Positions 1-55,411 of a stretch of DNA of 55,411 nucleotides are shown here, piece by piece. Positions within the stretch are counted from its first letter, which is position 1. Every line of letters begins with the position of its first letter. Position numbers and translations under genes: made by a program. The notes under the pieces are model-generated. The model saw only the letters and a list, made by a program, of their open reading frames with translations, had not been told where the DNA came from and did not search any database. The stretch comes from a virus, in the IMG/VR virus record IMGVR_UViG_3300008999_000007, positions 1-55,411 of that record. The stretch is one strand, 5' to 3'.

Positions 1-3
1 CTT

Positions 4-1563
4 ATGTTTTTTTCGACAATGTCCAATTGTTTTTCTCAATTAAATCATGTTCTTGGTTCTCTTTTTCCTTCTTCACCTCCTTCTTTCCCTTGTTGTTCTA
101 CTTTAATAATTAGTTCTTCTACTACTTCAAGTAGAATGGCTGGTGGGTTTACCCAGTTCTATAATTCATCAGCTAATACCTCGGTTGCACCTGGTACAAC
201 AATTGCTGCTAGAAGAGCAGCCGCCTACGTAACATCTACTGTGGGTGATTCAGGTCCTGGTGATAGTGGTACATTAACATTGTATTTGAATGATGTATCT
301 GCAGGTTCAAGAGCATTTACTTCCGGTAGTGATAATGGAACGTATGGTGCTAATTTAGTTATTGCCGACAACGTAGACTACGCAACCAAGACAGGAGCTG
401 CAGCAGGGTTCTGGGAAAGTTTTGATGCTAATGGATCTGGTGTTGCTAAAACTGGTTGGAATAGTGTTTACATTACCCACTCCGGTGCAGGTACTACGAG
501 TACCTTAACCTGGTACTACGATGATAGCAACCCCGCTGCTCCAACGTTTACTAATAAAACGTTTACAGAAACCTCTAATGTTCAGATTTATTCCAGTACT
601 GTTCCACATTACACAAGCGCAACTCAATTCACCTTAGCCGCAAATGTAAACAACTTAAGTGGAAATACATATCCAACCTCTGACACGTTTATTACAAGTT
701 CAGCAGGGGGTGCCTTCCAAGCACCCACAACACTCACATATTCTGCTGCAGGTGTTACTACACCTCTGACGCAGAACTTGTATGTTGGTTCAGGTGATGT
801 TGCAATTTCTACAACTGCTCTTATTACGACAGGTTTTGGTTCATCGGCAGGTGGTCCATCTCTTGCAAGTACCAATGGGTATAATGCAAGTGGAAGTCAG
901 TCATTCATAGTATCTGGTACACCAACGATATTGTATAAGACGGGTACAGCTGGTACAATGGAAGAGACAACTCTTACCTTTGGATCAGCGGTAGGTGTAG
1001 GATCAGGGTTAGCAGCACGCATTATTAATCCTGGTTCAACAGATAACCCATCGTTCTCAGCAAGTGCAGCTGTATTTAACAGCCAGTCAAGTACACTACA
1101 AGTATACGATGCCACTATTGTTGCGGGCACCTTAAAGCACGATGTTACAAATTACGCAACCGGGTATATTCCAGTTGGTCCTAACCTCAGTTCAGGTAGA
1201 TCAGGGGATCAATACTTTACGTTTAAATTTGTAAGAACATCACTATCCAAATTTGATATTCAATTTACTGGTACAATTGCTGGGTTATGGGTTGCAGTAC
1301 CAGGTAGTTCGATAGACTCAGCTGCATCAGCCACAAATGGATGGGTGAGTATGGCAACAGCATTCGTAGCAGGTGTTCCATCTGTTGGCTGTGCAACTGG
1401 TGGTACTGTAACGTTAAATTCTGCAGTTACAAATCATAGAAAGACTTGTACATTCGGAACTGTTTCAAGTTCTGATACTGCAACTAATGAAGTTTATATA
1501 AGAATAAAACTTACGAGCGGTCAGTCAGTATCGGCTCTAACCCTACAAACATCGAGTAATTAA
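4..1563 (+). CDS. Tail fibre / virion adhesin-like protein, 5' end uncertain
   Basis: A beta-rich, Thr/Ser/Gly-rich protein typical of phage fibre or adhesin subunits. It lies immediately upstream of other fibre genes and is joined to the next gene without a gap (TAA then ATG). No enzymatic motif is visible. The frame is open to the left edge, so the gene may start outside the window. Residues 1-44 are low-complexity (Ser, Phe, Pro) and look unlike the rest. A more natural start is the ATG at 136 (MAGGFTQFYNSS), although no good ribosome binding site precedes it. Frame 3 at the left edge reads YVFFDNV before stopping at 111-113, which may be the end of an upstream gene. The fibre class is inferred from composition and context. 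Confidence 0.5.
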   Translation: MFFSTMSNCFSQLNHVLGSLFPSSPPSFPCCSTLIISSSTTSSRMAGGFTQFYNSSANTSVAPGTTIAARRAAAYVTSTVGDSGPGDSGTLTLYLNDVSAGSRAFTSGSDNGTYGANLVIADNVDYATKTGAAAGFWESFDANGSGVAKTGWNSVYITHSGAGTTSTLTWYYDDSNPAAPTFTNKTFTETSNVQIYSSTVPHYTSATQFTLAANVNNLSGNTYPTSDTFITSSAGGAFQAPTTLTYSAAGVTTPLTQNLYVGSGDVAISTTALITTGFGSSAGGPSLASTNGYNASGSQSFIVSGTPTILYKTGTAGTMEETTLTFGSAVGVGSGLAARIINPGSTDNPSFSASAAVFNSQSSTLQVYDATIVAGTLKHDVTNYATGYIPVGPNLSSGRSGDQYFTFKFVRTSLSKFDIQFTGTIAGLWVAVPGSSIDSAASATNGWVSMATAFVAGVPSVGCATGGTVTLNSAVTNHRKTCTFGTVSSSDTATNEVYIRIKLTSGQSVSALTLQTSSN

Positions 1564-3126
1564 ATGGCAGTTTCAGATACACAAAAAGTTGACTTACTTT
1601 ATAAAAAGTTATTTGGTGTAGCTAAGACCGAGCTTGCTACTAATAAGAGTGCCAGCGGGGAACCTAATGCTAGCCCCCTGATCCTTAGGGGGGACACAGT
1701 TTGGGCTCAGTCAGACAATATCCCAGGTACTGCAGCAGCAGTAACGGATATTGTACAAGCATATCTAACTACATCAAGAATTGAATGTACGGCAGACACA
1801 TCTTCAACTCCTATTGGTGGTGTATACCCAACCTGGAAGACCAATTTAACTGATTGGATTCCTCCTGAATTTGGCTCTACCTATTTTATATCGGTATACG
1901 CTGATACCACTGGTACAGCTAACCCCACAACTACTACACCCCTATCCGATTCGGGTATAGGAGGAGTTGGTGAGTGGTATTTTGATTATTCAGCAGGTAT
2001 CTTAAACTTTATTGGTGGTACAATACCGGCTACCCTAACGGGTGCAAAAAAGTTGTTTATAACTGGGTATCGATATATTGGCTTAAAGGGATTATCAACT
2101 ACACTTTTTGGACACTCATCAACAGCCAACGTAGCTCTACTTGCCAACGTTGCTAACGTTGCACTTATTGCTAACGTTGCAACTATTGCCAACGTTGCCG
2201 TATTAGCTAACGTAGCCCTTATTGCTAACGTTGCAACTATTGCAAACGTAGCCGTACTAGCCAATGTGGCCACTATTGCCAATGTAGCGGTAACCGCAAA
2301 TGCACTAACCGTAGCTAGAACCATCACGTTAGGTGGGGATGTATCTGGTAGTGTAGAGTTTGATGGGTCAAGTAATGTAACATTAACGGCAACGATAGCG
2401 GCAGACTCTGTTGCACTTGGCACTGATACTACTGGGGACTATGTTAGTACTATTACCTCAGGGACAGGAATTGGAGTTGCATCAGGTACGGGTGAGGGTT
2501 CAGCTCCCACCATTACCAACACAGGTGTAGTTTCTCTAACGGGTTCAGCAAATCAAGTATCTGTAAATACCAGTAATGGAAGTGTTACAGTAGGTCTACC
2601 AAACGATGTAATTGTAAACAATAATCTTACTGTTGAAGGTAATCTTTTTGTTAGAGGCACAGCGGTTACCTTAAGCACAGCAGCTGTAACCATTAATGAT
2701 TCGCTGGTAAGATTTGGTAATGCTAATCCTGCCAACTCACTTGATATAGGTTTTTATGGTGAGTTTGTTTCAGGCGCAACTACAAAATATACAGGTCTGT
2801 ACAGAGATCATGACGATGGTAAATACAGACTCTTTAGAGATTCTACTGTCAACCCTACAGGCAACACAGTCAGTACAGCTGATTCAGGATATACAATTGC
2901 ATCACTTGTAGCTAATTTAACAGGTGGTACTGTATCGGGTCTAACAGCTAACATTAATGTCGGTGATGGTGGTACGGGCCGTGGGACATTTACCTCAAAT
3001 GGTATTCTTTATGGTAATGCAACCGGTGCATTAAATGTAACAGCTGCAGGAACGTTCGGACAAGTTCTCTCCGTTGATACAAACGGCCTGCCGGTTTTTG
3101 GGCGTCTGGATTGCGGTACGTTCTAA
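1564..3126 (+). CDS. Tail fibre-like structural protein with ANVA repeats
   Basis: A 520-aa protein. An N-terminal domain (about 1-185) carries aromatic beta-strand segments such as GGVGEWYFDYSAG. It is followed at about 188-245 by a short-period repeat built on ANVALIANVATIANVAV, then fibre-like beta repeats. The C-terminus contains NVGDGGTGRGTFTSNGILYGN, a motif frequent in phage fibres before a tip domain. The gene starts directly after the stop of the previous gene, so the two are probably translationally coupled. The ANVA repeat suggests a trimeric shaft segment. No receptor-binding fold can be named. The role is inferred from composition and from the surrounding fibre genes. Confidence 0.6.
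   Translation: MAVSDTQKVDLLYKKLFGVAKTELATNKSASGEPNASPLILRGDTVWAQSDNIPGTAAAVTDIVQAYLTTSRIECTADTSSTPIGGVYPTWKTNLTDWIPPEFGSTYFISVYADTTGTANPTTTTPLSDSGIGGVGEWYFDYSAGILNFIGGTIPATLTGAKKLFITGYRYIGLKGLSTTLFGHSSTANVALLANVANVALIANVATIANVAVLANVALIANVATIANVAVLANVATIANVAVTANALTVARTITLGGDVSGSVEFDGSSNVTLTATIAADSVALGTDTTGDYVSTITSGTGIGVASGTGEGSAPTITNTGVVSLTGSANQVSVNTSNGSVTVGLPNDVIVNNNLTVEGNLFVRGTAVTLSTAAVTINDSLVRFGNANPANSLDIGFYGEFVSGATTKYTGLYRDHDDGKYRLFRDSTVNPTGNTVSTADSGYTIASLVANLTGGTVSGLTANINVGDGGTGRGTFTSNGILYGNATGALNVTAAGTFGQVLSVDTNGLPVFGRLDCGTF
2125..2310 (+). repeat. Short-period repeat encoding ANVA(T/L/V)(I/L)
   Basis: In-frame tandem units of roughly 15-18 bases encode Ala-Asn-Val-Ala plus two hydrophobic residues. 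Many copies contain the palindrome AACGTT, others AACGTA or AATGTG. The units are degenerate at third positions, so the repetition is selected mainly at protein level. Confidence 0.8.
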
Positions 3127-3133
3127 AAACGTG

Positions 3134-3141
3134 TATAAATA
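3134..3141 (+). promoter_or_regulatory. T4-type late promoter
   Basis: Exact TATAAATA, 30 bases before the start of the coiled-coil gene at 3172. It lies between two fibre genes. This is the consensus recognised by T4 gp55-type late sigma factors, and a gp55 gene is present in this window. Confidence 0.75.
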
Positions 3142-3171
3142 TGTGATAGTACTATTCTTTATGAGGTAATT

Positions 3172-3516
3172 ATGGACGAAGAGCAGAAGCAATTTTTTAA
3201 TGTCATTATTGAAAAAACTAATCAGAGATTAAACTCCCTACAGGCACAGGTCATTGTACTTGAGTCTCAATTGCAAATGGCTGTTGATGAGAGGGATGCG
3301 TATAAGAAGTATGTAGAGGGTGTACCTCAACAAAAAGCAGTATCTTTAGAAGCCCAGAATACAATATTAGATCTAGAGAAAAAATATAATGCAGTATTAC
3401 AAGATAACGCAATACTACAGCAAAGGGCACGGTCAGCAGGTACTCAAGAACAAAATGAAACCTTAGCACATGAGGTTAGGAGACTTCAGGGTATAGTTGA
3501 CAAGATGTCAAAATAA
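3172..3516 (+). CDS. Small coiled-coil protein in the fibre cluster
   Basis: A 114-aa, strongly charged, helix-forming protein. Heptad-like patterns run through most of its length (for example residues 15-45, 58-80 and 95-113), rich in Gln, Glu, Leu and Val with no Gly-rich beta segments. A late promoter (TATAAATA) and a GAGG ribosome site precede it. It sits between two fibre genes, so a fibre chaperone, hinge or trimerisation factor is possible, but no family is recognised. The opposite-strand ORF over the same bases looks like a shadow. Confidence 0.65.
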   Translation: MDEEQKQFFNVIIEKTNQRLNSLQAQVIVLESQLQMAVDERDAYKKYVEGVPQQKAVSLEAQNTILDLEKKYNAVLQDNAILQQRARSAGTQEQNETLAHEVRRLQGIVDKMSK

Positions 3517-3523
3517 ATAAAAG

Positions 3524-3889
3524 ATGTCAACTGAAATACAATTAAAACGGTCCTCCACGCCTGGTCAAATCCCGGCTACGGCTAATGTTTTGGTTGGAGA
3601 ACCACTGGTTAATCTTGCAGATAAGATATTATATACTAAGGATAGTAGCAATAATATTATTGTTGTTGGCTCTGGTACAACCAGTAATATTTCAGAAGGC
3701 ACAAACTTATATTTTACACAAGGACGCGCCCGAGCAGCTTTTCAAGCGGGTACAAACATCACAATTGCTGATGGTGTTATATCTTCTACCGCAACTGGAA
3801 ATAATAATAATTTTGAATTTGATTACGGCTTTATTTACGATGCTACACTTTCATATGTTATTTCCCCAATCGATTACGGGTCAGTTTAA
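3524..3889 (+). CDS. Short fibre protein with MTD-like N-terminus
   Basis: A 121-aa protein. Residues 1-45 (IQLKRSSTPGQIPATANVLVGEPLVNLADKI, read here as two short blocks) match the pattern of the phage major tropism determinant N-terminal domain: QLKRS, then GEPLVNLAD and LYTKD. It then has one NLYFTQGRARAAF unit of the fibre repeat seen in the next genes. It is short and ends IDYGSV, so it may be a stub fibre or an adaptor. Its stop overlaps the next start (TTTAATGG), indicating coupling. Confidence 0.6.
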   Translation: MSTEIQLKRSSTPGQIPATANVLVGEPLVNLADKILYTKDSSNNIIVVGSGTTSNISEGTNLYFTQGRARAAFQAGTNITIADGVISSTATGNNNNFEFDYGFIYDATLSYVISPIDYGSV

Positions 3890-4467
3890 TGGCAATCCAA
3901 ACCCAGTTTAGAAGAGGTAATACATACTCACATAGTTTATTTACCGGTGCATCCGGTGAAATAACTGTAGACTTGGATAAAAAGGTTGCTGTCATTCATG
4001 ACGGTGCACAGGTCGGTGGCTTTCCGCTGGCCTTAGCCTCCTACACAGGCTCAGCATTTGCTCAAGCTAATACAGCATTAACAATCGCTGGGTTAGCATT
4101 TACAGCTGCAAACGTTGCGGGTGCCTATACTGTGACAGGCGTACAGGGTAATGTCACAAATGCTCAAATATCAGCAGGGGTAACATCATCAGGGTTACTT
4201 ACAACTGCTAATGTAGCTGAGATAACGAATCTCTACTTTACAAATACAAGATCCAGATCTGCTATTTCTATGGCAATCGGTAATGTATATGGTAAGGGGG
4301 AGTATGATAATACTACAGGGGTAATTTCAATACTAGCCGCAAATGTAACTGTAGCAAATATAGCACCTTTAAATCCATATATCGGAGATAAGTGGATTGA
4401 AGCAGGAAATGCTGTTGCATATCTTTACTTTAATGACGGTAGTAGTTTTCAGTGGGTCGAGATCTAG
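3889..4467 (+). CDS. Fibre protein with MTD-like N-terminus
   Basis: A 192-aa protein. The N-terminus TQFRRGNTYSHSLFTGASGE followed by VDLDKKVAVIHDG resembles the major tropism determinant N-terminal domain, which attaches fibres to the virion. The middle holds one fibre repeat (EITNLYFTNTRSRSAI). The C-terminus (GDKWIEAGNAVAYLYFNDGSSFQWVE) is also found, in related form, inside the 688-aa fibre downstream. The shared modules suggest that the cluster evolved by duplication and shuffling. Confidence 0.6.
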   Translation: MAIQTQFRRGNTYSHSLFTGASGEITVDLDKKVAVIHDGAQVGGFPLALASYTGSAFAQANTALTIAGLAFTAANVAGAYTVTGVQGNVTNAQISAGVTSSGLLTTANVAEITNLYFTNTRSRSAISMAIGNVYGKGEYDNTTGVISILAANVTVANIAPLNPYIGDKWIEAGNAVAYLYFNDGSSFQWVEI

Positions 4468-4482
4468 CTAGACACATTATCT

Positions 4483-4490
4483 TATAAATA
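4483..4490 (+). promoter_or_regulatory. T4-type late promoter
   Basis: Exact TATAAATA in the 63-base gap before the 688-aa fibre gene (start 4531), which also has an AAGGAATAATA ribosome site. Confidence 0.75.
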
Positions 4491-4530
4491 ATAGCAAGCA
4501 GCACCTAAAATAATTAATTAAGGAATAATA

Positions 4531-6597
4531 ATGCCATCGATCAATTTTCCATCCAGTCCCGCACTAAACGATGTATATGCGTTTGGCGGTAAGACTTGGG
4601 TATATAATGGAGCTGCTTGGGCTCTACAGGTAGTACCTCTTACAACTGCCAATGTAACTGAACTAACTAACCTATACTTTACCGACGCAAGAGCAAGAAC
4701 AGCTATTTCGGTAACGGGTTCTGGTTCTTATGATAATACAACTGGTGTCATTACTGTTACAGGTGGTGTTACCTCTGTCGGTGGTGCTTCTGGTACCATA
4801 TCCAATGTACAGCTTGCATCCGCTGTATCCTCTACCGGTATTTTAACAACTTCAAACGTTGTTGAAGGTACCAATCTCTATCATACCACTACTCGGGCAC
4901 GTGGTGCTCTTTTAGGTATTAATGGTATTACATACGGTACATCTACTGGTAATATCGAGCTGTCTGCATCAGGTGTCTCTGCTACTACATACGGTGGTAC
5001 TACTCAGATTCCAGTTCTGACTGTTGATACTTTTGGTAGAATTACTTCTGCATCTAACATCACATTAACAAGCGGTGTTTCCTCAGTCAACGGTAGAACT
5101 GCTGCGGTTGTAGGGCTTGCAGAGACCGCAAACGCTCTGTCCCAGTTTGCTGCTACAACATCTGCAGAGCTAGCTGGTGTTATTTCTGATGAAACCGGTT
5201 CCGGTGCATTAGTATTTGGTACAAGCCCTGCAATTACTACCGCCTTAACTACTCCTAGCACAACTTTTGCTCTTGTCAATACTACAGCTACAACGGTTGA
5301 TTTTGCTGGTGCAGGTACAACAGTTAATATTGGTGCGGTAACAGGTAATACCAATATTAGAAATAGCTTGGTTGTTGCTGGTAACCTTGTTGTTCAAGGT
5401 ACAACCACTACAGTTTCATCAACAACATTGGATGTCTCTGATAAGAACCTTACATTGGCAAAGGGTGCTGCTGATAGTGCAACCGCTGATGGTGCAGGTC
5501 TTACGATCGATGGAGCTGGTGCAACACTAAACTACGTACACGCTACAACCGCATTTACATCCAGCCAAGACCTTGATCTTGCTTCTGGTAAAGCACTAAA
5601 AATTAATAATACCAGTGTACTTAATGGTACAACTCTTGGGTCAGGTGTTGTTAATTCCAGTCTAACATCTGTGGGCACAATTGGTACAGGTACATGGCAA
5701 GGTACATCAATTGGAACTGCATATACAGATGCTAAAGTTACAGCGGTCGGTGGCGCAGTCGGTGCTGTTTCTAATGTAGAACTAGCGGCCGGTATTACAT
5801 CTTCAGGGGTATTAACAACTGCCAACGTCGCAGAGGTTACAAACCTGTATTATACACAAGCAAGATTTGATACCGCCCTAGGTAACAAGACAACAGCAAA
5901 CGTTGCCGAAGGTTCAAATCTTTACTTTACAAATGCAAGATCACAAGCCGCACTTACCGTTACTGCAGGTAAAGCCTCATACGTAGGTGGTACACTAACG
6001 GTTACAGCTGCAAATGTTAATGTATCCACCACTGCTCCATCCTCGCCAAACATTGGTGATGTATGGATTGATGATGATGCTAAATCATTCCTATATTTCA
6101 ACGACGGTTCAAGTAATCAATGGGTTGAGCAAGCAACTGGTACATTTGTGGGATCAGGTGGCGGTGGTGTTACAGTATCTGATGATGTGGCTACTAATTC
6201 TACCTATTATCCTACATTAGCAACCATTACCTCTGGTACGCTATCAGCAGCCAAAGTATCAACAACCAAGCTAACGTTTAATCCATCGTCCGGGTTGTTA
6301 ACCTCTACTGATTATAACTCATCATCAGATAAGAGATTAAAAAAGGGTATAAAGACTGTTGATTCTGCCTTAACAAAGGTTGAAGCACTGCGCGGTGTAT
6401 CCTTTACATGGAAAGACAGTAACACAAAAGCAATTGGTATGATTGCCCAGGAAGTACAAGATGTATTGCCTGATGTGGTAACTACAGATGATGATGGTTA
6501 CCTGGGTATTAAGTATACCAACGTGATTGGTGTTTTGGTTGAAGCTATTAAAGAGTTGAAAGCAGATTTCGAAGCCTATAAAAAAACACATCCTTAA
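4531..6597 (+). CDS. Tail fibre with C-terminal S74 intramolecular chaperone
   Basis: A 688-aa fibre. The N-terminus (MPSINFPSSPALNDVYAFGGKTWVYNG in two blocks) is a small domain shared with the next, larger fibre. The shaft holds fibre repeats of the NLYFTDAR type and a copy of the GDVWIDDDAKSFLYFNDGSS module. The last ~80 residues start at SSDKRLKKGI and contain IGMIAQEVQDVLPDV. This is the hallmark of the endosialidase-type chaperone (peptidase S74), which trimerises the fibre and then cuts itself off before the SD pair. Mature protein is therefore expected to end near residue 610. A strong terminator follows the gene. Confidence 0.85.
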   Translation: MPSINFPSSPALNDVYAFGGKTWVYNGAAWALQVVPLTTANVTELTNLYFTDARARTAISVTGSGSYDNTTGVITVTGGVTSVGGASGTISNVQLASAVSSTGILTTSNVVEGTNLYHTTTRARGALLGINGITYGTSTGNIELSASGVSATTYGGTTQIPVLTVDTFGRITSASNITLTSGVSSVNGRTAAVVGLAETANALSQFAATTSAELAGVISDETGSGALVFGTSPAITTALTTPSTTFALVNTTATTVDFAGAGTTVNIGAVTGNTNIRNSLVVAGNLVVQGTTTTVSSTTLDVSDKNLTLAKGAADSATADGAGLTIDGAGATLNYVHATTAFTSSQDLDLASGKALKINNTSVLNGTTLGSGVVNSSLTSVGTIGTGTWQGTSIGTAYTDAKVTAVGGAVGAVSNVELAAGITSSGVLTTANVAEVTNLYYTQARFDTALGNKTTANVAEGSNLYFTNARSQAALTVTAGKASYVGGTLTVTAANVNVSTTAPSSPNIGDVWIDDDAKSFLYFNDGSSNQWVEQATGTFVGSGGGGVTVSDDVATNSTYYPTLATITSGTLSAAKVSTTKLTFNPSSGLLTSTDYNSSSDKRLKKGIKTVDSALTKVEALRGVSFTWKDSNTKAIGMIAQEVQDVLPDVVTTDDDGYLGIKYTNVIGVLVEAIKELKADFEAYKKTHP

Positions 6598-6602
6598 TAC
6601 GT

Positions 6603-6610
6603 TATAAATA
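6603..6610 (+). promoter_or_regulatory. T4-type late promoter overlapping a terminator
   Basis: Exact TATAAATA lying just upstream of the terminator hairpin. T4-type late transcripts begin about 6-8 bases downstream, which would place the start inside the 5' arm of the hairpin and disable the terminator for the new transcript. Confidence 0.7.
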
Positions 6611-6611
6611 T

Positions 6612-6647
6612 ATCAGGGAGTGAGTAAGAACCTCCCTGATTTTTTTT
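6612..6647 (+). terminator. Rho-independent terminator after the S74 fibre gene
   Basis: Stem ATCAGGGAG (6612-6620) pairs with CTCCCTGAT (6632-6640) and is followed by a run of eight T. The loop is 11 bases. Confidence 0.85.
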
Positions 6648-6655
6648 GAAAGAAT

Positions 6656-9600
6656 ATGGCTTTAAATTTTCCTTCCACCCCAAGTGCAAACGCCGTATAT
6701 ACGTACAATGGTAGATCCTGGACGTATAACGGCAATGCCTGGGCGCTGACGACAGCTGTCCTTGATACATCGGTAATTCCTGAGAGTGGAAACTTATATT
6801 TTACAAACGCTAGAGTTGTATCAGCTCTAACCGCCGGCCAAAACATCACCCTAGATGGTAATGGTAGAATTAATGCCTCTGTATCTGGTGGAGGGGGTGG
6901 GGGCAATGTTGACTCTGTTGCAGGTGCAACAGGTGCTGTATCTAACGTTCAAATTGCAGCTGCCGTATCTTCTTCAGGTATCTTAACAACTGCTAATATT
7001 GTTGAATTAACTAATTTATATTATACCCAAGCAAGATTTGATACTGCCTTAGGTAACAAGACAACGAGTAATGTTACCGAAGGAGCAAATTTATATTTTA
7101 CAGATGCAAGAGTTTATTCTAATGTAACGTCACTTGGTTATATCACCTCAAGTGCATTATCTGGATACGCAACCAATACCCAGCTTGCCTCCTTTGCAAC
7201 TACAACCAATGTATTATTAAAGTCTAATATTACGGATTTAACAACAGCAAATGTTGTTGAACTGACCAATTTATACTTTACTAATGCACGTGTTTATTCC
7301 GCCGTTACCGGCAACTTAGCATTAAAGTCAAATGTAGCAGACCTGACGACCGCTAACGTATCTGAATTAACTAATCTGTATTACACTAATGCAAGAGTTT
7401 ATTCTGCTGTTACTGGCAACCTGGCTCTTAAATCCAATGTTGTGGATCTAACGACATCTAATGTATCTGAATTAACTAACCTGTATTACACTGATGCAAG
7501 AGTCTATTCTAATGTCACTCAAAGATTGGCTAGCCTCGATACTAATGTCATACCAAGTGTATCAGAGGTATATAGCTTAGGTTCACCATCCTTTAAGTTT
7601 AAGGATCTTTATCTATCAGGTAATACCATTTTATTGGGTGCTACTACACTGTCAAGTACAGATGACGGTCTGACTGTAAGTTCTATTAGGTCTAATGTCT
7701 GGAATGGTTTATATACCTCCAACGTTGTTGAAACAGCAGGTAACCTTTACTATACTAATGCTAGAGTTTATGCCGCGGTTACAGGAAATCTGGCTCTTAA
7801 ATCTAATGTTGTAGATCTTACGACTGCTAATGTAACAGAACTAACCAATCTTTACTATACCAACGCGCGCGTATATTCTGCGGTTACAGGCAACTTAGCT
7901 TTAAAATCAAATGTAGTAGATTTAACGACAGCAAATGTAGCTGAACTAACTAATCTGTATTATACTGATGCAAGAGTCTATTCCGCGGTTACTGGTAATT
8001 TAGCACTTAAGTCAAATATAGCAGACCTAACTACAGCCAATGTAACTGAGTTAAATAATTTATACTTTACAAATGCAAGAGTTTATTCTAATGTAACATC
8101 ACTTGGTTATATTACATCAAGTGCGCTAACTGGTTATGCGACCAATACCCAATTAACTTCTTTTGCTACTGTTTCGAACGTATTACTAAAAGCTAATATC
8201 ACTGATCTCACAACAGCTAATGTATCTGAGTTAACCAACCTATACTTTACTGATGCAAGAGTTTATTCCGCGGTTACTGGTAACCTGGCCCTTAAATCGA
8301 ATGTATCCGATCTTACAACAGCTAATGTATCTGAATTAACTAACCTCTACTTTACCAATGCAAGAGTTGTATCAGCCCTAACTGCAGGTCAAAACATCAC
8401 CCTGGATGCTAATGGCAGAATTAATTCTACCGCTACTGGTGGTGCAGGGGGTAGTGTTGACTCTGTTGCTGGTGCAACAGGTAATATATCAAACGTACAA
8501 CTAGCAGCCGGTATTACATCCTCAGGTATCCTAACTACTGCCAATGTAGCTGAACTAACTAATCTATATTATACTAATGCCCGTGTATATTCTGCAGTTA
8601 CAGGTAATTTAGCTTTAAAATCAAATATAGCAGACCTAACTACAGCCAATGTAGCTGAACTAACTAACCTATATTACACAGATGCAAGAGTATATTCTAA
8701 TGTATCAGCGCTTGGTTACATTACTACTGCTTCACTATCAGGGTATGCTACAACCTCATATGTAGGGAATGCACTTGCAAACTTAGTTGCTTCTGCTCCT
8801 GCCTCACTTGATACACTTAATGAATTAGCAACAGCATTAGGTAATGATAATAATTTCTCAACAACAGTACTTACCTATATTGGTACAAAAGCAAATACTG
8901 TCAGCTTGACAACAGCCAACGTATCTGAACTAACCAATTTATACTTTACAAATGCAAGATCTATTGCAGCACTAACTGCAGGTCAGAGCATTACTATAGA
9001 TGCTAATGGTAGAATTAATTCCTCAGCTGTTGGTGGCTCATCCTATGGTGATTCAAACGTCGCACTACTAGGTTATGCTACTAATGCCAACGTTGCATTA
9101 AAGGCTAATACCGCCGACCTTACCACAGCCAATGTTGTAGAGTTAACCAATCTGTACTATACTAACGCACGAGTATATTCGAATGTAGTGTCTATCGGCT
9201 ATATTACTTCAAGTGCATTATCTGGATATGCGACTAATAGTCAACTTGCATCTTACGCAACTAATGCGCAACTAACCTCTTACCAAACACTTGCTAATGC
9301 AACTTTAAAAGCTAACGTTACCGATCTTACAACTGCTAATGTTGTTGAGTTAACCAATTTATACTTTACAAACGCAAGAGTTTATTCTGCAGTTACAGGT
9401 AACTTGGTATTAAAAGCCAATATTGCTGACCTTACAACAGCAAATGTTACTGAAGTTACCAACTTATACTTTACAAATGCAAGAGTCTATTCTAATGTAA
9501 CGTCCCTTGGTTATATTACCTCAAGTGCACTAACTGGTTATGCAACTAATACTCAATTAACTTCTTATGTAACCTCAGCTAGTCTAACAACAGCCAATGT

Positions 9601-10684
9601 ATCTGAACTAACTAATTTATACTTTACAAACGCAAGAGTTTATTCTGCAGTTACAGGTAACTTGGCATTAAAAGCCAATATTGCTGACCTTACAACAGCA
9701 AATGTTACTGAGCTAACTAATTTATACTTTACCAACGCAAGATCAATTGCGGCCTTGACAGCAGGTCAAAGTATTACTATAGATGCTAATGGTAGGATTA
9801 ATTCCTCAGCTGTTGGCGGTGGCGGTGGTTCGACCTATGGTGATTCAAACGTAGCAGCGCTAGGGTATGCAACAAATGCTAACGTTGCATTAAAAGCCAA
9901 TATTACAGATCTCACCACGGCAAATGTTACCGAGGTTACAAACTTATATTACACACAAGCAAGATTTGATACCGCTCTAGGTAACAAGACAACGAGTAAT
10001 GTTACCGAAGGAACAAATTTATACTTTACAAACGCAAGAGTTTATTCTGCAGTTACAGGTAACTTAGCATTAAAGTCTAATGTAACAGACTTAACGACAG
10101 CAAACGTATCCGAGTTAACAAATCTGTATTATACTAATGCCAGAGTCTATTCTAATGTAACGTCGCTTGGTTATATTACAGCAAGCTCATTATCAGGCTA
10201 TGCAACTAATACACAATTAGCTTCTTTTATAACTTCAGCTAGCCTGACAACAGCGAATGTATCTGAACTAACTAATCTGTATTTTACAAACGCAAGAGTT
10301 TATTCATCCTTAACTGCAGGTGCAGGTATATCAATATCCAGTGGTACAATAAGTGCTGCACCTAGAATTGTTGCAATTACTGATGCAGCCTCGGTAACCA
10401 TTGACGGTGATACAACAGATATTGCCACTCAAGTTAATACCCAGGCTGTAGGTACACTCACTATTAATGCTGTAACCGGTACATTAAGTAATGGCCAAAA
10501 GATTATTTTTAGACTACAATCTACGAACGTCCAAACGTTTAGCTGGAATGCTGTCTTTGTAGGATCAACTGATCTGGCTCTACCAACGGTATCATCGGGT
10601 GCCAGTAAGTATGATTATGTAGGGTTCATGTACAATACGACTGCATCAAAATGGCAGTTGTTGGCTAAGAATTTTGGGTTTTAA
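6656..10684 (+). CDS. Giant repeat-rich tail fibre (1342 aa)
   Basis: The N-terminus (MALNFPSTPSANAVYTYNGRSWTYNG, two blocks) matches that of the preceding fibre, suggesting the same attachment point on the virion. About 24 copies (by eye) of a repeat with core ELTNLYFTNARVYSAVTGN follow, separated by LTTANV and ALKSNV linkers. Interspersed modules read LTAGQNITLDANGRINS and GYATNTQL. The C-terminal ~110 residues (from about APRIVAITDAASVTI) form a different beta domain ending WQLLAKNFGF, a likely tip. Length and modularity point to a long fibre or side fibre. The repeats are near-identical at DNA level and could recombine. The receptor is unknown. Confidence 0.75.
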   Translation: MALNFPSTPSANAVYTYNGRSWTYNGNAWALTTAVLDTSVIPESGNLYFTNARVVSALTAGQNITLDGNGRINASVSGGGGGGNVDSVAGATGAVSNVQIAAAVSSSGILTTANIVELTNLYYTQARFDTALGNKTTSNVTEGANLYFTDARVYSNVTSLGYITSSALSGYATNTQLASFATTTNVLLKSNITDLTTANVVELTNLYFTNARVYSAVTGNLALKSNVADLTTANVSELTNLYYTNARVYSAVTGNLALKSNVVDLTTSNVSELTNLYYTDARVYSNVTQRLASLDTNVIPSVSEVYSLGSPSFKFKDLYLSGNTILLGATTLSSTDDGLTVSSIRSNVWNGLYTSNVVETAGNLYYTNARVYAAVTGNLALKSNVVDLTTANVTELTNLYYTNARVYSAVTGNLALKSNVVDLTTANVAELTNLYYTDARVYSAVTGNLALKSNIADLTTANVTELNNLYFTNARVYSNVTSLGYITSSALTGYATNTQLTSFATVSNVLLKANITDLTTANVSELTNLYFTDARVYSAVTGNLALKSNVSDLTTANVSELTNLYFTNARVVSALTAGQNITLDANGRINSTATGGAGGSVDSVAGATGNISNVQLAAGITSSGILTTANVAELTNLYYTNARVYSAVTGNLALKSNIADLTTANVAELTNLYYTDARVYSNVSALGYITTASLSGYATTSYVGNALANLVASAPASLDTLNELATALGNDNNFSTTVLTYIGTKANTVSLTTANVSELTNLYFTNARSIAALTAGQSITIDANGRINSSAVGGSSYGDSNVALLGYATNANVALKANTADLTTANVVELTNLYYTNARVYSNVVSIGYITSSALSGYATNSQLASYATNAQLTSYQTLANATLKANVTDLTTANVVELTNLYFTNARVYSAVTGNLVLKANIADLTTANVTEVTNLYFTNARVYSNVTSLGYITSSALTGYATNTQLTSYVTSASLTTANVSELTNLYFTNARVYSAVTGNLALKANIADLTTANVTELTNLYFTNARSIAALTAGQSITIDANGRINSSAVGGGGGSTYGDSNVAALGYATNANVALKANITDLTTANVTEVTNLYYTQARFDTALGNKTTSNVTEGTNLYFTNARVYSAVTGNLALKSNVTDLTTANVSELTNLYYTNARVYSNVTSLGYITASSLSGYATNTQLASFITSASLTTANVSELTNLYFTNARVYSSLTAGAGISISSGTISAAPRIVAITDAASVTIDGDTTDIATQVNTQAVGTLTINAVTGTLSNGQKIIFRLQSTNVQTFSWNAVFVGSTDLALPTVSSGASKYDYVGFMYNTTASKWQLLAKNFGF
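6780..10315 (+). repeat. Array of in-frame fibre repeats (NLYFTNAR units)
   Basis: Roughly 24 imperfect copies encoding NLY(F/Y)T(N/D/Q)AR plus variable linkers. Related single copies occur in the genes at 3524, 3889 and 4531. Copies differ mostly at synonymous sites. The array is coding throughout and has no CRISPR-like constant spacing. Confidence 0.85.
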
Positions 10685-10702
10685 ATTATTAAGGAGTAAA
10701 TT

Positions 10703-10975
10703 ATGGCAGATATTATCAATAACGTCAACGGGATGGTACAGATTATTTTTGAGAGAACTACAAGTGATGGATTAAAATATAGAGATTCATTATTGTTTGC
10801 TCAATCCGCATATGATAGTATGACCCCAGAATCAATTTCTGCATTACAACAGGCAAAATTTGAACGGTGGGTTGCCATGGTAACCGGTACAGCCGTTGAT
10901 GAGCCAGAACCCGTTGATGAATCAGCTCCTGTTGAAGAAGCAGCACCAATTGATGACCCAACTGTAGAGACATAA
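10703..10975 (+). CDS. Small acidic-tailed protein between fibre genes
   Basis: A 90-aa protein. Residues 1-62 look like a compact alpha/beta domain (VNGMVQIIFERTTSDGLKYRDSLLF), and residues 63-90 are a Pro/Glu/Asp/Ala-rich tail (EPEPVDESAPVEEAAP). A good AAGGAG ribosome site precedes it, and it ends 2 bases before the next gene. Small proteins of this kind between a fibre and an adhesin gene are sometimes assembly chaperones, but no family is recognised here. Confidence 0.6.
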   Translation: MADIINNVNGMVQIIFERTTSDGLKYRDSLLFAQSAYDSMTPESISALQQAKFERWVAMVTGTAVDEPEPVDESAPVEEAAPIDDPTVET

Positions 10976-10977
10976 CA

Positions 10978-13900
10978 ATGGCAGCAAAATATTGGCTATT
11001 AGCTGGTACAGGTACCTGGTCAACAATAACTACACCGTGGCGCACTGCTGATGCCGGTTCAACCCTGGTCGCTGCCCCAACATCTGTCGACGATGTATAT
11101 TTTAATACTGTTAACCCCGGAACTGTTACCCTATCTGGTACCCTGAGCTGTAAGAGTTTAAACATTAACACCGGTAGTGCAATGACCTTTACTGGCACCG
11201 GTACCGTGCAAATATCAGGTAATATAACAGTTCCAAGTAATATTACCTGGAATGGTATGGGTAATATGAACATAGTTGGTACTAACATTACTCACGAAAT
11301 TTACTTCGTTCCTGCTACAGGGGGACCACCCCTTGCGTTATCCGGAGCGGGGGGTGTGCATAATTGGAATTCTGGGTATACAACCAGACTATTAACATCA
11401 GCCTTCAGTTTCGCTGGTGCCCAAACCGGTGCTGTACTTAATATGAATGACAATACATTCACAGTTGGCACCTTTACTTCCTCCGGTACTTCTTCCAGAA
11501 CAATTAATTTTGGAGGCTATAGCGGTGCCATATACACTGTTACAACCACAGCCGCTACTGTTAATGTAAATTGCGCTGATGCTACTTTACTGACTGTTAC
11601 GGGTACGGCAAATTTATATGCCACAATGAATGTAAGCCGTGTTTTTTCCCTTGGTACCACATCATCCACAGCATTTCAAACCACTGGGTTTAATTTAACC
11701 ATAATTAGCGGGGCTAGTACAGTTCTTATAACTACAGCAGGTTGGGTAAGAAACCTCAATCTTTCAGGCTATACCGGCCTCATTACAGCTGTAACTACCC
11801 TTAACATAACTACAGCTTTCTCGGCACCGGACACGGGTGGCGCACTTACAGGGCTTAATATTACAACAAGAGGAAGCGTTGGCGAGGTTTATTTTTACGG
11901 AAAAGGTAGGACTCTAGGTGCAATTGTCTTTAATATGGGTGCACTTACAGCGGTGTATTGTGATAGTTTCAATTGTTTAACAATTACCCAGACCTCTGGG
12001 TACATAGATTGGTATTATGCTACAATAATCTGTTCATCAACTATTTCATGGACTGGTACAGCGGCTAACTCATTATGGACAAATGGCGTAACAATTTCCT
12101 GTACACAATTCAATTTATCAGGTGCTACAGCTTACATTGAAATTGAATTCATGACTATAAATTGTTCGTCTGGTGTAAGCCATACCAGCGGAACTCTTAG
12201 ACTAAAAGATGGTGCACTTAATTTAGGTAACGGTACCTCTACTGGTAGCTATGTTTTTGGCGGCGGTACTCTCGACCTAAATGATCGGGTACTGACGGCA
12301 ATAAATACATTTTCTTCATCTGCCTCAAGTACCCGAACAATCAGTACCGGTACGTATAACACCGGCTACATAGTGTGCAGGGCAGTCCAGATGAGTACCC
12401 TTACAGGTTTTACTTGGACGAATGGGAACGTGGGGTTTTTTGAAATTAGTGCAACTGCAACCGCAGCAACGTCCGTTATTCTCAACGTTGGAGTATCCGC
12501 CGCCGGTCTTACGGCCACTAATAGACCTAGTGTTAGATTTACTACCCTCAACGTTGGAATATCTGGTCCTAATATTAATGGCTATTTTGACACTTTAGAT
12601 TTTGGAACAATAGACACTTCTGTTGGTGCGCCAACATTTTGTAATGCTAGAAACTTAGTCATATCAGCAACTGGTAATTTTACTGCATTTAATGCAACCA
12701 TTGGTACTAGTACCACAGGGGCAGGCTTTTGGGGTAATAACAATCTTATAGGTTCCTTGACGGTAACTGGTACTTTTGGTACGAATGTGGGTATGTATGG
12801 CACGTGCCGTGTGACAAACTGGACTACCCAGTCTGGTGATCTATTTTCTTCGGCTTACCCGTACGGTTATGACAGTATAATTGTGACGGGTTCCTGGTCA
12901 TGGAATAGCACTAATTTTAGAATACATCAAACCCCGTACGAGTCTGCGCCAGACATTACATGTGTAACATGCAGTTTATCAAACACAACTTGGAACCCAC
13001 AATGGCCTACAAATTTTACTTGTACAGGTACCATTAATGTTAGTCTCGCTGCTCAATTTTATCAAGGAGCTTCTGCGAATGGTTTTAATACCTGTACAAG
13101 TATAAATCAATCTGGGACAGGAAGTTTGGTAAATTTGACGGGATTTATTTTAACTGGGGGTTATACCCATACTGCAGGAACACTAAATTTAAACGGGTAT
13201 AATTTAGATATTGCTACAACTTACAGCGCCACTGGTAGTCTAACTAGAGTTTTAAATTTCGGTGGTGGGTTTATAGTTCTCAACTCCACAGGCAGTAGTG
13301 CTTTAAGTGCCACATCTATTACAAATATGACAACCGACCAAACAGGTGGGTTTACTACAACAGGTGGTGCCAGCCGAAAAAATATTGATTGGGGATCAAC
13401 TGGTGGTTCAATTGCCAATGCAGTATCTTTTTATATGACAGGAGGTGGTGGTTTATATCCAAATATTACTACTGGTAGTTGGTTCAAGGTACTTGACCTA
13501 TCAGGATTAGATAACTCCTCCACAACTGCAACCGCTAGATCTATTAATATTACCGAGGGGTTAATTCTTCCTCCAACTGGTGGAGGTGTTAGTTATAATT
13601 TTAGTAATTGGACTGTTGTGTTTCAAGGACCTACACTTGCATCAGGTATAACGGGTTATTTAAATTTAAATGATAATATAAATCAATCAACAGGTACGTT
13701 AGCGTCATTAGCGTTTAATATGACAGGTACAGTACGTTTAGACACTGAAGTATCCGTTGGCCCTTCTGGGTCAAGTGTTACGGGGATAACAACACTTACC
13801 CAGGGCACTCTTGACATGAATGGGCAAAATTTATACACTAATACTTTTTCCTCTAGCAATACAAATACAAGAGCAATCCTGTTTAGCGGTAACATATACA

Positions 13901-15780
13901 TAACCTCCACCAACAGCGCTGGTCCTATAACCATGACCAATGCTACTAACTGTACCATTGCACCAGGTTCAGCTGGTGGTTTTTTTGTAGCCATGAATAT
14001 AAATAAATTAATGGATTTTGGTTCTTCCGGGGGCAATCTGCAGCCATTTGCCCCTAATCTTACTTTTACAGTCCAAAGTAGCGCAGCAGTCATCCCCGTA
14101 CCTACCTTTGTTTCAGGCAGCTATTTTGGTGCCTTAGATATATCAGTTTCCTCGGCTACCATACCTTTTGCCAATTTAAATGCTACGTCTATAAATTTAG
14201 GGACTGGTAATTACTCTAGTATCCTCCTCACGATGTATGGAACAGGTTCTATTTCAGCTCCTGTGGACCAACAACTTGGAGGGTTAACAATAGGTAATGG
14301 AAGCGCGATAACAACAACTTTAAATGTAAGTTTAAGGGCAACCCAACTTGTTGTTGCTAATGGTAGTACACTAAACACACAAGGGTACTCTTTAACCTCT
14401 GTTACTAATCAATTAATAGGTGATATACAATTAGGCGGGGGTACGTTTGCGGCAGGTACTAGTGTCACCCATGTCTTAGGTACAGTGTCATTACAAGGTG
14501 GTATACTTAGTACCGTGGGTTATACGCTTACAACGGGTACAATAGATTTAGGTACAGGTGGAACTTTAAGTACACAAACGTTTACTTCATCAAGTTCATC
14601 TTCAAGAGCCATTAACGGGACAGGTACGGTTAATTGTGCAGGTAATTGGTCGGTGACAAATGGTGCTACCTTTACCAAAGATTCCAATTACACATTAAAC
14701 ATGAGTAGCACAAGTGCGAAGACATTTGCAGGTGGTGGGGGAACGTACGGAAACCTTGTACAAACCGGCGCTGGTACCTTAACTATTACAGGATCTAATA
14801 CATTCAATGATGTACAGCAGAATTTAGTAGCACCCGCTGCTGCCAGCCAGGCGTTATATGATACACCTGGGTGGTATTTCTGGACTGTCCCGGCTGGGGT
14901 TTACAGTATCAGTGCAGTAGCAATTGGAGGGGGAGGGGGAGCTTTCTGGGGTCCTGGACATCTTTCCAGCTCACCTGGAGGAGGCGGTGGGGGGCTATCT
15001 TACGGTAACTCCATGTCAGTATTCCCTGGCCAAGTTCTTACAGTGATTGTTGGAGCTGGAGGTGATGGGAGAGCAAATGGACCTTCTTTAACTTACCCTA
15101 ATCTTGGAAATTCTGGAGGAACAAGTATCCTGAGTAGCAGTAATACCCCGTGGATATCCGGTGGAGGGGGTGTAGCGGGTACTTACCAAACCACCACTTC
15201 TAACCCTGGAGGTGCAGGAGGTGCCAGTGGTGGTACTTTACGCACAGGGGGATTTGCCGGGGGCTCAGGAGGCTCAGTTAGTGCTGACAATATGCCAGGA
15301 GCCGGTGGTGGTGGTGCCGGGGGATATTCTGGTGTGGGTGGTAGTGCTACTGCTGTAACAGTTGTAACTGGTCATGCAGGTAATGCAGCAGCAGCCGGCG
15401 GAGGGGGAGGGGGCTCGGGTGGCTCTGGTAGTACAGTTCAATTTGGTGGTGCTGCAGGTGGTGGAGTAGGTGCACAGGGCATAGGATCCACTGGCGCAGG
15501 TGGTCCAATAAGTAATCTCTTGAATTGGTACGATGGTGGTGGAGGTGGAGGATCAGGAGGCGCCGTAGGAGGAGGTCCAGCTGATGATGGATCCATTGGT
15601 CAAGAGGGCGCCGGTAGAGGTGGAGGATACGGGGGTGGAGGTGGAGGCGGTGCAGATGATGGTACTGCAGCAGAGGGTAATAATTGGCACGTAGGAGGAT
15701 CACCATTTGGCGGTCACGGTGCTGTTCGTATTATATGGGGTACCGGACGTTCTTTCCCAAGTGCAGCAGCAGATGTATAA
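10978..15780 (+). CDS. Very large adhesin with polyglycine-rich tip (1600 aa)
   Basis: About 1280 residues of repetitive beta-strand sequence are rich in Thr, Ser, Asn and Gly, with recurring units such as TLNLGNGTSTGSY, GTLDLNDRVLTAI and FTSSSSSSRAI; this looks like a beta-solenoid or filamentous adhesin. From about 1295 (WYFWTVPAGVYSISAVAIGG) it becomes a glycine-rich domain with many GGGGG blocks, ending GGHGAVRIIWGTG. The WxVPAGV opening and the GAVRIIW closing match the glycine-rich domain found at phage fibre tips, where polyglycine helices pack as in the T4-like S16 adhesin. It follows the 90-aa gene closely and has no obvious signal peptide. A role in host recognition is inferred. Confidence 0.7.
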   Translation: MAAKYWLLAGTGTWSTITTPWRTADAGSTLVAAPTSVDDVYFNTVNPGTVTLSGTLSCKSLNINTGSAMTFTGTGTVQISGNITVPSNITWNGMGNMNIVGTNITHEIYFVPATGGPPLALSGAGGVHNWNSGYTTRLLTSAFSFAGAQTGAVLNMNDNTFTVGTFTSSGTSSRTINFGGYSGAIYTVTTTAATVNVNCADATLLTVTGTANLYATMNVSRVFSLGTTSSTAFQTTGFNLTIISGASTVLITTAGWVRNLNLSGYTGLITAVTTLNITTAFSAPDTGGALTGLNITTRGSVGEVYFYGKGRTLGAIVFNMGALTAVYCDSFNCLTITQTSGYIDWYYATIICSSTISWTGTAANSLWTNGVTISCTQFNLSGATAYIEIEFMTINCSSGVSHTSGTLRLKDGALNLGNGTSTGSYVFGGGTLDLNDRVLTAINTFSSSASSTRTISTGTYNTGYIVCRAVQMSTLTGFTWTNGNVGFFEISATATAATSVILNVGVSAAGLTATNRPSVRFTTLNVGISGPNINGYFDTLDFGTIDTSVGAPTFCNARNLVISATGNFTAFNATIGTSTTGAGFWGNNNLIGSLTVTGTFGTNVGMYGTCRVTNWTTQSGDLFSSAYPYGYDSIIVTGSWSWNSTNFRIHQTPYESAPDITCVTCSLSNTTWNPQWPTNFTCTGTINVSLAAQFYQGASANGFNTCTSINQSGTGSLVNLTGFILTGGYTHTAGTLNLNGYNLDIATTYSATGSLTRVLNFGGGFIVLNSTGSSALSATSITNMTTDQTGGFTTTGGASRKNIDWGSTGGSIANAVSFYMTGGGGLYPNITTGSWFKVLDLSGLDNSSTTATARSINITEGLILPPTGGGVSYNFSNWTVVFQGPTLASGITGYLNLNDNINQSTGTLASLAFNMTGTVRLDTEVSVGPSGSSVTGITTLTQGTLDMNGQNLYTNTFSSSNTNTRAILFSGNIYITSTNSAGPITMTNATNCTIAPGSAGGFFVAMNINKLMDFGSSGGNLQPFAPNLTFTVQSSAAVIPVPTFVSGSYFGALDISVSSATIPFANLNATSINLGTGNYSSILLTMYGTGSISAPVDQQLGGLTIGNGSAITTTLNVSLRATQLVVANGSTLNTQGYSLTSVTNQLIGDIQLGGGTFAAGTSVTHVLGTVSLQGGILSTVGYTLTTGTIDLGTGGTLSTQTFTSSSSSSRAINGTGTVNCAGNWSVTNGATFTKDSNYTLNMSSTSAKTFAGGGGTYGNLVQTGAGTLTITGSNTFNDVQQNLVAPAAASQALYDTPGWYFWTVPAGVYSISAVAIGGGGGAFWGPGHLSSSPGGGGGGLSYGNSMSVFPGQVLTVIVGAGGDGRANGPSLTYPNLGNSGGTSILSSSNTPWISGGGGVAGTYQTTTSNPGGAGGASGGTLRTGGFAGGSGGSVSADNMPGAGGGGAGGYSGVGGSATAVTVVTGHAGNAAAAGGGGGGSGGSGSTVQFGGAAGGGVGAQGIGSTGAGGPISNLLNWYDGGGGGGSGGAVGGGPADDGSIGQEGAGRGGGYGGGGGGGADDGTAAEGNNWHVGGSPFGGHGAVRIIWGTGRSFPSAAADV

Positions 15781-15792
15781 TAGAGTATAGTC

Positions 15793-16095
15793 ATGGCAAC
15801 AATTACTTTTACAGCAGGTACAACTACAACGGTAACGGATTTTACCCTATCCGGTACGGCTGGAAATTTAGTAACGATAAACAGCTCGTCCCAAGGCACC
15901 CAGTTTACGCTATCTAAAGCCTCTGGTGCTGTATCTGTTGATTATATAAGCATTGAAGATAGTAATGCTACAGGGGGCGCAACCTGGGCGGCTGGAGGAA
16001 ATTCATCCAATGTAAATAATAACTCTGGATGGACATTTGGAGCTGCTCCTCCCCCCTCGTACGCGATAACAGGCCAGTTCATGGCATTCTTTTAA
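15793..16095 (+). CDS. Small beta-structured fibre-associated protein
   Basis: A 100-aa protein. The segment SVDYISIEDSNATGGATWAAG followed by NSSNVNNNSGWTF is a capping motif seen at the end of right-handed beta-helix repeats in phage and bacterial surface proteins. It may be a detached C-terminal piece of a fibre or a small decoration protein. It starts 12 bases after the giant adhesin and is probably co-transcribed. No catalytic residues are visible. Confidence 0.55.
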   Translation: MATITFTAGTTTTVTDFTLSGTAGNLVTINSSSQGTQFTLSKASGAVSVDYISIEDSNATGGATWAAGGNSSNVNNNSGWTFGAAPPPSYAITGQFMAFF

Positions 16096-16112
16096 TTACC
16101 AGTCTTATTATC

Positions 16113-16120
16113 TATAAATA
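16113..16120 (+). promoter_or_regulatory. T4-type late promoter for the neck genes
   Basis: Exact TATAAATA 27 bases before the gp13 start, with a TAGGAAAC ribosome site between them. Confidence 0.8.
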
Positions 16121-16146
16121 TAGCGTGTAATTTAGGAAACCAATAA

Positions 16147-17100
16147 ATGTCATCACCATCATCCAGGCAAAATCTCATAGATTACTGCTTTAGAAAACTA
16201 GGTCACCCAGTTATTGAAATTAACGTTGATGATGACCAGGTTGAAGACCGAATTGATGAAGCATTTCAATATTACCGAGACTTCCACTACGATGCGGTTG
16301 AGAAGGTTTATCTGAAAGAACTAATTACCGCCTCGCTACTTCAAATTGTAGGGGTTAATGCTGCATCTTTTACTAATGGGGAGCTTATTACCGGTGCTAC
16401 CTCGGGGGCTACTGGATATGTACATTCTAATATAGCGTCAAACAGAATGTATATCTTTAAGATAACAGGTACATTTACCGTAGGTGAAACATTTACAGGT
16501 GCCCAATCCGGTATATCCGCTGTCGTACAAACTATTACTCTTGGTAATTATGACAATCAGTATATAACTCTTCCTGACTCTGTTATAGGGGTTGAAAGAA
16601 TATTACAGTTGTCTAACAATATTAACGGTACAGGTATGTTTAACGTCCAGTATCAACTGATGTTGAATAATATTCAATCCCTGACAAATACAGACATAAT
16701 ATATTATTCACAACTTAAAACTCACTTAAACTTAATTAATGACCTGCTGACAGGTCAGAAGCCTATTAGGTTTAACCGTCATATGAATCGTATGTTCATA
16801 GACTTTAACTGGCAAATGGATGTTGAGGTTGGAGATTACATAATCATTGAAGCGTGGAGAACACTTAACCCTGATGACTACACCGATGTATATAATGATG
16901 GGTTCTTAAAGAGGTACTGTACTGCGTTGATTAAACAGCAATGGGGTATTAATATGAAGAAGTTTGAAGGAGTACTACTTCCTGGCGGTGTTACCTTAAA
17001 CGGTCAGAAGATATACGATGAGGCTGTTGAAGAGCTTGAGATTCTTAAGAAGGAAGTACAGGATACATACATGCTTCCTGTAGACTTTTTTACGGGTTGA
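16147..17100 (+). CDS. gp13: Neck protein gp13
   Basis: A 317-aa protein. The N-terminal pattern SSRQNLIDYCFRKLGHPVI followed by EINVDDDQVEDRIDEAFQYY is characteristic of the T4 gp13 family, a head-completion protein that with gp14 closes the head and joins it to the tail. The C-terminal part (QWGINMKKFEGVLLPGG) is also typical. Residues about 66-131 form an inserted beta segment with two copies of a GELITGATSGATG / GETFTGAQSG pattern, which I do not recall in T4 gp13. gp14 and gp15 follow in the canonical order. Confidence 0.9.
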   Translation: MSSPSSRQNLIDYCFRKLGHPVIEINVDDDQVEDRIDEAFQYYRDFHYDAVEKVYLKELITASLLQIVGVNAASFTNGELITGATSGATGYVHSNIASNRMYIFKITGTFTVGETFTGAQSGISAVVQTITLGNYDNQYITLPDSVIGVERILQLSNNINGTGMFNVQYQLMLNNIQSLTNTDIIYYSQLKTHLNLINDLLTGQKPIRFNRHMNRMFIDFNWQMDVEVGDYIIIEAWRTLNPDDYTDVYNDGFLKRYCTALIKQQWGINMKKFEGVLLPGGVTLNGQKIYDEAVEELEILKKEVQDTYMLPVDFFTG

Positions 17101-17115
17101 AGGATTTAGATCCTT
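17100..17115 (+). other. Small hairpin after gp13
   Basis: AAGGAT/ATCCTT stem with a TTAG loop right at the gp13 stop codon. No T-run follows, so it is a weak terminator at best; it could protect the 3' end or pause transcription. The remaining ~70 bases before gp14 hold nothing recognisable. Confidence 0.35.
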
Positions 17116-17182
17116 ATCTCACCAACCTACCAATGCATTATACATGCAAGGCAATAGAAAATCAACGTAGATATTCCAAATA

Positions 17183-17926
17183 ATGAGTACAAATTTTTAT
17201 TTTCAATCTGGTATACCTGGAGGCAGGTCATCCGAACAAAATCTTATAGAAGATTTAATGATCGAGTGCCTGAAAATATACGGGTTTGATACTTTTTATA
17301 TTCCAAGGGCAGCAGTAGCAGAGGATGATATTCTGGGAGAAGATGCTCTCAATAAGTACGACAGTGCATATGCATTAGAAATGTACATGCAAAACGTAAC
17401 TGGGTTTGAGGGTGATGGGGATCTGATGTCCAAGTTTGGGGTTGAAATTCGTGATACAGCTACCTTTTTAGTTTCAAGAAGAAGATGGGATGAGGTTATA
17501 GCAAGGTCCGGGGATGCTGTTCTAACAACAAGACCGGCAGAGGGTGATATAATTTACTTCCCTCTAACAAAAGCATACTTTGAAATCAAATTTGTTGAGT
17601 CAACAGACCCCTTCTTCCAAGTTGGTAAACTTTACGTTTATAAACTCCAATGTGAGTTAATGCAGTTCTCTTCAGAGAGATTTAATACCGGTGTATCTGA
17701 GATCGATGATATAGCAGCCGGTAAATCTATGGATATGAATGAGTATAATGTATTATTTGAGTCAGGCGATAGGTTCTTACTTGAATACTACTCTCCGTCA
17801 AGTTTAATTCTACAAAATTATACCATGGAAGATATTATTCCTAATTCTCAAAACGAGTCATTTACCGGTGAGATTTCGGTTCTAGATTTCTCTGAAACTA
17901 ACCCGTTTGGTGAAATAAATGCTTAA
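17183..17926 (+). CDS. gp14: Neck protein gp14
   Basis: A 247-aa protein. Recognisable gp14-family features are the start STNFYFQSGIPGGRSSEQNL, the block IECLKIYGFDTFYIPR, and VSRRRWDEVIARSG near residue 97. gp14 works with gp13 in the neck that seals the packaged head and docks the tail. The last bases overlap the gp15 start by 8, consistent with translational coupling. The start codon lacks a strong Shine-Dalgarno sequence. Confidence 0.92.
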   Translation: MSTNFYFQSGIPGGRSSEQNLIEDLMIECLKIYGFDTFYIPRAAVAEDDILGEDALNKYDSAYALEMYMQNVTGFEGDGDLMSKFGVEIRDTATFLVSRRRWDEVIARSGDAVLTTRPAEGDIIYFPLTKAYFEIKFVESTDPFFQVGKLYVYKLQCELMQFSSERFNTGVSEIDDIAAGKSMDMNEYNVLFESGDRFLLEYYSPSSLILQNYTMEDIIPNSQNESFTGEISVLDFSETNPFGEINA

Positions 17927-18671
17927 TCAGAAGTTTTACTGGGGTACAGTTCGGAAGTCTATCGTTGCATTTGGTAACCTATTTAACAACATTCACATAG
18001 ACAGAAGAGATGATGCAGGGACTGTTATTCAAAGTCTTAAGGTACCTCTATCGTATGCGCCTAAGAACAAGTTTCTGGCTCGTATAGCGGCTCAGCCAGA
18101 ATCGTTCACACAGAGTTTTCAAACCTATCTTCCTCGAATAGCTTTTGAGATGACAGGGTTAGCGTATGATCCAGGTAGAAGAATAAGTCTTGTACAACAG
18201 AATAGGGCTGCCAACAGTACCTCCACAACACTTAATGCCCAGTACGCGCCTACCCCGTATAATATAAATATGCTTCTATACGTCTATACTAAGAATCAAG
18301 ATGACGGGTTGCAAATTATAGAACAAATCTTACCATACTTTAATCCTGACTTTAATCTATCACTCAACGCCATGCCAGCGCTTGGCATTAAAAATGATTT
18401 ACCTGTAATCTTAGATAGCATTAGTTATGAGGATGAGTATGAAGGGGATTTTACAGCTAGAAGAGCAATTATATGGACATTATCCTTTACTCTGAAGCTT
18501 AACTTCTACGGGCCTATTAATAAACAGAGTCTTATTAAGACTACAACAGTTAACTCTTTTACGGATTCTGCTCTTTCAAATAAACAACAAACATTTACCT
18601 CTTCGGTAGATCCAACTGATGCTGTACCTGGTGATGATATTAGTACAATTGATTCTTTTGTGGACTTTTAA
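17919..18671 (+). CDS. gp15: Tail sheath stabiliser / completion protein gp15
   Basis: A 250-aa protein. The start MLNQKFYWGTVRKSIVAFG and the following LFNNIHIDRRD are diagnostic of the T4 gp15/gp3 tail-terminator family. The block VPLSYAPKNKFLARI is also typical. gp15 caps the finished tail and connects it to gp13/gp14. The order gp13-gp14-gp15 supports gp15 rather than gp3. It overlaps its neighbours at both ends. Confidence 0.92.
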   Translation: MLNQKFYWGTVRKSIVAFGNLFNNIHIDRRDDAGTVIQSLKVPLSYAPKNKFLARIAAQPESFTQSFQTYLPRIAFEMTGLAYDPGRRISLVQQNRAANSTSTTLNAQYAPTPYNINMLLYVYTKNQDDGLQIIEQILPYFNPDFNLSLNAMPALGIKNDLPVILDSISYEDEYEGDFTARRAIIWTLSFTLKLNFYGPINKQSLIKTTTVNSFTDSALSNKQQTFTSSVDPTDAVPGDDISTIDSFVDF

Positions 18672-19102
18672 TGAAATCTTATAATATTCCTATTCCTGAA
18701 TCAGCCCCGCTTAACGGCCCGGCTTGTACAATTACCTGTGTGTCTAATATTTTTATTAAGCAGCTTTTTTATAAAAATACAGGAGACCGGAATGACCCGC
18801 ACAAGCATCTGCATGATCATGTAACCCTATTAGGTGCAGGTGCTGTTGATGTAAGAATTGATGGGGAAGTAACTCATTTTAAAGCCCCTGCAATTATATT
18901 TGTATCGGCGGACCAGCTACATTACTTTACAGCTACAGAGGATAACACCGTATGTTATTGCATTCATGGAATACGAAGTACCGATGGGTCAGGTGATATA
19001 TTAGATCCATCTATGATCCCTGCAGGCACACGAACCATGACGGGAACCGGAATCGGACCAAATGGTCGTGTCATTGCTGAATCCATAATTGGTTCAAGAT
19101 GA
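18671..19102 (+). CDS. Cupin-fold protein
   Basis: A 143-aa protein. Four histidines spaced H-x-H-x-H-x-H (residues 44-50, HKHLHDH) followed by GAGAVDVRIDGEV, and a later FVSADQLHYFTA with H84, match the two metal-binding motifs of a single-domain cupin. Substrate is unknown. Similar genes sit in this position in some marine T4-like phages, but T4 has none here. It overlaps gp15 (ATG in TAATG) and gp16 by a few bases, so it is expressed with the packaging genes. It may be structural rather than catalytic. Confidence 0.7.
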   Translation: MKSYNIPIPESAPLNGPACTITCVSNIFIKQLFYKNTGDRNDPHKHLHDHVTLLGAGAVDVRIDGEVTHFKAPAIIFVSADQLHYFTATEDNTVCYCIHGIRSTDGSGDILDPSMIPAGTRTMTGTGIGPNGRVIAESIIGSR

Positions 19103-19515
19103 ATTCTTTAAATAAAATAAATGATGTTTTTAATATCAACACCGACGTTGATATGCCTAATACTACCGCACCGTTGGTTAACTACCAGCCAAAAGAAATT
19201 GATCAAGAGGATGACTTCCAGTTAGCCCGAAATACACTTCGGGGTCTTATAAACAAGAATGAAGACGTATTGACAGAGTTAATTCACATATCCAAGAACT
19301 CTGAACATCCTAGGGCCTTTGAGGTTGCCGGGCAACTTATAAAGACTCAAACCGAAATAGCTAAAGAGTTAGTAGGACTCCATAAGACTAAAAAAGACAT
19401 TACCAAAGAGACCCCACAAAGTGTCAAGCAGCAAAATAATATTGTGTTTGCTGGTTCAACCTCTGACCTAATGAAGATGATAAACGGCGAGAAGACAAGA
19501 ATATCCAATGGATAA
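19099..19515 (+). CDS. gp16: Terminase small subunit gp16
   Basis: A 138-aa protein. The central helical segment (LARNTLRGLINKNEDVLTEL then ISKNSEHPRAFEVAGQLIKT, residues about 36-75) is the conserved core of gp16, which forms rings that recognise DNA and stimulate the gp17 motor. It is immediately followed by gp17 with an 8-base overlap. Length is close to T4 gp16 (164 aa) but shorter at the tail. Confidence 0.9.
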   Translation: MNSLNKINDVFNINTDVDMPNTTAPLVNYQPKEIDQEDDFQLARNTLRGLINKNEDVLTELIHISKNSEHPRAFEVAGQLIKTQTEIAKELVGLHKTKKDITKETPQSVKQQNNIVFAGSTSDLMKMINGEKTRISNG

Positions 19516-21160
19516 TAATAGCTATAATGGTAATGCGCTGCTTAAGCCAATTGGCTATAACATGCAGTTTACTACCGATCAGGTTAAAGAGATATTTAAG
19601 TGTAAAGACGACCCAATATATTTTATAGAAAACTATTGCTACATTATATCGTTAGATAGAGGCTTAATTCCCTTCATACTTTATGAGTGCCAAAAAGAAA
19701 AAGTAGGTGTTATTATGAATAACCGTAAAGTTATTCTAATGGAAGGAAGACAACAGGGTAAGACAATTACTTCGGCTGCCTGTATCTTACACTATACTCT
19801 ATTTCAGTCTAATAAGACAGTGGCTATTCTTGCTAATAAATCGGCAGCTTCTAGAGAAGTATTATCTCGCTACCAAATTATGTACGAGAACTTACCTCTG
19901 TGGATGCAGCAAGGGGTGAAGACATGGAACAAGGGTGATGTGGAGTTAGAGAACGGTTCAAAGATCTTTACCTCAGCTACCTCAACCTCTGGTATTCGAG
20001 GTAAATCAGTTAACTGGTTGTATATTGATGAGGCAGCTATTGTTCCTAATAATGTTGCAGAAGAATTCTTTACCTCTACATACCCAACTATTATGGCTGG
20101 AGAAACAACAAAGGTGTTGCTTACCTCCACTCCTTTAGGTTATAATCATTTTTGGAAGTTCTGGAATGATGCGGTTGAGGGTAGAAATGGATTTACCCCT
20201 ATGCAGATTACCTATGATAAAATTCCAGGTAGAGATGCAAAGTGGGCGGCAGAACAAAAAGCTTTATTGGGTGAACTTAAATTTAACCAAGAAGTGCTTT
20301 GTGTATTCCTAGGTTCATCTAATACTTTGATTGCAGCGGATACAATAGGTAAGATGTCCTCCAAGAGTTTTGTACACTCTAAGGATGGTTTAGATGTATT
20401 GGTAGAGCCTTCACCAGGGCGTATGTACTTTACAACAGTAGATACGTCAAGGGGTGTTGGAGGGGACTATTCAGCTTTCTGTGTGGTTGACTGTACAGAA
20501 TATCCATTTACCGTTGTAGCTAAATATAGAGACAATAAAATTAGCCCGCTGTTGTATCCAACTATTATACACAAGGTTAGTAAAGATTACAACAATGCTT
20601 ATATTTTAGTTGAAATTAATGATATTGGTCAACAAGTGGCTGATATTATTCATAACGACTTAGAGTATGAAAATATGATCTGGGTGGGAAGTGATCCAAG
20701 GTATGGCCAGGTAATGTCAAGCTCTGGAAGACACTCAAATTTAGGTGTTAGAACAACCAAACAAATTAAAAGAATAGGCTGTGCTACTCTTAAATCCCTT
20801 GTAGAAGGAAATAAGTTACTTGTATTTGATAAGGATATTATATCCGAATTTTCAACCTTTATTGAGCACAATGGGACGTTTGAAGCTGATGAGGGTTATC
20901 ATGATGATTTAACCATGACATTGGTTCTGTTTGCGTGGGCAACCAACGATGTTATGTTTAAAGATCTAATGAATACAAGTAATAGACAGGCACTTTACAG
21001 CTCACAGATTAAGTCCATAGAGGAAGAATTGACCCCGTTTGGTTTTATTGATAATGGACTTCCAGAGGAATTACAGCCAGAGGTAATAGATGGGGACTTA
21101 TGGCTATCGGATAAATATCAAAACGATTTTAAAGAATTTTTAAAAGAAAAGAGCTGGTAA
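19508..21160 (+). CDS. gp17: Terminase large subunit gp17
   Basis: The 550-aa DNA packaging motor. Walker A is GRQQGKT (residues 80-86). Walker B is LYIDEA (171-176), and the coupling motif is TST (206-208). The RNase H-like nuclease domain carries acidic residues at VDTSRG (D312), LVEIND (E369) and YHDDL (D466/D467), matching the catalytic triad positions of T4 gp17. All key residues are intact. It follows gp16, as in all T4-like genomes. Confidence 0.97.
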   Translation: MDNNSYNGNALLKPIGYNMQFTTDQVKEIFKCKDDPIYFIENYCYIISLDRGLIPFILYECQKEKVGVIMNNRKVILMEGRQQGKTITSAACILHYTLFQSNKTVAILANKSAASREVLSRYQIMYENLPLWMQQGVKTWNKGDVELENGSKIFTSATSTSGIRGKSVNWLYIDEAAIVPNNVAEEFFTSTYPTIMAGETTKVLLTSTPLGYNHFWKFWNDAVEGRNGFTPMQITYDKIPGRDAKWAAEQKALLGELKFNQEVLCVFLGSSNTLIAADTIGKMSSKSFVHSKDGLDVLVEPSPGRMYFTTVDTSRGVGGDYSAFCVVDCTEYPFTVVAKYRDNKISPLLYPTIIHKVSKDYNNAYILVEINDIGQQVADIIHNDLEYENMIWVGSDPRYGQVMSSSGRHSNLGVRTTKQIKRIGCATLKSLVEGNKLLVFDKDIISEFSTFIEHNGTFEADEGYHDDLTMTLVLFAWATNDVMFKDLMNTSNRQALYSSQIKSIEEELTPFGFIDNGLPEELQPEVIDGDLWLSDKYQNDFKEFLKEKSW

Positions 21161-21179
21161 TTGTACAAAGTTTGATATT

Positions 21180-21187
21180 TATAAATA
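21180..21187 (+). promoter_or_regulatory. T4-type late promoter for tail sheath
   Basis: Exact TATAAATA, 50 bases before gp18. A strong AAGGAG ribosome site lies directly before the ATG. Confidence 0.8.
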
Positions 21188-21237
21188 TACATGTATAAAA
21201 ATTTGTTATGACAGAATAACATTATAAGGAGAAAAAG

Positions 21238-22923
21238 ATGGCATTTCAGCTTTCACCAGGAGTTCTGGTAACCGAGAAGGACCTCACATCGGTCGTTCCC
21301 GCAGTTGCTACGACAGCCGGCGGCTTTGCTGGCGCCTTCCAATGGGGACCTGTAGCGCAGGTTACCACAGTAGATTCGGAAAATAATCTCGTATCGAGAT
21401 TTGGTAAACCAAACGATACGACTTTTCAGTCGTTTTTTACGGCAGCCAACTTCCTATCTTATGGTAACAACCTACAAGTAATCCGCGTTGTGAATGAGTC
21501 AGCAGCAAGAAACGCAAAGGCTACCGCCGGCGCAACCGCTGTTATAGTAAAAAACGAAGATCACTACAACGCTACGTATTCAGCAGGCGAAGCGGCGGTG
21601 GGTGAGTGGTCAGCAAAATACCCAGGCACACTAGGAAACTCAATTAGAGTCTCTATGGCTGACGGTAATACCTTTTCAACATGGGCCTATGCAAGTAACT
21701 TTGATGCTGCTCCTAGCACCTCAGCTTACGTCTCTGGTGTAGGTGGTTCACACGATGAAGTTCATATTATTGTCGTCGATATAAACGGTCTCTGGACCGG
21801 TACTGCAGGCACTGTTCTTGAAAGATTCCCATTCGCTTCTAAAGCAGTTGATGCTAAACAATCTGATGGTACATCATCCTTTTACAAACAAGTTGTAAAT
21901 GATCAATCTGAATATGTTTGGTGGATGGATCATACAGCAACTGTTGGAGGAGGCACATCATGGGGCTCATCTGCAAATGCTACAGCCTTTGCTAACCTAA
22001 CGTCTAATGTAACAATGACCCTAACTGGTGGTGTATCTTCAGATGCTCCTACAGACGGTAACATTACATCTGCTCTTTCAGTATTCGCTAACGATGAATT
22101 GTATGATATTTCGTTGATCCCTCTAGGTGCTGCATCTTCTACTGTAGCTAATTATGCTATCAGCAGTGTTGCTGAAGTAAGAAGAGACGTAATTGTATTT
22201 GCATCACCTGAACTGGCCGATGTAGTAAATAACGCAGGCGCAGAAGCTACTGATATCGTTACATTCCGCGATTCACTTACATCTAGTTCTTATGCTGTAC
22301 TTGATTCTGGTTGGAAATATCAATACGATAGATACAACGACAAATATCGTTGGATTCCGTTGAATGGTGATACCGCTGGTACTGCTGTTCGTACAGACTT
22401 CCAAGCCGATCCTTGGTTCTCACCCGCTGGTTTCAATCGCGGTCAAATCAAGAACGTTGTTAAGCTTGCCTATTCACCTAGCAAAACCGATCGTGATACA
22501 CTTTATAAAAAGGGTGTAAATCCAATCGTTTCGTTCCCAGGTAATGGTGTAGTACTATTCGGTGATAAGACGTTGTTGGCTAAACCTTCAGCATTCGATC
22601 GTATTAACGTTCGTAGATTGTTTATTGTGCTTGAAAAAGCAATTGCAACAGCCGCTAAGTTCCAACTCTTTGAATTCAACGATGGATTTACTAGAGCTCA
22701 ATTTAGAAATCTTGTCGAGCCGTTCTTAAGAGATGTACAAGGTCGCCGTGGTATTACCGACTTTAAAGTAGTTTGTGATGAGTCTAATAACACCGGTCAG
22801 GTAATTGATCGCAACGAATTCGTTGCTGACATCTTCATCAAGCCTGCTCGTGCGATTAACTTCATACAGCTCAACTTTATTGCAACCCGTACCGGTATTT
22901 CTTTCGAAGAAGTCGGCGCTTAA
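21238..22923 (+). CDS. gp18: Tail sheath protein gp18
   Basis: A 561-aa contractile sheath subunit. The N-terminus (LSPGVLVTEKDLTS, then GGFAGAFQWGPV) and the C-terminal domain (FNDGFTRAQFRNLVEPFL, then INFIQLNFIATRTG) are conserved in T4 gp18 homologues. The variable middle carries the exposed domains. It has its own late promoter and strong ribosome site, fitting a highly expressed structural protein, and codon usage here is visibly richer in C-ending codons than in the fibre genes. gp19 follows after 15 bases. Confidence 0.95.
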   Translation: MAFQLSPGVLVTEKDLTSVVPAVATTAGGFAGAFQWGPVAQVTTVDSENNLVSRFGKPNDTTFQSFFTAANFLSYGNNLQVIRVVNESAARNAKATAGATAVIVKNEDHYNATYSAGEAAVGEWSAKYPGTLGNSIRVSMADGNTFSTWAYASNFDAAPSTSAYVSGVGGSHDEVHIIVVDINGLWTGTAGTVLERFPFASKAVDAKQSDGTSSFYKQVVNDQSEYVWWMDHTATVGGGTSWGSSANATAFANLTSNVTMTLTGGVSSDAPTDGNITSALSVFANDELYDISLIPLGAASSTVANYAISSVAEVRRDVIVFASPELADVVNNAGAEATDIVTFRDSLTSSSYAVLDSGWKYQYDRYNDKYRWIPLNGDTAGTAVRTDFQADPWFSPAGFNRGQIKNVVKLAYSPSKTDRDTLYKKGVNPIVSFPGNGVVLFGDKTLLAKPSAFDRINVRRLFIVLEKAIATAAKFQLFEFNDGFTRAQFRNLVEPFLRDVQGRRGITDFKVVCDESNNTGQVIDRNEFVADIFIKPARAINFIQLNFIATRTGISFEEVGA

Positions 22924-22938
22924 TAAAGGAGAGTAGAA

Positions 22939-23514
22939 ATGACAACTTTTAACGTAGAACGCTTCAAATCAGCGCTAACCAACGGTGGTGTACGCCCTAA
23001 CCAATTTGCCGTCCAACTTTCATACCCTACGTATGTTACTGGCCAGTCAATTGCTGTTGCTCGGTCCCCATTCTTGGTATCTGTAGCTGAGTTACCTGGT
23101 CAAACAGTTAACCCTGCTATCATTCAATACAGAGGTCGTGAAGTAAAATTCGTCGGCGATCGTGTATTTGCACCATGGACAATTACTGTATTAAATGATT
23201 CAGAGATGTCTATTAGAAACGCTGTTGAACAGTGGATGGGTGGTATGGAAGATAACGTCTCTAAATTCGGCAGACTACAACCTGCCCAATATCAGCGCGA
23301 TCTTGACATATTTCAATTGGATAGAAATGGTAACATTCTAAAGTCTTATAAACTTATGGGTGCATTCCCTGTCGATCTATCACCTGTTGGACTAGACTTT
23401 GGGGCTAATGACCAAATCTCTACATTCACCTGTACATTCCAATATCAAACCTTTACATCAGCAAGCAACGCGCTGGGTAGTATTGTTAATGTTGGTGGAA
23501 TTTTTAACAAGTAA
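22939..23514 (+). CDS. gp19: Tail tube protein gp19
   Basis: A 191-aa protein. The start FNVERFKSALTNGGVRPNQF and the blocks AELPGQTVNPAIIQYRGREV and FQYQTF are typical of the T4 gp19 tube family, which stacks as hexameric rings inside the sheath. A GGAG ribosome site precedes it. It is in the canonical position between gp18 and gp20. Confidence 0.95.
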   Translation: MTTFNVERFKSALTNGGVRPNQFAVQLSYPTYVTGQSIAVARSPFLVSVAELPGQTVNPAIIQYRGREVKFVGDRVFAPWTITVLNDSEMSIRNAVEQWMGGMEDNVSKFGRLQPAQYQRDLDIFQLDRNGNILKSYKLMGAFPVDLSPVGLDFGANDQISTFTCTFQYQTFTSASNALGSIVNVGGIFNK

Positions 23515-23548
23515 TCTGGTAAGTACCTTAACTACATAAACATACATA

Positions 23549-25153
23549 ATGGCAATTAATCTTTTTGGATTTAAAATTGGGCGTGAAGATAAGCAACAAG
23601 AGTTAAAGAGCCAATCCTTTATAACTCCTGTTGCTGATGATGGTACCTCTACGGTATCTGCTGGTGGATACTTTGGAACATATGTCGATATTGACGCGTC
23701 AGCTCGGTCTGAATCCGAGCTGATTTCGCGTTATCGAGATATTGCTAGCTATCCTGATGTTGATAATGCAATTGAAGAAGTTATTACAGAGGCGATTGCC
23801 GCTATTGATAGTGAGGAGCCGGTTAAGTTAGATCTTGAAAGCTTAAATTTATCAAAAAATATTAAGAATTCTATTAACGCAGAATTTGAAGAAATTTTAA
23901 ATTTATTAGATTTTAAAGATAAAGCACACGACATATTCAGACGTTGGTATGTAGATGGTAGACTATACTATCAAAAAGTCATTAATCCTGCACAGACCAA
24001 AAAAGGTATTCAGGAACTAAGATATATTGACCCCCGTAAGATTAGAAAAGTACGCGAGGTTAAGAAAGATAAGCTACCTTCTGGGGTAGAGGTTATTAAG
24101 TCAATAGATGAGTTTTTCATCTATAATGAGCGGGGGCTTGCAATCAACCCCGGCTCAGCTCCTAACCCCAGTAATGGGATTAAGATTACGCCAGATACAA
24201 TTACATTTTGTCCATCTGGTCTCTTAGACTTAGACCGTAATGTTGTGATTGGTTATTTAAATAAGGCCATAAAGCCCGTTAACCAATTAAAGATGATGGC
24301 AGACTCCTTGGTCATATACAGACTGAGTAGAGCACCTGAGAGAAGAATATTCTATATTGATGTAGGTAATCTTCCTAAGTTAAAAGCCGAGCAATACATG
24401 AAAGACATCATGGCGCGGTATCGCAATAAGATCATTTATGATTCTACCACAGGTGAGATTAAAGATGATCGTAAATTTATGACCATGCTTGAGGACTTTT
24501 GGCTCCCAAGACGTGAAGGCGGTAGGGGTACAGAGATTACTACACTACCAGGTGGAGAGAATTTAGGGCAGATTGCTGATATAGAATACTTTCAAAACAA
24601 AGTATATCAGGCACTCAATGTACCTACATCTAGATTTCAACAGCAGTCAGGTTTTAACTTTGGACGTGCTGCAGAGATTTCTAGAGATGAGTTAAAGTTT
24701 GCTAAGTTCATTAGCCGCATACGTAGAAAATTTAATTCGTTATTTGATGATCTCTTGCAGACCCAATTAATTCTTAAGGGTATTATTACTGCAGAAGACT
24801 GGGATGATATTAAGCCAAAGCTTAACTACAAGTATGCTCAGGATCAGTATTACCAGGAGATGAAAGAGGCAGAAAATCTTAGAAATAGATTAGATGTGCT
24901 TAATCAAATGACACCTTATGTTGGCGTATACTTCAGTAAGAGTTATGTTCGTAAGAATATCTTAAAATTATCCGATAATGATATTGATCAAATAGAGCAG
25001 GAGAATAAAGAAGACCCTCCTGAACTACAGCCTGGAATGCCAGGTGCTGATCAAGCAATAGCACAACAACAACAAGATGCAGCACAACAACAAGATGCTG
25101 CACCACAGGAACAAGACGAGCCAACTGAACAAGAAGCTGCCCTGCGCAGATGA
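23549..25153 (+). CDS. gp20: Portal vertex protein gp20
   Basis: The 534-aa portal, a dodecameric ring that initiates head assembly and conducts DNA. Conserved gp20 features are RYRDIASYPDVDNAIEEV near residue 62, the block LRYIDPRKIRKVREV, and FWLPRREGGRGTEITTLPGG near residue 320. The C-terminus ends in a Gln-rich run (QQQQDAAQQQDAAPQEQ) that is low-complexity and probably disordered. No clear ribosome site precedes the ATG, so it may depend on read-through from gp19. Confidence 0.96.
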   Translation: MAINLFGFKIGREDKQQELKSQSFITPVADDGTSTVSAGGYFGTYVDIDASARSESELISRYRDIASYPDVDNAIEEVITEAIAAIDSEEPVKLDLESLNLSKNIKNSINAEFEEILNLLDFKDKAHDIFRRWYVDGRLYYQKVINPAQTKKGIQELRYIDPRKIRKVREVKKDKLPSGVEVIKSIDEFFIYNERGLAINPGSAPNPSNGIKITPDTITFCPSGLLDLDRNVVIGYLNKAIKPVNQLKMMADSLVIYRLSRAPERRIFYIDVGNLPKLKAEQYMKDIMARYRNKIIYDSTTGEIKDDRKFMTMLEDFWLPRREGGRGTEITTLPGGENLGQIADIEYFQNKVYQALNVPTSRFQQQSGFNFGRAAEISRDELKFAKFISRIRRKFNSLFDDLLQTQLILKGIITAEDWDDIKPKLNYKYAQDQYYQEMKEAENLRNRLDVLNQMTPYVGVYFSKSYVRKNILKLSDNDIDQIEQENKEDPPELQPGMPGADQAIAQQQQDAAQQQDAAPQEQDEPTEQEAALRR

Positions 25154-25166
25154 GTAAGGTAGCCCT

Positions 25167-25174
25167 TATAAATA
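25167..25174 (+). promoter_or_regulatory. T4-type late promoter
   Basis: Exact TATAAATA, 17 bases before the gp67-like gene, with GGAGAAAATA as its ribosome site. Confidence 0.75.
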
Positions 25175-25190
25175 ATAAACGGAGAAAATA

Positions 25191-25397
25191 ATGGATAACA
25201 CAGAAGCAATTAGCAATATGATAGACGATATCTTAGCGGGTAATAATACCGAGGCTAAAGAGGTGTTTGATAATATTGTTTCAAATAAGATGACTGATGC
25301 TCTGGATGTTAGAAAAACAGAATTAGCGCAAGCAATTTATTCTAATGAAAAAGTAGAAGACGAAGACGAAGTAGAAGACGAAGAAACTTCCAACTAA
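25191..25397 (+). CDS. gp67: Prohead core protein gp67-like
   Basis: A 68-aa acidic protein between gp20 and the prohead protease, the position of T4 gene 67. The block VFDNIVSNKMTDALDVRKTE followed by LAQAIYSN resembles the short helical motif found in core and scaffold proteins of T4-like phages. The C-terminus is almost entirely Asp/Glu (VEDEDEVEDEE), as in T4 gp67, whose acidic peptides stay in the head after proteolysis. Assignment rests on position and composition. Confidence 0.7.
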   Translation: MDNTEAISNMIDDILAGNNTEAKEVFDNIVSNKMTDALDVRKTELAQAIYSNEKVEDEDEVEDEETSN

Positions 25398-25406
25398 GAG
25401 AAAAAA

Positions 25407-25814
25407 ATGGCTATTTCAAAATATATCTTAAAGAAATCCAGGCGCCAGGCGGCTGTTAAGATTGTATCTACGGATGCAAATACAATTAATATTACATACG
25501 CTGATGTAAAGTATGCTGATCAAACTATTCCAAACGCAACAGCTGGTAATTTATTCTGGCCAATAACTGATATTCTATATGATGTACCAGCTCCTGCCTC
25601 GATTGTGCGCGGAGGTAATTTAGTTTTTTCAATGAGTGCCGGACAGGAATCTCTCAGCTTTACCCGAGACCTCGGTGTTGCTCTTGATGAACAGGCTCAT
25701 GCTAACGTAACTATAAACACCGGTGCTGGTAACAGCTCTATTATTGTAGTGTTCACTAAGGGTGAAGGCTTTAACGATCCTAATCGTCAAATTCTAGAAG
25801 ATAGGGACAGATAA
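25407..25814 (+). CDS. Unknown beta-rich protein in the gp68 slot
   Basis: A 135-aa protein between gp67 and gp21, where T4 has gene 68. It does not look like the helical gp68: the sequence is beta-rich (DANTINITYADVKYAD, then NVTINTGAGNSSIIVVF) and begins with a basic stretch (KKSRRQAAVK). It could be a virion decoration or core protein. The stop overlaps the gp21 start (ATAATG), so it is co-translated with the protease. No family recognised. Confidence 0.6.
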   Translation: MAISKYILKKSRRQAAVKIVSTDANTINITYADVKYADQTIPNATAGNLFWPITDILYDVPAPASIVRGGNLVFSMSAGQESLSFTRDLGVALDEQAHANVTINTGAGNSSIIVVFTKGEGFNDPNRQILEDRDR

Positions 25815-26458
25815 TGAAATTATTTACAGAACAACTTTCAGACGTACAATATCTTGTAGAGAAAAAAGAAGATGGAACAAAAAGCGTCTTCATCGAAGGT
25901 ATCTTTATGCAGGCTGAAAAGCCTAATAAAAATGGTCGTATGTACCCTATGGGTATTATGGAAAAAGAGATCGAACGGTATCAGGATCTCATTAGAGACA
26001 AAAGATCTTTAGGTGAACTGGGTCATCCTCCTAACCCCCAGATTAACCTTAATCAGGTATCTCACCTCATTACAGGTCTTAAGTTTGAGGGTACCGATAT
26101 ATACGGCAGAGCTAAAATCTTAGAAACCCCAATGGGTAAGATTGTTAGAAACTTTATTGAAGAAGGTGTTGGGCTCGGGGTATCCTCACGAGGTCTTGGA
26201 TCCCTAAAAGAGCGAAACGGTATTAATGAGGTGCAGGATGACTTTCATTTGGCTACCGTAGACATAGTTGCCGACCCAAGTGCACCTGATGCATTTGTGC
26301 AGGGCATTATGGAGTCAGCAGAATGGATACTTGAGAACGGCGCATGGAAATCTATTCAAATAGAACAAGCACAGCAAGTAATTAGATCTACTTCTAAAGC
26401 AGATCTAAATAAAGTTAAATTACAAGTATTTGAGTCATTTTTAAGAACTATCAAGTAA
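25814..26458 (+). CDS. gp21: Prohead protease gp21
   Basis: The 214-aa maturation protease of the head. The signature NKNGRMYPMGIMEKEI (residues about 39-54), GELGHPPNPQIN with the putative catalytic His71, and GLGVSSRGLGS with the nucleophilic Ser (124 or 125) match T4 gp21. DIVADPSAPDAFV is also conserved. In T4 it cleaves after (L/I)xE motifs in gp23, scaffold and internal proteins; candidate substrates with such sites occur elsewhere in this window. Confidence 0.95.
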   Translation: MKLFTEQLSDVQYLVEKKEDGTKSVFIEGIFMQAEKPNKNGRMYPMGIMEKEIERYQDLIRDKRSLGELGHPPNPQINLNQVSHLITGLKFEGTDIYGRAKILETPMGKIVRNFIEEGVGLGVSSRGLGSLKERNGINEVQDDFHLATVDIVADPSAPDAFVQGIMESAEWILENGAWKSIQIEQAQQVIRSTSKADLNKVKLQVFESFLRTIK

Positions 26459-26466
26459 CTAATTCT

Positions 26467-26474
26467 TATAAATA
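26467..26474 (+). promoter_or_regulatory. T4-type late promoter for scaffold
   Basis: Exact TATAAATA, 32 bases before the gp22 start. A TTAGGAGAAAAC ribosome site follows. Confidence 0.8.
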
Positions 26475-26506
26475 ATAACGTTAACAAACTCTTAGGAGAA
26501 AACAGG

Positions 26507-27598
26507 ATGTCAGTCGAAGCAAAAATACAAGAATTGTTAATTCGTGCAAACGAATCTAAACAATTAACTGAAGATACGTCATTAGACGAAGCTTCAGAAA
26601 CAGCTGTTGCAGCAGATGGAAAGCTAACCGCTAATACATCAAAAGATACTTCAAAGTCAGGTCAAGGTTCTGGCCAAGGTGATGCAACCCAGCCCATGCA
26701 AGGATCTTCAAAGAAAGCTGACTTCGATGAAGTTTCAGATGCTACTGGTAAAAACAGTGTCGCTGCTAAAGCCTCTAAAGAAGCAAATCCCTTGCCTATG
26801 AAGGGTGATGCTAAGTCTGTTAAGACACAAGCATCCGAAGAGGTAGAAGTAGAAGAAGAAGATGTTATTGCTGAGGAAGATATTTCAACTCAACTTAATC
26901 TTATCTTCGGTGAAGATCTATCAGAAGAATTTAAAGCAAGAGCATCATCCATATTCGAAGCTGCTGTTATTGCTCGAGTGAACAGCGAGATGGACGATGT
27001 AACTACAAGACTTGAAGAGCAAACTGCTGTTCAATTGCTTGAGTTTAAAGAGACATTAGTAGAAAAAGTTAATGGCTATCTCAACTACGTTGTTGAGCAG
27101 TGGATGGAAGAGAATCAACTTGCTGTTGAATCTGGTCTCCGTACTGAAGTTGCTGAAGACTTTATTGAAGGTCTCAAGACCCTATTCCAAGAACATTACA
27201 TTGACGTACCTGCAGAAAAGTACGATGTAATGGCAGAAATGGAAGCCACATCTAGCGACCTATCGGACAAGCTAGACGAAGCTATTACATTAAATATTGA
27301 ACTCGCTAAAGAACTAAGTGAACTAAAACGCACCCAAGTTTTTGAAGAGGGTACAAAAGATCTAGCCGCTACAGAAGTTGAAAAACTTAAGAAACTTGTA
27401 GAGGGGGTAGAATTTGACTCCGAGGAGCTGTACAAGGAAAAAGTTGCTGTTATTAAGGAAAACTTCTTCCCCAAGACATCATCTAAATCCCCTGAACAAG
27501 TTCTTGTAGAAGAAAGCGGCACCTCATCTGCTTTTGAAGATAGTAGCACGATTAACAGATATGCTCAGGCAATATCTAGATCAGTCAAGTCCCGTTAA
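26507..27598 (+). CDS. gp22: Prohead core scaffold gp22
   Basis: A 363-aa, very acidic protein that is largely helical after residue 120. The N-terminal third is low-complexity (Ser, Lys, Ala, Gly). The segment LFQEHYIDVPAEKYDVMAEM (about 225-244) is a recognisable motif of T4-like gp22 scaffolds, and the long coiled-coil downstream fits core assembly. Position between gp21 and gp23 is canonical. It is expected to be degraded by gp21 during maturation. Confidence 0.92.
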   Translation: MSVEAKIQELLIRANESKQLTEDTSLDEASETAVAADGKLTANTSKDTSKSGQGSGQGDATQPMQGSSKKADFDEVSDATGKNSVAAKASKEANPLPMKGDAKSVKTQASEEVEVEEEDVIAEEDISTQLNLIFGEDLSEEFKARASSIFEAAVIARVNSEMDDVTTRLEEQTAVQLLEFKETLVEKVNGYLNYVVEQWMEENQLAVESGLRTEVAEDFIEGLKTLFQEHYIDVPAEKYDVMAEMEATSSDLSDKLDEAITLNIELAKELSELKRTQVFEEGTKDLAATEVEKLKKLVEGVEFDSEELYKEKVAVIKENFFPKTSSKSPEQVLVEESGTSSAFEDSSTINRYAQAISRSVKSR

Positions 27599-27600
27599 AC

Positions 27601-27608
27601 CATAAATA
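27601..27608 (+). promoter_or_regulatory. Late promoter variant for the major capsid gene
   Basis: CATAAATA, one mismatch to the late consensus, 31 bases before gp23; AAGGAGAAGG is the ribosome site. Confidence 0.6.
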
Positions 27609-27639
27609 ATATAACATTCCAATTTTTAAGGAGAAGGTA

Positions 27640-28980
27640 ATGTACCTATCAGAGACAATCCAACAGAAGTGGGGCGCAATTCTTAACCACGCCGATCTTC
27701 CAGAAATCAAAGACTCATACAAGAGAACGGTTACAGCCATTCTTTTAGAGAACCAAGAAAAAGCGCTTCGCGAAGACCGCACAATGCTGAGCGAACTAGC
27801 ACCATCCAATAACATTGGTGACGGTACTGCTGGTGTTGCTAAGTACGACCCTATCATGATCGGTCTCGTACGCCGTGCAATGCCTAACCTAATGGCATAT
27901 GACATCTGTGGCGTTCAGCCAATGACAGGCCCAACAGGCTTGATCTTCGCTATGCGTTCCACATACGGTAATGCCCGCTCTATGGCTGGTATGACTGAAG
28001 CGTTGTACAACGAAGCCGATACCGACTTCTCGTCTTCTTCCTTCAACACAGCTGCTGCTGGTGATGGTACTCCAAAGAACGGCACACACGCTGGTTCTGA
28101 TCCTGTTGCAGCCTCTGGCTACACAACTGGTGGCGGTATGACTACTGCTGAAGGTGAAGCATTGGGTGATGCATCTGCTAACTCTTTCGGACAAATGGGC
28201 TTCTCAATTGACAAGACCACAGTTACAGCTCGCACACGTGCTCTGAAAGCTGAATACACTCTTGAACTTGCTCAAGACTTGAAAGCTGTTCACGGTCTTG
28301 ATGCTGAGAGCGAATTGTCCAACATTCTTTCACAAGAAATTATGTTTGAGATTAACCGCGAAGTTGTTCGTACAATCTATGGCGTTGCTAAAACAGGTTC
28401 ACCTGCTACTGCTACTGCCGGTACATTCAACCTAGACGTTGACTCTAACGGTCGTTGGTCAGTTGAGCGTTTCAAAGGTCTGTTGTTTAACATCGAACGT
28501 GATGCTAACCACATTGGTCAAGATACTCGTCGTGGTAAGGGTAACTTCATCGTCTGTTCTTCAGACGTTGCATCCGCCCTCGCAATGGCCGGTGTACTAG
28601 ACTACACTCCTGCTCTATCTACAAACTTGAACGTTGATGATACAGGCAATACATTTGCCGGTGTTCTAAACGGTCGCTTCAAGGTGTACATTGATCCGTA
28701 TTCTGCTAACCTAGGTTCTGCCAGCCAGTTCTACATGGTTGGTTACAAAGGCACTTCGCCTTATGATGCCGGTCTATTCTATTGCCCTTACGTTCCATTG
28801 CAAATGGTTCGCGCAGTTGATCCTAACAGCTTCCAGCCAAAAATTGGCTTCAAGACTCGTTACGGAATGGTTGCTAACCCCTACGTTACTACATCTAACG
28901 GTGGTGAATCCGATGCATCCATCTTCACCGCTGGTCGTAACCAATACTATCGTAAGACTAAGGTTACTAACTTGATGTAA
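27640..28980 (+). CDS. gp23: Major capsid protein gp23
   Basis: The 446-aa major capsid protein. Conserved T4-like blocks are VRRAMPNLMAYDICGVQPMT (about 80-99), GLIFAMRSTYG, and the C-terminal FKTRYGMVANPY. The N-terminal ~52 residues are the expected scaffold-proximal propeptide. A gp21-type site LSE occurs at residues 50-52, just before LAPSNNIGDG. A strong terminator follows. Codon choice is the most biased of the window (many GGT, CGT and AAC codons), as expected for the most abundant protein. Confidence 0.97.
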   Translation: MYLSETIQQKWGAILNHADLPEIKDSYKRTVTAILLENQEKALREDRTMLSELAPSNNIGDGTAGVAKYDPIMIGLVRRAMPNLMAYDICGVQPMTGPTGLIFAMRSTYGNARSMAGMTEALYNEADTDFSSSSFNTAAAGDGTPKNGTHAGSDPVAASGYTTGGGMTTAEGEALGDASANSFGQMGFSIDKTTVTARTRALKAEYTLELAQDLKAVHGLDAESELSNILSQEIMFEINREVVRTIYGVAKTGSPATATAGTFNLDVDSNGRWSVERFKGLLFNIERDANHIGQDTRRGKGNFIVCSSDVASALAMAGVLDYTPALSTNLNVDDTGNTFAGVLNGRFKVYIDPYSANLGSASQFYMVGYKGTSPYDAGLFYCPYVPLQMVRAVDPNSFQPKIGFKTRYGMVANPYVTTSNGGESDASIFTAGRNQYYRKTKVTNLM

Positions 28981-29025
28981 TCTAAAGCCGTCGATAAGAA
29001 CGGATCCTAGCTCGCGGGCTGGGTT

Positions 29026-29054
29026 AAAGGGGAGCAGAAATGCTCCCTTTTTTT
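29026..29054 (+). terminator. Rho-independent terminator after gp23
   Basis: Stem AAAGGGGAGCA (29026-29036) pairs with TGCTCCCTTTT (29041-29051) with a GAAA tetraloop and a T-run to 29054. This is the strongest terminator in the window. It ends the structural operon. Confidence 0.92.
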
Positions 29055-29057
29055 CGT

Positions 29058-29065
29058 TATAAATA
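29058..29065 (+). promoter_or_regulatory. T4-type late promoter after the gp23 terminator
   Basis: Exact TATAAATA three bases after the T-run of the gp23 terminator and 19 bases before the next start codon, so the downstream gene is switched on independently. Confidence 0.8.
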
Positions 29066-29083
29066 TTGAAAAGGAAACATAAG

Positions 29084-29671
29084 ATGTTTACAGCAAATCT
29101 CAGTACCGTACTAAATGACATAACCAGTGTTACAACAGCCCCGGTTACAAATTACCTTAGACCGAATGCATTTCGGTTTACTATCAAAGACATTCCCGGG
29201 GTAGCATACTCATGCCAGTCAGCAAACCTACCTTCCCTGGCACTTGGATATACAACACAACCAACACCCTTTCTTGATATCCCACACGTTGGTGATAAAA
29301 ATGCTTTTGGAGACTTTACCATTCGGTTTTTAATATCAGAAACTATGTCAAATTATATAGAATTATATGATTGGTTAGTGGCACTTGGCTTCCCTAACGA
29401 CTATAATCAATATAGAAATTTTACTGGTGATCGGTTAAATAGATTTCCGTTCGTAAAGAATGCTAGGGGTGCCCCGGAGGCTGTAGCCTATTCTGATGGT
29501 ACCCTAACTATTCTTGACAGTAATAATATTCCTAAAACTAATATAAATTTTAAGGATATGTTCCCAACATCTATTGAGGCGTTAGATTTTGATATCACCT
29601 CGTCTTCGGTGGAGTATTTCGTAGGTATAGCTTCATTTAAATATAAGTTATTTGAGATTGAAGGTTTGTAA
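29084..29671 (+). CDS. Tail tube/baseplate-like structural protein
   Basis: A 195-aa protein. The start at 29084 is preferred because it follows an AAAGGAAA ribosome site and a late promoter ends at 29065; an upstream TTG is possible. The blocks RPNAFRFTIKDIPGVAYSCQ, DIPHVGDKNAFGDFTIRFLI and NYIELYDWLVALGFPNDY resemble the tail tube / baseplate gp54 fold in which each tube protein carries a similar beta-sandwich. T4-like cyanophages place tail-completion genes here, but it does not look like gp3. Late expression supports a virion role. Confidence 0.65.
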   Translation: MFTANLSTVLNDITSVTTAPVTNYLRPNAFRFTIKDIPGVAYSCQSANLPSLALGYTTQPTPFLDIPHVGDKNAFGDFTIRFLISETMSNYIELYDWLVALGFPNDYNQYRNFTGDRLNRFPFVKNARGAPEAVAYSDGTLTILDSNNIPKTNINFKDMFPTSIEALDFDITSSSVEYFVGIASFKYKLFEIEGL

Positions 29672-29692
29672 TTTTACATTTTTGGAGATTTT

Positions 29693-30565
29693 ATGGCACA
29701 AAAGAAAATTGAATTGAGTTTGGATGAAGTTCGCAAGAACAAGTTTTTTATTGCTACACCATGTTATGGTGGTCAGCTTAATGAGCCCTACTTTAGGTCT
29801 GTAATTAAGATGATGACATTCTTTAACCAGCATCAGATCCCTCTTGCCTTTGGTACGATTGCTAATGAGTCTTTAGTTACTCGAGCAAGAAATGTGCTGC
29901 TAGCTTATTTCCTTGCATCTGATTATTCCCACTTACTCTTTATCGACGCCGATATTGAGTTTCAAACAGAAGATGTACTTAAACTATATGCACATGACAA
30001 AGATGTTGTTGTAGGTGCATATCCAAAGAAAGGTGTAGCCTGGGATAAGATTAGATCTAATCTAACTGATCCAGCTAATAAAGATAGAGAAATGTCTGAC
30101 CGCGATATGGCATCGTTTGGTTCTGACTACGCTATTAACTTCCAGTTCCTTGATAAAGAGACAAAGACTATTGGAGTAGAGAACGGACTCGTTAAATTAC
30201 ACGATGCTGGTACAGGCTTTATGATGATTAAGAGAGAGGCTATTCTTAAGATGATTAAGGCTTATCCTGAGTTTAAGTATAATAATGACGTCAACATTAA
30301 CAATGACAGTCTCAAAGATAAATTCTATGCCATGTTTGATACGATGATTGATCCGATCGATCGTAGATATCTTTCGGAAGATTATACCTTCTGTCGCCGC
30401 TGGCAAGCCATTGGTGGTGATATCTGGCTTGATCCTTCTATCTCTTTAAACCACTACGGTCATTTCTGCTTCCAGGGTAACCCCGAGGCTATTATTAACT
30501 TTAACTCCACCGCCCAACCTGACGTTCCAAAGGTAGATACTATCACACTTGATCTTCCTGATTAA
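29693..30565 (+). CDS. GT-A glycosyltransferase-like protein
   Basis: A 290-aa protein. FFIATPCYGGQLNEPYFRSV (about 18-37), the acidic DAD motif in LLFIDADIEF (85-87), and a C-terminal LSEDYTFCRRWQAIGGDIWL are the pattern of a nucleotide-sugar-dependent GT-A transferase found in many T4-like marine phages. The substrate is unknown; virion protein or DNA glycosylation are both possible. It has its own GGAG ribosome site. It lies between the tube-like gene and uvsY. Confidence 0.7.
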   Translation: MAQKKIELSLDEVRKNKFFIATPCYGGQLNEPYFRSVIKMMTFFNQHQIPLAFGTIANESLVTRARNVLLAYFLASDYSHLLFIDADIEFQTEDVLKLYAHDKDVVVGAYPKKGVAWDKIRSNLTDPANKDREMSDRDMASFGSDYAINFQFLDKETKTIGVENGLVKLHDAGTGFMMIKREAILKMIKAYPEFKYNNDVNINNDSLKDKFYAMFDTMIDPIDRRYLSEDYTFCRRWQAIGGDIWLDPSISLNHYGHFCFQGNPEAIINFNSTAQPDVPKVDTITLDLPD

Positions 30566-30577
30566 GTAGTATATAAT
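30549..30577 (+). promoter_or_regulatory. Sigma70-like promoter abutting uvsY
   Basis: TTGATC (30549-30554), a 17-base spacer and TATAAT (30572-30577). The -10 is embedded in AAGTAGTATATAAT, a 14-mer that recurs at 33474 and 49569. The uvsY ATG is 5 bases after the -10, so the transcript would be leaderless. Confidence 0.75.
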
Positions 30578-30582
30578 ACATT

Positions 30583-31023
30583 ATGAAATTAAGTGAACTG
30601 CAGGAAGAATGGGTAAAGGATGCCCCTATTGATCAAACAAACCTTGGTCAAGAGGCGGCAAGGGTGCCCACCCTTCATGCAAAGTATCTTTCAATTCTTT
30701 CTAAGACAAAACTTCAATTACGCAAAGCGGAGTCTGATTATCTCAACACCAGAAGAATGAAGTATAAATTTTATCGCGGTGAGTTAACCCGGGTAGAGCT
30801 AGAGGATCTTGGATGGGATCAATTTCAAGGTAATAAGCCTCTAAAGAATGAGATGGACGAGTTCTTGCAATGCGATCAACAGTTACTTGAATTGCAAGAT
30901 AAACATGAGTATTATAAGACTGTCATCTATACGTTAGAACAAATCATTCGCTCAATCAACTCTAGAACTTGGGATGTAAAGACAACCTTAGAGTGGACTA
31001 AGTTTACGAACGGCATGATGTAA
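30583..31023 (+). CDS. uvsY: Recombination mediator UvsY
   Basis: A 146-aa protein. LSELQEEWVKDAPIDQTNLG and the C-terminal IIRSINSRTWDVKTTLEW are typical of UvsY, the hexameric mediator that loads the UvsX recombinase onto gp32-coated single-stranded DNA. Length matches T4 UvsY (137 aa). There is no Shine-Dalgarno sequence; a sigma70-like promoter ends 5 bases before the ATG. The stop overlaps uvsW. Confidence 0.93.
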   Translation: MKLSELQEEWVKDAPIDQTNLGQEAARVPTLHAKYLSILSKTKLQLRKAESDYLNTRRMKYKFYRGELTRVELEDLGWDQFQGNKPLKNEMDEFLQCDQQLLELQDKHEYYKTVIYTLEQIIRSINSRTWDVKTTLEWTKFTNGMM

Positions 31024-32510
31024 TGGCGGATATTTCGATAAAGAAAAAAAACGAAGTATATCTAACTGTCCAATCCGATCCTTCTATTGCGCAGGAACTA
31101 GTAGATCACTTCTCCTTTGATGCCCCTGGCGCAAAGTTTCACCCCCTCTACAGAAACAAACTCTGGGATGGGAAGATTAGACTCTTTTCAATGTTTACAA
31201 AAGAGTTATATTGTGGTCTATTAACATACCTCGAACACTTTGCCGAAGTAAATAACTACACCATTGATTACGAGCAGTATGTTACCCAGGCAGATGCCAT
31301 CACGCCTGATATAGTAAAAGAGTTTGTCAAAACGCTTGACATCTCGCTCCCAAATGGAGCAGAGATACGGGACTATCAACTTGATGCTATTCACCATGCT
31401 ATAAAAGATGCAAGAGCCCTTCTCCTATCTCCCACAGGCTCTGGTAAGTCACTTATCATATACTGTCTGATTAGGTGGAATGAAAAGTTTAAACGCCGAC
31501 AACTTATTTTAGTTCCTACCACATCATTGGTAGAGCAGATGTATACAGACTTCCAGTCTTATTCGATGAATAATGGTTGGAAGTCATCTGAGAACTGCGG
31601 CAGAATATATTCTGGGCATGATAAGCATACCGATATGCCTGTTATCATATCTACATGGCAATCTATCTATTTGATGCCTAAGCAATTTTTCGCTGACTTT
31701 CAGGTCATATATGGTGATGAAGCTCACCTGTTCAAGGCAAAATCCTTAACCAGTATTATGCACAAATGTGTTAATACACCTTATCGAATAGGTACAACAG
31801 GTACCCTTGATGGAACAAAAACCCACAAGCTAGTATTAGAAGGTATCTTTGGTCCAGTATATAAAGTTACTACTACTAAACAGTTGATGGATAATGATCA
31901 ATTGGCTGAGTTAAGAATATTTGGTATAGTTCTTCAGTACCCTGATGATGTAAAGAAGGGTAACAAGGATAACAAGTATCCTGATGAAATGGACTTCCTT
32001 GTACAGTATGAACCAAGAAACAAATTTATACGAAATCTTGCACTAAAACAAGAGGGAAATACCCTGGTTTTGTTTCAATTTGTAGAGAAACACGGTAAGA
32101 TCCTCTATGATATGATCAATAATAAGGACTCAGAAAGAAAAGTATTTTTTGTACATGGAGGTACTGATACTGAGCAAAGAGAGAACATTAGACGTATCAC
32201 AGAGGGAGAGTCAGATGCTATTATTGTTGCAAGCTATGGTACTTTTTCAACAGGCATAAATATCAAGAACCTACATAATATTATATTCGCATCACCTACA
32301 AAGTCTCGAATTCGTAACCTGCAATCAATTGGTAGGGGGTTAAGGAGAGGGGAAGAGAAGGTATTTTGTAACTTATATGATATTGGGGATGATCTGACAT
32401 GGAAGACCAGGAAGAACTTTACCCTACATCACATGATTGAGCGTATAAAGATTTATAACGATGAACTTTTTGATTACAAATTAATTAAGGTCGATCTTAA
32501 TGTACAGTAA
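31023..32510 (+). CDS. uvsW: Recombination helicase UvsW
   Basis: A 495-aa superfamily 2 helicase. The N-terminal domain (1-105) contains FHPLYRNKLWDGKIRLFS, typical of UvsW. Walker A is SPTGSGKS (136-143), the DEAH box is GDEAH (231-235), and motif VI is QSIGRGLRRGE in the second RecA domain. UvsW remodels forks and R-loops and helps switch T4 from origin-dependent to recombination-dependent replication. It is coupled to uvsY (TAATG). Confidence 0.95.
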   Translation: MADISIKKKNEVYLTVQSDPSIAQELVDHFSFDAPGAKFHPLYRNKLWDGKIRLFSMFTKELYCGLLTYLEHFAEVNNYTIDYEQYVTQADAITPDIVKEFVKTLDISLPNGAEIRDYQLDAIHHAIKDARALLLSPTGSGKSLIIYCLIRWNEKFKRRQLILVPTTSLVEQMYTDFQSYSMNNGWKSSENCGRIYSGHDKHTDMPVIISTWQSIYLMPKQFFADFQVIYGDEAHLFKAKSLTSIMHKCVNTPYRIGTTGTLDGTKTHKLVLEGIFGPVYKVTTTKQLMDNDQLAELRIFGIVLQYPDDVKKGNKDNKYPDEMDFLVQYEPRNKFIRNLALKQEGNTLVLFQFVEKHGKILYDMINNKDSERKVFFVHGGTDTEQRENIRRITEGESDAIIVASYGTFSTGINIKNLHNIIFASPTKSRIRNLQSIGRGLRRGEEKVFCNLYDIGDDLTWKTRKNFTLHHMIERIKIYNDELFDYKLIKVDLNVQ

Positions 32511-32934
32511 GCTATTAAAGTTAACCAATGGAGATAATTTAATTGTCTCTACCGAAGACAACTGTTTGGATCTGCACGAGAAGAAGTACATTACTATTAC
32601 AGATCCTGTAGAGATTACTAGTATGCGATTCCCTCATGGCAATATGGTTGTTGAGACTTTTGTTATGTCTAAGTGGATAAAGATGGCAACGGATAGTGCA
32701 ATGCAAATCCCCGTAGCAAGTATCTTGATTGCAGTAGACGTAATTGAAAAAGCCGATACGCAGTACAAAGAGTTTTTGTTAGAGTATGTTAAAAGAGATA
32801 ATGAATTAGAGAATGCAGATATAGAAGTACCCGATACGGGGGTTGAATTAGAGAAGTTTTATAAAATGTTAGCGAATTCCGAGGAGGAAGAAGATGATAG
32901 TCGGCCAAGTAGTGGAACGCAAACCGTCCACTGA
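32500..32934 (+). CDS. Conserved protein between uvsW and gp55, Sm-like N-terminus
   Basis: A 144-aa protein. The N-terminal part (YSKLLKLTNGDNLIVSTED, then HEKKYITITDPVEI) has the strand pattern of an Sm/SH3-like barrel. The C-terminal half is helical and ends in an acidic tail (NSEEEEDDS). Its position between uvsW and gp55 is shared by many marine T4-like phages. It overlaps uvsW by 11 bases and gp55 by 41. Function is unknown; a transcription or RNA-related role is only a guess from neighbours. Confidence 0.6.
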   Translation: MYSKLLKLTNGDNLIVSTEDNCLDLHEKKYITITDPVEITSMRFPHGNMVVETFVMSKWIKMATDSAMQIPVASILIAVDVIEKADTQYKEFLLEYVKRDNELENADIEVPDTGVELEKFYKMLANSEEEEDDSRPSSGTQTVH

Positions 32935-33472
32935 AAAAAAAGCACCAGCACATTACGTTGATAATAAAAAATTCTATGAAGCTTTAGTCGAGCATCGTCG
33001 AGGTATAGATGAGGCAAAAGTAAAAGGTGTTGAGCCTCCTCGTGTGAGTGAGTATATTGGAGAGTGCTTTCTTAAGATTGCCACCCACCTATCGTACAAA
33101 GCCAACTTCATTAACTATACCTATAAGGATGATATGATATCCGATGGTATTGAGAACTGTCTTACTGCTGTTGCAAAATTTGATCCAGCTCGCGGTACAA
33201 ATCCTTTCGCATACTACACCCAGATTACATTCTTTGCCTTTGTACGCAGAATACAAAAAGAAAAGAAACAGCAAGCAACCAAATACAAGTTACTTGAAAA
33301 TGTAGATATTGATATGATACTGTCCCAATCAGAGGGGAACGAAGAGTTTGCAAACAGCCTGGTTGAGATGATACGTAAACAAGTAGACATGATTGATATC
33401 GATCGCCGTACAGTACCTAAGGCTAAAAAGAAAAAGGTAAAAGAAGACGAAGGTACTCTTGACATAGAGTAG
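32894..33472 (+). CDS. gp55: Late-transcription sigma factor gp55
   Basis: A 192-aa minimal sigma factor. VSEYIGECFLKIATHLSYKA, YKDDMISDGIENCLTAVAKF and NPFAYYTQITFFAFVRRIQK correspond to the sigma region 2-like part that recognises TATAAATA. It lacks region 4, as in T4, where the sliding clamp and gp33 supply activation. A GAGGAGGAAG ribosome site inside the previous gene decides the start. Multiple TATAAATA promoters in the window match its expected specificity. Confidence 0.95.
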   Translation: MIVGQVVERKPSTEKKAPAHYVDNKKFYEALVEHRRGIDEAKVKGVEPPRVSEYIGECFLKIATHLSYKANFINYTYKDDMISDGIENCLTAVAKFDPARGTNPFAYYTQITFFAFVRRIQKEKKQQATKYKLLENVDIDMILSQSEGNEEFANSLVEMIRKQVDMIDIDRRTVPKAKKKKVKEDEGTLDIE

Positions 33473-33487
33473 AAAGTAGTATATAAT
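33459..33487 (+). promoter_or_regulatory. Perfect sigma70 consensus promoter
   Basis: TTGACA (33459-33464), 17-base spacer, TATAAT (33482-33487): identical to the bacterial consensus. It lies inside the 3' end of gp55. The next start codon is only 5 bases after the -10, with no ribosome site. Confidence 0.85.
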
Positions 33488-33492
33488 AGGGC

Positions 33493-33807
33493 ATGCCTAC
33501 AAAAGTATACTATTATATTAAAGATAAAGAAGGATACGCCTCTGAGGATAAGACCTATCATAGCATCCCAGAAGATGAGGACGGCCTTTTCTTGTGGCAG
33601 CACATTAATAAGGCTCGCAAGCAGGCTGGGGTCCCCCGTGAACGTTTCTTTATAATTAATACCTCTTGTTCTCCCCGTAAGAAGTCAACTTGGATTAATC
33701 CCGACTGGCCTCCTGCACCCTTTCCTAAACTGAAAAAAACTAGACTGGCCTTCGGTAGATATGTTATCGAGAAACCACCAGAACCAGTTGATCCAGACTT
33801 TGACTAG
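33493..33807 (+). CDS. Hypothetical protein, leaderless expression likely
   Basis: A 104-aa protein of unknown function. N-terminal KVYYYIKDKEGYASED suggests a small beta domain; the C-terminus is Pro-rich (PDWPPAPFPK, EKPPEPVDPDF). A perfect sigma70 promoter ends 5 bases upstream and there is no Shine-Dalgarno, so translation would start at the 5' end of the mRNA. A second promoter overlaps its end and serves the next operon. Confidence 0.7.
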   Translation: MPTKVYYYIKDKEGYASEDKTYHSIPEDEDGLFLWQHINKARKQAGVPRERFFIINTSCSPRKKSTWINPDWPPAPFPKLKKTRLAFGRYVIEKPPEPVDPDFD

Positions 33808-33817
33808 CCTATATAAT
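33788..33817 (+). promoter_or_regulatory. Sigma70-like promoter for the deazaguanine operon
   Basis: TTGATC (33788-33793), 18-base spacer, TATAAT (33812-33817), overlapping the end of the preceding gene. It would give a leader of about 60 bases before the start at 33883. Confidence 0.65.
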
Positions 33818-33843
33818 GTACAGTGCCATCCCACTTAAACTAT

Positions 33844-33863
33844 GTAGCTGTCCTTCCAGCTAT
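33844..33863 (+). other. Hairpin in the leader of the queE operon
   Basis: TAGCTG (33845-33850) pairs with CAGCTA (33857-33862) over a TCCTTC loop, with one extra G-T pair. It lies between the promoter and an ACTAGGAG ribosome site. A regulatory role is possible but no known riboswitch class was matched. Confidence 0.4.
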
Positions 33864-33882
33864 CCAATAACTAGGAGTATAA

Positions 33883-34053
33883 ATGTTCAAATTTGATCTA
33901 CATCCAGATCCCGCTTGGCATGCTCGTATCAGCTTTGTAAAAAGCGGACTTCGGGTAATTGCCGGTCTCTTCCTTATTTCCAGTAGCTTACTTGGCGCTG
34001 GTATCTTTTTAATCCTTGCTGAAATCCTTGGCGTTGCAGAGGAGCTTGTCTAA
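33883..34053 (+). CDS. Small single-pass membrane protein
   Basis: A 56-aa protein. An N-terminal amphipathic part (FKFDLHPDPAWHARISFVKS) leads into one hydrophobic segment (about residues 25-48, LRVIAGLFLISSSLLGAGIF). It starts after a good TAGGAGTATAA ribosome site and its TAA overlaps the queE ATG. Its role is unknown; being first in the modification operon it may serve membrane or host-takeover functions. Confidence 0.7.
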   Translation: MFKFDLHPDPAWHARISFVKSGLRVIAGLFLISSSLLGAGIFLILAEILGVAEELV

Positions 34054-34901
34054 TGGCTAAACTTAAAGTAGCAGAGTTGTTTTATTCTATTCAAGGAGAG
34101 GGTAGATTTATGGGAGTACCGTCTGTATTCCTACGAGTCTTCGGGTGTAACTTTACGTGCGGTGGGTTTGGTATGCCCAAGGGCGAGGAAAGTAAGGAGC
34201 GGGATTATGCAGCAGCTGAAGTTAAAAAGTATCTATCTTATAAAGATCTTCCTCTTGTCAGTACAGGCTGTGATAGCTATGCTTCTTGGGATCCTCGGTT
34301 TAAGCATCTTAGCCCTGTACTCGATACTAATAGTATTACCTATTCAATTATGGATATACTACCGCACAAGAGGTGGGAAGACGAACATCTTGTAATTACA
34401 GGTGGTGAGCCTTTGCTAGGATGGCAGCGCGCTTACCCCGATCTATTGGATCATGATAGTAATAAGAGATTAAAAGAGTTAACGTTTGAGACAAATGGTA
34501 CACAGGATCTAACCAGTGAGTTCCGTAAGTACTTAAATGATAACTGGACAAAGACCCGTAAGGATCAACTCACCTTCTCCGTATCACCTAAGCTATCAGT
34601 GTCTGGTGAAAAGAAAGAAGAGGCAATTCTTCCTGATATTGTTACTATGTATGAATGGTTTGGATATACGTATCTTAAGTTCGTAGTAGCTACTCAGGAG
34701 GATGCGGATGAGGCAGAGGAAGCTGTAAATGCATATCGTAAGAGTGGATTTAATGGGCCAGTATACCTGATGCCGCTTGGTGGGGTAGAGTCTGTCTACT
34801 CTCTTAATAATCGACGGGTTGCGGAGCTAGCAATGAAGAAGGGTTGGAGATATTCTGATCGTCTACAGGTACCGCTTTTTAAAAACGAATGGGGAACATA
34901 A
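34053..34901 (+). CDS. queE: 7-carboxy-7-deazaguanine synthase QueE
   Basis: A 282-aa radical SAM enzyme that ring-contracts carboxy-tetrahydropterin to 7-carboxy-7-deazaguanine, the third step to preQ0. ELFYSIQGEGRFMGVPSVFL (8-27) is the QueE signature, ITGGEP (115-120) binds SAM, and FETNGT (145-150) is conserved. The cluster cysteines are C32 and C36 (CNFTC), but the third, C73 in STGCDSY, lies 36 residues later instead of 2 in the standard CxxxCxxC spacing. The insertion is rich in charged residues. It overlaps the upstream small gene. Confidence 0.9.
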   Translation: MAKLKVAELFYSIQGEGRFMGVPSVFLRVFGCNFTCGGFGMPKGEESKERDYAAAEVKKYLSYKDLPLVSTGCDSYASWDPRFKHLSPVLDTNSITYSIMDILPHKRWEDEHLVITGGEPLLGWQRAYPDLLDHDSNKRLKELTFETNGTQDLTSEFRKYLNDNWTKTRKDQLTFSVSPKLSVSGEKKEEAILPDIVTMYEWFGYTYLKFVVATQEDADEAEEAVNAYRKSGFNGPVYLMPLGGVESVYSLNNRRVAELAMKKGWRYSDRLQVPLFKNEWGT

Positions 34902-34904
34902 AAA

Positions 34905-35582
34905 ATGAGTTTAACTAAAACTAAAACTGATGCCGAACTAGGCTATAAGGTTGAGGAATATCTAAAATCTAAAGGTGTTCATACACCTATCGTTATTGAT
35001 AAGCTTCTTGTAAAAGAAGATGCTAAGATCAAACGTATTGAGAAGCACTTTGGCGCTATCATGGACATCCTCGGGCTTGACCGAGAGGATGATTCATTAA
35101 TGGATACTCCAAAGAGGGTAGCTAAAATGTATGTAAATGAAATCTTCTGGGGCTTGAAACCAGAGAACTTTCCAAAGTGTACTGTCATCGATAATAAGAT
35201 GGGGTACGATGAGATGGTAATCGAGAAGGACATTACATTGATGTCTAACTGTGAGCACCACTTTGTTACTATCGACGCTAAAGCCCACATTGCTTATATT
35301 CCTAAGGATAAGGTATTAGGTCTATCGAAAATGAATCGTATTGTAGAGTACTTTGCCCGTCGCCCTCAGGTACAGGAACGTATTGCCGAGCAAATCTACC
35401 ATGCGCTCAGTTTTATTCTCGATACCGAAGATGTGGCAGTTGTAATCGAGGGAGTTCATTACTGCGTAAAATCGAGAGGGGTTGAAGATCATAACTCCTA
35501 TACCATGACTGCAAAGCTCGGTGGATGTTTTAAAAGTGAGCCCGATTGCCGTGCAGAGTTTATGTCTCTAATTAAGAATTAA
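34905..35582 (+). CDS. folE: GTP cyclohydrolase I FolE
   Basis: A 225-aa enzyme converting GTP to dihydroneopterin triphosphate, the entry step of 7-deazaguanine synthesis. MDTPKRVAKMYVNEIFWGL is the conserved N-terminal block. The zinc ligands are intact: C116 and H119 in SNCEHHF, and C187 in VHYCVKSRG. SKMNRIVEYFARRPQVQER is also typical. Length matches bacterial FolE (222 aa in E. coli). It follows queE after 3 bases. Confidence 0.96.
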   Translation: MSLTKTKTDAELGYKVEEYLKSKGVHTPIVIDKLLVKEDAKIKRIEKHFGAIMDILGLDREDDSLMDTPKRVAKMYVNEIFWGLKPENFPKCTVIDNKMGYDEMVIEKDITLMSNCEHHFVTIDAKAHIAYIPKDKVLGLSKMNRIVEYFARRPQVQERIAEQIYHALSFILDTEDVAVVIEGVHYCVKSRGVEDHNSYTMTAKLGGCFKSEPDCRAEFMSLIKN

Positions 35583-35585
35583 ATT

Positions 35586-36020
35586 ATGACCTGGTATGCA
35601 AACTCTGAAGGCCGGTATGGGGCTAGTGGAGCCAAGGGTGACCTTGGTGAAGCAATCGTACAAGATTATTGCAAGACTAATAACATATTATTTGAAGATA
35701 AGAATGATATTAACAGTCAAGTAAATCTTAAAATAGATTGTATCATTGATGGCATTCCTGTAGATGTTAAGTCAAACTACTCCAGGGGTACCCTCTGTAT
35801 AGAGCTGTATACCAAAAGAAGAGGGGCGGGGTGGTTCTATACTACTTCTGCTGAACAAATTTACGGGGTAGATGTGGATACTAAAGCGATTTACCGCTAT
35901 AATATAGAGGAAATGCTAGCTTACATAATTGCGAATAAAACCCGCGCAAAGAGAACCGAGAAGGGTGATGTTCTTATGTGGGTACCTGTTACAACCGATA
36001 TTATTGAGAAACTCCAATGA
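35586..36020 (+). CDS. PD-(D/E)xK nuclease-like protein
   Basis: A 144-aa protein. GDLGEAIVQDYC with E22, KIDCIIDG with D51, and PVDVKS with D60 and K62 form the E...D...DxK pattern of the restriction-endonuclease-like fold. Similar small proteins occur in marine T4-like phages. In this operon it may cleave unmodified DNA or take part in recombination; neither is shown. It overlaps the DpdA-like gene by 4 bases, so the two are co-translated. Confidence 0.6.
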   Translation: MTWYANSEGRYGASGAKGDLGEAIVQDYCKTNNILFEDKNDINSQVNLKIDCIIDGIPVDVKSNYSRGTLCIELYTKRRGAGWFYTTSAEQIYGVDVDTKAIYRYNIEEMLAYIIANKTRAKRTEKGDVLMWVPVTTDIIEKLQ

Positions 36021-36898
36021 AAATTAGCCATGAATCCCCGCTTTCTCTTCTTCGTACTTCTCGTACTTACAACGACTATGATTACGCTCTTGTCCACTTG
36101 TTCGACACTGAACCCGCGTACTACAAATTCTTTAAAGAGTCTTTAGCAATAGGTAGAAAGGTTTTGCTTGACAATTCTATCTTTGAACTAGGTACAGCAT
36201 TTGATCCAGAAAAATATGCGCATTATATTAGAACTCTTAAACCGACAGAGTATATTATTCCTGACGTGCTTGAGAATACTATTGGTACAATGGATAGTGC
36301 TCTTGACTTTGTAGAAAAGTATCCCGATCTACCAGGAAAGAGGATAGGAGTTGTTCAGGGTAAATCATACTCAGATCTTGTTGAGTGTTATGAATATATG
36401 GATAATATTATCGATGTAGATAAGATCGCTATATCATTTGACTACTCTTATTATCTCCAGCGTTGCCCTCATCCTAATAAATGGATGGGCTACACATTGG
36501 GGCGAGCACAAACTTTAACTAGGTTATTAAAAGATGGCGTTATTAATAAAGACAAGCCGCATCACCTCCTGGGTTGCGCGCTCCCGATTGAGTTTATGTT
36601 CTACCGCGAGGGGTTTGACTGGATTGATTCGATCGATACTTCCAGCCCTGTGGTTCACGGGCTTCTCAATATTGCTTATCAGCCTGGCGGTCTGGTTAAT
36701 AAACAATCAATCAAACTCGTCGATCTTCTTAACTCCGTACCCGATGCTAACCAGATGAGAATGATTAAGCACAATGTAATGATGTTCAGTACATTTGTAA
36801 GGGGAGAGCCTAAGTCACAAAAAAGCCATACAGATAGTAGATACGATGTAGGTCCATGGACTACTGATCAAGAAAAATATCAGCCCGCAGAAGCATGA
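36017..36898 (+). CDS. dpdA: DpdA-like DNA guanine transglycosylase
   Basis: A 293-aa TIM-barrel protein of the tRNA-guanine transglycosylase superfamily. LLDNSIFELG (50-59) aligns by pattern with the DSGGFQ region of TGT (D52 as general base). GVVQGKSYSD (111-120) matches the VQG substrate loop, PHHLLGCALPIEF matches the LMGVG strand, and DSIDTSSP with D207 matches the nucleophile region. The C-terminal zinc site of tRNA enzymes is absent. Such phage proteins (DpdA) swap guanine in DNA for preQ0- or preQ1-type bases. The neighbouring folE, queE, queF, queC and queD genes make this the likely role. Confidence 0.85.
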   Translation: MKISHESPLSLLRTSRTYNDYDYALVHLFDTEPAYYKFFKESLAIGRKVLLDNSIFELGTAFDPEKYAHYIRTLKPTEYIIPDVLENTIGTMDSALDFVEKYPDLPGKRIGVVQGKSYSDLVECYEYMDNIIDVDKIAISFDYSYYLQRCPHPNKWMGYTLGRAQTLTRLLKDGVINKDKPHHLLGCALPIEFMFYREGFDWIDSIDTSSPVVHGLLNIAYQPGGLVNKQSIKLVDLLNSVPDANQMRMIKHNVMMFSTFVRGEPKSQKSHTDSRYDVGPWTTDQEKYQPAEA

Positions 36899-36899
36899 T

Positions 36900-37439
36900 A
36901 TGTGGGTTGTATTTTTTAGTCAGACAGGGTCAGAGATAGTAGAGTTGTGTGAAGCACTAGGTCGTAAGCCTGATCTCATTGTTACAAATAATTTTGAGAG
37001 TAAAATTAAGTTCAACCCTGGTGTTCGTAATTTAAGAGTACCCATCATGTCTGCCAGTCACGATGGGTTAATGAATTATTTTAAAAATCAATCTATATAT
37101 AATCCTGCTAAGACTATTATCACCCTACACGGTTACCTACGGATTATATCACCTGACATATGTGACAAGTATGAAATATACAACGGGCACCCTGCTGCCA
37201 TTAATCTATACCCTGAATTAAGAGGAAAGGACCCTCAAGAAAAGGTGTGGCAAAATATGAGAAATTATCCTATAATAGGCAGTGTTGTGCATAGATGTAC
37301 AGCTGTACTTGATGCAGGTGAGATCGCTGGGGTAGTTAATGTATTTAATGAATGTACGTCAGTGTATGCACTATATCAAAAATTAAAAGATACATCGCTT
37401 GAATCATGGGTAACGTTTATGAGAGGTAAGTCGGTATGA
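36900..37439 (+). CDS. PurN-like formyltransferase, DpdN candidate
   Basis: A 179-aa formyltransferase-fold protein. The glycine loop FSQTGSEI (6-13) resembles SGNGSNL of PurN. The catalytic triad is visible: N95 and H97 in NGHPAAIN, and D138 in AVLDAGEI. It is shorter than PurN (212 aa in E. coli) and lies 2 bases after the DpdA-like gene. A phage formyltransferase (DpdN) has been predicted to make 7-(formylamino)methyl-7-deazaguanine from preQ1 in DNA; the genomic context favours that role. A purine-synthesis PurN, known as an auxiliary gene in cyanophages, is the alternative. Confidence 0.7.
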   Translation: MWVVFFSQTGSEIVELCEALGRKPDLIVTNNFESKIKFNPGVRNLRVPIMSASHDGLMNYFKNQSIYNPAKTIITLHGYLRIISPDICDKYEIYNGHPAAINLYPELRGKDPQEKVWQNMRNYPIIGSVVHRCTAVLDAGEIAGVVNVFNECTSVYALYQKLKDTSLESWVTFMRGKSV

Positions 37440-37969
37440 AAATTGGATTGTCAGGTGCTCAATCTGTAGGCAAGACAACGTTGTTGAATGCTTTAAGATC
37501 TGAGAGAGGTCTGTTGGGATTTACCGTATGTGATGAGGTAACTAGAAGGGTTAAGGGATACGGTCTTCCTATTAATGAGGAGGGTACCGATATTACGCAG
37601 ATGCTAATTATGCAGGAGCATATTATAAATGTATTCATGCATGATAATATTATTACCGATAGGACTGCGTTGGATGGATTAGTATATACATCGTACTTGC
37701 ATCGTAAGAATAAGGTTTCGCTTGAAACGTTAATCAAGTCGCGTGCTATCTTTAATAAAGTATGGCCAATGTATAACCATGTATTTTATATTGAACCGGA
37801 GTTTGATTTAGTTGACGACGGGATACGAAGTGTTAATAAGCAGTTTAGAGATGAAATTGCAGATCTATTTGAAATGGTTATTGAGAAAGAGAAGCTATCT
37901 GTAACGCGTATTAAGGGTTCGGTAAGAGATAGGGTAACAACGATTATTGAAATATTGGAAGGTAGATAA
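37436..37969 (+). CDS. P-loop nucleotide kinase-like ATPase
   Basis: A 177-aa P-loop protein. Walker A is GAQSVGKTT (7-15), followed by FTVCDEVTRRV and the conserved block ITDRTALDGLVYTSYLHRKN. The pattern fits the NadR/Ttd14-like AAA kinase family, which phosphorylates nucleosides or nicotinamide riboside. It sits between the formyltransferase and QueF and overlaps the first by 4 bases. Whether it serves deazaguanine metabolism, NAD salvage (anti-Thoeris or Sir2-like defence) or deoxynucleotides is unknown. Confidence 0.7.
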   Translation: MKIGLSGAQSVGKTTLLNALRSERGLLGFTVCDEVTRRVKGYGLPINEEGTDITQMLIMQEHIINVFMHDNIITDRTALDGLVYTSYLHRKNKVSLETLIKSRAIFNKVWPMYNHVFYIEPEFDLVDDGIRSVNKQFRDEIADLFEMVIEKEKLSVTRIKGSVRDRVTTIIEILEGR

Positions 37970-38889
37970 TGAGTAATCAAGATGAACTGAATAAAATTGT
38001 AGGCGTTCACTTAGGCAAAGCTGGTGATGGATCAGCAGTTAAACCGTATATTACCCCTGATGCAGTAGATAAGACATTACTGGTAGCTGTTCCGCGCTAC
38101 CTAAATCGTACCGCTTATGATATTCAAGAGGGCGCTCTTCCCTTCCTAGGTATGGATGCCTGGAACGCATACGAGTTTTCTACTCTTACGAAGAGTGGTT
38201 TCCCTGTATCTGGTTGGCTTAAGTTTACCTATAATGCAAGTAGCCCTAATATCGTTGAATCAAAATCTGTAAAGCTCTATCTTAACTCATATAATATGGC
38301 AAGGATCATTAGATCACATAATGAGTTGTGGATGATTGAGGATCAAATTAAAGCACATCTAAGCGAGACTGTAGGTGATGATGTTCAGGTCTTTTTGCGT
38401 ATCGGTGATATTGATACTGTTAGACCTATGAATGGTGACTTCGTATCATTAGAGTCATATTGTAATGTTTCAAAGATGAATTTTGATCGTTATAATGAGA
38501 GCGCAGATATTTTAGAAGTTGTACCAAGTATTGGCCGCTATGAGAGATGGAGATCATACTCCCTGCGATCAAATTGCCGGGTGACTAATCAGCCTGACTG
38601 GGGCGATGTGTATGTTCATATTAAAGGTGAAACATCTGTTACCCCAGAGTCCTTACTCCAATATATTGTATCAATGAGAAAAGAGAATCACTTCCATGAA
38701 GAAATTGCTGAATGCATTTATAAAAGATTGTTTGACCTTCTTAACCCTGAGGAGTTATTGGTTACCTGCTTATATACTCGTAGAGGGGGTATTGATATTA
38801 ATCCTACTCGTGTTTCCAGTAGCCTTCTTTACAGCCTAGCTCCTGTTATTGATACATTTAATTTCTGTACTAAGACTGCAAGACAATGA
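37969..38889 (+). CDS. queF: 7-cyano-7-deazaguanine reductase QueF
   Basis: A 306-aa enzyme of the long, two-domain (E. coli-type) QueF class, reducing the preQ0 nitrile to preQ1 with NADPH. DAWNAYEFSTLTKSGFPVSG (63-82) and ESKSVKLYLNSYNM (97-110) are the QueF NADPH-binding signatures. SNCRVTNQPDWG (201-212) carries the nucleophile C203 and D210. HFHEE near 241-245 and YTRRGGIDINP close to the C-terminus complete the active site. All key residues appear intact. Its presence implies that preQ1, not only preQ0, is the intended product. Confidence 0.95.
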   Translation: MSNQDELNKIVGVHLGKAGDGSAVKPYITPDAVDKTLLVAVPRYLNRTAYDIQEGALPFLGMDAWNAYEFSTLTKSGFPVSGWLKFTYNASSPNIVESKSVKLYLNSYNMARIIRSHNELWMIEDQIKAHLSETVGDDVQVFLRIGDIDTVRPMNGDFVSLESYCNVSKMNFDRYNESADILEVVPSIGRYERWRSYSLRSNCRVTNQPDWGDVYVHIKGETSVTPESLLQYIVSMRKENHFHEEIAECIYKRLFDLLNPEELLVTCLYTRRGGIDINPTRVSSSLLYSLAPVIDTFNFCTKTARQ

Positions 38890-39104
38890 AAATAACTGGA
38901 CCTGATCCTAACGTCAACGAAATTTGTAATGAATTTGAGTCAAGAGCTTGTCATGGGTTTGATAAGTATGGTGTAACGACTGAGCGCACCGATTTAGATT
39001 TAATGCAATGGATTCAGCATCTCAAAGAAGAGTTAATGGATGCTGTTGTATACATCCATCGTATTCAAAAAGAATTGAAAGAGAAACAAGATGACTTCAA
39101 ATGA
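38886..39104 (+). CDS. Small MazG-like helical protein
   Basis: A 72-aa protein. SRACHGFDKYGVTTERTDLD followed by WIQHLKEELMDAVVYIHRIQ is a conserved small phage family with EExxD-type acidic helix spacing (residues about 49-56), as in MazG-like nucleotide pyrophosphohydrolases. It overlaps both queF and queC. It may trim a nucleotide pool, but the single domain is too short to be sure of catalysis. Confidence 0.6.
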   Translation: MKITGPDPNVNEICNEFESRACHGFDKYGVTTERTDLDLMQWIQHLKEELMDAVVYIHRIQKELKEKQDDFK

Positions 39105-39852
39105 AGCGCTGGCATTACTGCCCGATGTACCAGGTTGTGTAGTTATTTTATCTGGTGGTATGGATAGTACCATTGCAATGAGATTGGCTGTACAGAAGTA
39201 TGGTAAAGAAAACGTTTCAGCTCTAACTTTCTATTACGGTCAGAAGCAAAAGCGTGAAATTGACATGGCTAGAATGTCTACCCAGATACTTGGTGTTAAG
39301 CATAGAGTTGTTGATGCATCGTTCCTTGGTGACATCAGTAAAGGCTTTTCAGCTAACGTCGATACCGACATGGCTATGCCTACGATTAAAGACGTGCTTG
39401 GTGATCCTCGTCCTAAGACATATGTACCTAATCGCAATATGATCTTGATGTCGATTGCAGCAGCGTTTGCAGAGACACAAAACGTTGATACTGTTGTATG
39501 TGGACTACAGGTACACGATGAGTACGGCTACCATGATACTACACAGCGTTGGGTTGATAAGGTAAATGACTTGCTATCTGAAAATCGTATTATTAAGATT
39601 AAGCTTACTGCCCCCTTCAGTCAACTATCTAAGTACGATGAGCTACAGATCTTGCAAGAACTTGATGGTAACTTAGTGCTTACCTCATTTACTATGACCT
39701 GTTACAATCCCGACGCACAACATCGATCTTGCGGTGAATGTCCTAGCTGTTCCGAACGTATTGCTAATTTTGCTAAGATAGGTTATAATGATCCAGTTGA
39801 GTATTCTAAAGTAATCCCCTGGCAGGACTTAATCGAAAGAATGAAGGTGTAA
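39091..39852 (+). CDS. queC: 7-cyano-7-deazaguanine synthase QueC
   Basis: A 253-aa ATP-dependent enzyme that converts 7-carboxy-7-deazaguanine to preQ0. The PP-loop SGGMDS is at 21-26. FYYGQKQKREI, YVPNRNMILMS and the zinc-type cysteine group CYNPDAQHRSCGECPSCSER near the C-terminus are typical. Length is close to E. coli QueC (231 aa). It ends 1 base before a class II amidotransferase gene, a pairing that recalls Gat-QueC fusions. Confidence 0.95.
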   Translation: MTSNEALALLPDVPGCVVILSGGMDSTIAMRLAVQKYGKENVSALTFYYGQKQKREIDMARMSTQILGVKHRVVDASFLGDISKGFSANVDTDMAMPTIKDVLGDPRPKTYVPNRNMILMSIAAAFAETQNVDTVVCGLQVHDEYGYHDTTQRWVDKVNDLLSENRIIKIKLTAPFSQLSKYDELQILQELDGNLVLTSFTMTCYNPDAQHRSCGECPSCSERIANFAKIGYNDPVEYSKVIPWQDLIERMKV

Positions 39853-39853
39853 C

Positions 39854-40471
39854 ATGTGCGCTATTACTGCATCCTTTAATAAGGATAAGCTGTTAGAATT
39901 ATATCGTCTGAATGCATACCGGGGAGAGTTAAGTTACTCTCTTTCCGCTTTTGAGCATACCCCTGCAGGGGTAAAGCTTAATATTCTAATGCAAGATGAG
40001 GGTAAGCTTCCAGAGGTGCTGCTAACGGAAATGAATCATCTTGGTAATGCATTCTATATCGCTCACTCCCAAGCCCCTACAACCGAGTCAAAGAATATTC
40101 ACCCATCAGTATTTGGTGATTGCTTCTTGTGGCATAACGGTATTATTAAACAGAAGAACATTACAGCGGGCACATGGGATACACAATGGCTACAGGAGCA
40201 AATTATAAACTATGGATGGAGTTCATTGTCCAGAGTAGATGGTACTTTTGCATGTATCATGTATAATAGTGGTGAGCTATTTGTTTTTAGAAATGAAATA
40301 TCACCTATGTTTTATGATGAGAATTTCAACTTCTCATCTACTAAATTTGACGGGGCAGAGTCTCTTGCCCCTAATAAGGTTTTTAAATTAAATTTAGCCT
40401 TTAAGCAATTAACCCCTATTGCCTATTTTCAGACAATGGAGAATCCATATTATATACCGGAGAATGCATGA
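39854..40471 (+). CDS. Stand-alone class II glutamine amidotransferase
   Basis: A 205-aa Ntn-hydrolase glutaminase. The start MCAITASF puts the nucleophile Cys at residue 2 after Met removal. HSQAPT (71-76) stands where HxRxxT is usual, so the glutamine-binding Arg is Gln here. HNG (94-96) and VDGTFA (128-133) are conserved. It immediately follows QueC, and Gat-QueC fusions make archaeosine-type bases in some phages and archaea. It could supply ammonia to QueC or amidate preQ0. The Arg change leaves its activity open. Confidence 0.7.
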   Translation: MCAITASFNKDKLLELYRLNAYRGELSYSLSAFEHTPAGVKLNILMQDEGKLPEVLLTEMNHLGNAFYIAHSQAPTTESKNIHPSVFGDCFLWHNGIIKQKNITAGTWDTQWLQEQIINYGWSSLSRVDGTFACIMYNSGELFVFRNEISPMFYDENFNFSSTKFDGAESLAPNKVFKLNLAFKQLTPIAYFQTMENPYYIPENA

Positions 40472-40998
40472 CAGTTACATATAAATTATATTCAGAACCC
40501 TTTAGTATGAAGCACGTAATGGGTGAAAGTAGTAGGACTAAGCTAACCAATGTTGTTGATGGAGATATTCAACCTAATGCTGTAGATCTACGTTTAGGTA
40601 AGGTATTTCAAATTAACAATGAAGTGTTTGAGGTAAGTAATGATCACAAAAAGCATAGAGGCTCTACGGAACTCAATCCAGACGGAGAAGGTTATTTTAC
40701 GTTATACCCGGGGAGTTATGAGATCGTTATGGAAAACGTCATCCATGTGGGCGAGGGGGAGGCTGGTTGGGTCATTACTCGTAGCACTCTTAACCGCAAT
40801 GGTTGTTTTATTACTTCAGGTCTTTATGATTCTGGCTATCACGGTGTCATGGCCGGGGTACTTCATGTTACGACTGGTATCGCGCGCATTAAGCAAGGTA
40901 CGAGGGTAGGGCAGTACTTATCGTTTGATGCAGAAGCACTTAAAATGTACGATGGTAGTTATGGCATTGGTAAAGAGCACGATAAAAAGTATACATAA
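40468..40998 (+). CDS. dCTP deaminase / dUTPase-like enzyme
   Basis: A 176-aa protein of the trimeric dUTPase/dCTP deaminase fold. QPNAVDLRLGKVFQI (35-49), GWVITRSTLNRNGCF (100-114) and LYDSGYHGVMAGVLHVTT (119-136) correspond to motifs 1-3 of the family, and GTRVGQYLSF to the final strand. It would lower dUTP or make dUMP. It overlaps the preceding amidotransferase gene and is read with the deazaguanine genes. Which of the two activities it has cannot be decided here. Confidence 0.75.
   Translation: MTVTYKLYSEPFSMKHVMGESSRTKLTNVVDGDIQPNAVDLRLGKVFQINNEVFEVSNDHKKHRGSTELNPDGEGYFTLYPGSYEIVMENVIHVGEGEAGWVITRSTLNRNGCFITSGLYDSGYHGVMAGVLHVTTGIARIKQGTRVGQYLSFDAEALKMYDGSYGIGKEHDKKYT
40967..40995 (+). 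promoter_or_regulatory. Possible sigma70-like promoter before queD
   Basis: TTGGTA (40967-40972), 17-base spacer, TATACA (40990-40995), located in the end of the dCTP deaminase-like gene. It is weaker than the other promoters. The following leader (40999-41072) holds a GCGG/CCGC hairpin. Confidence 0.4.
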
Positions 40999-41072
40999 TA
41001 CAATGCGGTCTTCGGCGTCATCCCGCTCTATAAACTCTGCTGTCTATGCTATTTAACATAGGAGAAACAAGC

Positions 41073-41576
41073 ATGTCTTTACAACCAGTAGTTTACAAGT
41101 ATACCAGTACCAAAGAGTATCACGATTCATTTCCCTGCGCATACCGTCAATGGAGAGCCGATAGTCATTGTAATTTAATTCATGGCTATTCATTCAGTAT
41201 GAAGTTTTACTTTGGTACCGATAACTTAGATGTTCGCAATTGGGCGGCTGATTACGGGGGGCTAAAGGATTTAAAGCAAGTGTTAGAAAGTCAATTTGAT
41301 CATACGCTATTAGTAGCCGAAGATGATCCTGAACTAGAAACATATAAATTGCTACAAGCAAAAAACATGGCTAAACTAACTATCCTTCCGAAACTTGGAT
41401 GTGAAGGTTTAGCAGATCAATTATATAATTTTGTTAACGGGGTATATATACCTGATTATTGGGGCCCCGGTGAAGCCGGCCGGCTTTGGTGCTATAGAGT
41501 TGAGGTGAGAGAGACTCAGTCTAATATGGCATTCAGAGAAGGTCATCGTGAGTGGGATGAAGATTTATTTAACTAG
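41073..41576 (+). CDS. queD: 6-carboxytetrahydropterin synthase QueD-like
   Basis: A 167-aa protein of the QueD/PTPS family, making carboxy-tetrahydropterin from the FolE product. The start at 41073 has an AGGAG ribosome site 8 bases upstream; an ATG 27 bases earlier lacks one. SHCNLIHGYSFSMKF carries the catalytic Cys33 and metal-binding His37, FDHTLL holds the catalytic His77, and VEVRET near the end holds the Glu. The usual HGH is HGY here and the usual N-terminal FxAAH reads FPCAYRQW. This fits a phage subfamily with a changed zinc site. Confidence 0.85.
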   Translation: MSLQPVVYKYTSTKEYHDSFPCAYRQWRADSHCNLIHGYSFSMKFYFGTDNLDVRNWAADYGGLKDLKQVLESQFDHTLLVAEDDPELETYKLLQAKNMAKLTILPKLGCEGLADQLYNFVNGVYIPDYWGPGEAGRLWCYRVEVRETQSNMAFREGHREWDEDLFN

Positions 41577-41584
41577 GAAACATT

Positions 41585-42280
41585 ATGACAACAGCATTAC
41601 ATGATCGTTACATCGAGAGACCGTTAATGTCAATCGATAATACTACTCTATATTGGATTATAGGGCTTGCAGCTACTTTAATTATGGCCATGACGATGGC
41701 TGACTTTGCTGCAGCAAAGTTTTTAGACTTTGGCTGGGTAGTTACCCCTGCTGGGGCTCTCTTATTTGCTGTGGTGTTTGTGGTTCGGGATATGTTGCAT
41801 AAGCTTGCCGGAGCTGCTGTGGTACAGCGAACTATTCTAATAGGGGTTGGATTAAATCTTTTTGTTGCAGCATTTATGTATGCTATGACTTTTATTCCTG
41901 CTCCAGAATTTAGACCCAGTGTTCATTTTGATGCTGTGTTTAAGATGAGCCTGGGTATTGTAATTGGATCAGAGATTGCCACCCTAGCATCACAATGGGT
42001 TAATACTTGGATATATCAAAGGTTATGGGATCGGGACTGGGGTAGTTGGTCTAGAACCTTTGTCAGCAACTTAATGAGTCTTCCAGTAGATGCTATTATA
42101 TTCGTTCTGTTTGCTTTTGTTTTTATTCCTCCTCTACTAGGCGGAGATCCTATGGATATTAATAAAGCTATTGCAAGAATTGTATCAGGTTCTACGTTAT
42201 TTAAATTAGCTGTAATCCTAGCTCTTACCCCTCTGGTAAGTCTGGCTCCTTGGAGAGAAGAAGCAAGAGAACTAAAGTAA
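41585..42280 (+). CDS. yhhQ: YhhQ-type queuosine-precursor transporter
   Basis: A 231-aa integral membrane protein with about six hydrophobic segments (roughly 22-43, 48-68, 80-102, 120-142, 160-185, 205-222). AKFLDFGWVVTPAGALLFAV and VFVVRDMLHKLAG are characteristic of the YhhQ/VUT family, which imports preQ0 and preQ1. WVNTWIYQRLW and SNLMSLPVDAIIFVLFAF are also family features. It directly follows queD. Together with the biosynthetic genes it suggests that the phage both makes and scavenges the base. Confidence 0.85.
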   Translation: MTTALHDRYIERPLMSIDNTTLYWIIGLAATLIMAMTMADFAAAKFLDFGWVVTPAGALLFAVVFVVRDMLHKLAGAAVVQRTILIGVGLNLFVAAFMYAMTFIPAPEFRPSVHFDAVFKMSLGIVIGSEIATLASQWVNTWIYQRLWDRDWGSWSRTFVSNLMSLPVDAIIFVLFAFVFIPPLLGGDPMDINKAIARIVSGSTLFKLAVILALTPLVSLAPWREEARELK

Positions 42281-42284
42281 GCAA

Positions 42285-42476
42285 TTGAATAGTCTAGAGA
42301 AAATTTGGGCGCGGGCAACCGGGCACCTGATGGGTAGTACCGATAGTGATAGACCTGATGTGCCTATCCTATCCCTTCGGGAGGCTCGTATTGCTTTATT
42401 CTTTAAAACCTTCTGGGTTATTATACATATAGTGACATGTTTTTTTATTATAGCTAACACCATAAGGCATTGGTAA
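42285..42476 (+). CDS. Small membrane protein before gp47
   Basis: A 63-aa protein starting at a TTG (MNSLEKIWARATGHLMG). A charged N-terminal half (VPILSLREARIALF) leads to one membrane segment (about 38-59). Its stop overlaps the gp47 ATG (TGGTAATG). An internal ATG at 42330 is the alternative start. It resembles small conserved membrane proteins of cyanophages. Function unknown. Confidence 0.6.
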   Translation: MNSLEKIWARATGHLMGSTDSDRPDVPILSLREARIALFFKTFWVIIHIVTCFFIIANTIRHW

Positions 42477-43531
42477 TGACAAAATTATGCTTAGTTACAG
42501 ATACCCACTTCGGTGCCCGCTCGGATAGTATCCCCTTTGATAATTTCTTTAGAAGATTTTATGAGGAAGTCTTCTTCCCTGAGATTGATAAAAGGGGTAT
42601 ACGGCATATTGTGCACCTTGGTGATTGTTTCGATCGCCGTAAGTATATCAATTTTAATACCCTGTCTTCTTGTCGTAGTTACTTTTTTGACGAAATTAAG
42701 AAAAGGAATATCGAACTACATATGATTGTAGGTAATCACGATACCTTTTTTAAAAATACTAACGACGTTAACTCTCCCCGTCTATTGCTTAAGGACTATG
42801 AGTTCAATGTTATCGATACCCCCTCTGAATTAGAGTTCGATGATGGGTCTAAGATATTCATGATGCCATGGATATGTACAGATAATTATAATCAGAGTAT
42901 GGAAGCTATTAAGACTACTAATGCCCAGGTATTGTTCGGGCATTTGGAGATTGCTGGCTTTCAGATGTATAAAGGACACGAGAATGGGGATGGGTTTGAT
43001 CCTAGGATATTTGAGAAGTTTGATCTGGTTTGTTCTGGCCACTTTCACCACCGTAGTAGTAATGGGAACATTAACTATCTTGGAAATCCTTATGAGCTTA
43101 CCTGGGCGGACTTCGAAGACCCTAGAGGCTTTCATATATTCGACACCAGTAAGAGATCGTTGGAATTTATTCAAAACCCGTTTACGATCTTTTCTAAAAT
43201 ATATTACGACGATACTAAAGAAATAAAATACAGTACTGAAGATTTTGAGAACAAGCATCTTAAACTCATAGTAGTTAACAAGACCGATTACTATGCATTT
43301 GATAAGTTTGTTGAGGAGATTTACAAAGCTAATCCTCTTGAGTTAAAAATTATCGAAGATCTATCTGAGTTTGAATCTGATGCGATGGGTGACCAGGAGG
43401 TAGATCTAGAAGATACTATTACCTTATTGTCGCAATATGTTGATAGCCTAGACACAGAGGCAGATAAAGACCGTATTAAAACGTTAATGAAGACGTTGTA
43501 TGTTGAAGCGCAGAACTACGAAGAAGCATGA
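42476..43531 (+). CDS. gp47: Recombination endonuclease subunit gp47
   Basis: A 351-aa Mre11-like metallophosphoesterase. The metal motifs are in order: DTHFGARSDS (D9, H11), HLGDCFDRRKY, GNHDTFF, and SGHFHHRSS. The ATG at 42476 is chosen because it overlaps the preceding stop; an upstream TTG would add two residues. With gp46 it resects DNA ends for recombination-dependent replication and degrades host DNA. It overlaps gp46 by 4 bases. Confidence 0.95.
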   Translation: MTKLCLVTDTHFGARSDSIPFDNFFRRFYEEVFFPEIDKRGIRHIVHLGDCFDRRKYINFNTLSSCRSYFFDEIKKRNIELHMIVGNHDTFFKNTNDVNSPRLLLKDYEFNVIDTPSELEFDDGSKIFMMPWICTDNYNQSMEAIKTTNAQVLFGHLEIAGFQMYKGHENGDGFDPRIFEKFDLVCSGHFHHRSSNGNINYLGNPYELTWADFEDPRGFHIFDTSKRSLEFIQNPFTIFSKIYYDDTKEIKYSTEDFENKHLKLIVVNKTDYYAFDKFVEEIYKANPLELKIIEDLSEFESDAMGDQEVDLEDTITLLSQYVDSLDTEADKDRIKTLMKTLYVEAQNYEEA

Positions 43532-45261
43532 TAAAATTTAAGACTATAAGATGGCAGAACTTCCTATCAACCGGTGCACAACCTACAGAGGTTAGATTTG
43601 ATAAGTCACCTACTACTTTAATCATAGGTGATAACGGTGCTGGTAAGTCTACTGTTCTAGATGCATTGTGCTTTGCTCTATTCAATAAGCCATTTCGTAA
43701 TATCAATAAGCCCCAGCTAGTTAACTCCATCAACGGTAAGAATATGTTGGTAGAGGTTGAGTTTACTATTGGTAGTAAGGAATATAAGATATGCCGGGGC
43801 GGTAAGCCAACAGTATTTGAGATCTATCTCAATGGGGAATTACTAAATCAAGATGCAGCTGCAAGAGACTATCAGAAGTATCTTGAAGAGCATGTATTGA
43901 AGTTAAACTATAAATCGTTTACTCAGATTGTTATTCTGGGCTCTGCCTCCTTTACCCCGTTCATGCAATTACCTGCCGCCCACAGACGAGAGGTAATTGA
44001 GGATTTGTTAGATATTAAAATCTTTACAGTCATGAACACTGTACTGAAAGATAAGGCTAATGATATTAAACTTAAGATTACAGATCTAGAAAATAAAATT
44101 GACCTGGGTAAGTCTAAAGTAAAGATTCAACAAGACTATATTAAGACGCTTGAAGAGGATAAGCAAAAGAAAGTAGAAGATGTACAAAAACGAATATCTG
44201 AATCGAATGCCGAAATTGCACATCTTCAATGTAGTGTCGAGGAAGAAAGCAGCGGGGCGAGTTTACTTCAATCCAGTATTGTGGACAACACGGAGAAGCG
44301 TACTAAACGCACGGAACTGGATTCGCTCCTTAGAAAATTATCCGAGCGAATTAAGACACAAGAAAAACATGTATCCTTCTACGACGAACATGACGTATGT
44401 CCGACATGTGACCAAGCTCTGGAGACAAAAGTCAAAGAGAATGCAAAGGCGTCTCACCAGCATAAAATTAGTGAAATTGAAACCGCTGTTCAAACCCTTA
44501 CAGAACAACTTGACACTATTGAGACACGACTTGATGAGATTACTCTTGTCGAAGAGAAAATCACTCAACATAAAAGCACTATCATTAGTCTCAACACCAG
44601 AATCATTGCCAGTCAGAACTATATTCAGAAACTCAATCAAGACATCCCGGCAGCAGGGGCAGACGTATCTAAGCTTGTTGAAGAGCAATCCAAGCTCAAG
44701 GCTACTGCTAAAGAAGTGGTCGTTCATTCGGAAGCAAAGAGCGCATTGGTTGAAGACAAACACTATCTTGAGATTGCCTCTGTACTCCTTAAGGATACCG
44801 GGATCAAGACGAAGATTATTAAACAATACCTCCCAGTCATTAATAAACTTGTCAACAAATACCTCCAGGCAATGGACTTCTTTATCTCATTTGAGATAGA
44901 TGAGGCGTTTAATGAAAAGATAAAGTCAAGACACCGAGATGAGTTTAGCTATGCCTCGTTCTCGGAAGGTGAGAAGGCTAAGATTGATCTGGCTCTATTG
45001 TTTACCTGGCGTACAATTGCTAGGATGAAGAACTCAGCCTCTACCAATCTATTGATGTTAGATGAAGTATTCGATGGTTCGTTAGATATTAACGGTACAG
45101 ACTTTGTTATGACTATCCTAAATACTATAGGAGAAGATAATAATATCTTTATTATCAGTCATAAATCTGCTTTATTTGACAAATTTAGAAGTGTAATCGA
45201 ATTCGAAAAGCATCAGAACTTTTCGCGTATAAAAACAAGGAATATAAATGGCAATACCTAA
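43528..45261 (+). CDS. gp46: Recombination endonuclease subunit gp46
   Basis: A 577-aa Rad50-like SMC ATPase. Walker A is GDNGAGKST near residue 34. Two coiled-coil arms flank a zinc hook CPTC (C291, C294). The signature FSEGEKAKIDLALLF and Walker B LLMLDEVFDGSLD are near the C-terminus. It partners gp47. Its last bases overlap the next gene. Confidence 0.96.
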   Translation: MIKFKTIRWQNFLSTGAQPTEVRFDKSPTTLIIGDNGAGKSTVLDALCFALFNKPFRNINKPQLVNSINGKNMLVEVEFTIGSKEYKICRGGKPTVFEIYLNGELLNQDAAARDYQKYLEEHVLKLNYKSFTQIVILGSASFTPFMQLPAAHRREVIEDLLDIKIFTVMNTVLKDKANDIKLKITDLENKIDLGKSKVKIQQDYIKTLEEDKQKKVEDVQKRISESNAEIAHLQCSVEEESSGASLLQSSIVDNTEKRTKRTELDSLLRKLSERIKTQEKHVSFYDEHDVCPTCDQALETKVKENAKASHQHKISEIETAVQTLTEQLDTIETRLDEITLVEEKITQHKSTIISLNTRIIASQNYIQKLNQDIPAAGADVSKLVEEQSKLKATAKEVVVHSEAKSALVEDKHYLEIASVLLKDTGIKTKIIKQYLPVINKLVNKYLQAMDFFISFEIDEAFNEKIKSRHRDEFSYASFSEGEKAKIDLALLFTWRTIARMKNSASTNLLMLDEVFDGSLDINGTDFVMTILNTIGEDNNIFIISHKSALFDKFRSVIEFEKHQNFSRIKTRNINGNT

Positions 45262-45517
45262 AGAGTATCTAGATAACTCGTGGGACTTTGGCTTTACTGC
45301 TGTAGACGAGGAGACGGTGGCAACACCGATGGTGACAGATGTTAGATCTAATGCTGATGATGTAACCAAGGCCAAGCTTCGTTCAGTAGAGCAACTCATT
45401 ATGCCTCTGTTAGTTAACTTAATGAAGAACCCTGAAAAAGACTATATTCATTGGCCCGGTCGCACAGCTATGATAGAGAAGCAAGTAGATAAAATCCTAG
45501 CTATCACCAGGGGGTAG
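45248..45517 (+). CDS. Conserved small protein after gp46
   Basis: An 89-aa protein. SVEQLIMPLLVNLMKNPEKD and YIHWPGRTAMIEKQVDKILA are strongly reminiscent of a small protein that follows gp46 in marine T4-like phages. The N-terminus (WDFGFTAVDEE) is conserved too. Function is unknown; the fixed position points to replication or recombination. It overlaps gp46 by 14 bases. Confidence 0.65.
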   Translation: MAIPKEYLDNSWDFGFTAVDEETVATPMVTDVRSNADDVTKAKLRSVEQLIMPLLVNLMKNPEKDYIHWPGRTAMIEKQVDKILAITRG

Positions 45518-45522
45518 GAAAA

Positions 45523-45530
45523 TATAAATA
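45523..45530 (+). promoter_or_regulatory. T4-type late promoter
   Basis: Exact TATAAATA, 22 bases before a gene whose product carries a capsid-targeting-like N-terminus, supporting a virion role for that protein. Confidence 0.8.
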
Positions 45531-45552
45531 ATAGGAATACACCGAGGATCCT

Positions 45553-45906
45553 ATGAAATCTTTTAAACAAATTAGAGAAGATGTAACCACCAGCAAAGAA
45601 GAGGTTGAGCAAGTCTTTGAGGCATCACCATTGGTTAAGTTGGTGCGTAAAATTCAGACTACCAAACGTCACATGGTTGCTAAGTCAAGAGCAAAAAACC
45701 TACTTACCGTCTCTAAATCTGCAGGCGACGATAAAACAGCCGAAGCTGCAATGAATAAAAGTAAAAGATACAGTAATATTGCCAGGGGAATGGAAGAAGG
45801 TATTGTAAATCCCGCTGCAAATGCAAAAGCTCGTATCTTTAGCTCTATTGATAGAAAAAAGAAAGAATTATATAAGAATGCTGTTAAAGAAGATTCAGAT
45901 ACGTAA
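45553..45906 (+). CDS. Candidate internal head protein (117 aa)
   Basis: A basic, helical, Lys/Ala-rich protein. The N-terminus MKSFKQIRE|D resembles the capsid-targeting sequence of T4 internal proteins (MKTYQEFIxE), including an IxE site where gp21 would cut. It has a late promoter and GAGGATCCT before the ATG. Two other proteins in this window start alike. The rest (KSAGDDKTAEAAMNKSKRYS) is DNA-binding-like in charge. Packaging in the head is inferred. Confidence 0.65.
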   Translation: MKSFKQIREDVTTSKEEVEQVFEASPLVKLVRKIQTTKRHMVAKSRAKNLLTVSKSAGDDKTAEAAMNKSKRYSNIARGMEEGIVNPAANAKARIFSSIDRKKKELYKNAVKEDSDT

Positions 45907-45941
45907 CTAAAAGTAACGTAACGCTTGCACGTATCTGCCTT
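45896..45941 (+). terminator. Hairpin overlapping stop codon and promoter
   Basis: CAGATACGT (45896-45904) pairs perfectly with ACGTATCTG (45929-45937) over a 24-base loop, followed by CCTTTT. The 5' arm includes the stop codon region and the 3' arm overlaps the -35 element of the next promoter. Confidence 0.55.
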
Positions 45942-45953
45942 TTGGTCTATAAT
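45925..45953 (+). promoter_or_regulatory. Sigma70-like promoter, cassette copy 1
   Basis: TTGCAC (45925-45930), 17-base spacer, TATAAT (45948-45953), preceded by GTAACGTAACG. The same layout recurs at 46815 and 52099. Confidence 0.7.
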
Positions 45954-45976
45954 AGGGTATCAAAAGGAGAAAAGAA

Positions 45977-46297
45977 ATGCGTTACTTTTTTAACGATGCT
46001 GAAGTTACTGAATCAGAATACCTCGAGTTGATGTCAAGATCAATACCCGATGTTCCTGCGAAATTTGTTATGTCTGTACCTGCTGTAAGAGCTGTTACTA
46101 AACCTATGCCTAAGAAAAGTGTTGCAAAACCTATTTTTTCTGGCTCATCTAAAATCGATAAAGCTATTGAGCTGTTCAAGAACAATCAAGGTCTATCCGA
46201 TACACAATTTATTACACTCTTCCAGTTAAAGCTGGGCGATATCTCTAAAGGAAACGCCTCTATTTACTTGAAGAAGGTGAAAGAGAGAACTAAATGA
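45977..46297 (+). CDS. Hypothetical basic protein
   Basis: A 106-aa protein. The N-terminus (RYFFNDAEVTESEYLELM) precedes a Pro/Lys/Val linker and a C-terminal helical domain (SKIDKAIELFKNNQGLSDTQ) that could be a small DNA-binding fold. It has its own promoter cassette and an AAAAGGAGAAAAG ribosome site. Its stop overlaps the nucleotidase start. No family recognised. Confidence 0.65.
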   Translation: MRYFFNDAEVTESEYLELMSRSIPDVPAKFVMSVPAVRAVTKPMPKKSVAKPIFSGSSKIDKAIELFKNNQGLSDTQFITLFQLKLGDISKGNASIYLKKVKERTK

Positions 46298-46782
46298 GAA
46301 CAATATATCTAGATATGGATGGGGTTGTTGCAGACTTTGATACATATGTTTCCAATGTTCTTAATCGAAAGATTGGATGGGGGTCACAAGATCTAACTGA
46401 TGAAGAATGGGAGAGGCTGGCCTCTATTGACCGCCTTTACTATCAGTTTCCTTTAATGCCTGATGCTACAAAATTAGTTGCATATGTTAAGAGCCTATCA
46501 ACAAGATTTCATGTTCAATTCTTGACGGCTGTTCCTCGACGCTCTACCATGCCTTCTGCCAAAGATGATAAGCAGGCATGGGTCAATAAGTATTTTCCTG
46601 GTATGAGAATGGATATAGGGCCTTATAGTCATCATAAACAAAAATGGTGTAAGTCTGGTGATATCCTTATTGATGATCGCCCATCCAATATTGAACAATG
46701 GACTGCAGTAGGAGGTATTGCCATTTATCACACAGGAGATGTGGATGATTCAATTAACCGACTTAACAAGGTAATTAACTAA
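46294..46782 (+). CDS. 5'(3')-deoxyribonucleotidase-like HAD phosphatase
   Basis: A 162-aa HAD-superfamily protein. Motif I is YLDMDGVVADFD (D7, D9), motif II includes FLTAVPRRSTMPSA, and motif III/IV is ILIDDRPSNIEQW. This is the pattern of small 5'(3')-deoxyribonucleotidases found in many phages, removing phosphate from deoxynucleoside monophosphates. It overlaps the preceding gene by 4 bases. A terminator-promoter cassette follows. Confidence 0.8.
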   Translation: MRTIYLDMDGVVADFDTYVSNVLNRKIGWGSQDLTDEEWERLASIDRLYYQFPLMPDATKLVAYVKSLSTRFHVQFLTAVPRRSTMPSAKDDKQAWVNKYFPGMRMDIGPYSHHKQKWCKSGDILIDDRPSNIEQWTAVGGIAIYHTGDVDDSINRLNKVIN

Positions 46783-46797
46783 ATATAGTTACTTTCT

Positions 46798-46833
46798 AAC
46801 CCGTAACGTAACAGTTGCGGGTTTTCTGTTTTT
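46798..46833 (+). terminator. Terminator part of cassette copy 2
   Basis: AACCCGTAAC (46798-46807) pairs with GTTGCGGGTT (46814-46823) over a GTAACA loop, with one T-G pair; TTCTGTTTTT follows. The 3' arm contains the -35 box of the next promoter. Confidence 0.75.
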
Positions 46834-46843
46834 CGGTTATAAT
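46815..46843 (+). promoter_or_regulatory. Sigma70-like promoter, cassette copy 2
   Basis: TTGCGG (46815-46820), 17-base spacer, TATAAT (46838-46843). The -35 is inside the terminator stem. The next gene starts at 46869 after AAAGGAGATAACGAA. Confidence 0.75.
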
Positions 46844-46868
46844 AGATACATCTAAAGGAGATAACGAA

Positions 46869-47096
46869 ATGCAAGATTATTACAACGCCAAGTTTACATA
46901 CGACTTCGATGATAAGCGTAATCGTTACGATGTGACTGAGTGGTCTGCTCCTATTAATGGAGTTCGTATCGGTAAGGTTGTATTTTTCTCTGACGTAATG
47001 GAAGAATGTATTGCAATGGCTGAAGAATTCAACTATAATTATAAAGCCGGTCAAGAGTGGGAATTGTTCAATAACCAAGAATGTGAGTTTGTATGA
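46869..47096 (+). CDS. Hypothetical protein
   Basis: A 75-aa protein with a start fixed by a strong AAAGGAG site; a longer reading from 46815 would run through the promoter. Sequence pattern FTYDFDDKRNRYDVTEWSAP then VVFFSDVMEECIAMAEEF suggests an alpha/beta fold. No family recognised. It overlaps the next gene by 4 bases and begins a run of small accessory genes. Confidence 0.65.
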   Translation: MQDYYNAKFTYDFDDKRNRYDVTEWSAPINGVRIGKVVFFSDVMEECIAMAEEFNYNYKAGQEWELFNNQECEFV

Positions 47097-47458
47097 AATT
47101 ATATATCTTTACCCAGGATCAAGAGAACTATGGCGCCCATGATTGGGATGGCGAAGGCGAAGTTCCCCAGTATTGGAAAATGAAGGGTGGAACGGATTAT
47201 ATCGTTGACGTCGAAGGCTTTCGCTGGAACGATTCGTTTGCCGATAAGAACCTTCGTATGATCGTAGATGAACTCCGCTTCATCATCGATGAGTCTAACG
47301 ATTTTTATCGTAGCAGTATTATCGGCTTCGATAAGGTTGAAGATGACTATCAGACCTGGTTGGAGAAGAGCCAGATGGAGTACGATGGCGAGATTAAATA
47401 TCCTGCTATTCGCAAGACTTACAATGAGATGATGTTGGTTAACTTGGAGAATGTATAA
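47093..47458 (+). CDS. Hypothetical protein
   Basis: A 121-aa acidic protein with many aromatic residues. MKLYIFTQDQENYGAHDWDG is a start seen in a widespread small phage family of unknown function. It overlaps both neighbours by 1-4 bases. No catalytic motif is visible. Confidence 0.6.
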   Translation: MKLYIFTQDQENYGAHDWDGEGEVPQYWKMKGGTDYIVDVEGFRWNDSFADKNLRMIVDELRFIIDESNDFYRSSIIGFDKVEDDYQTWLEKSQMEYDGEIKYPAIRKTYNEMMLVNLENV

Positions 47459-47763
47459 TGTATGAAATGCATACTATAATGAATGTTATGAACGGGATGG
47501 TTGAAACTTTTATTGATGATAAATTTCAATTAGTAACCCCTAAAGAAATTGGACTAGATGATAGATCATCTTATCAACTCTTCATTAACGAAGACTACAT
47601 TGCTGTAGGTAAAGGTAGTCGTCGAACCCTTGACTATTACGGTGGCTTTGAATATGTGGATGAAGAGCATGTAACGGTGCTTGGTAACTATGTATTCTAT
47701 TCTTCCGATGACGAGCGGGTGCAGGGTCACCTGGATGAATTCTTTATGCAAAAAGAGGAATAA
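47458..47763 (+). CDS. Hypothetical protein
   Basis: A 101-aa acidic protein with a beta-rich middle (SYQLFINEDYIAVGKGSRRT, then YVFYSSDDERV). Its ATG shares a base with the previous stop. No recognised family. Confidence 0.55.
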   Translation: MYEMHTIMNVMNGMVETFIDDKFQLVTPKEIGLDDRSSYQLFINEDYIAVGKGSRRTLDYYGGFEYVDEEHVTVLGNYVFYSSDDERVQGHLDEFFMQKEE

Positions 47764-47949
47764 ATGATGGATGAAGTAAGAAAAAGAATGGGTGAGTTAG
47801 CCGAGCCCATCGAGACTCAAATCTTAATGTGTGACTCCAGGGAAGAACTTCTTATGATGGCATGTGTTATGCTTCAAAGAACTAAGGAGATATTTGATCA
47901 AGAGTTAACCGTTGAAGGCCGTAAAAAGATGTTTGAGGATTTTGTATGA
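47764..47949 (+). CDS. Small helical hypothetical protein
   Basis: A 61-aa, mostly helical protein (CDSREELLMMACVMLQRTKE). It begins with two consecutive ATG codons directly after the previous stop. It resembles small helical proteins common in T4-like accessory regions. Function unknown. Confidence 0.55.
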   Translation: MMDEVRKRMGELAEPIETQILMCDSREELLMMACVMLQRTKEIFDQELTVEGRKKMFEDFV

Positions 47950-48083
47950 TGATAACTAAACAAGCTGGTAAATGTCCGGTGTCTAAATGGGGCCGCTGGT
48001 CGCTTGTAGTTATATCGTTTTTGTTCCTTATCAAGGGACTAGTATGGTTGGGTATTATTTACACAGGGATAAAAATATTATGA
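47946..48083 (+). CDS. Small single-pass membrane protein
   Basis: A 45-aa protein that begins ATGATG, overlapping the preceding stop (ATGA). A basic N-terminus (KQAGKCPVSKWGRW) is followed by a hydrophobic segment (SLVVISFLFLIKGLVWLGII). The start could also be the second ATG (47949). It overlaps the next start in the same way. Confidence 0.55.
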   Translation: MMITKQAGKCPVSKWGRWSLVVISFLFLIKGLVWLGIIYTGIKIL

Positions 48084-48265
48084 TGAATGATAAAATTAAA
48101 GCTCTTGCTCTCGAAGCAGGATTCGTCTTCTGGGGAGACGAGGCATGGAGTCCAGAAGATAGTATATCCGGGATAGATTGGTCTTGTGACTATGATAGAG
48201 AGTTTATTCTTTTTTGTGAACTCTTAGTTAATAAGACCATTGAAAATCCTACTTGGCTTGATTAA
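48080..48265 (+). CDS. Small hypothetical protein
   Basis: A 61-aa acidic protein. NDKIKALALEAGFVFWGDEA then DYDREFILFCELLVNKTIEN is a short conserved phage family pattern (start, aromatic patch, terminal helix). Start 48080 overlaps the previous stop. The same frame is open upstream to 47987 but without a ribosome site. Confidence 0.55.
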   Translation: MMNDKIKALALEAGFVFWGDEAWSPEDSISGIDWSCDYDREFILFCELLVNKTIENPTWLD

Positions 48266-48284
48266 CAATAATTTAAAGGCAATA

Positions 48285-48461
48285 ATGTCAGATTTTGAAA
48301 CTCACCCTATAGGTACTCAGAAAGAAATTGAGTTATCTAGAGAGCTTACAAAAGCAATTACTCAGTTAATTAGTCAATTTGGAGAAGGAATAATTCCCCA
48401 TCAAATTTCAGTACCTTATAATAAGCTAAGAGATCATCGTGGTAACAATTCATTGACATGA
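48285..48461 (+). CDS. Small hypothetical protein
   Basis: A 58-aa protein (SDFETHPIGTQKEIELSREL, then PYNKLRDHRGNNSLT). The ATG follows TTAAAGGCAATA; a TTG 45 bases upstream is less likely. It overlaps the DenV-like gene by 4 bases (ATGA), so the two are coupled. It resembles short helical proteins seen in similar phages. Confidence 0.5.
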   Translation: MSDFETHPIGTQKEIELSRELTKAITQLISQFGEGIIPHQISVPYNKLRDHRGNNSLT

Positions 48462-48850
48462 CTAGAATTAATGCTGGCATAGATCCTTCGCAGTTACATA
48501 GAAGACATTTGGTGGCTGAGTTGAGGGAGATTGCCATGGTGCCGGGATCTCTTCGAAGAAGTCTTCGAACGTTAACACCTGATAATATTATTCTTAGAAT
48601 TCCAAAGACCTTTACCCTTAATTCCGGGCACGTCTTATTCTTTTACAACAAAATGGAATATCTAAGGAAACGGTTCAAATCGTTATGTGATGAGATGGAG
48701 AACCGCGGGTACTATGCCGATAGGTCGAGGGAGGTTGTATTTAACGGATTCGAAGATATATGGAATGGGGATTGGGTGTGTGATAATCCATCTATTGTAC
48801 GGGAGAGGATTCAGCAAAGGATGGCAGACAAGCCACATCTATATGAGTGA
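48458..48850 (+). CDS. denV: DenV-like pyrimidine dimer DNA glycosylase
   Basis: A 130-aa protein of the T4 endonuclease V family, which removes UV dimers. MTRINAGIDPSQLHRRHLVA then ELREI aligns with the T4 start MTRIN...HLMAEYREL: Thr2 is the nucleophile after Met removal and Glu24 the catalytic acid. FTLNSGHVLFFYNKMEYLRK matches the [20 protein letters not shown] block. Length is near T4 DenV (138 aa). It implies UV-exposed surroundings. Confidence 0.85.
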   Translation: MTRINAGIDPSQLHRRHLVAELREIAMVPGSLRRSLRTLTPDNIILRIPKTFTLNSGHVLFFYNKMEYLRKRFKSLCDEMENRGYYADRSREVVFNGFEDIWNGDWVCDNPSIVRERIQQRMADKPHLYE

Positions 48851-49016
48851 TACTTTTGAAACGTGGTTAACCGAGAGAGATCTTGAGAGACTCTGGATGA
48901 TAATAGAGGAGAAGCTACCTGATCAAGCGGCCTCGGTAGATGAAATTAAAGAATTCCAAAGACTTCTAACCCATTGTATAACTGACGAAACAGCAAGAAG
49001 AAAAAGAATGCATTAA
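48843..49016 (+). CDS. Small helical hypothetical protein
   Basis: A 57-aa helical protein (SDTFETWLTERDLERLWMII, then SVDEIKEFQRLLTHCI). It overlaps the DenV-like gene by 8 bases. It ends 2 bases before the end of the convergent minus-strand gene. No family recognised. Confidence 0.5.
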   Translation: MSDTFETWLTERDLERLWMIIEEKLPDQAASVDEIKEFQRLLTHCITDETARRKRMH

Positions 49017-49018
49017 GT

Positions 49019-49567
49019 TTATTCTTTTCGCGCTCTTGCTCTTCTATGCTCCTCTATATAATAGAGACCTACTTCAATAGAATCATAATCTCTTCCCAAT
49101 TGGAAGCCTGGGGGAAGTCTGTTTCTATCTCTTACCCTCGTCTCCTTATCCGCTCTAGGATTGTATGCCCAATAAGAGTCTTTTGTGTGTTGGTTACCTA
49201 ACTTCTTTTCAGCCATTATATCCTTGGTATCAGCGTTATGCCTCTTTCCCTGAAAGTTGGATCTTCCTTTTAAGCCAGCTGATATCTTCTGCCTTGTGGC
49301 CTCGTCTCTAGGCTTTCCCATCTTTGCTTCTGACATCTTACGCTTTGTCTCATCTGACATGGGTTTACGAACATACTGATACCATTCTATAAACTCATAC
49401 TTGCCGTAATTACGTAACAGCCTGGTTCTTATAACGTTTACTGCAGAGGTATCTTTAATTGAGTTAAGTAACTCGTAACGATGGCCATACTTAATTCTCA
49501 CCTTGTCAACAGGCTGATCTGAAATTAGAATTGTCTTTGTTACGTCGTAACAGTAGAAGTGAATCAT
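49019..49567 (-). CDS. NUMOD3-type protein, homing-endonuclease related
   Basis: A 182-aa protein, the only convincing gene on this strand. Two copies of the NUMOD3 DNA-binding motif are visible: MSDETKRKMSEAKMGKP (about 70-86) and RDEATRQKISAGLKGRSNF. A third, weaker copy reads TKDIMAEKKLGNQ. The C-terminal WAYNPRADKETRV and LPPGFQLGRD resemble segments that follow GIY-YIG or HNH homing endonucleases. No catalytic GIY-YIG or HNH motif is visible, so it may be a regulator or a degenerate mobile gene. A TATACT box lies 5 bases before its ATG. Confidence 0.7.
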   Translation of the reverse strand: MIHFYCYDVTKTILISDQPVDKVRIKYGHRYELLNSIKDTSAVNVIRTRLLRNYGKYEFIEWYQYVRKPMSDETKRKMSEAKMGKPRDEATRQKISAGLKGRSNFQGKRHNADTKDIMAEKKLGNQHTKDSYWAYNPRADKETRVRDRNRLPPGFQLGRDYDSIEVGLYYIEEHRRARARKE

Positions 49568-49568
49568 T

Positions 49569-49582
49569 AAGTAGTATATAAT
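49569..49582 (+). promoter_or_regulatory. AAGTAGTATATAAT promoter element, divergent region
   Basis: The same 14-mer as before uvsY and at 33474. TATAAT is at 49577-49582; no good -35 is seen. It drives the gene at 49610. The opposite strand has TATACT in the same bases, facing the minus-strand gene, so this is a divergent promoter. Confidence 0.55.
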
Positions 49583-49609
49583 TGGTATATCAATATTTAG
49601 GAGTCAATT

Positions 49610-50023
49610 ATGTTTCCAGCTGGCAAGTACTATGTAGGTGATTTGTGCTATGTAATGCATGATGAGTGGGATGAGGTATGTGGCTTGTTCTTTAAAGGAC
49701 GCGATGACCATGGATGTAATCAAGGTATGTTTGAGTTAAAAGATGGTCGTAAGTTTGCATCGTTTAATACCAAGTACGGTGATGGTGCCTACTTCGATCA
49801 GAATGGTGAAGAGTACGGGGTTGATGCCGGCTTGATTGGCTGTATTGCATTGAATGATATTGACTTAAATGCTGATGGTAACTTTACCCGAGGTGGTCAG
49901 ATTATTCAATTTGATAGTGACTTTACAGTATCTGGGGGAGATCGGTATGAAGATCGCCGAGATTGGGATGGGGAGATTCGTATTGGTCATATTGTGATTA
50001 GGACCGATGATTACGAGGATTAA
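49610..50023 (+). CDS. Conserved hypothetical protein
   Basis: A 137-aa, Gly/Asp/Tyr-rich acidic protein. GKYYVGDLCYVMHDEWDEVC then FELKDGRKFASFNTKYGDGA is a conserved pattern in T4-like and other phages of unknown function. A TTTAGGAG ribosome site precedes it. It has its own promoter opposite the NUMOD3 gene. Confidence 0.65.
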   Translation: MFPAGKYYVGDLCYVMHDEWDEVCGLFFKGRDDHGCNQGMFELKDGRKFASFNTKYGDGAYFDQNGEEYGVDAGLIGCIALNDIDLNADGNFTRGGQIIQFDSDFTVSGGDRYEDRRDWDGEIRIGHIVIRTDDYED

Positions 50024-50028
50024 AAAGG

Positions 50029-50036
50029 CCTAAATA
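50029..50036 (+). promoter_or_regulatory. Degenerate late promoter
   Basis: CCTAAATA, two mismatches to TATAAATA, 25 bases before the start of the 530-aa protein, with CCTTGGAGAAAC as ribosome site. Confidence 0.35.
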
Positions 50037-50061
50037 TTAGGAAATAATCCTTGGAGAAACA

Positions 50062-51654
50062 ATGAAAACATTTAAATCTATCAGAGAAAGTTACTCGGGA
50101 GAGCCTGGAGTGTCACAAATTGATAATGTACCAGAGGATCCGATGACGTATGTAGAGATTAAGCCTAAGAAAACTAAAGTGGTTAAAGAGGCAATGTCTG
50201 ACGGCGATAAGTCCTCGGTTGCTCTCCAGGCTATGGTTGCTAAAAAGAATCTTCAGCAAACAGCTGGAAAGAATAAATCCCAGGCATTCGTAGATAAAAT
50301 GGTTTCAAAGGCTAATGCCGGTGACCGTCTTCCTAAAAGACCTAATGATGAGTACGATCGCAAGGTAACAACCTATCTTAAGAAGAAGTATAACGAAGAA
50401 GCTGAGCAGATGGATGAGTTGAATAAAGATACTGTATATTCTTATGCAGCAAAGGCTGAAAAAGATGCAGACAGAAAACATAAAGCCCTTACCTCTCAAA
50501 TCAAATCCAATAACCCTTTATCTGCCAATAAGACAGCTGATAAGATTATCAAGCGTTATAGAGGTATGGATCGAGCTGAGAATCGGCTTAATAAAGAAGA
50601 GACAGAACAAGTTAATGAGGGTGATCGCCAAGCCCTTGCAAAGAAGTTAACTAACAAAATGTATTCAATTGGGAAAGGCTTAGGTAAACTAGCCAAAAGT
50701 CAAAATAATACAAATATTGTAACTAATTTAAAAAATACTAAATCTGATATGCATAAAGCAGTTGGTATGGCTAATAATTCTACTGTTAAAAAAATGTTAA
50801 ACAAAGAAGAGACAGAACAAATGGACGAAAAAGTTACATCTAAAGATATTAAGATGGCCGTTGGTGTAGCCAAGGATAAGCGCTATGCTGGTGGTAACAT
50901 GTCAGGAGCAGTTAAAACAATGGAAAAGATGAAACCTGGTCTCTCCAAGCACCCAAGAGTACAACAAGTACTTAAGTCAACCAATGAAGACTTTGATAAA
51001 TTGTCCCCGCAACAAAAAGCACATCAATATAACCTAGATTCTGCACAAAGAGAAATTGATCGTCGCCATGGTGAAGGTGAGGATATGTCTGGTGCAAAAA
51101 TTAACAAGAAAACTTATGAGATTAATAAACCTAAAAAACTAAGGGTATCGGAAGGTGTTGATTTCTTAAAGGTTTGGGACAGCATCAAACCTGTGTACGA
51201 AGATGTTAAAACAACCCATGAAGATCCTTTGGTTGTTACTAAGGACGAAGAAGGTCATATTCATACTCATGCCAACCTATCTGTCGCCAATGCAATTCAT
51301 GGTACAAATGTAAAGCACCAAGCTATTCATACCTATAAAAAAGTTCAGGATGGTAAATTTACATTCGAATTATCTAAGCACCATGAAGGTGCTTTAAAAG
51401 AAGATGCTCCCTTTGACCCAGTTGCTCATAAGAAAGAACACGATAGGTTAATTACCAAGCACATAATGGCTCATAAGGCTTTAATGGCTTCTCCTGGAGA
51501 AGAATTAAAAAACAAGCAGATGGAGCGTCTTAATGCTGTTAAGCGAGAGATTCGTAACCATAAAGATAAAGTTCCTGCAGGACCTGCCCCTAAACCCGGT
51601 AGTGCTGCTGAATACTATGCCAATAAGAAACCTGGTGAATATACTGGAGATTAA
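50062..51654 (+). CDS. Candidate internal head protein with repeats (530 aa)
   Basis: A very basic, Lys/Asn/Ala-rich protein. Its N-terminus MKTFKSIRE|S matches the capsid-targeting pattern with an IxE gp21-type site. Three motifs, NEEAEQMDE (111-119), NKEETEQVNE (177-186) and NKEETEQMDE (247-256), separate helical modules; the last two share an 18-base identical DNA stretch (50593-50610 and 50803-50820). The middle contains DKLSPQQKAHQYNLDSAQRE and a His-rich segment (KDEEGHIHTHANLSV). The motifs may be gp21 cleavage sites or binding modules. A packaged, DNA-binding function is inferred. Confidence 0.6.
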   Translation: MKTFKSIRESYSGEPGVSQIDNVPEDPMTYVEIKPKKTKVVKEAMSDGDKSSVALQAMVAKKNLQQTAGKNKSQAFVDKMVSKANAGDRLPKRPNDEYDRKVTTYLKKKYNEEAEQMDELNKDTVYSYAAKAEKDADRKHKALTSQIKSNNPLSANKTADKIIKRYRGMDRAENRLNKEETEQVNEGDRQALAKKLTNKMYSIGKGLGKLAKSQNNTNIVTNLKNTKSDMHKAVGMANNSTVKKMLNKEETEQMDEKVTSKDIKMAVGVAKDKRYAGGNMSGAVKTMEKMKPGLSKHPRVQQVLKSTNEDFDKLSPQQKAHQYNLDSAQREIDRRHGEGEDMSGAKINKKTYEINKPKKLRVSEGVDFLKVWDSIKPVYEDVKTTHEDPLVVTKDEEGHIHTHANLSVANAIHGTNVKHQAIHTYKKVQDGKFTFELSKHHEGALKEDAPFDPVAHKKEHDRLITKHIMAHKALMASPGEELKNKQMERLNAVKREIRNHKDKVPAGPAPKPGSAAEYYANKKPGEYTGD

Positions 51655-51659
51655 TAATT

Positions 51660-52073
51660 ATGAAAACCTTTGAACAGTTGTGTGAGACGGTTCGCGTTGG
51701 TAAGGCTCAGCAATTTGCCGCCAAAGCACACGACGTATGGCGTAAGGGCTTTGATCCATCTGGGACTAAAGAACGTATTAAAAAGAATTCTGACGGTACA
51801 GAAGGTAACATTAACGTTCCTTTTCATAAACTACACCCCGATTGGAAGAAAGAGAACCTAGCTGCCGGTCATGCCGCCTTAGCCGCTGTTAAGAAACATC
51901 CCCGTGATATAGAGAAAGCATCGGAACACGTACACAATGAGTGGATGAAACGTAATCCCAAAGCCGATCACAATGCCGCCCAACACGTTCCCTATCATGA
52001 GTTATCAGACTCAGAGAAAGAGAAAGATAGGGTGCATGTAAGGACTATGCAGAGTCTCCGACAGAAGCGATAG
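51660..52073 (+). CDS. Candidate internal head protein, RyR-domain-like (137 aa)
   Basis: A basic protein. N-terminus MKTFEQLCE|T again fits the capsid-targeting pattern with an LxE site. The body holds two related halves, NVPFHKLHPDWKKENLAAG and HVPYHELSDSEKEKDRVHV, each preceded by a W-rich helix (VWRKGF; EWMKRNPKADHNAA). The second matches the VPYxELxxxEKxxDR core of RyR domains, known in several phages. It follows the 530-aa gene by 5 bases. A terminator-promoter cassette follows. Confidence 0.65.
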   Translation: MKTFEQLCETVRVGKAQQFAAKAHDVWRKGFDPSGTKERIKKNSDGTEGNINVPFHKLHPDWKKENLAAGHAALAAVKKHPRDIEKASEHVHNEWMKRNPKADHNAAQHVPYHELSDSEKEKDRVHVRTMQSLRQKR

Positions 52074-52081
52074 CTCCTAAC

Positions 52082-52117
52082 AACCCGTAACGTAACAGTT
52101 GCGGGTTCTTTGTTTCT
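52082..52117 (+). terminator. Terminator part of cassette copy 3
   Basis: AACCCGTAAC (52082-52091), loop GTAACA, GTTGCGGGTT (52098-52107), then CTTTGTTT. The stem-loop is identical to that at 46798. Confidence 0.75.
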
Positions 52118-52127
52118 GGACTATAAT
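52099..52127 (+). promoter_or_regulatory. Sigma70-like promoter, cassette copy 3
   Basis: TTGCGG (52099-52104), 17-base spacer, TATAAT (52122-52127), with the -35 inside the terminator stem. The next gene starts at 52151 after AAAAGGAAAACGAA. Confidence 0.75.
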
Positions 52128-52150
52128 AGGGTATAGAAAAGGAAAACGAA

Positions 52151-52348
52151 ATGTCAAAGATTAAAGATATAATAATCGATGTAATAGAGAGACTGGAATC
52201 AGGTACGAAGCCTGATGAGATTGCCTATTATCTTTCTCATACATATGATATTCCTTATGAGTATGAAGTTATGGAAGTCATCGAGAAGATTCGTTCTACA
52301 ATGAATCTAACCAATGATATGGTTGAAGATGTTTGTCTGAGGTATTGA
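52151..52348 (+). CDS. Small helical hypothetical protein
   Basis: A 65-aa acidic, helical protein (DIIIDVIERLESGTKPDEIA, then YEVMEVIEKIRSTMNL). Promoter and ribosome site are both good. It could be a host-interaction protein made early; no family recognised. Confidence 0.6.
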   Translation: MSKIKDIIIDVIERLESGTKPDEIAYYLSHTYDIPYEYEVMEVIEKIRSTMNLTNDMVEDVCLRY

Positions 52349-52349
52349 T

Positions 52350-52505
52350 ATGTGGCGAATTAGAAAAACGGGTGAAGAAGGCGGATACATTGTCCGTAGT
52401 AAAGAGTTAGCCGAACAGCTTCTGGATCAATGGGCCCGGCAAGGTGCTATCTGGGAAATGGTAGAGATTACCGAGTACGAGCTCGGTGATCCGATGGAAC
52501 AATAA
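52350..52505 (+). CDS. Small hypothetical protein
   Basis: A 51-aa protein (MWRIRKTGEEGGYIVRSKEL, then ELGDPMEQ) starting 1 base after the previous stop. Sequence suggests a compact fold with an acidic tail. The following gene also begins MWR, a possible short duplication. Confidence 0.5.
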   Translation: MWRIRKTGEEGGYIVRSKELAEQLLDQWARQGAIWEMVEITEYELGDPMEQ

Positions 52506-52506
52506 T

Positions 52507-52692
52507 ATGTGGCGAAAGAGAGAGATTATGGAACTACAAGATAAAACTACTATAAGTACGTTGGTTGATATAGTACCTACCGATGTGTCGGGTAAATGGG
52601 TAAAGAAGGAAGATCTGTACCCCTTTGCAGCAGCTGTAGCCGCTTACGTTCTTACTAGAGTTGAGAAGAATATAAATGATTCCAACCTTTAA
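52507..52692 (+). CDS. Small hypothetical protein
   Basis: A 61-aa protein (ELQDKTTISTLVDIVPTDVS, then DLYPFAAAVAAYVLTRVEKN). Alternative start 52528 has a GAGAGAGA stretch before it and removes the first seven residues. It overlaps the next gene by 17 bases. Function unknown. Confidence 0.5.
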   Translation: MWRKREIMELQDKTTISTLVDIVPTDVSGKWVKKEDLYPFAAAVAAYVLTRVEKNINDSNL

Positions 52693-52831
52693 GTTAACTG
52701 TAACAGATGAATTTCATTCTGACTTCGTTTACGAGACAGACGATAAAGAAGAAGTCTTAGATAGGGTTGCCTTATGGTTATCACAACTAGATAATACTCC
52801 TATATACAATCTGAACATAGAGGTGAACTAA
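52676..52831 (+). CDS. Small hypothetical protein
   Basis: A 51-aa acidic protein (MIPTFKLTVTDEFHSDFVYE, then RVALWLSQLDNTPIYNLNIE). Strand-helix-strand pattern suggests a small alpha/beta unit. Its stop overlaps the next ATG (TAATG). Confidence 0.5.
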   Translation: MIPTFKLTVTDEFHSDFVYETDDKEEVLDRVALWLSQLDNTPIYNLNIEVN

Positions 52832-53037
52832 TGTCAACGATCTTTACATGCGGTCACAAGGCCGAGGATGATGAGGACGGGTGGACAATATCCACCAAAG
52901 CGTATACGAGAGAGAACAAGAGGGCGGTTGATTACAGGACGGTCTGTAACAGATGTTATCATGTATATGAGACAGAGGGCCTGGTTCTTTATGGAGAAGC
53001 GGATGTTAAAGAGTGGTTTGGAGGACCAAATGATTGA
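52831..53037 (+). CDS. Small putative zinc-binding protein
   Basis: A 68-aa protein with FTCGHKAED (C7, H9) and VCNRCYHVYE (C39, C42), a CxH...CxxC set that could hold one zinc ion. It is coupled to both neighbours. Function unknown. Confidence 0.55.
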   Translation: MSTIFTCGHKAEDDEDGWTISTKAYTRENKRAVDYRTVCNRCYHVYETEGLVLYGEADVKEWFGGPND

Positions 53038-53245
53038 TGAAAATAAACCTGGTACAGAAGTTGTAGAAGATGCAAAGCCGTTGAGTGCAAAGGAGCAGCG
53101 GTTTCAAAACGATGAGATGATTGCCAAGCTTAGAAAGAAAAACCCTAATTTACGGGTTATTCAGAAGAAGGGTTCGTTCACGATATCTAACCCCAAGGCA
53201 CCCAGTACTTTGTTAACTAATCTTTTAAAAAGAACCAAAGAATAA
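53030..53245 (+). CDS. Small basic hypothetical protein
   Basis: A 71-aa protein (SAKEQRFQNDEMIAKLRKKN, then GSFTISNPKAPSTLLTNLLK). It overlaps the previous gene by 8 bases. The basic C-terminus may bind nucleic acid. A hairpin follows the gene. Confidence 0.5.
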   Translation: MIDENKPGTEVVEDAKPLSAKEQRFQNDEMIAKLRKKNPNLRVIQKKGSFTISNPKAPSTLLTNLLKRTKE

Positions 53246-53263
53246 AGACTTTTTAGCTTACTA

Positions 53264-53283
53264 CAGACTCCTTGCGGAGTCTG
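53264..53283. terminator. Strong hairpin, possibly bidirectional terminator
   Basis: CAGACTCC (53264-53271) pairs perfectly with GGAGTCTG (53276-53283) over TTGC. On the plus strand no T-run follows. It ends the small-gene run at 52151-53245 and also lies downstream of a minus-strand promoter at 53342-53349. Confidence 0.55.
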
Positions 53284-53301
53284 AGAATAATTGAAAGTTG
53301 T

Positions 53302-53349
53302 TTATTTTTTACCCATGATATTCTCCTTTGTAAAGTATGTATATTTATA
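53302..53349 (-). promoter_or_regulatory. Minus-strand late promoter and ribosome site without a gene
   Basis: On the minus strand, TATAAATA (53349-53342) is followed by AAAGGAGA (53329-53322) and an ATG at 53316, but the frame reads only MGKK before a stop at 53304-53302. The rest of the 112-base gap holds nothing else. It looks like the leader of a lost or truncated late gene. Confidence 0.55.
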
Positions 53350-53356
53350 AAAGAAC

Positions 53357-53992
53357 ATGAATAATCTTGTTGACGATATTTGCTACGATGAAGTTGCATA
53401 TCAAAAGTTTCCTCAATACCGACAATGGTTTAATAAACTGTATGTTGCTGATACATTCAGGTACATATGTGGGCCTGGAGGATTTCCAGTTCCCAAAGCA
53501 GATACCTATGTTGTAAGACCAACATACAACCTGAGAGGGTTCAGTATCAATGCATCTAAAATGTATATTACCCCTGCAGATGTCCATCTGGTGCCCCCAG
53601 GCTATTTTTGGGTTGAGGTGTTTAAGGGAAACCATTATACTTTAGACTATACCAAGATAGACAATAAGTTTCAGCAAATAAACTGTTATGTTGGAGATAA
53701 TGATCCAGAGGATCTTTATAGATTCTATAGTTGGAAAAAAAGTAATTATCATTTTACTCTTCCCAGGCAATTAGAAGAATTAGATGTCAAATGGTTAAAT
53801 ATTGAAATAATTGGTGATAAGATTGTAGAAGTACATTTAAGGCATGGAATGGATTCCTATATGGAGTACGAAGAGTTAATTCCTGTATGGGAAGGTGACA
53901 AAAAGGAAAAAGATGGTTACACTTTTATGGAAAAGGTATATGATGGTGAAGGTTGGTTTAAAATTAAAAGATTAGGATACTTAGTCAAGTAA
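53357..53992 (+). CDS. Conserved hypothetical protein of marine T4-like phages
   Basis: A 211-aa protein. VDDICYDEVAYQKFPQYRQW, RYICGPGGFPVPKADTYVVR, PTYNLRGFSINASKMYI and VPPGYFWVEVFKG form a pattern I recall from cyanophage and pelagiphage proteins of unknown function. The C-terminal half is acidic and aromatic. No clear ribosome site precedes it; a TATAAA box lies upstream. Function unknown. Confidence 0.6.
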   Translation: MNNLVDDICYDEVAYQKFPQYRQWFNKLYVADTFRYICGPGGFPVPKADTYVVRPTYNLRGFSINASKMYITPADVHLVPPGYFWVEVFKGNHYTLDYTKIDNKFQQINCYVGDNDPEDLYRFYSWKKSNYHFTLPRQLEELDVKWLNIEIIGDKIVEVHLRHGMDSYMEYEELIPVWEGDKKEKDGYTFMEKVYDGEGWFKIKRLGYLVK

Positions 53993-53998
53993 CGAATA

Positions 53999-54079
53999 AT
54001 GATAGATACAATTATTTTTATAGCAATCATGGTAACCTGTGTAGGGGTGGTGCTGTGGGATATTAATAGGAACGGATAA
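53999..54079 (+). CDS. Tiny membrane peptide
   Basis: A 26-aa ORF: a hydrophobic helix (IDTIIFIAIMVTCVGVVLW) with a DINRNG tail. It fits the short gap and overlaps the next start (TAATG). Small size makes it uncertain. Confidence 0.35.
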   Translation: MIDTIIFIAIMVTCVGVVLWDINRNG

Positions 54080-54147
54080 TGTTGGAACGTAACTGCTTGA
54101 CGATCGACCCAGAAGAGCATATAATTACGTATGTTAAGGAGAAATGA
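54079..54147 (+). CDS. Tiny hypothetical peptide
   Basis: A 22-aa ORF (MLERNCLTIDPEEHIITYVK) in the gap between two coupled genes. No other support; it may only serve translational coupling. Confidence 0.25.
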   Translation: MLERNCLTIDPEEHIITYVKEK

Positions 54148-54148
54148 T

Positions 54149-54352
54149 ATGACTATTACAGTAAAAGAAATGATTGAGGCATTAAGCAAGTTGCCTTCAG
54201 ATGCCGAGCTCGTAGTAACGGAGAGCGGTTATTACAGTTATGGGGAATTTGCCAATATTATGTTGCCTGAGGTCTACACGGTGGGGGAGGACGAGGATAT
54301 ACCAGTAGGTACGCAGGTGTACCGCATTGGCCATTCACATCAGAGTTATTGA
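54149..54352 (+). CDS. Small hypothetical protein
   Basis: A 67-aa acidic protein (TVKEMIEALSKLPSDAELVV, then GYYSYGEFANIMLPEV). The ATKEMIEALSKLP-type start is common in small phage proteins. An AAGGAG site 8 bases upstream fixes the start. Confidence 0.6.
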   Translation: MTITVKEMIEALSKLPSDAELVVTESGYYSYGEFANIMLPEVYTVGEDEDIPVGTQVYRIGHSHQSY

Positions 54353-54353
54353 T

Positions 54354-54758
54354 ATGAGAGACAGTGACGTAAAAAAAGAGATCGAACGAATGATTGATAA
54401 TCGTCAAGACCTGGTATACCGGCTTAGAAAGAGGGCGGAGATACGTAGACAGATACCGACAAGGAAATCGGTACAGGAGAACCAGTCCGATAGATTATCT
54501 GACCTTTTAGATGAGTCTGCAAATGAAATAGAAAGATTGAGTAATATGAAACCTTTTGCCTGGTACGATCCCTCAAATAGGCATATTAGTCTAGATCAAC
54601 ACGATCCTTCCTTCACCCCTCTCGGTCAACTCATCCCCCTCTATAGACAATCTAGCAATATAGATGCCGGAATAGATAGAAATACAGATAACAAAGAATA
54701 TAGTATGGGCACCGAAGAAGGTTTAAGTGACTTTATCAAGTACAGGAACAGGCTATGA
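54354..54758 (+). CDS. Hypothetical protein
   Basis: A 134-aa, charged, largely helical protein (KKEIERMIDNRQDLVYRLRK, then DRLSDLLDESANEIERLSNM). The ATG at 54354 overlaps the previous stop region; a TTG upstream is less likely. No family recognised. Confidence 0.55.
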   Translation: MRDSDVKKEIERMIDNRQDLVYRLRKRAEIRRQIPTRKSVQENQSDRLSDLLDESANEIERLSNMKPFAWYDPSNRHISLDQHDPSFTPLGQLIPLYRQSSNIDAGIDRNTDNKEYSMGTEEGLSDFIKYRNRL

Positions 54759-54994
54759 TGATAGAAAATTGTACGATAAAGCCGGCTAAAGGTCAAAAGG
54801 GTTACCTGTTGTATACCATGAAAAAAGAGTATGTGTTCAGGGTGTACAGGGAAGATCGAAGCTTCACCGACTACGATATACACCATTGTGACCTTGAATT
54901 AACAATTAACGATGATGATGCCACATTCTATGAGTTTGATGATGGGAGAAGTATCCTCGATCACAGTTATGAGATAGCTAAAGGTGAAAAGTAA
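54755..54994 (+). CDS. Hypothetical protein
   Basis: A 79-aa acidic beta-rich protein (GYLLYTMKKEYVFRVYREDR, then DLELTINDDDATFYEFDDGR). The pattern resembles small immunity- or inhibitor-like folds, but this is only an impression. It overlaps both neighbours. Confidence 0.55.
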   Translation: MMIENCTIKPAKGQKGYLLYTMKKEYVFRVYREDRSFTDYDIHHCDLELTINDDDATFYEFDDGRSILDHSYEIAKGEK

Positions 54995-55188
54995 TGAATA
55001 TATCCAGAATCAATCAACGTAATATCGAGATAGATAGGGCGGAAAAAGCAAACGTTCAGTATAAAAGAAACGAAGATTATAGGAAAGTAGTAGAGAAGAA
55101 GAACGTAGAAAGAAGCATTGCCGATAGAATAGCAAGGAACATGAGACTGGATAGGGATAGGGGAAGAAATGTGGATGTGGAGGTATAA
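54994..55188 (+). CDS. Small basic helical protein
   Basis: A 64-aa protein, very rich in Arg, Asn and Glu (RINQRNIEIDRAEKANVQYK, then IADRIARNMRLDRDRGRN). Probably a long helix able to bind nucleic acid. It is coupled to both neighbours by one-base overlaps. Confidence 0.5.
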   Translation: MNISRINQRNIEIDRAEKANVQYKRNEDYRKVVEKKNVERSIADRIARNMRLDRDRGRNVDVEV

Positions 55189-55376
55189 TGACCGATAAAG
55201 AAGAACTAAAAGCACTACTAAAGTCGTATAAAGAATCACCTTCAAGGGGGATAAGGGATGAGATAGCAATTGCTAAGATAGAAGATATACTGGATAATAA
55301 CGATATAGTATTCAGGACAGAAGAGTTACCAGAAGACTTTATCTTTGAGAATCCAGATAAACACGCATCTCATTGA
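55188..55376 (+). CDS. Small acidic hypothetical protein
   Basis: A 62-aa protein (DKEELKALLKSYKESPSRGI, then ELPEDFIFENPDKHASH). The tandem helix pattern is simple and no family is recognised. It is the last gene before the right edge; the remaining 35 bases hold nothing recognisable. Confidence 0.5.
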   Translation: MTDKEELKALLKSYKESPSRGIRDEIAIAKIEDILDNNDIVFRTEELPEDFIFENPDKHASH

Positions 55377-55411
55377 ACCTCCTCTGACCTATCTTATAGC
55401 CGTCTGGGGCA

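Follow-up and report, generated by a model that had tools for sequence, protein, structure and literature searches.

A 7-deazaguanine cassette in a T4-type virus record

The window analysed here is the 55.4-kb IMG/VR virus record IMGVR_UViG_3300008999_000007 at its full length (positions 1-55,411), which carries T4-type structural genes for terminase, sheath, tube, portal, scaffold and major head protein. Within it we found a cassette, on the + strand throughout, in which QueE, FolE, a 144-aa ORF, DpdA, a PurN-like gene, a kinase and QueF follow one another and which continues after QueF with a MazG-like ORF (a label from our own reading of the sequence), QueC, Gat, a dCTP-deaminase-like ORF, QueD and YhhQ. 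The main features are:

34053-34901, + strand: QueE (7-carboxy-7-deazaguanine synthase); PHROG 2076, E=1.5e-52, with QueE NCBIfam matches under cut-off
34905-35582, + strand: FolE, GTP cyclohydrolase I; Pfam GTP_cyclohydroI, E=3.3e-60
35586-36020, + strand: 144-aa ORF between FolE and DpdA; family match unconvincing
36017-36898, + strand: DpdA, DNA guanine transglycosylase of the immuto / Campylobacter CP220 type ("DpdA3" here); tblastn and alignment
36900-37439, + strand: PurN-like formyltransferase, DpdN candidate; Pfam, NCBIfam, alignment, tree, AlphaFold model and linkage
37436-37969, + strand: P-loop nucleoside/nucleotide kinase-like protein, likely an uncharacterised DpdA3 partner
37969-38889, + strand: QueF, two-domain NADPH-dependent preQ0 reductase (yielding preQ1); Pfam QueF_N and QueF over cut-off
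39091-39852, + strand: QueC (preQ0 synthase); TIGR00364, 165 bits, over the cut-off of 150
39854-40471, + strand: stand-alone class II glutamine amidotransferase-like protein (Gat) with Cys2; PHROG 12378, E=2.8e-44, and weak GATase_7
41046-41576, + strand: QueD (6-carboxytetrahydropterin synthase); Pfam PTPS, E=4.2e-14, and PHROG 2389
41585-42280, + strand: YhhQ-type queuosine precursor transporter; TIGR00697, 67.9 bits, over the cut-off of 51

By tblastn, the window DpdA is 52% identical to the DpdA of Flavobacterium phage immuto and 42-43% identical to the Campylobacter CP220-group protein, two proteins that we take to be of the published DpdA3 type. QueF scores 219.9 bits against TIGR03138, under that model's cut-off of 293, and is 47% identical to immuto QueF; direct reading of its sequence locates the motifs SNC...TNQPDWG and VESKSVKLYLNS, with the catalytic Cys/Asp and the NADPH motif present. 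The 144-aa ORF is conserved in many related cassettes, and the phage-encoded YhhQ-type transporter closes the cassette. The PurN-like gene had been placed 2 bases from dpdA, a distance that we correct to a single base (the dpdA stop codon occupies 36896-36898), and queF, expected a few hundred bases off, lies 529 bases away with the kinase gene, which overlaps the PurN-like gene by 4 bp, in between. As the original prediction held, the gene set starts from GTP and is complete, with FolE, QueD, QueE, QueC, QueF and DpdA all in the window; judged by sequence, these genes would make up the full route from GTP to preQ1 in DNA as described in PMC6884629. Three further IMG/VR contigs, each assembled separately from the window, carry an identical cassette with the same gene order and a 100% identical PurN-like protein, which excludes chance and assembly artefact; one of these contigs measures 159.7 kb, and no PurM/PurL-type genes were found along it.

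The PurN-like protein shares the PurN fold and triad but lies outside PurN

The ORF at 36900-37439 begins with ATG and encodes a 179-aa protein with a formyltransferase fold. Direct hmmscan gives a match to Pfam Formyl_trans_N (E=2.8e-5, slightly under the curated cut-off), so the empty result of an initial PF00551 search of the window's record is explained by the limited sensitivity of that search. An AlphaFold model of the protein (pLDDT 93.8) has PurN as its nearest solved structures (TM about 0.8, 17-19% identity), and matches in a BFVD fold search were limited to distant giant-virus formyltransferases. The intact triad that had been claimed is indeed there: N95, H97 and D138 align in register with N106, H108 and D144 of E. 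coli PurN, which PMC4786211 identifies as the catalytic triad (for the His and Asp, PMC3261824 does so too). All three residues are invariant in 46 of 46 non-redundant relatives, a set that includes the window protein and does not count E. coli PurN, and across 41 family sequences 21 residues are invariant and the frames are intact.

Despite sharing its fold and Asn-His-Asp triad with PurN, the window protein scores just 28.0 bits against the PurN model TIGR00639, far under the cut-off of 150.1, and thus falls outside the curated PurN family. The position of PurN Asn13 is Glu in 46 of 46 relatives, and that of Glu173 is Ser or Ala, with Ser in the window protein; in PurN, we take N13 to bind the GAR phosphate and E173 to contact the ribose. 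Both the G-[ST]-N GAR-phosphate motif and HPS-L-L-P are absent from all 46 relatives and present in 10 of 11 PurN sequences. Retention of the triad without SLLP and the N-terminal substrate site has likewise been described for secondary-metabolism formyltransferases (PMC4786211). In a tree with bacterial PurN, cyanophage PurN, PurU, Fmt and ArnA, all 46 relatives, including the window protein and immuto gp204, form one clade across a branch with 100/100 support. Phylogeny had been put forward as a check on the original prediction, with placement among cyanophage PurN as the sequence half of what would count against it; the tree does not give that placement and sets this clade apart from all PurN, cyanophage PurN included. 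The cyanophage enzymes (PHROG 9240; P-SSM2, P-SSM7, S-SKS1) are likewise phage-borne and share the fold, but they cluster with PurN and retain the GAR-binding residues, and no deazaguanine (dpd/que) genes were found within 6 kb of cyanophage purN. Based on the tree and the signature, we reject a cyanophage PurN origin.

Linkage to DpdA and QueF across viral loci

We found relatives of the PurN-like protein on at least 565 IMG/VR stretches. DpdA lies directly upstream of the gene in 133 of 150 relatives, and wherever at least 3 kb of sequence is available on each side (92 of these 150 relatives), DpdA and QueF are both on the locus, in 92 of 92 cases; the 92 represent 56 distinct proteins by C-terminal sequence and, because many of the loci are related by descent, are not 92 independent events. 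When loci were instead selected by DpdA, 63 carried QueF without a DpdN candidate and seven carried both. The sole locus in this set with a DpdN candidate and no QueF (L172) sits on a contig that ends before the queF position, and among the other QueF-less loci, none of the seven that are untruncated has a DpdN candidate. The converse linkage fails, as DpdA3-kinase-QueF cassettes often lack a DpdN candidate. Joint presence of DpdN and QueF needs seven changes on the DpdA tree, and this patchy distribution is as expected for an optional preQ1 tailoring step.

The association is kept, in a cluster that is still tight, at a locus with another gene order and a divergent DpdA (L048); there, positions 7035-10140 read FolE, QueF, DpdN, a second kinase, the divergent DpdA (28%) and QueC, and this DpdA possibly belongs to another DpdA subfamily. 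At the search sensitivity used, 84,980 prokaryote genomes contained one relative, on a phage-like contig. This contig, assigned to a Clostridiales MAG (L179, positions 786-2196), pairs DpdA with a divergent DpdN; no QueF was seen on this stretch, which has just 0.8 kb upstream of dpdA.

Relatives in isolate phages come from four records, all of Flavobacterium phage immuto, and are 41% identical to the window protein. The immuto gene order of DpdA, a short ORF, the PurN-like gene, kinase and QueF is nearly that of the window, and its copy is annotated as a phosphoribosylglycinamide formyltransferase; immuto differs in that its QueC is about 16 kb away, whereas in the window phage QueC and Gat belong to the cassette and YhhQ closes it. 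Cui et al. 2023 (NAR 51:9214; in the reference list of PMC12783734) reportedly included immuto among the phages studied and named DpdN as a predicted dPreQ1 formyltransferase that yields 7-(formylamino)methyl-7-deazaguanine, a name that is said to assume modification in DNA. The window gene resembles this predicted DpdN in its predicted reaction and in its setting with DpdA and QueF. The cassette of Campylobacter CP220-type phages, which we take to be the reported dADG phages, has a DpdA of the same subfamily with a related kinase adjoining it, but both DpdN and QueF are absent nearby.

The kinase itself (37436-37969) has a nucleoside/nucleotide kinase fold with NadR and deoxynucleoside kinase relatives, and it neighbours DpdA3 in 78 of the 79 viral loci that were selected by DpdA, with or without a DpdN candidate, and also in CP220. 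Because it accompanies DpdA3 regardless of DpdN, we reject a part for it in formylation; its sequence context makes it likely to be an uncharacterised partner of DpdA3. Gat (39854-40471), which is next to QueC, is stand-alone here, is fused in phage 9g and is also found in many T4-like relatives. It could feed QueC with ammonia or make an amide, and from its position beside QueC it could divert flux to an amide (ADG) or archaeosine; a stand-alone Gat may point to a mixture of bases.

Proposed function of the DpdN candidate

Together, the strict linkage to DpdA and QueF (92 of 92 loci), the intact triad and the replaced GAR-binding signature support a preQ1-directed formyltransferase, as originally predicted. 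We consider it probable that the gene at 36900-37439 is DpdN, a phage 10-formyltetrahydrofolate-dependent formyltransferase that gives rise to 7-(formylamino)methyl-7-deazaguanine in DNA. In the proposed pathway, FolE, QueD, QueE and QueC would convert GTP to preQ0, QueF would reduce preQ0 to preQ1 and DpdA would exchange guanine in phage DNA for the 7-deazaguanine base. With its Asn-His-Asp centre, which belongs to the PurN fold, the DpdN candidate would formylate the primary amine on the side chain of preQ1, taking the formyl group from 10-formyl-THF, and the product would be 7-(formylamino)methyl-7-deazaguanine in DNA. Formylation might precede insertion by DpdA, acting on free preQ1, or follow it, acting on dPreQ1 in DNA, and the direct adjacency of the gene to DpdA is compatible with either order. 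Our observations are of the fold, the triad, the separate clade, the exchanged GAR-binding residues and the linkage; from these we infer the substrate, formyl donor, product and timing, although linkage is in itself no proof of substrate. The possible diversion of flux by Gat and the absence of QueF from the stretch seen of L179 count against this reading.

Given its fold and triad, and given that the best Pfam, PHROG and NCBIfam names as well as the immuto annotation all point to PurN or a formyltransferase, the protein could be imagined as a phage PurN that boosts de novo purine synthesis in the host, as is thought for cyanophage purN. We regard this as highly improbable in view of the 28-bit score against a cut-off of 150, the position outside all PurN in the tree and the replaced GAR-binding signature; moreover, cyanophage purN loci are without dpd/que genes, whereas the PurN-like gene has DpdA and QueF in every locus with room for them.

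A PurN-fold transferase of the 7-deazaguanine pathway might also act on another amine or transfer a group other than formyl, for example on an intermediate besides preQ1. Its pocket residues do differ from those of the PurN proteins compared, and the Gat and kinase of the cassette could create other intermediates, but the invariant N/H/D triad is typical of 10-formyl-THF transfer, and no locus with 3 kb on each flank lacks QueF, whose product is the sole primary alkyl amine that the known pathway contains. We judge this reading unlikely. Still less credible, and on a par with the purine-synthesis reading, is the idea of a relic, or of a tRNA-directed enzyme with no effect on phage DNA: the frames are intact and 21 residues are invariant across 41 sequences, and the gene adjoins the DNA-inserting DpdA, not known tRNA enzymes.

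With formylation of preQ1 as the preferred reading, the DpdN candidate gains a family with hundreds of viral members, which shows a consistent dependence on QueF and is separated from PurN by a signature (typically Q-T-G-S-E near the start and [YF]NGHPG, without SLLP). Annotations of phosphoribosylglycinamide formyltransferase beside dpdA in phages therefore deserve reconsideration, and because the complete cassette lies in one window, the reaction is directly testable in E. coli. More tentatively, and with considerable doubt, DpdA3, DpdN, the dedicated P-loop kinase and QueF might form a widespread viral module that, in T4-like phages of fresh and marine waters, would substitute 7-(formylamino)methyl-7-deazaguanine for the majority or even the whole of the guanines, with the kinase as a hitherto unrecognised partner in base exchange of the DpdA3 type.
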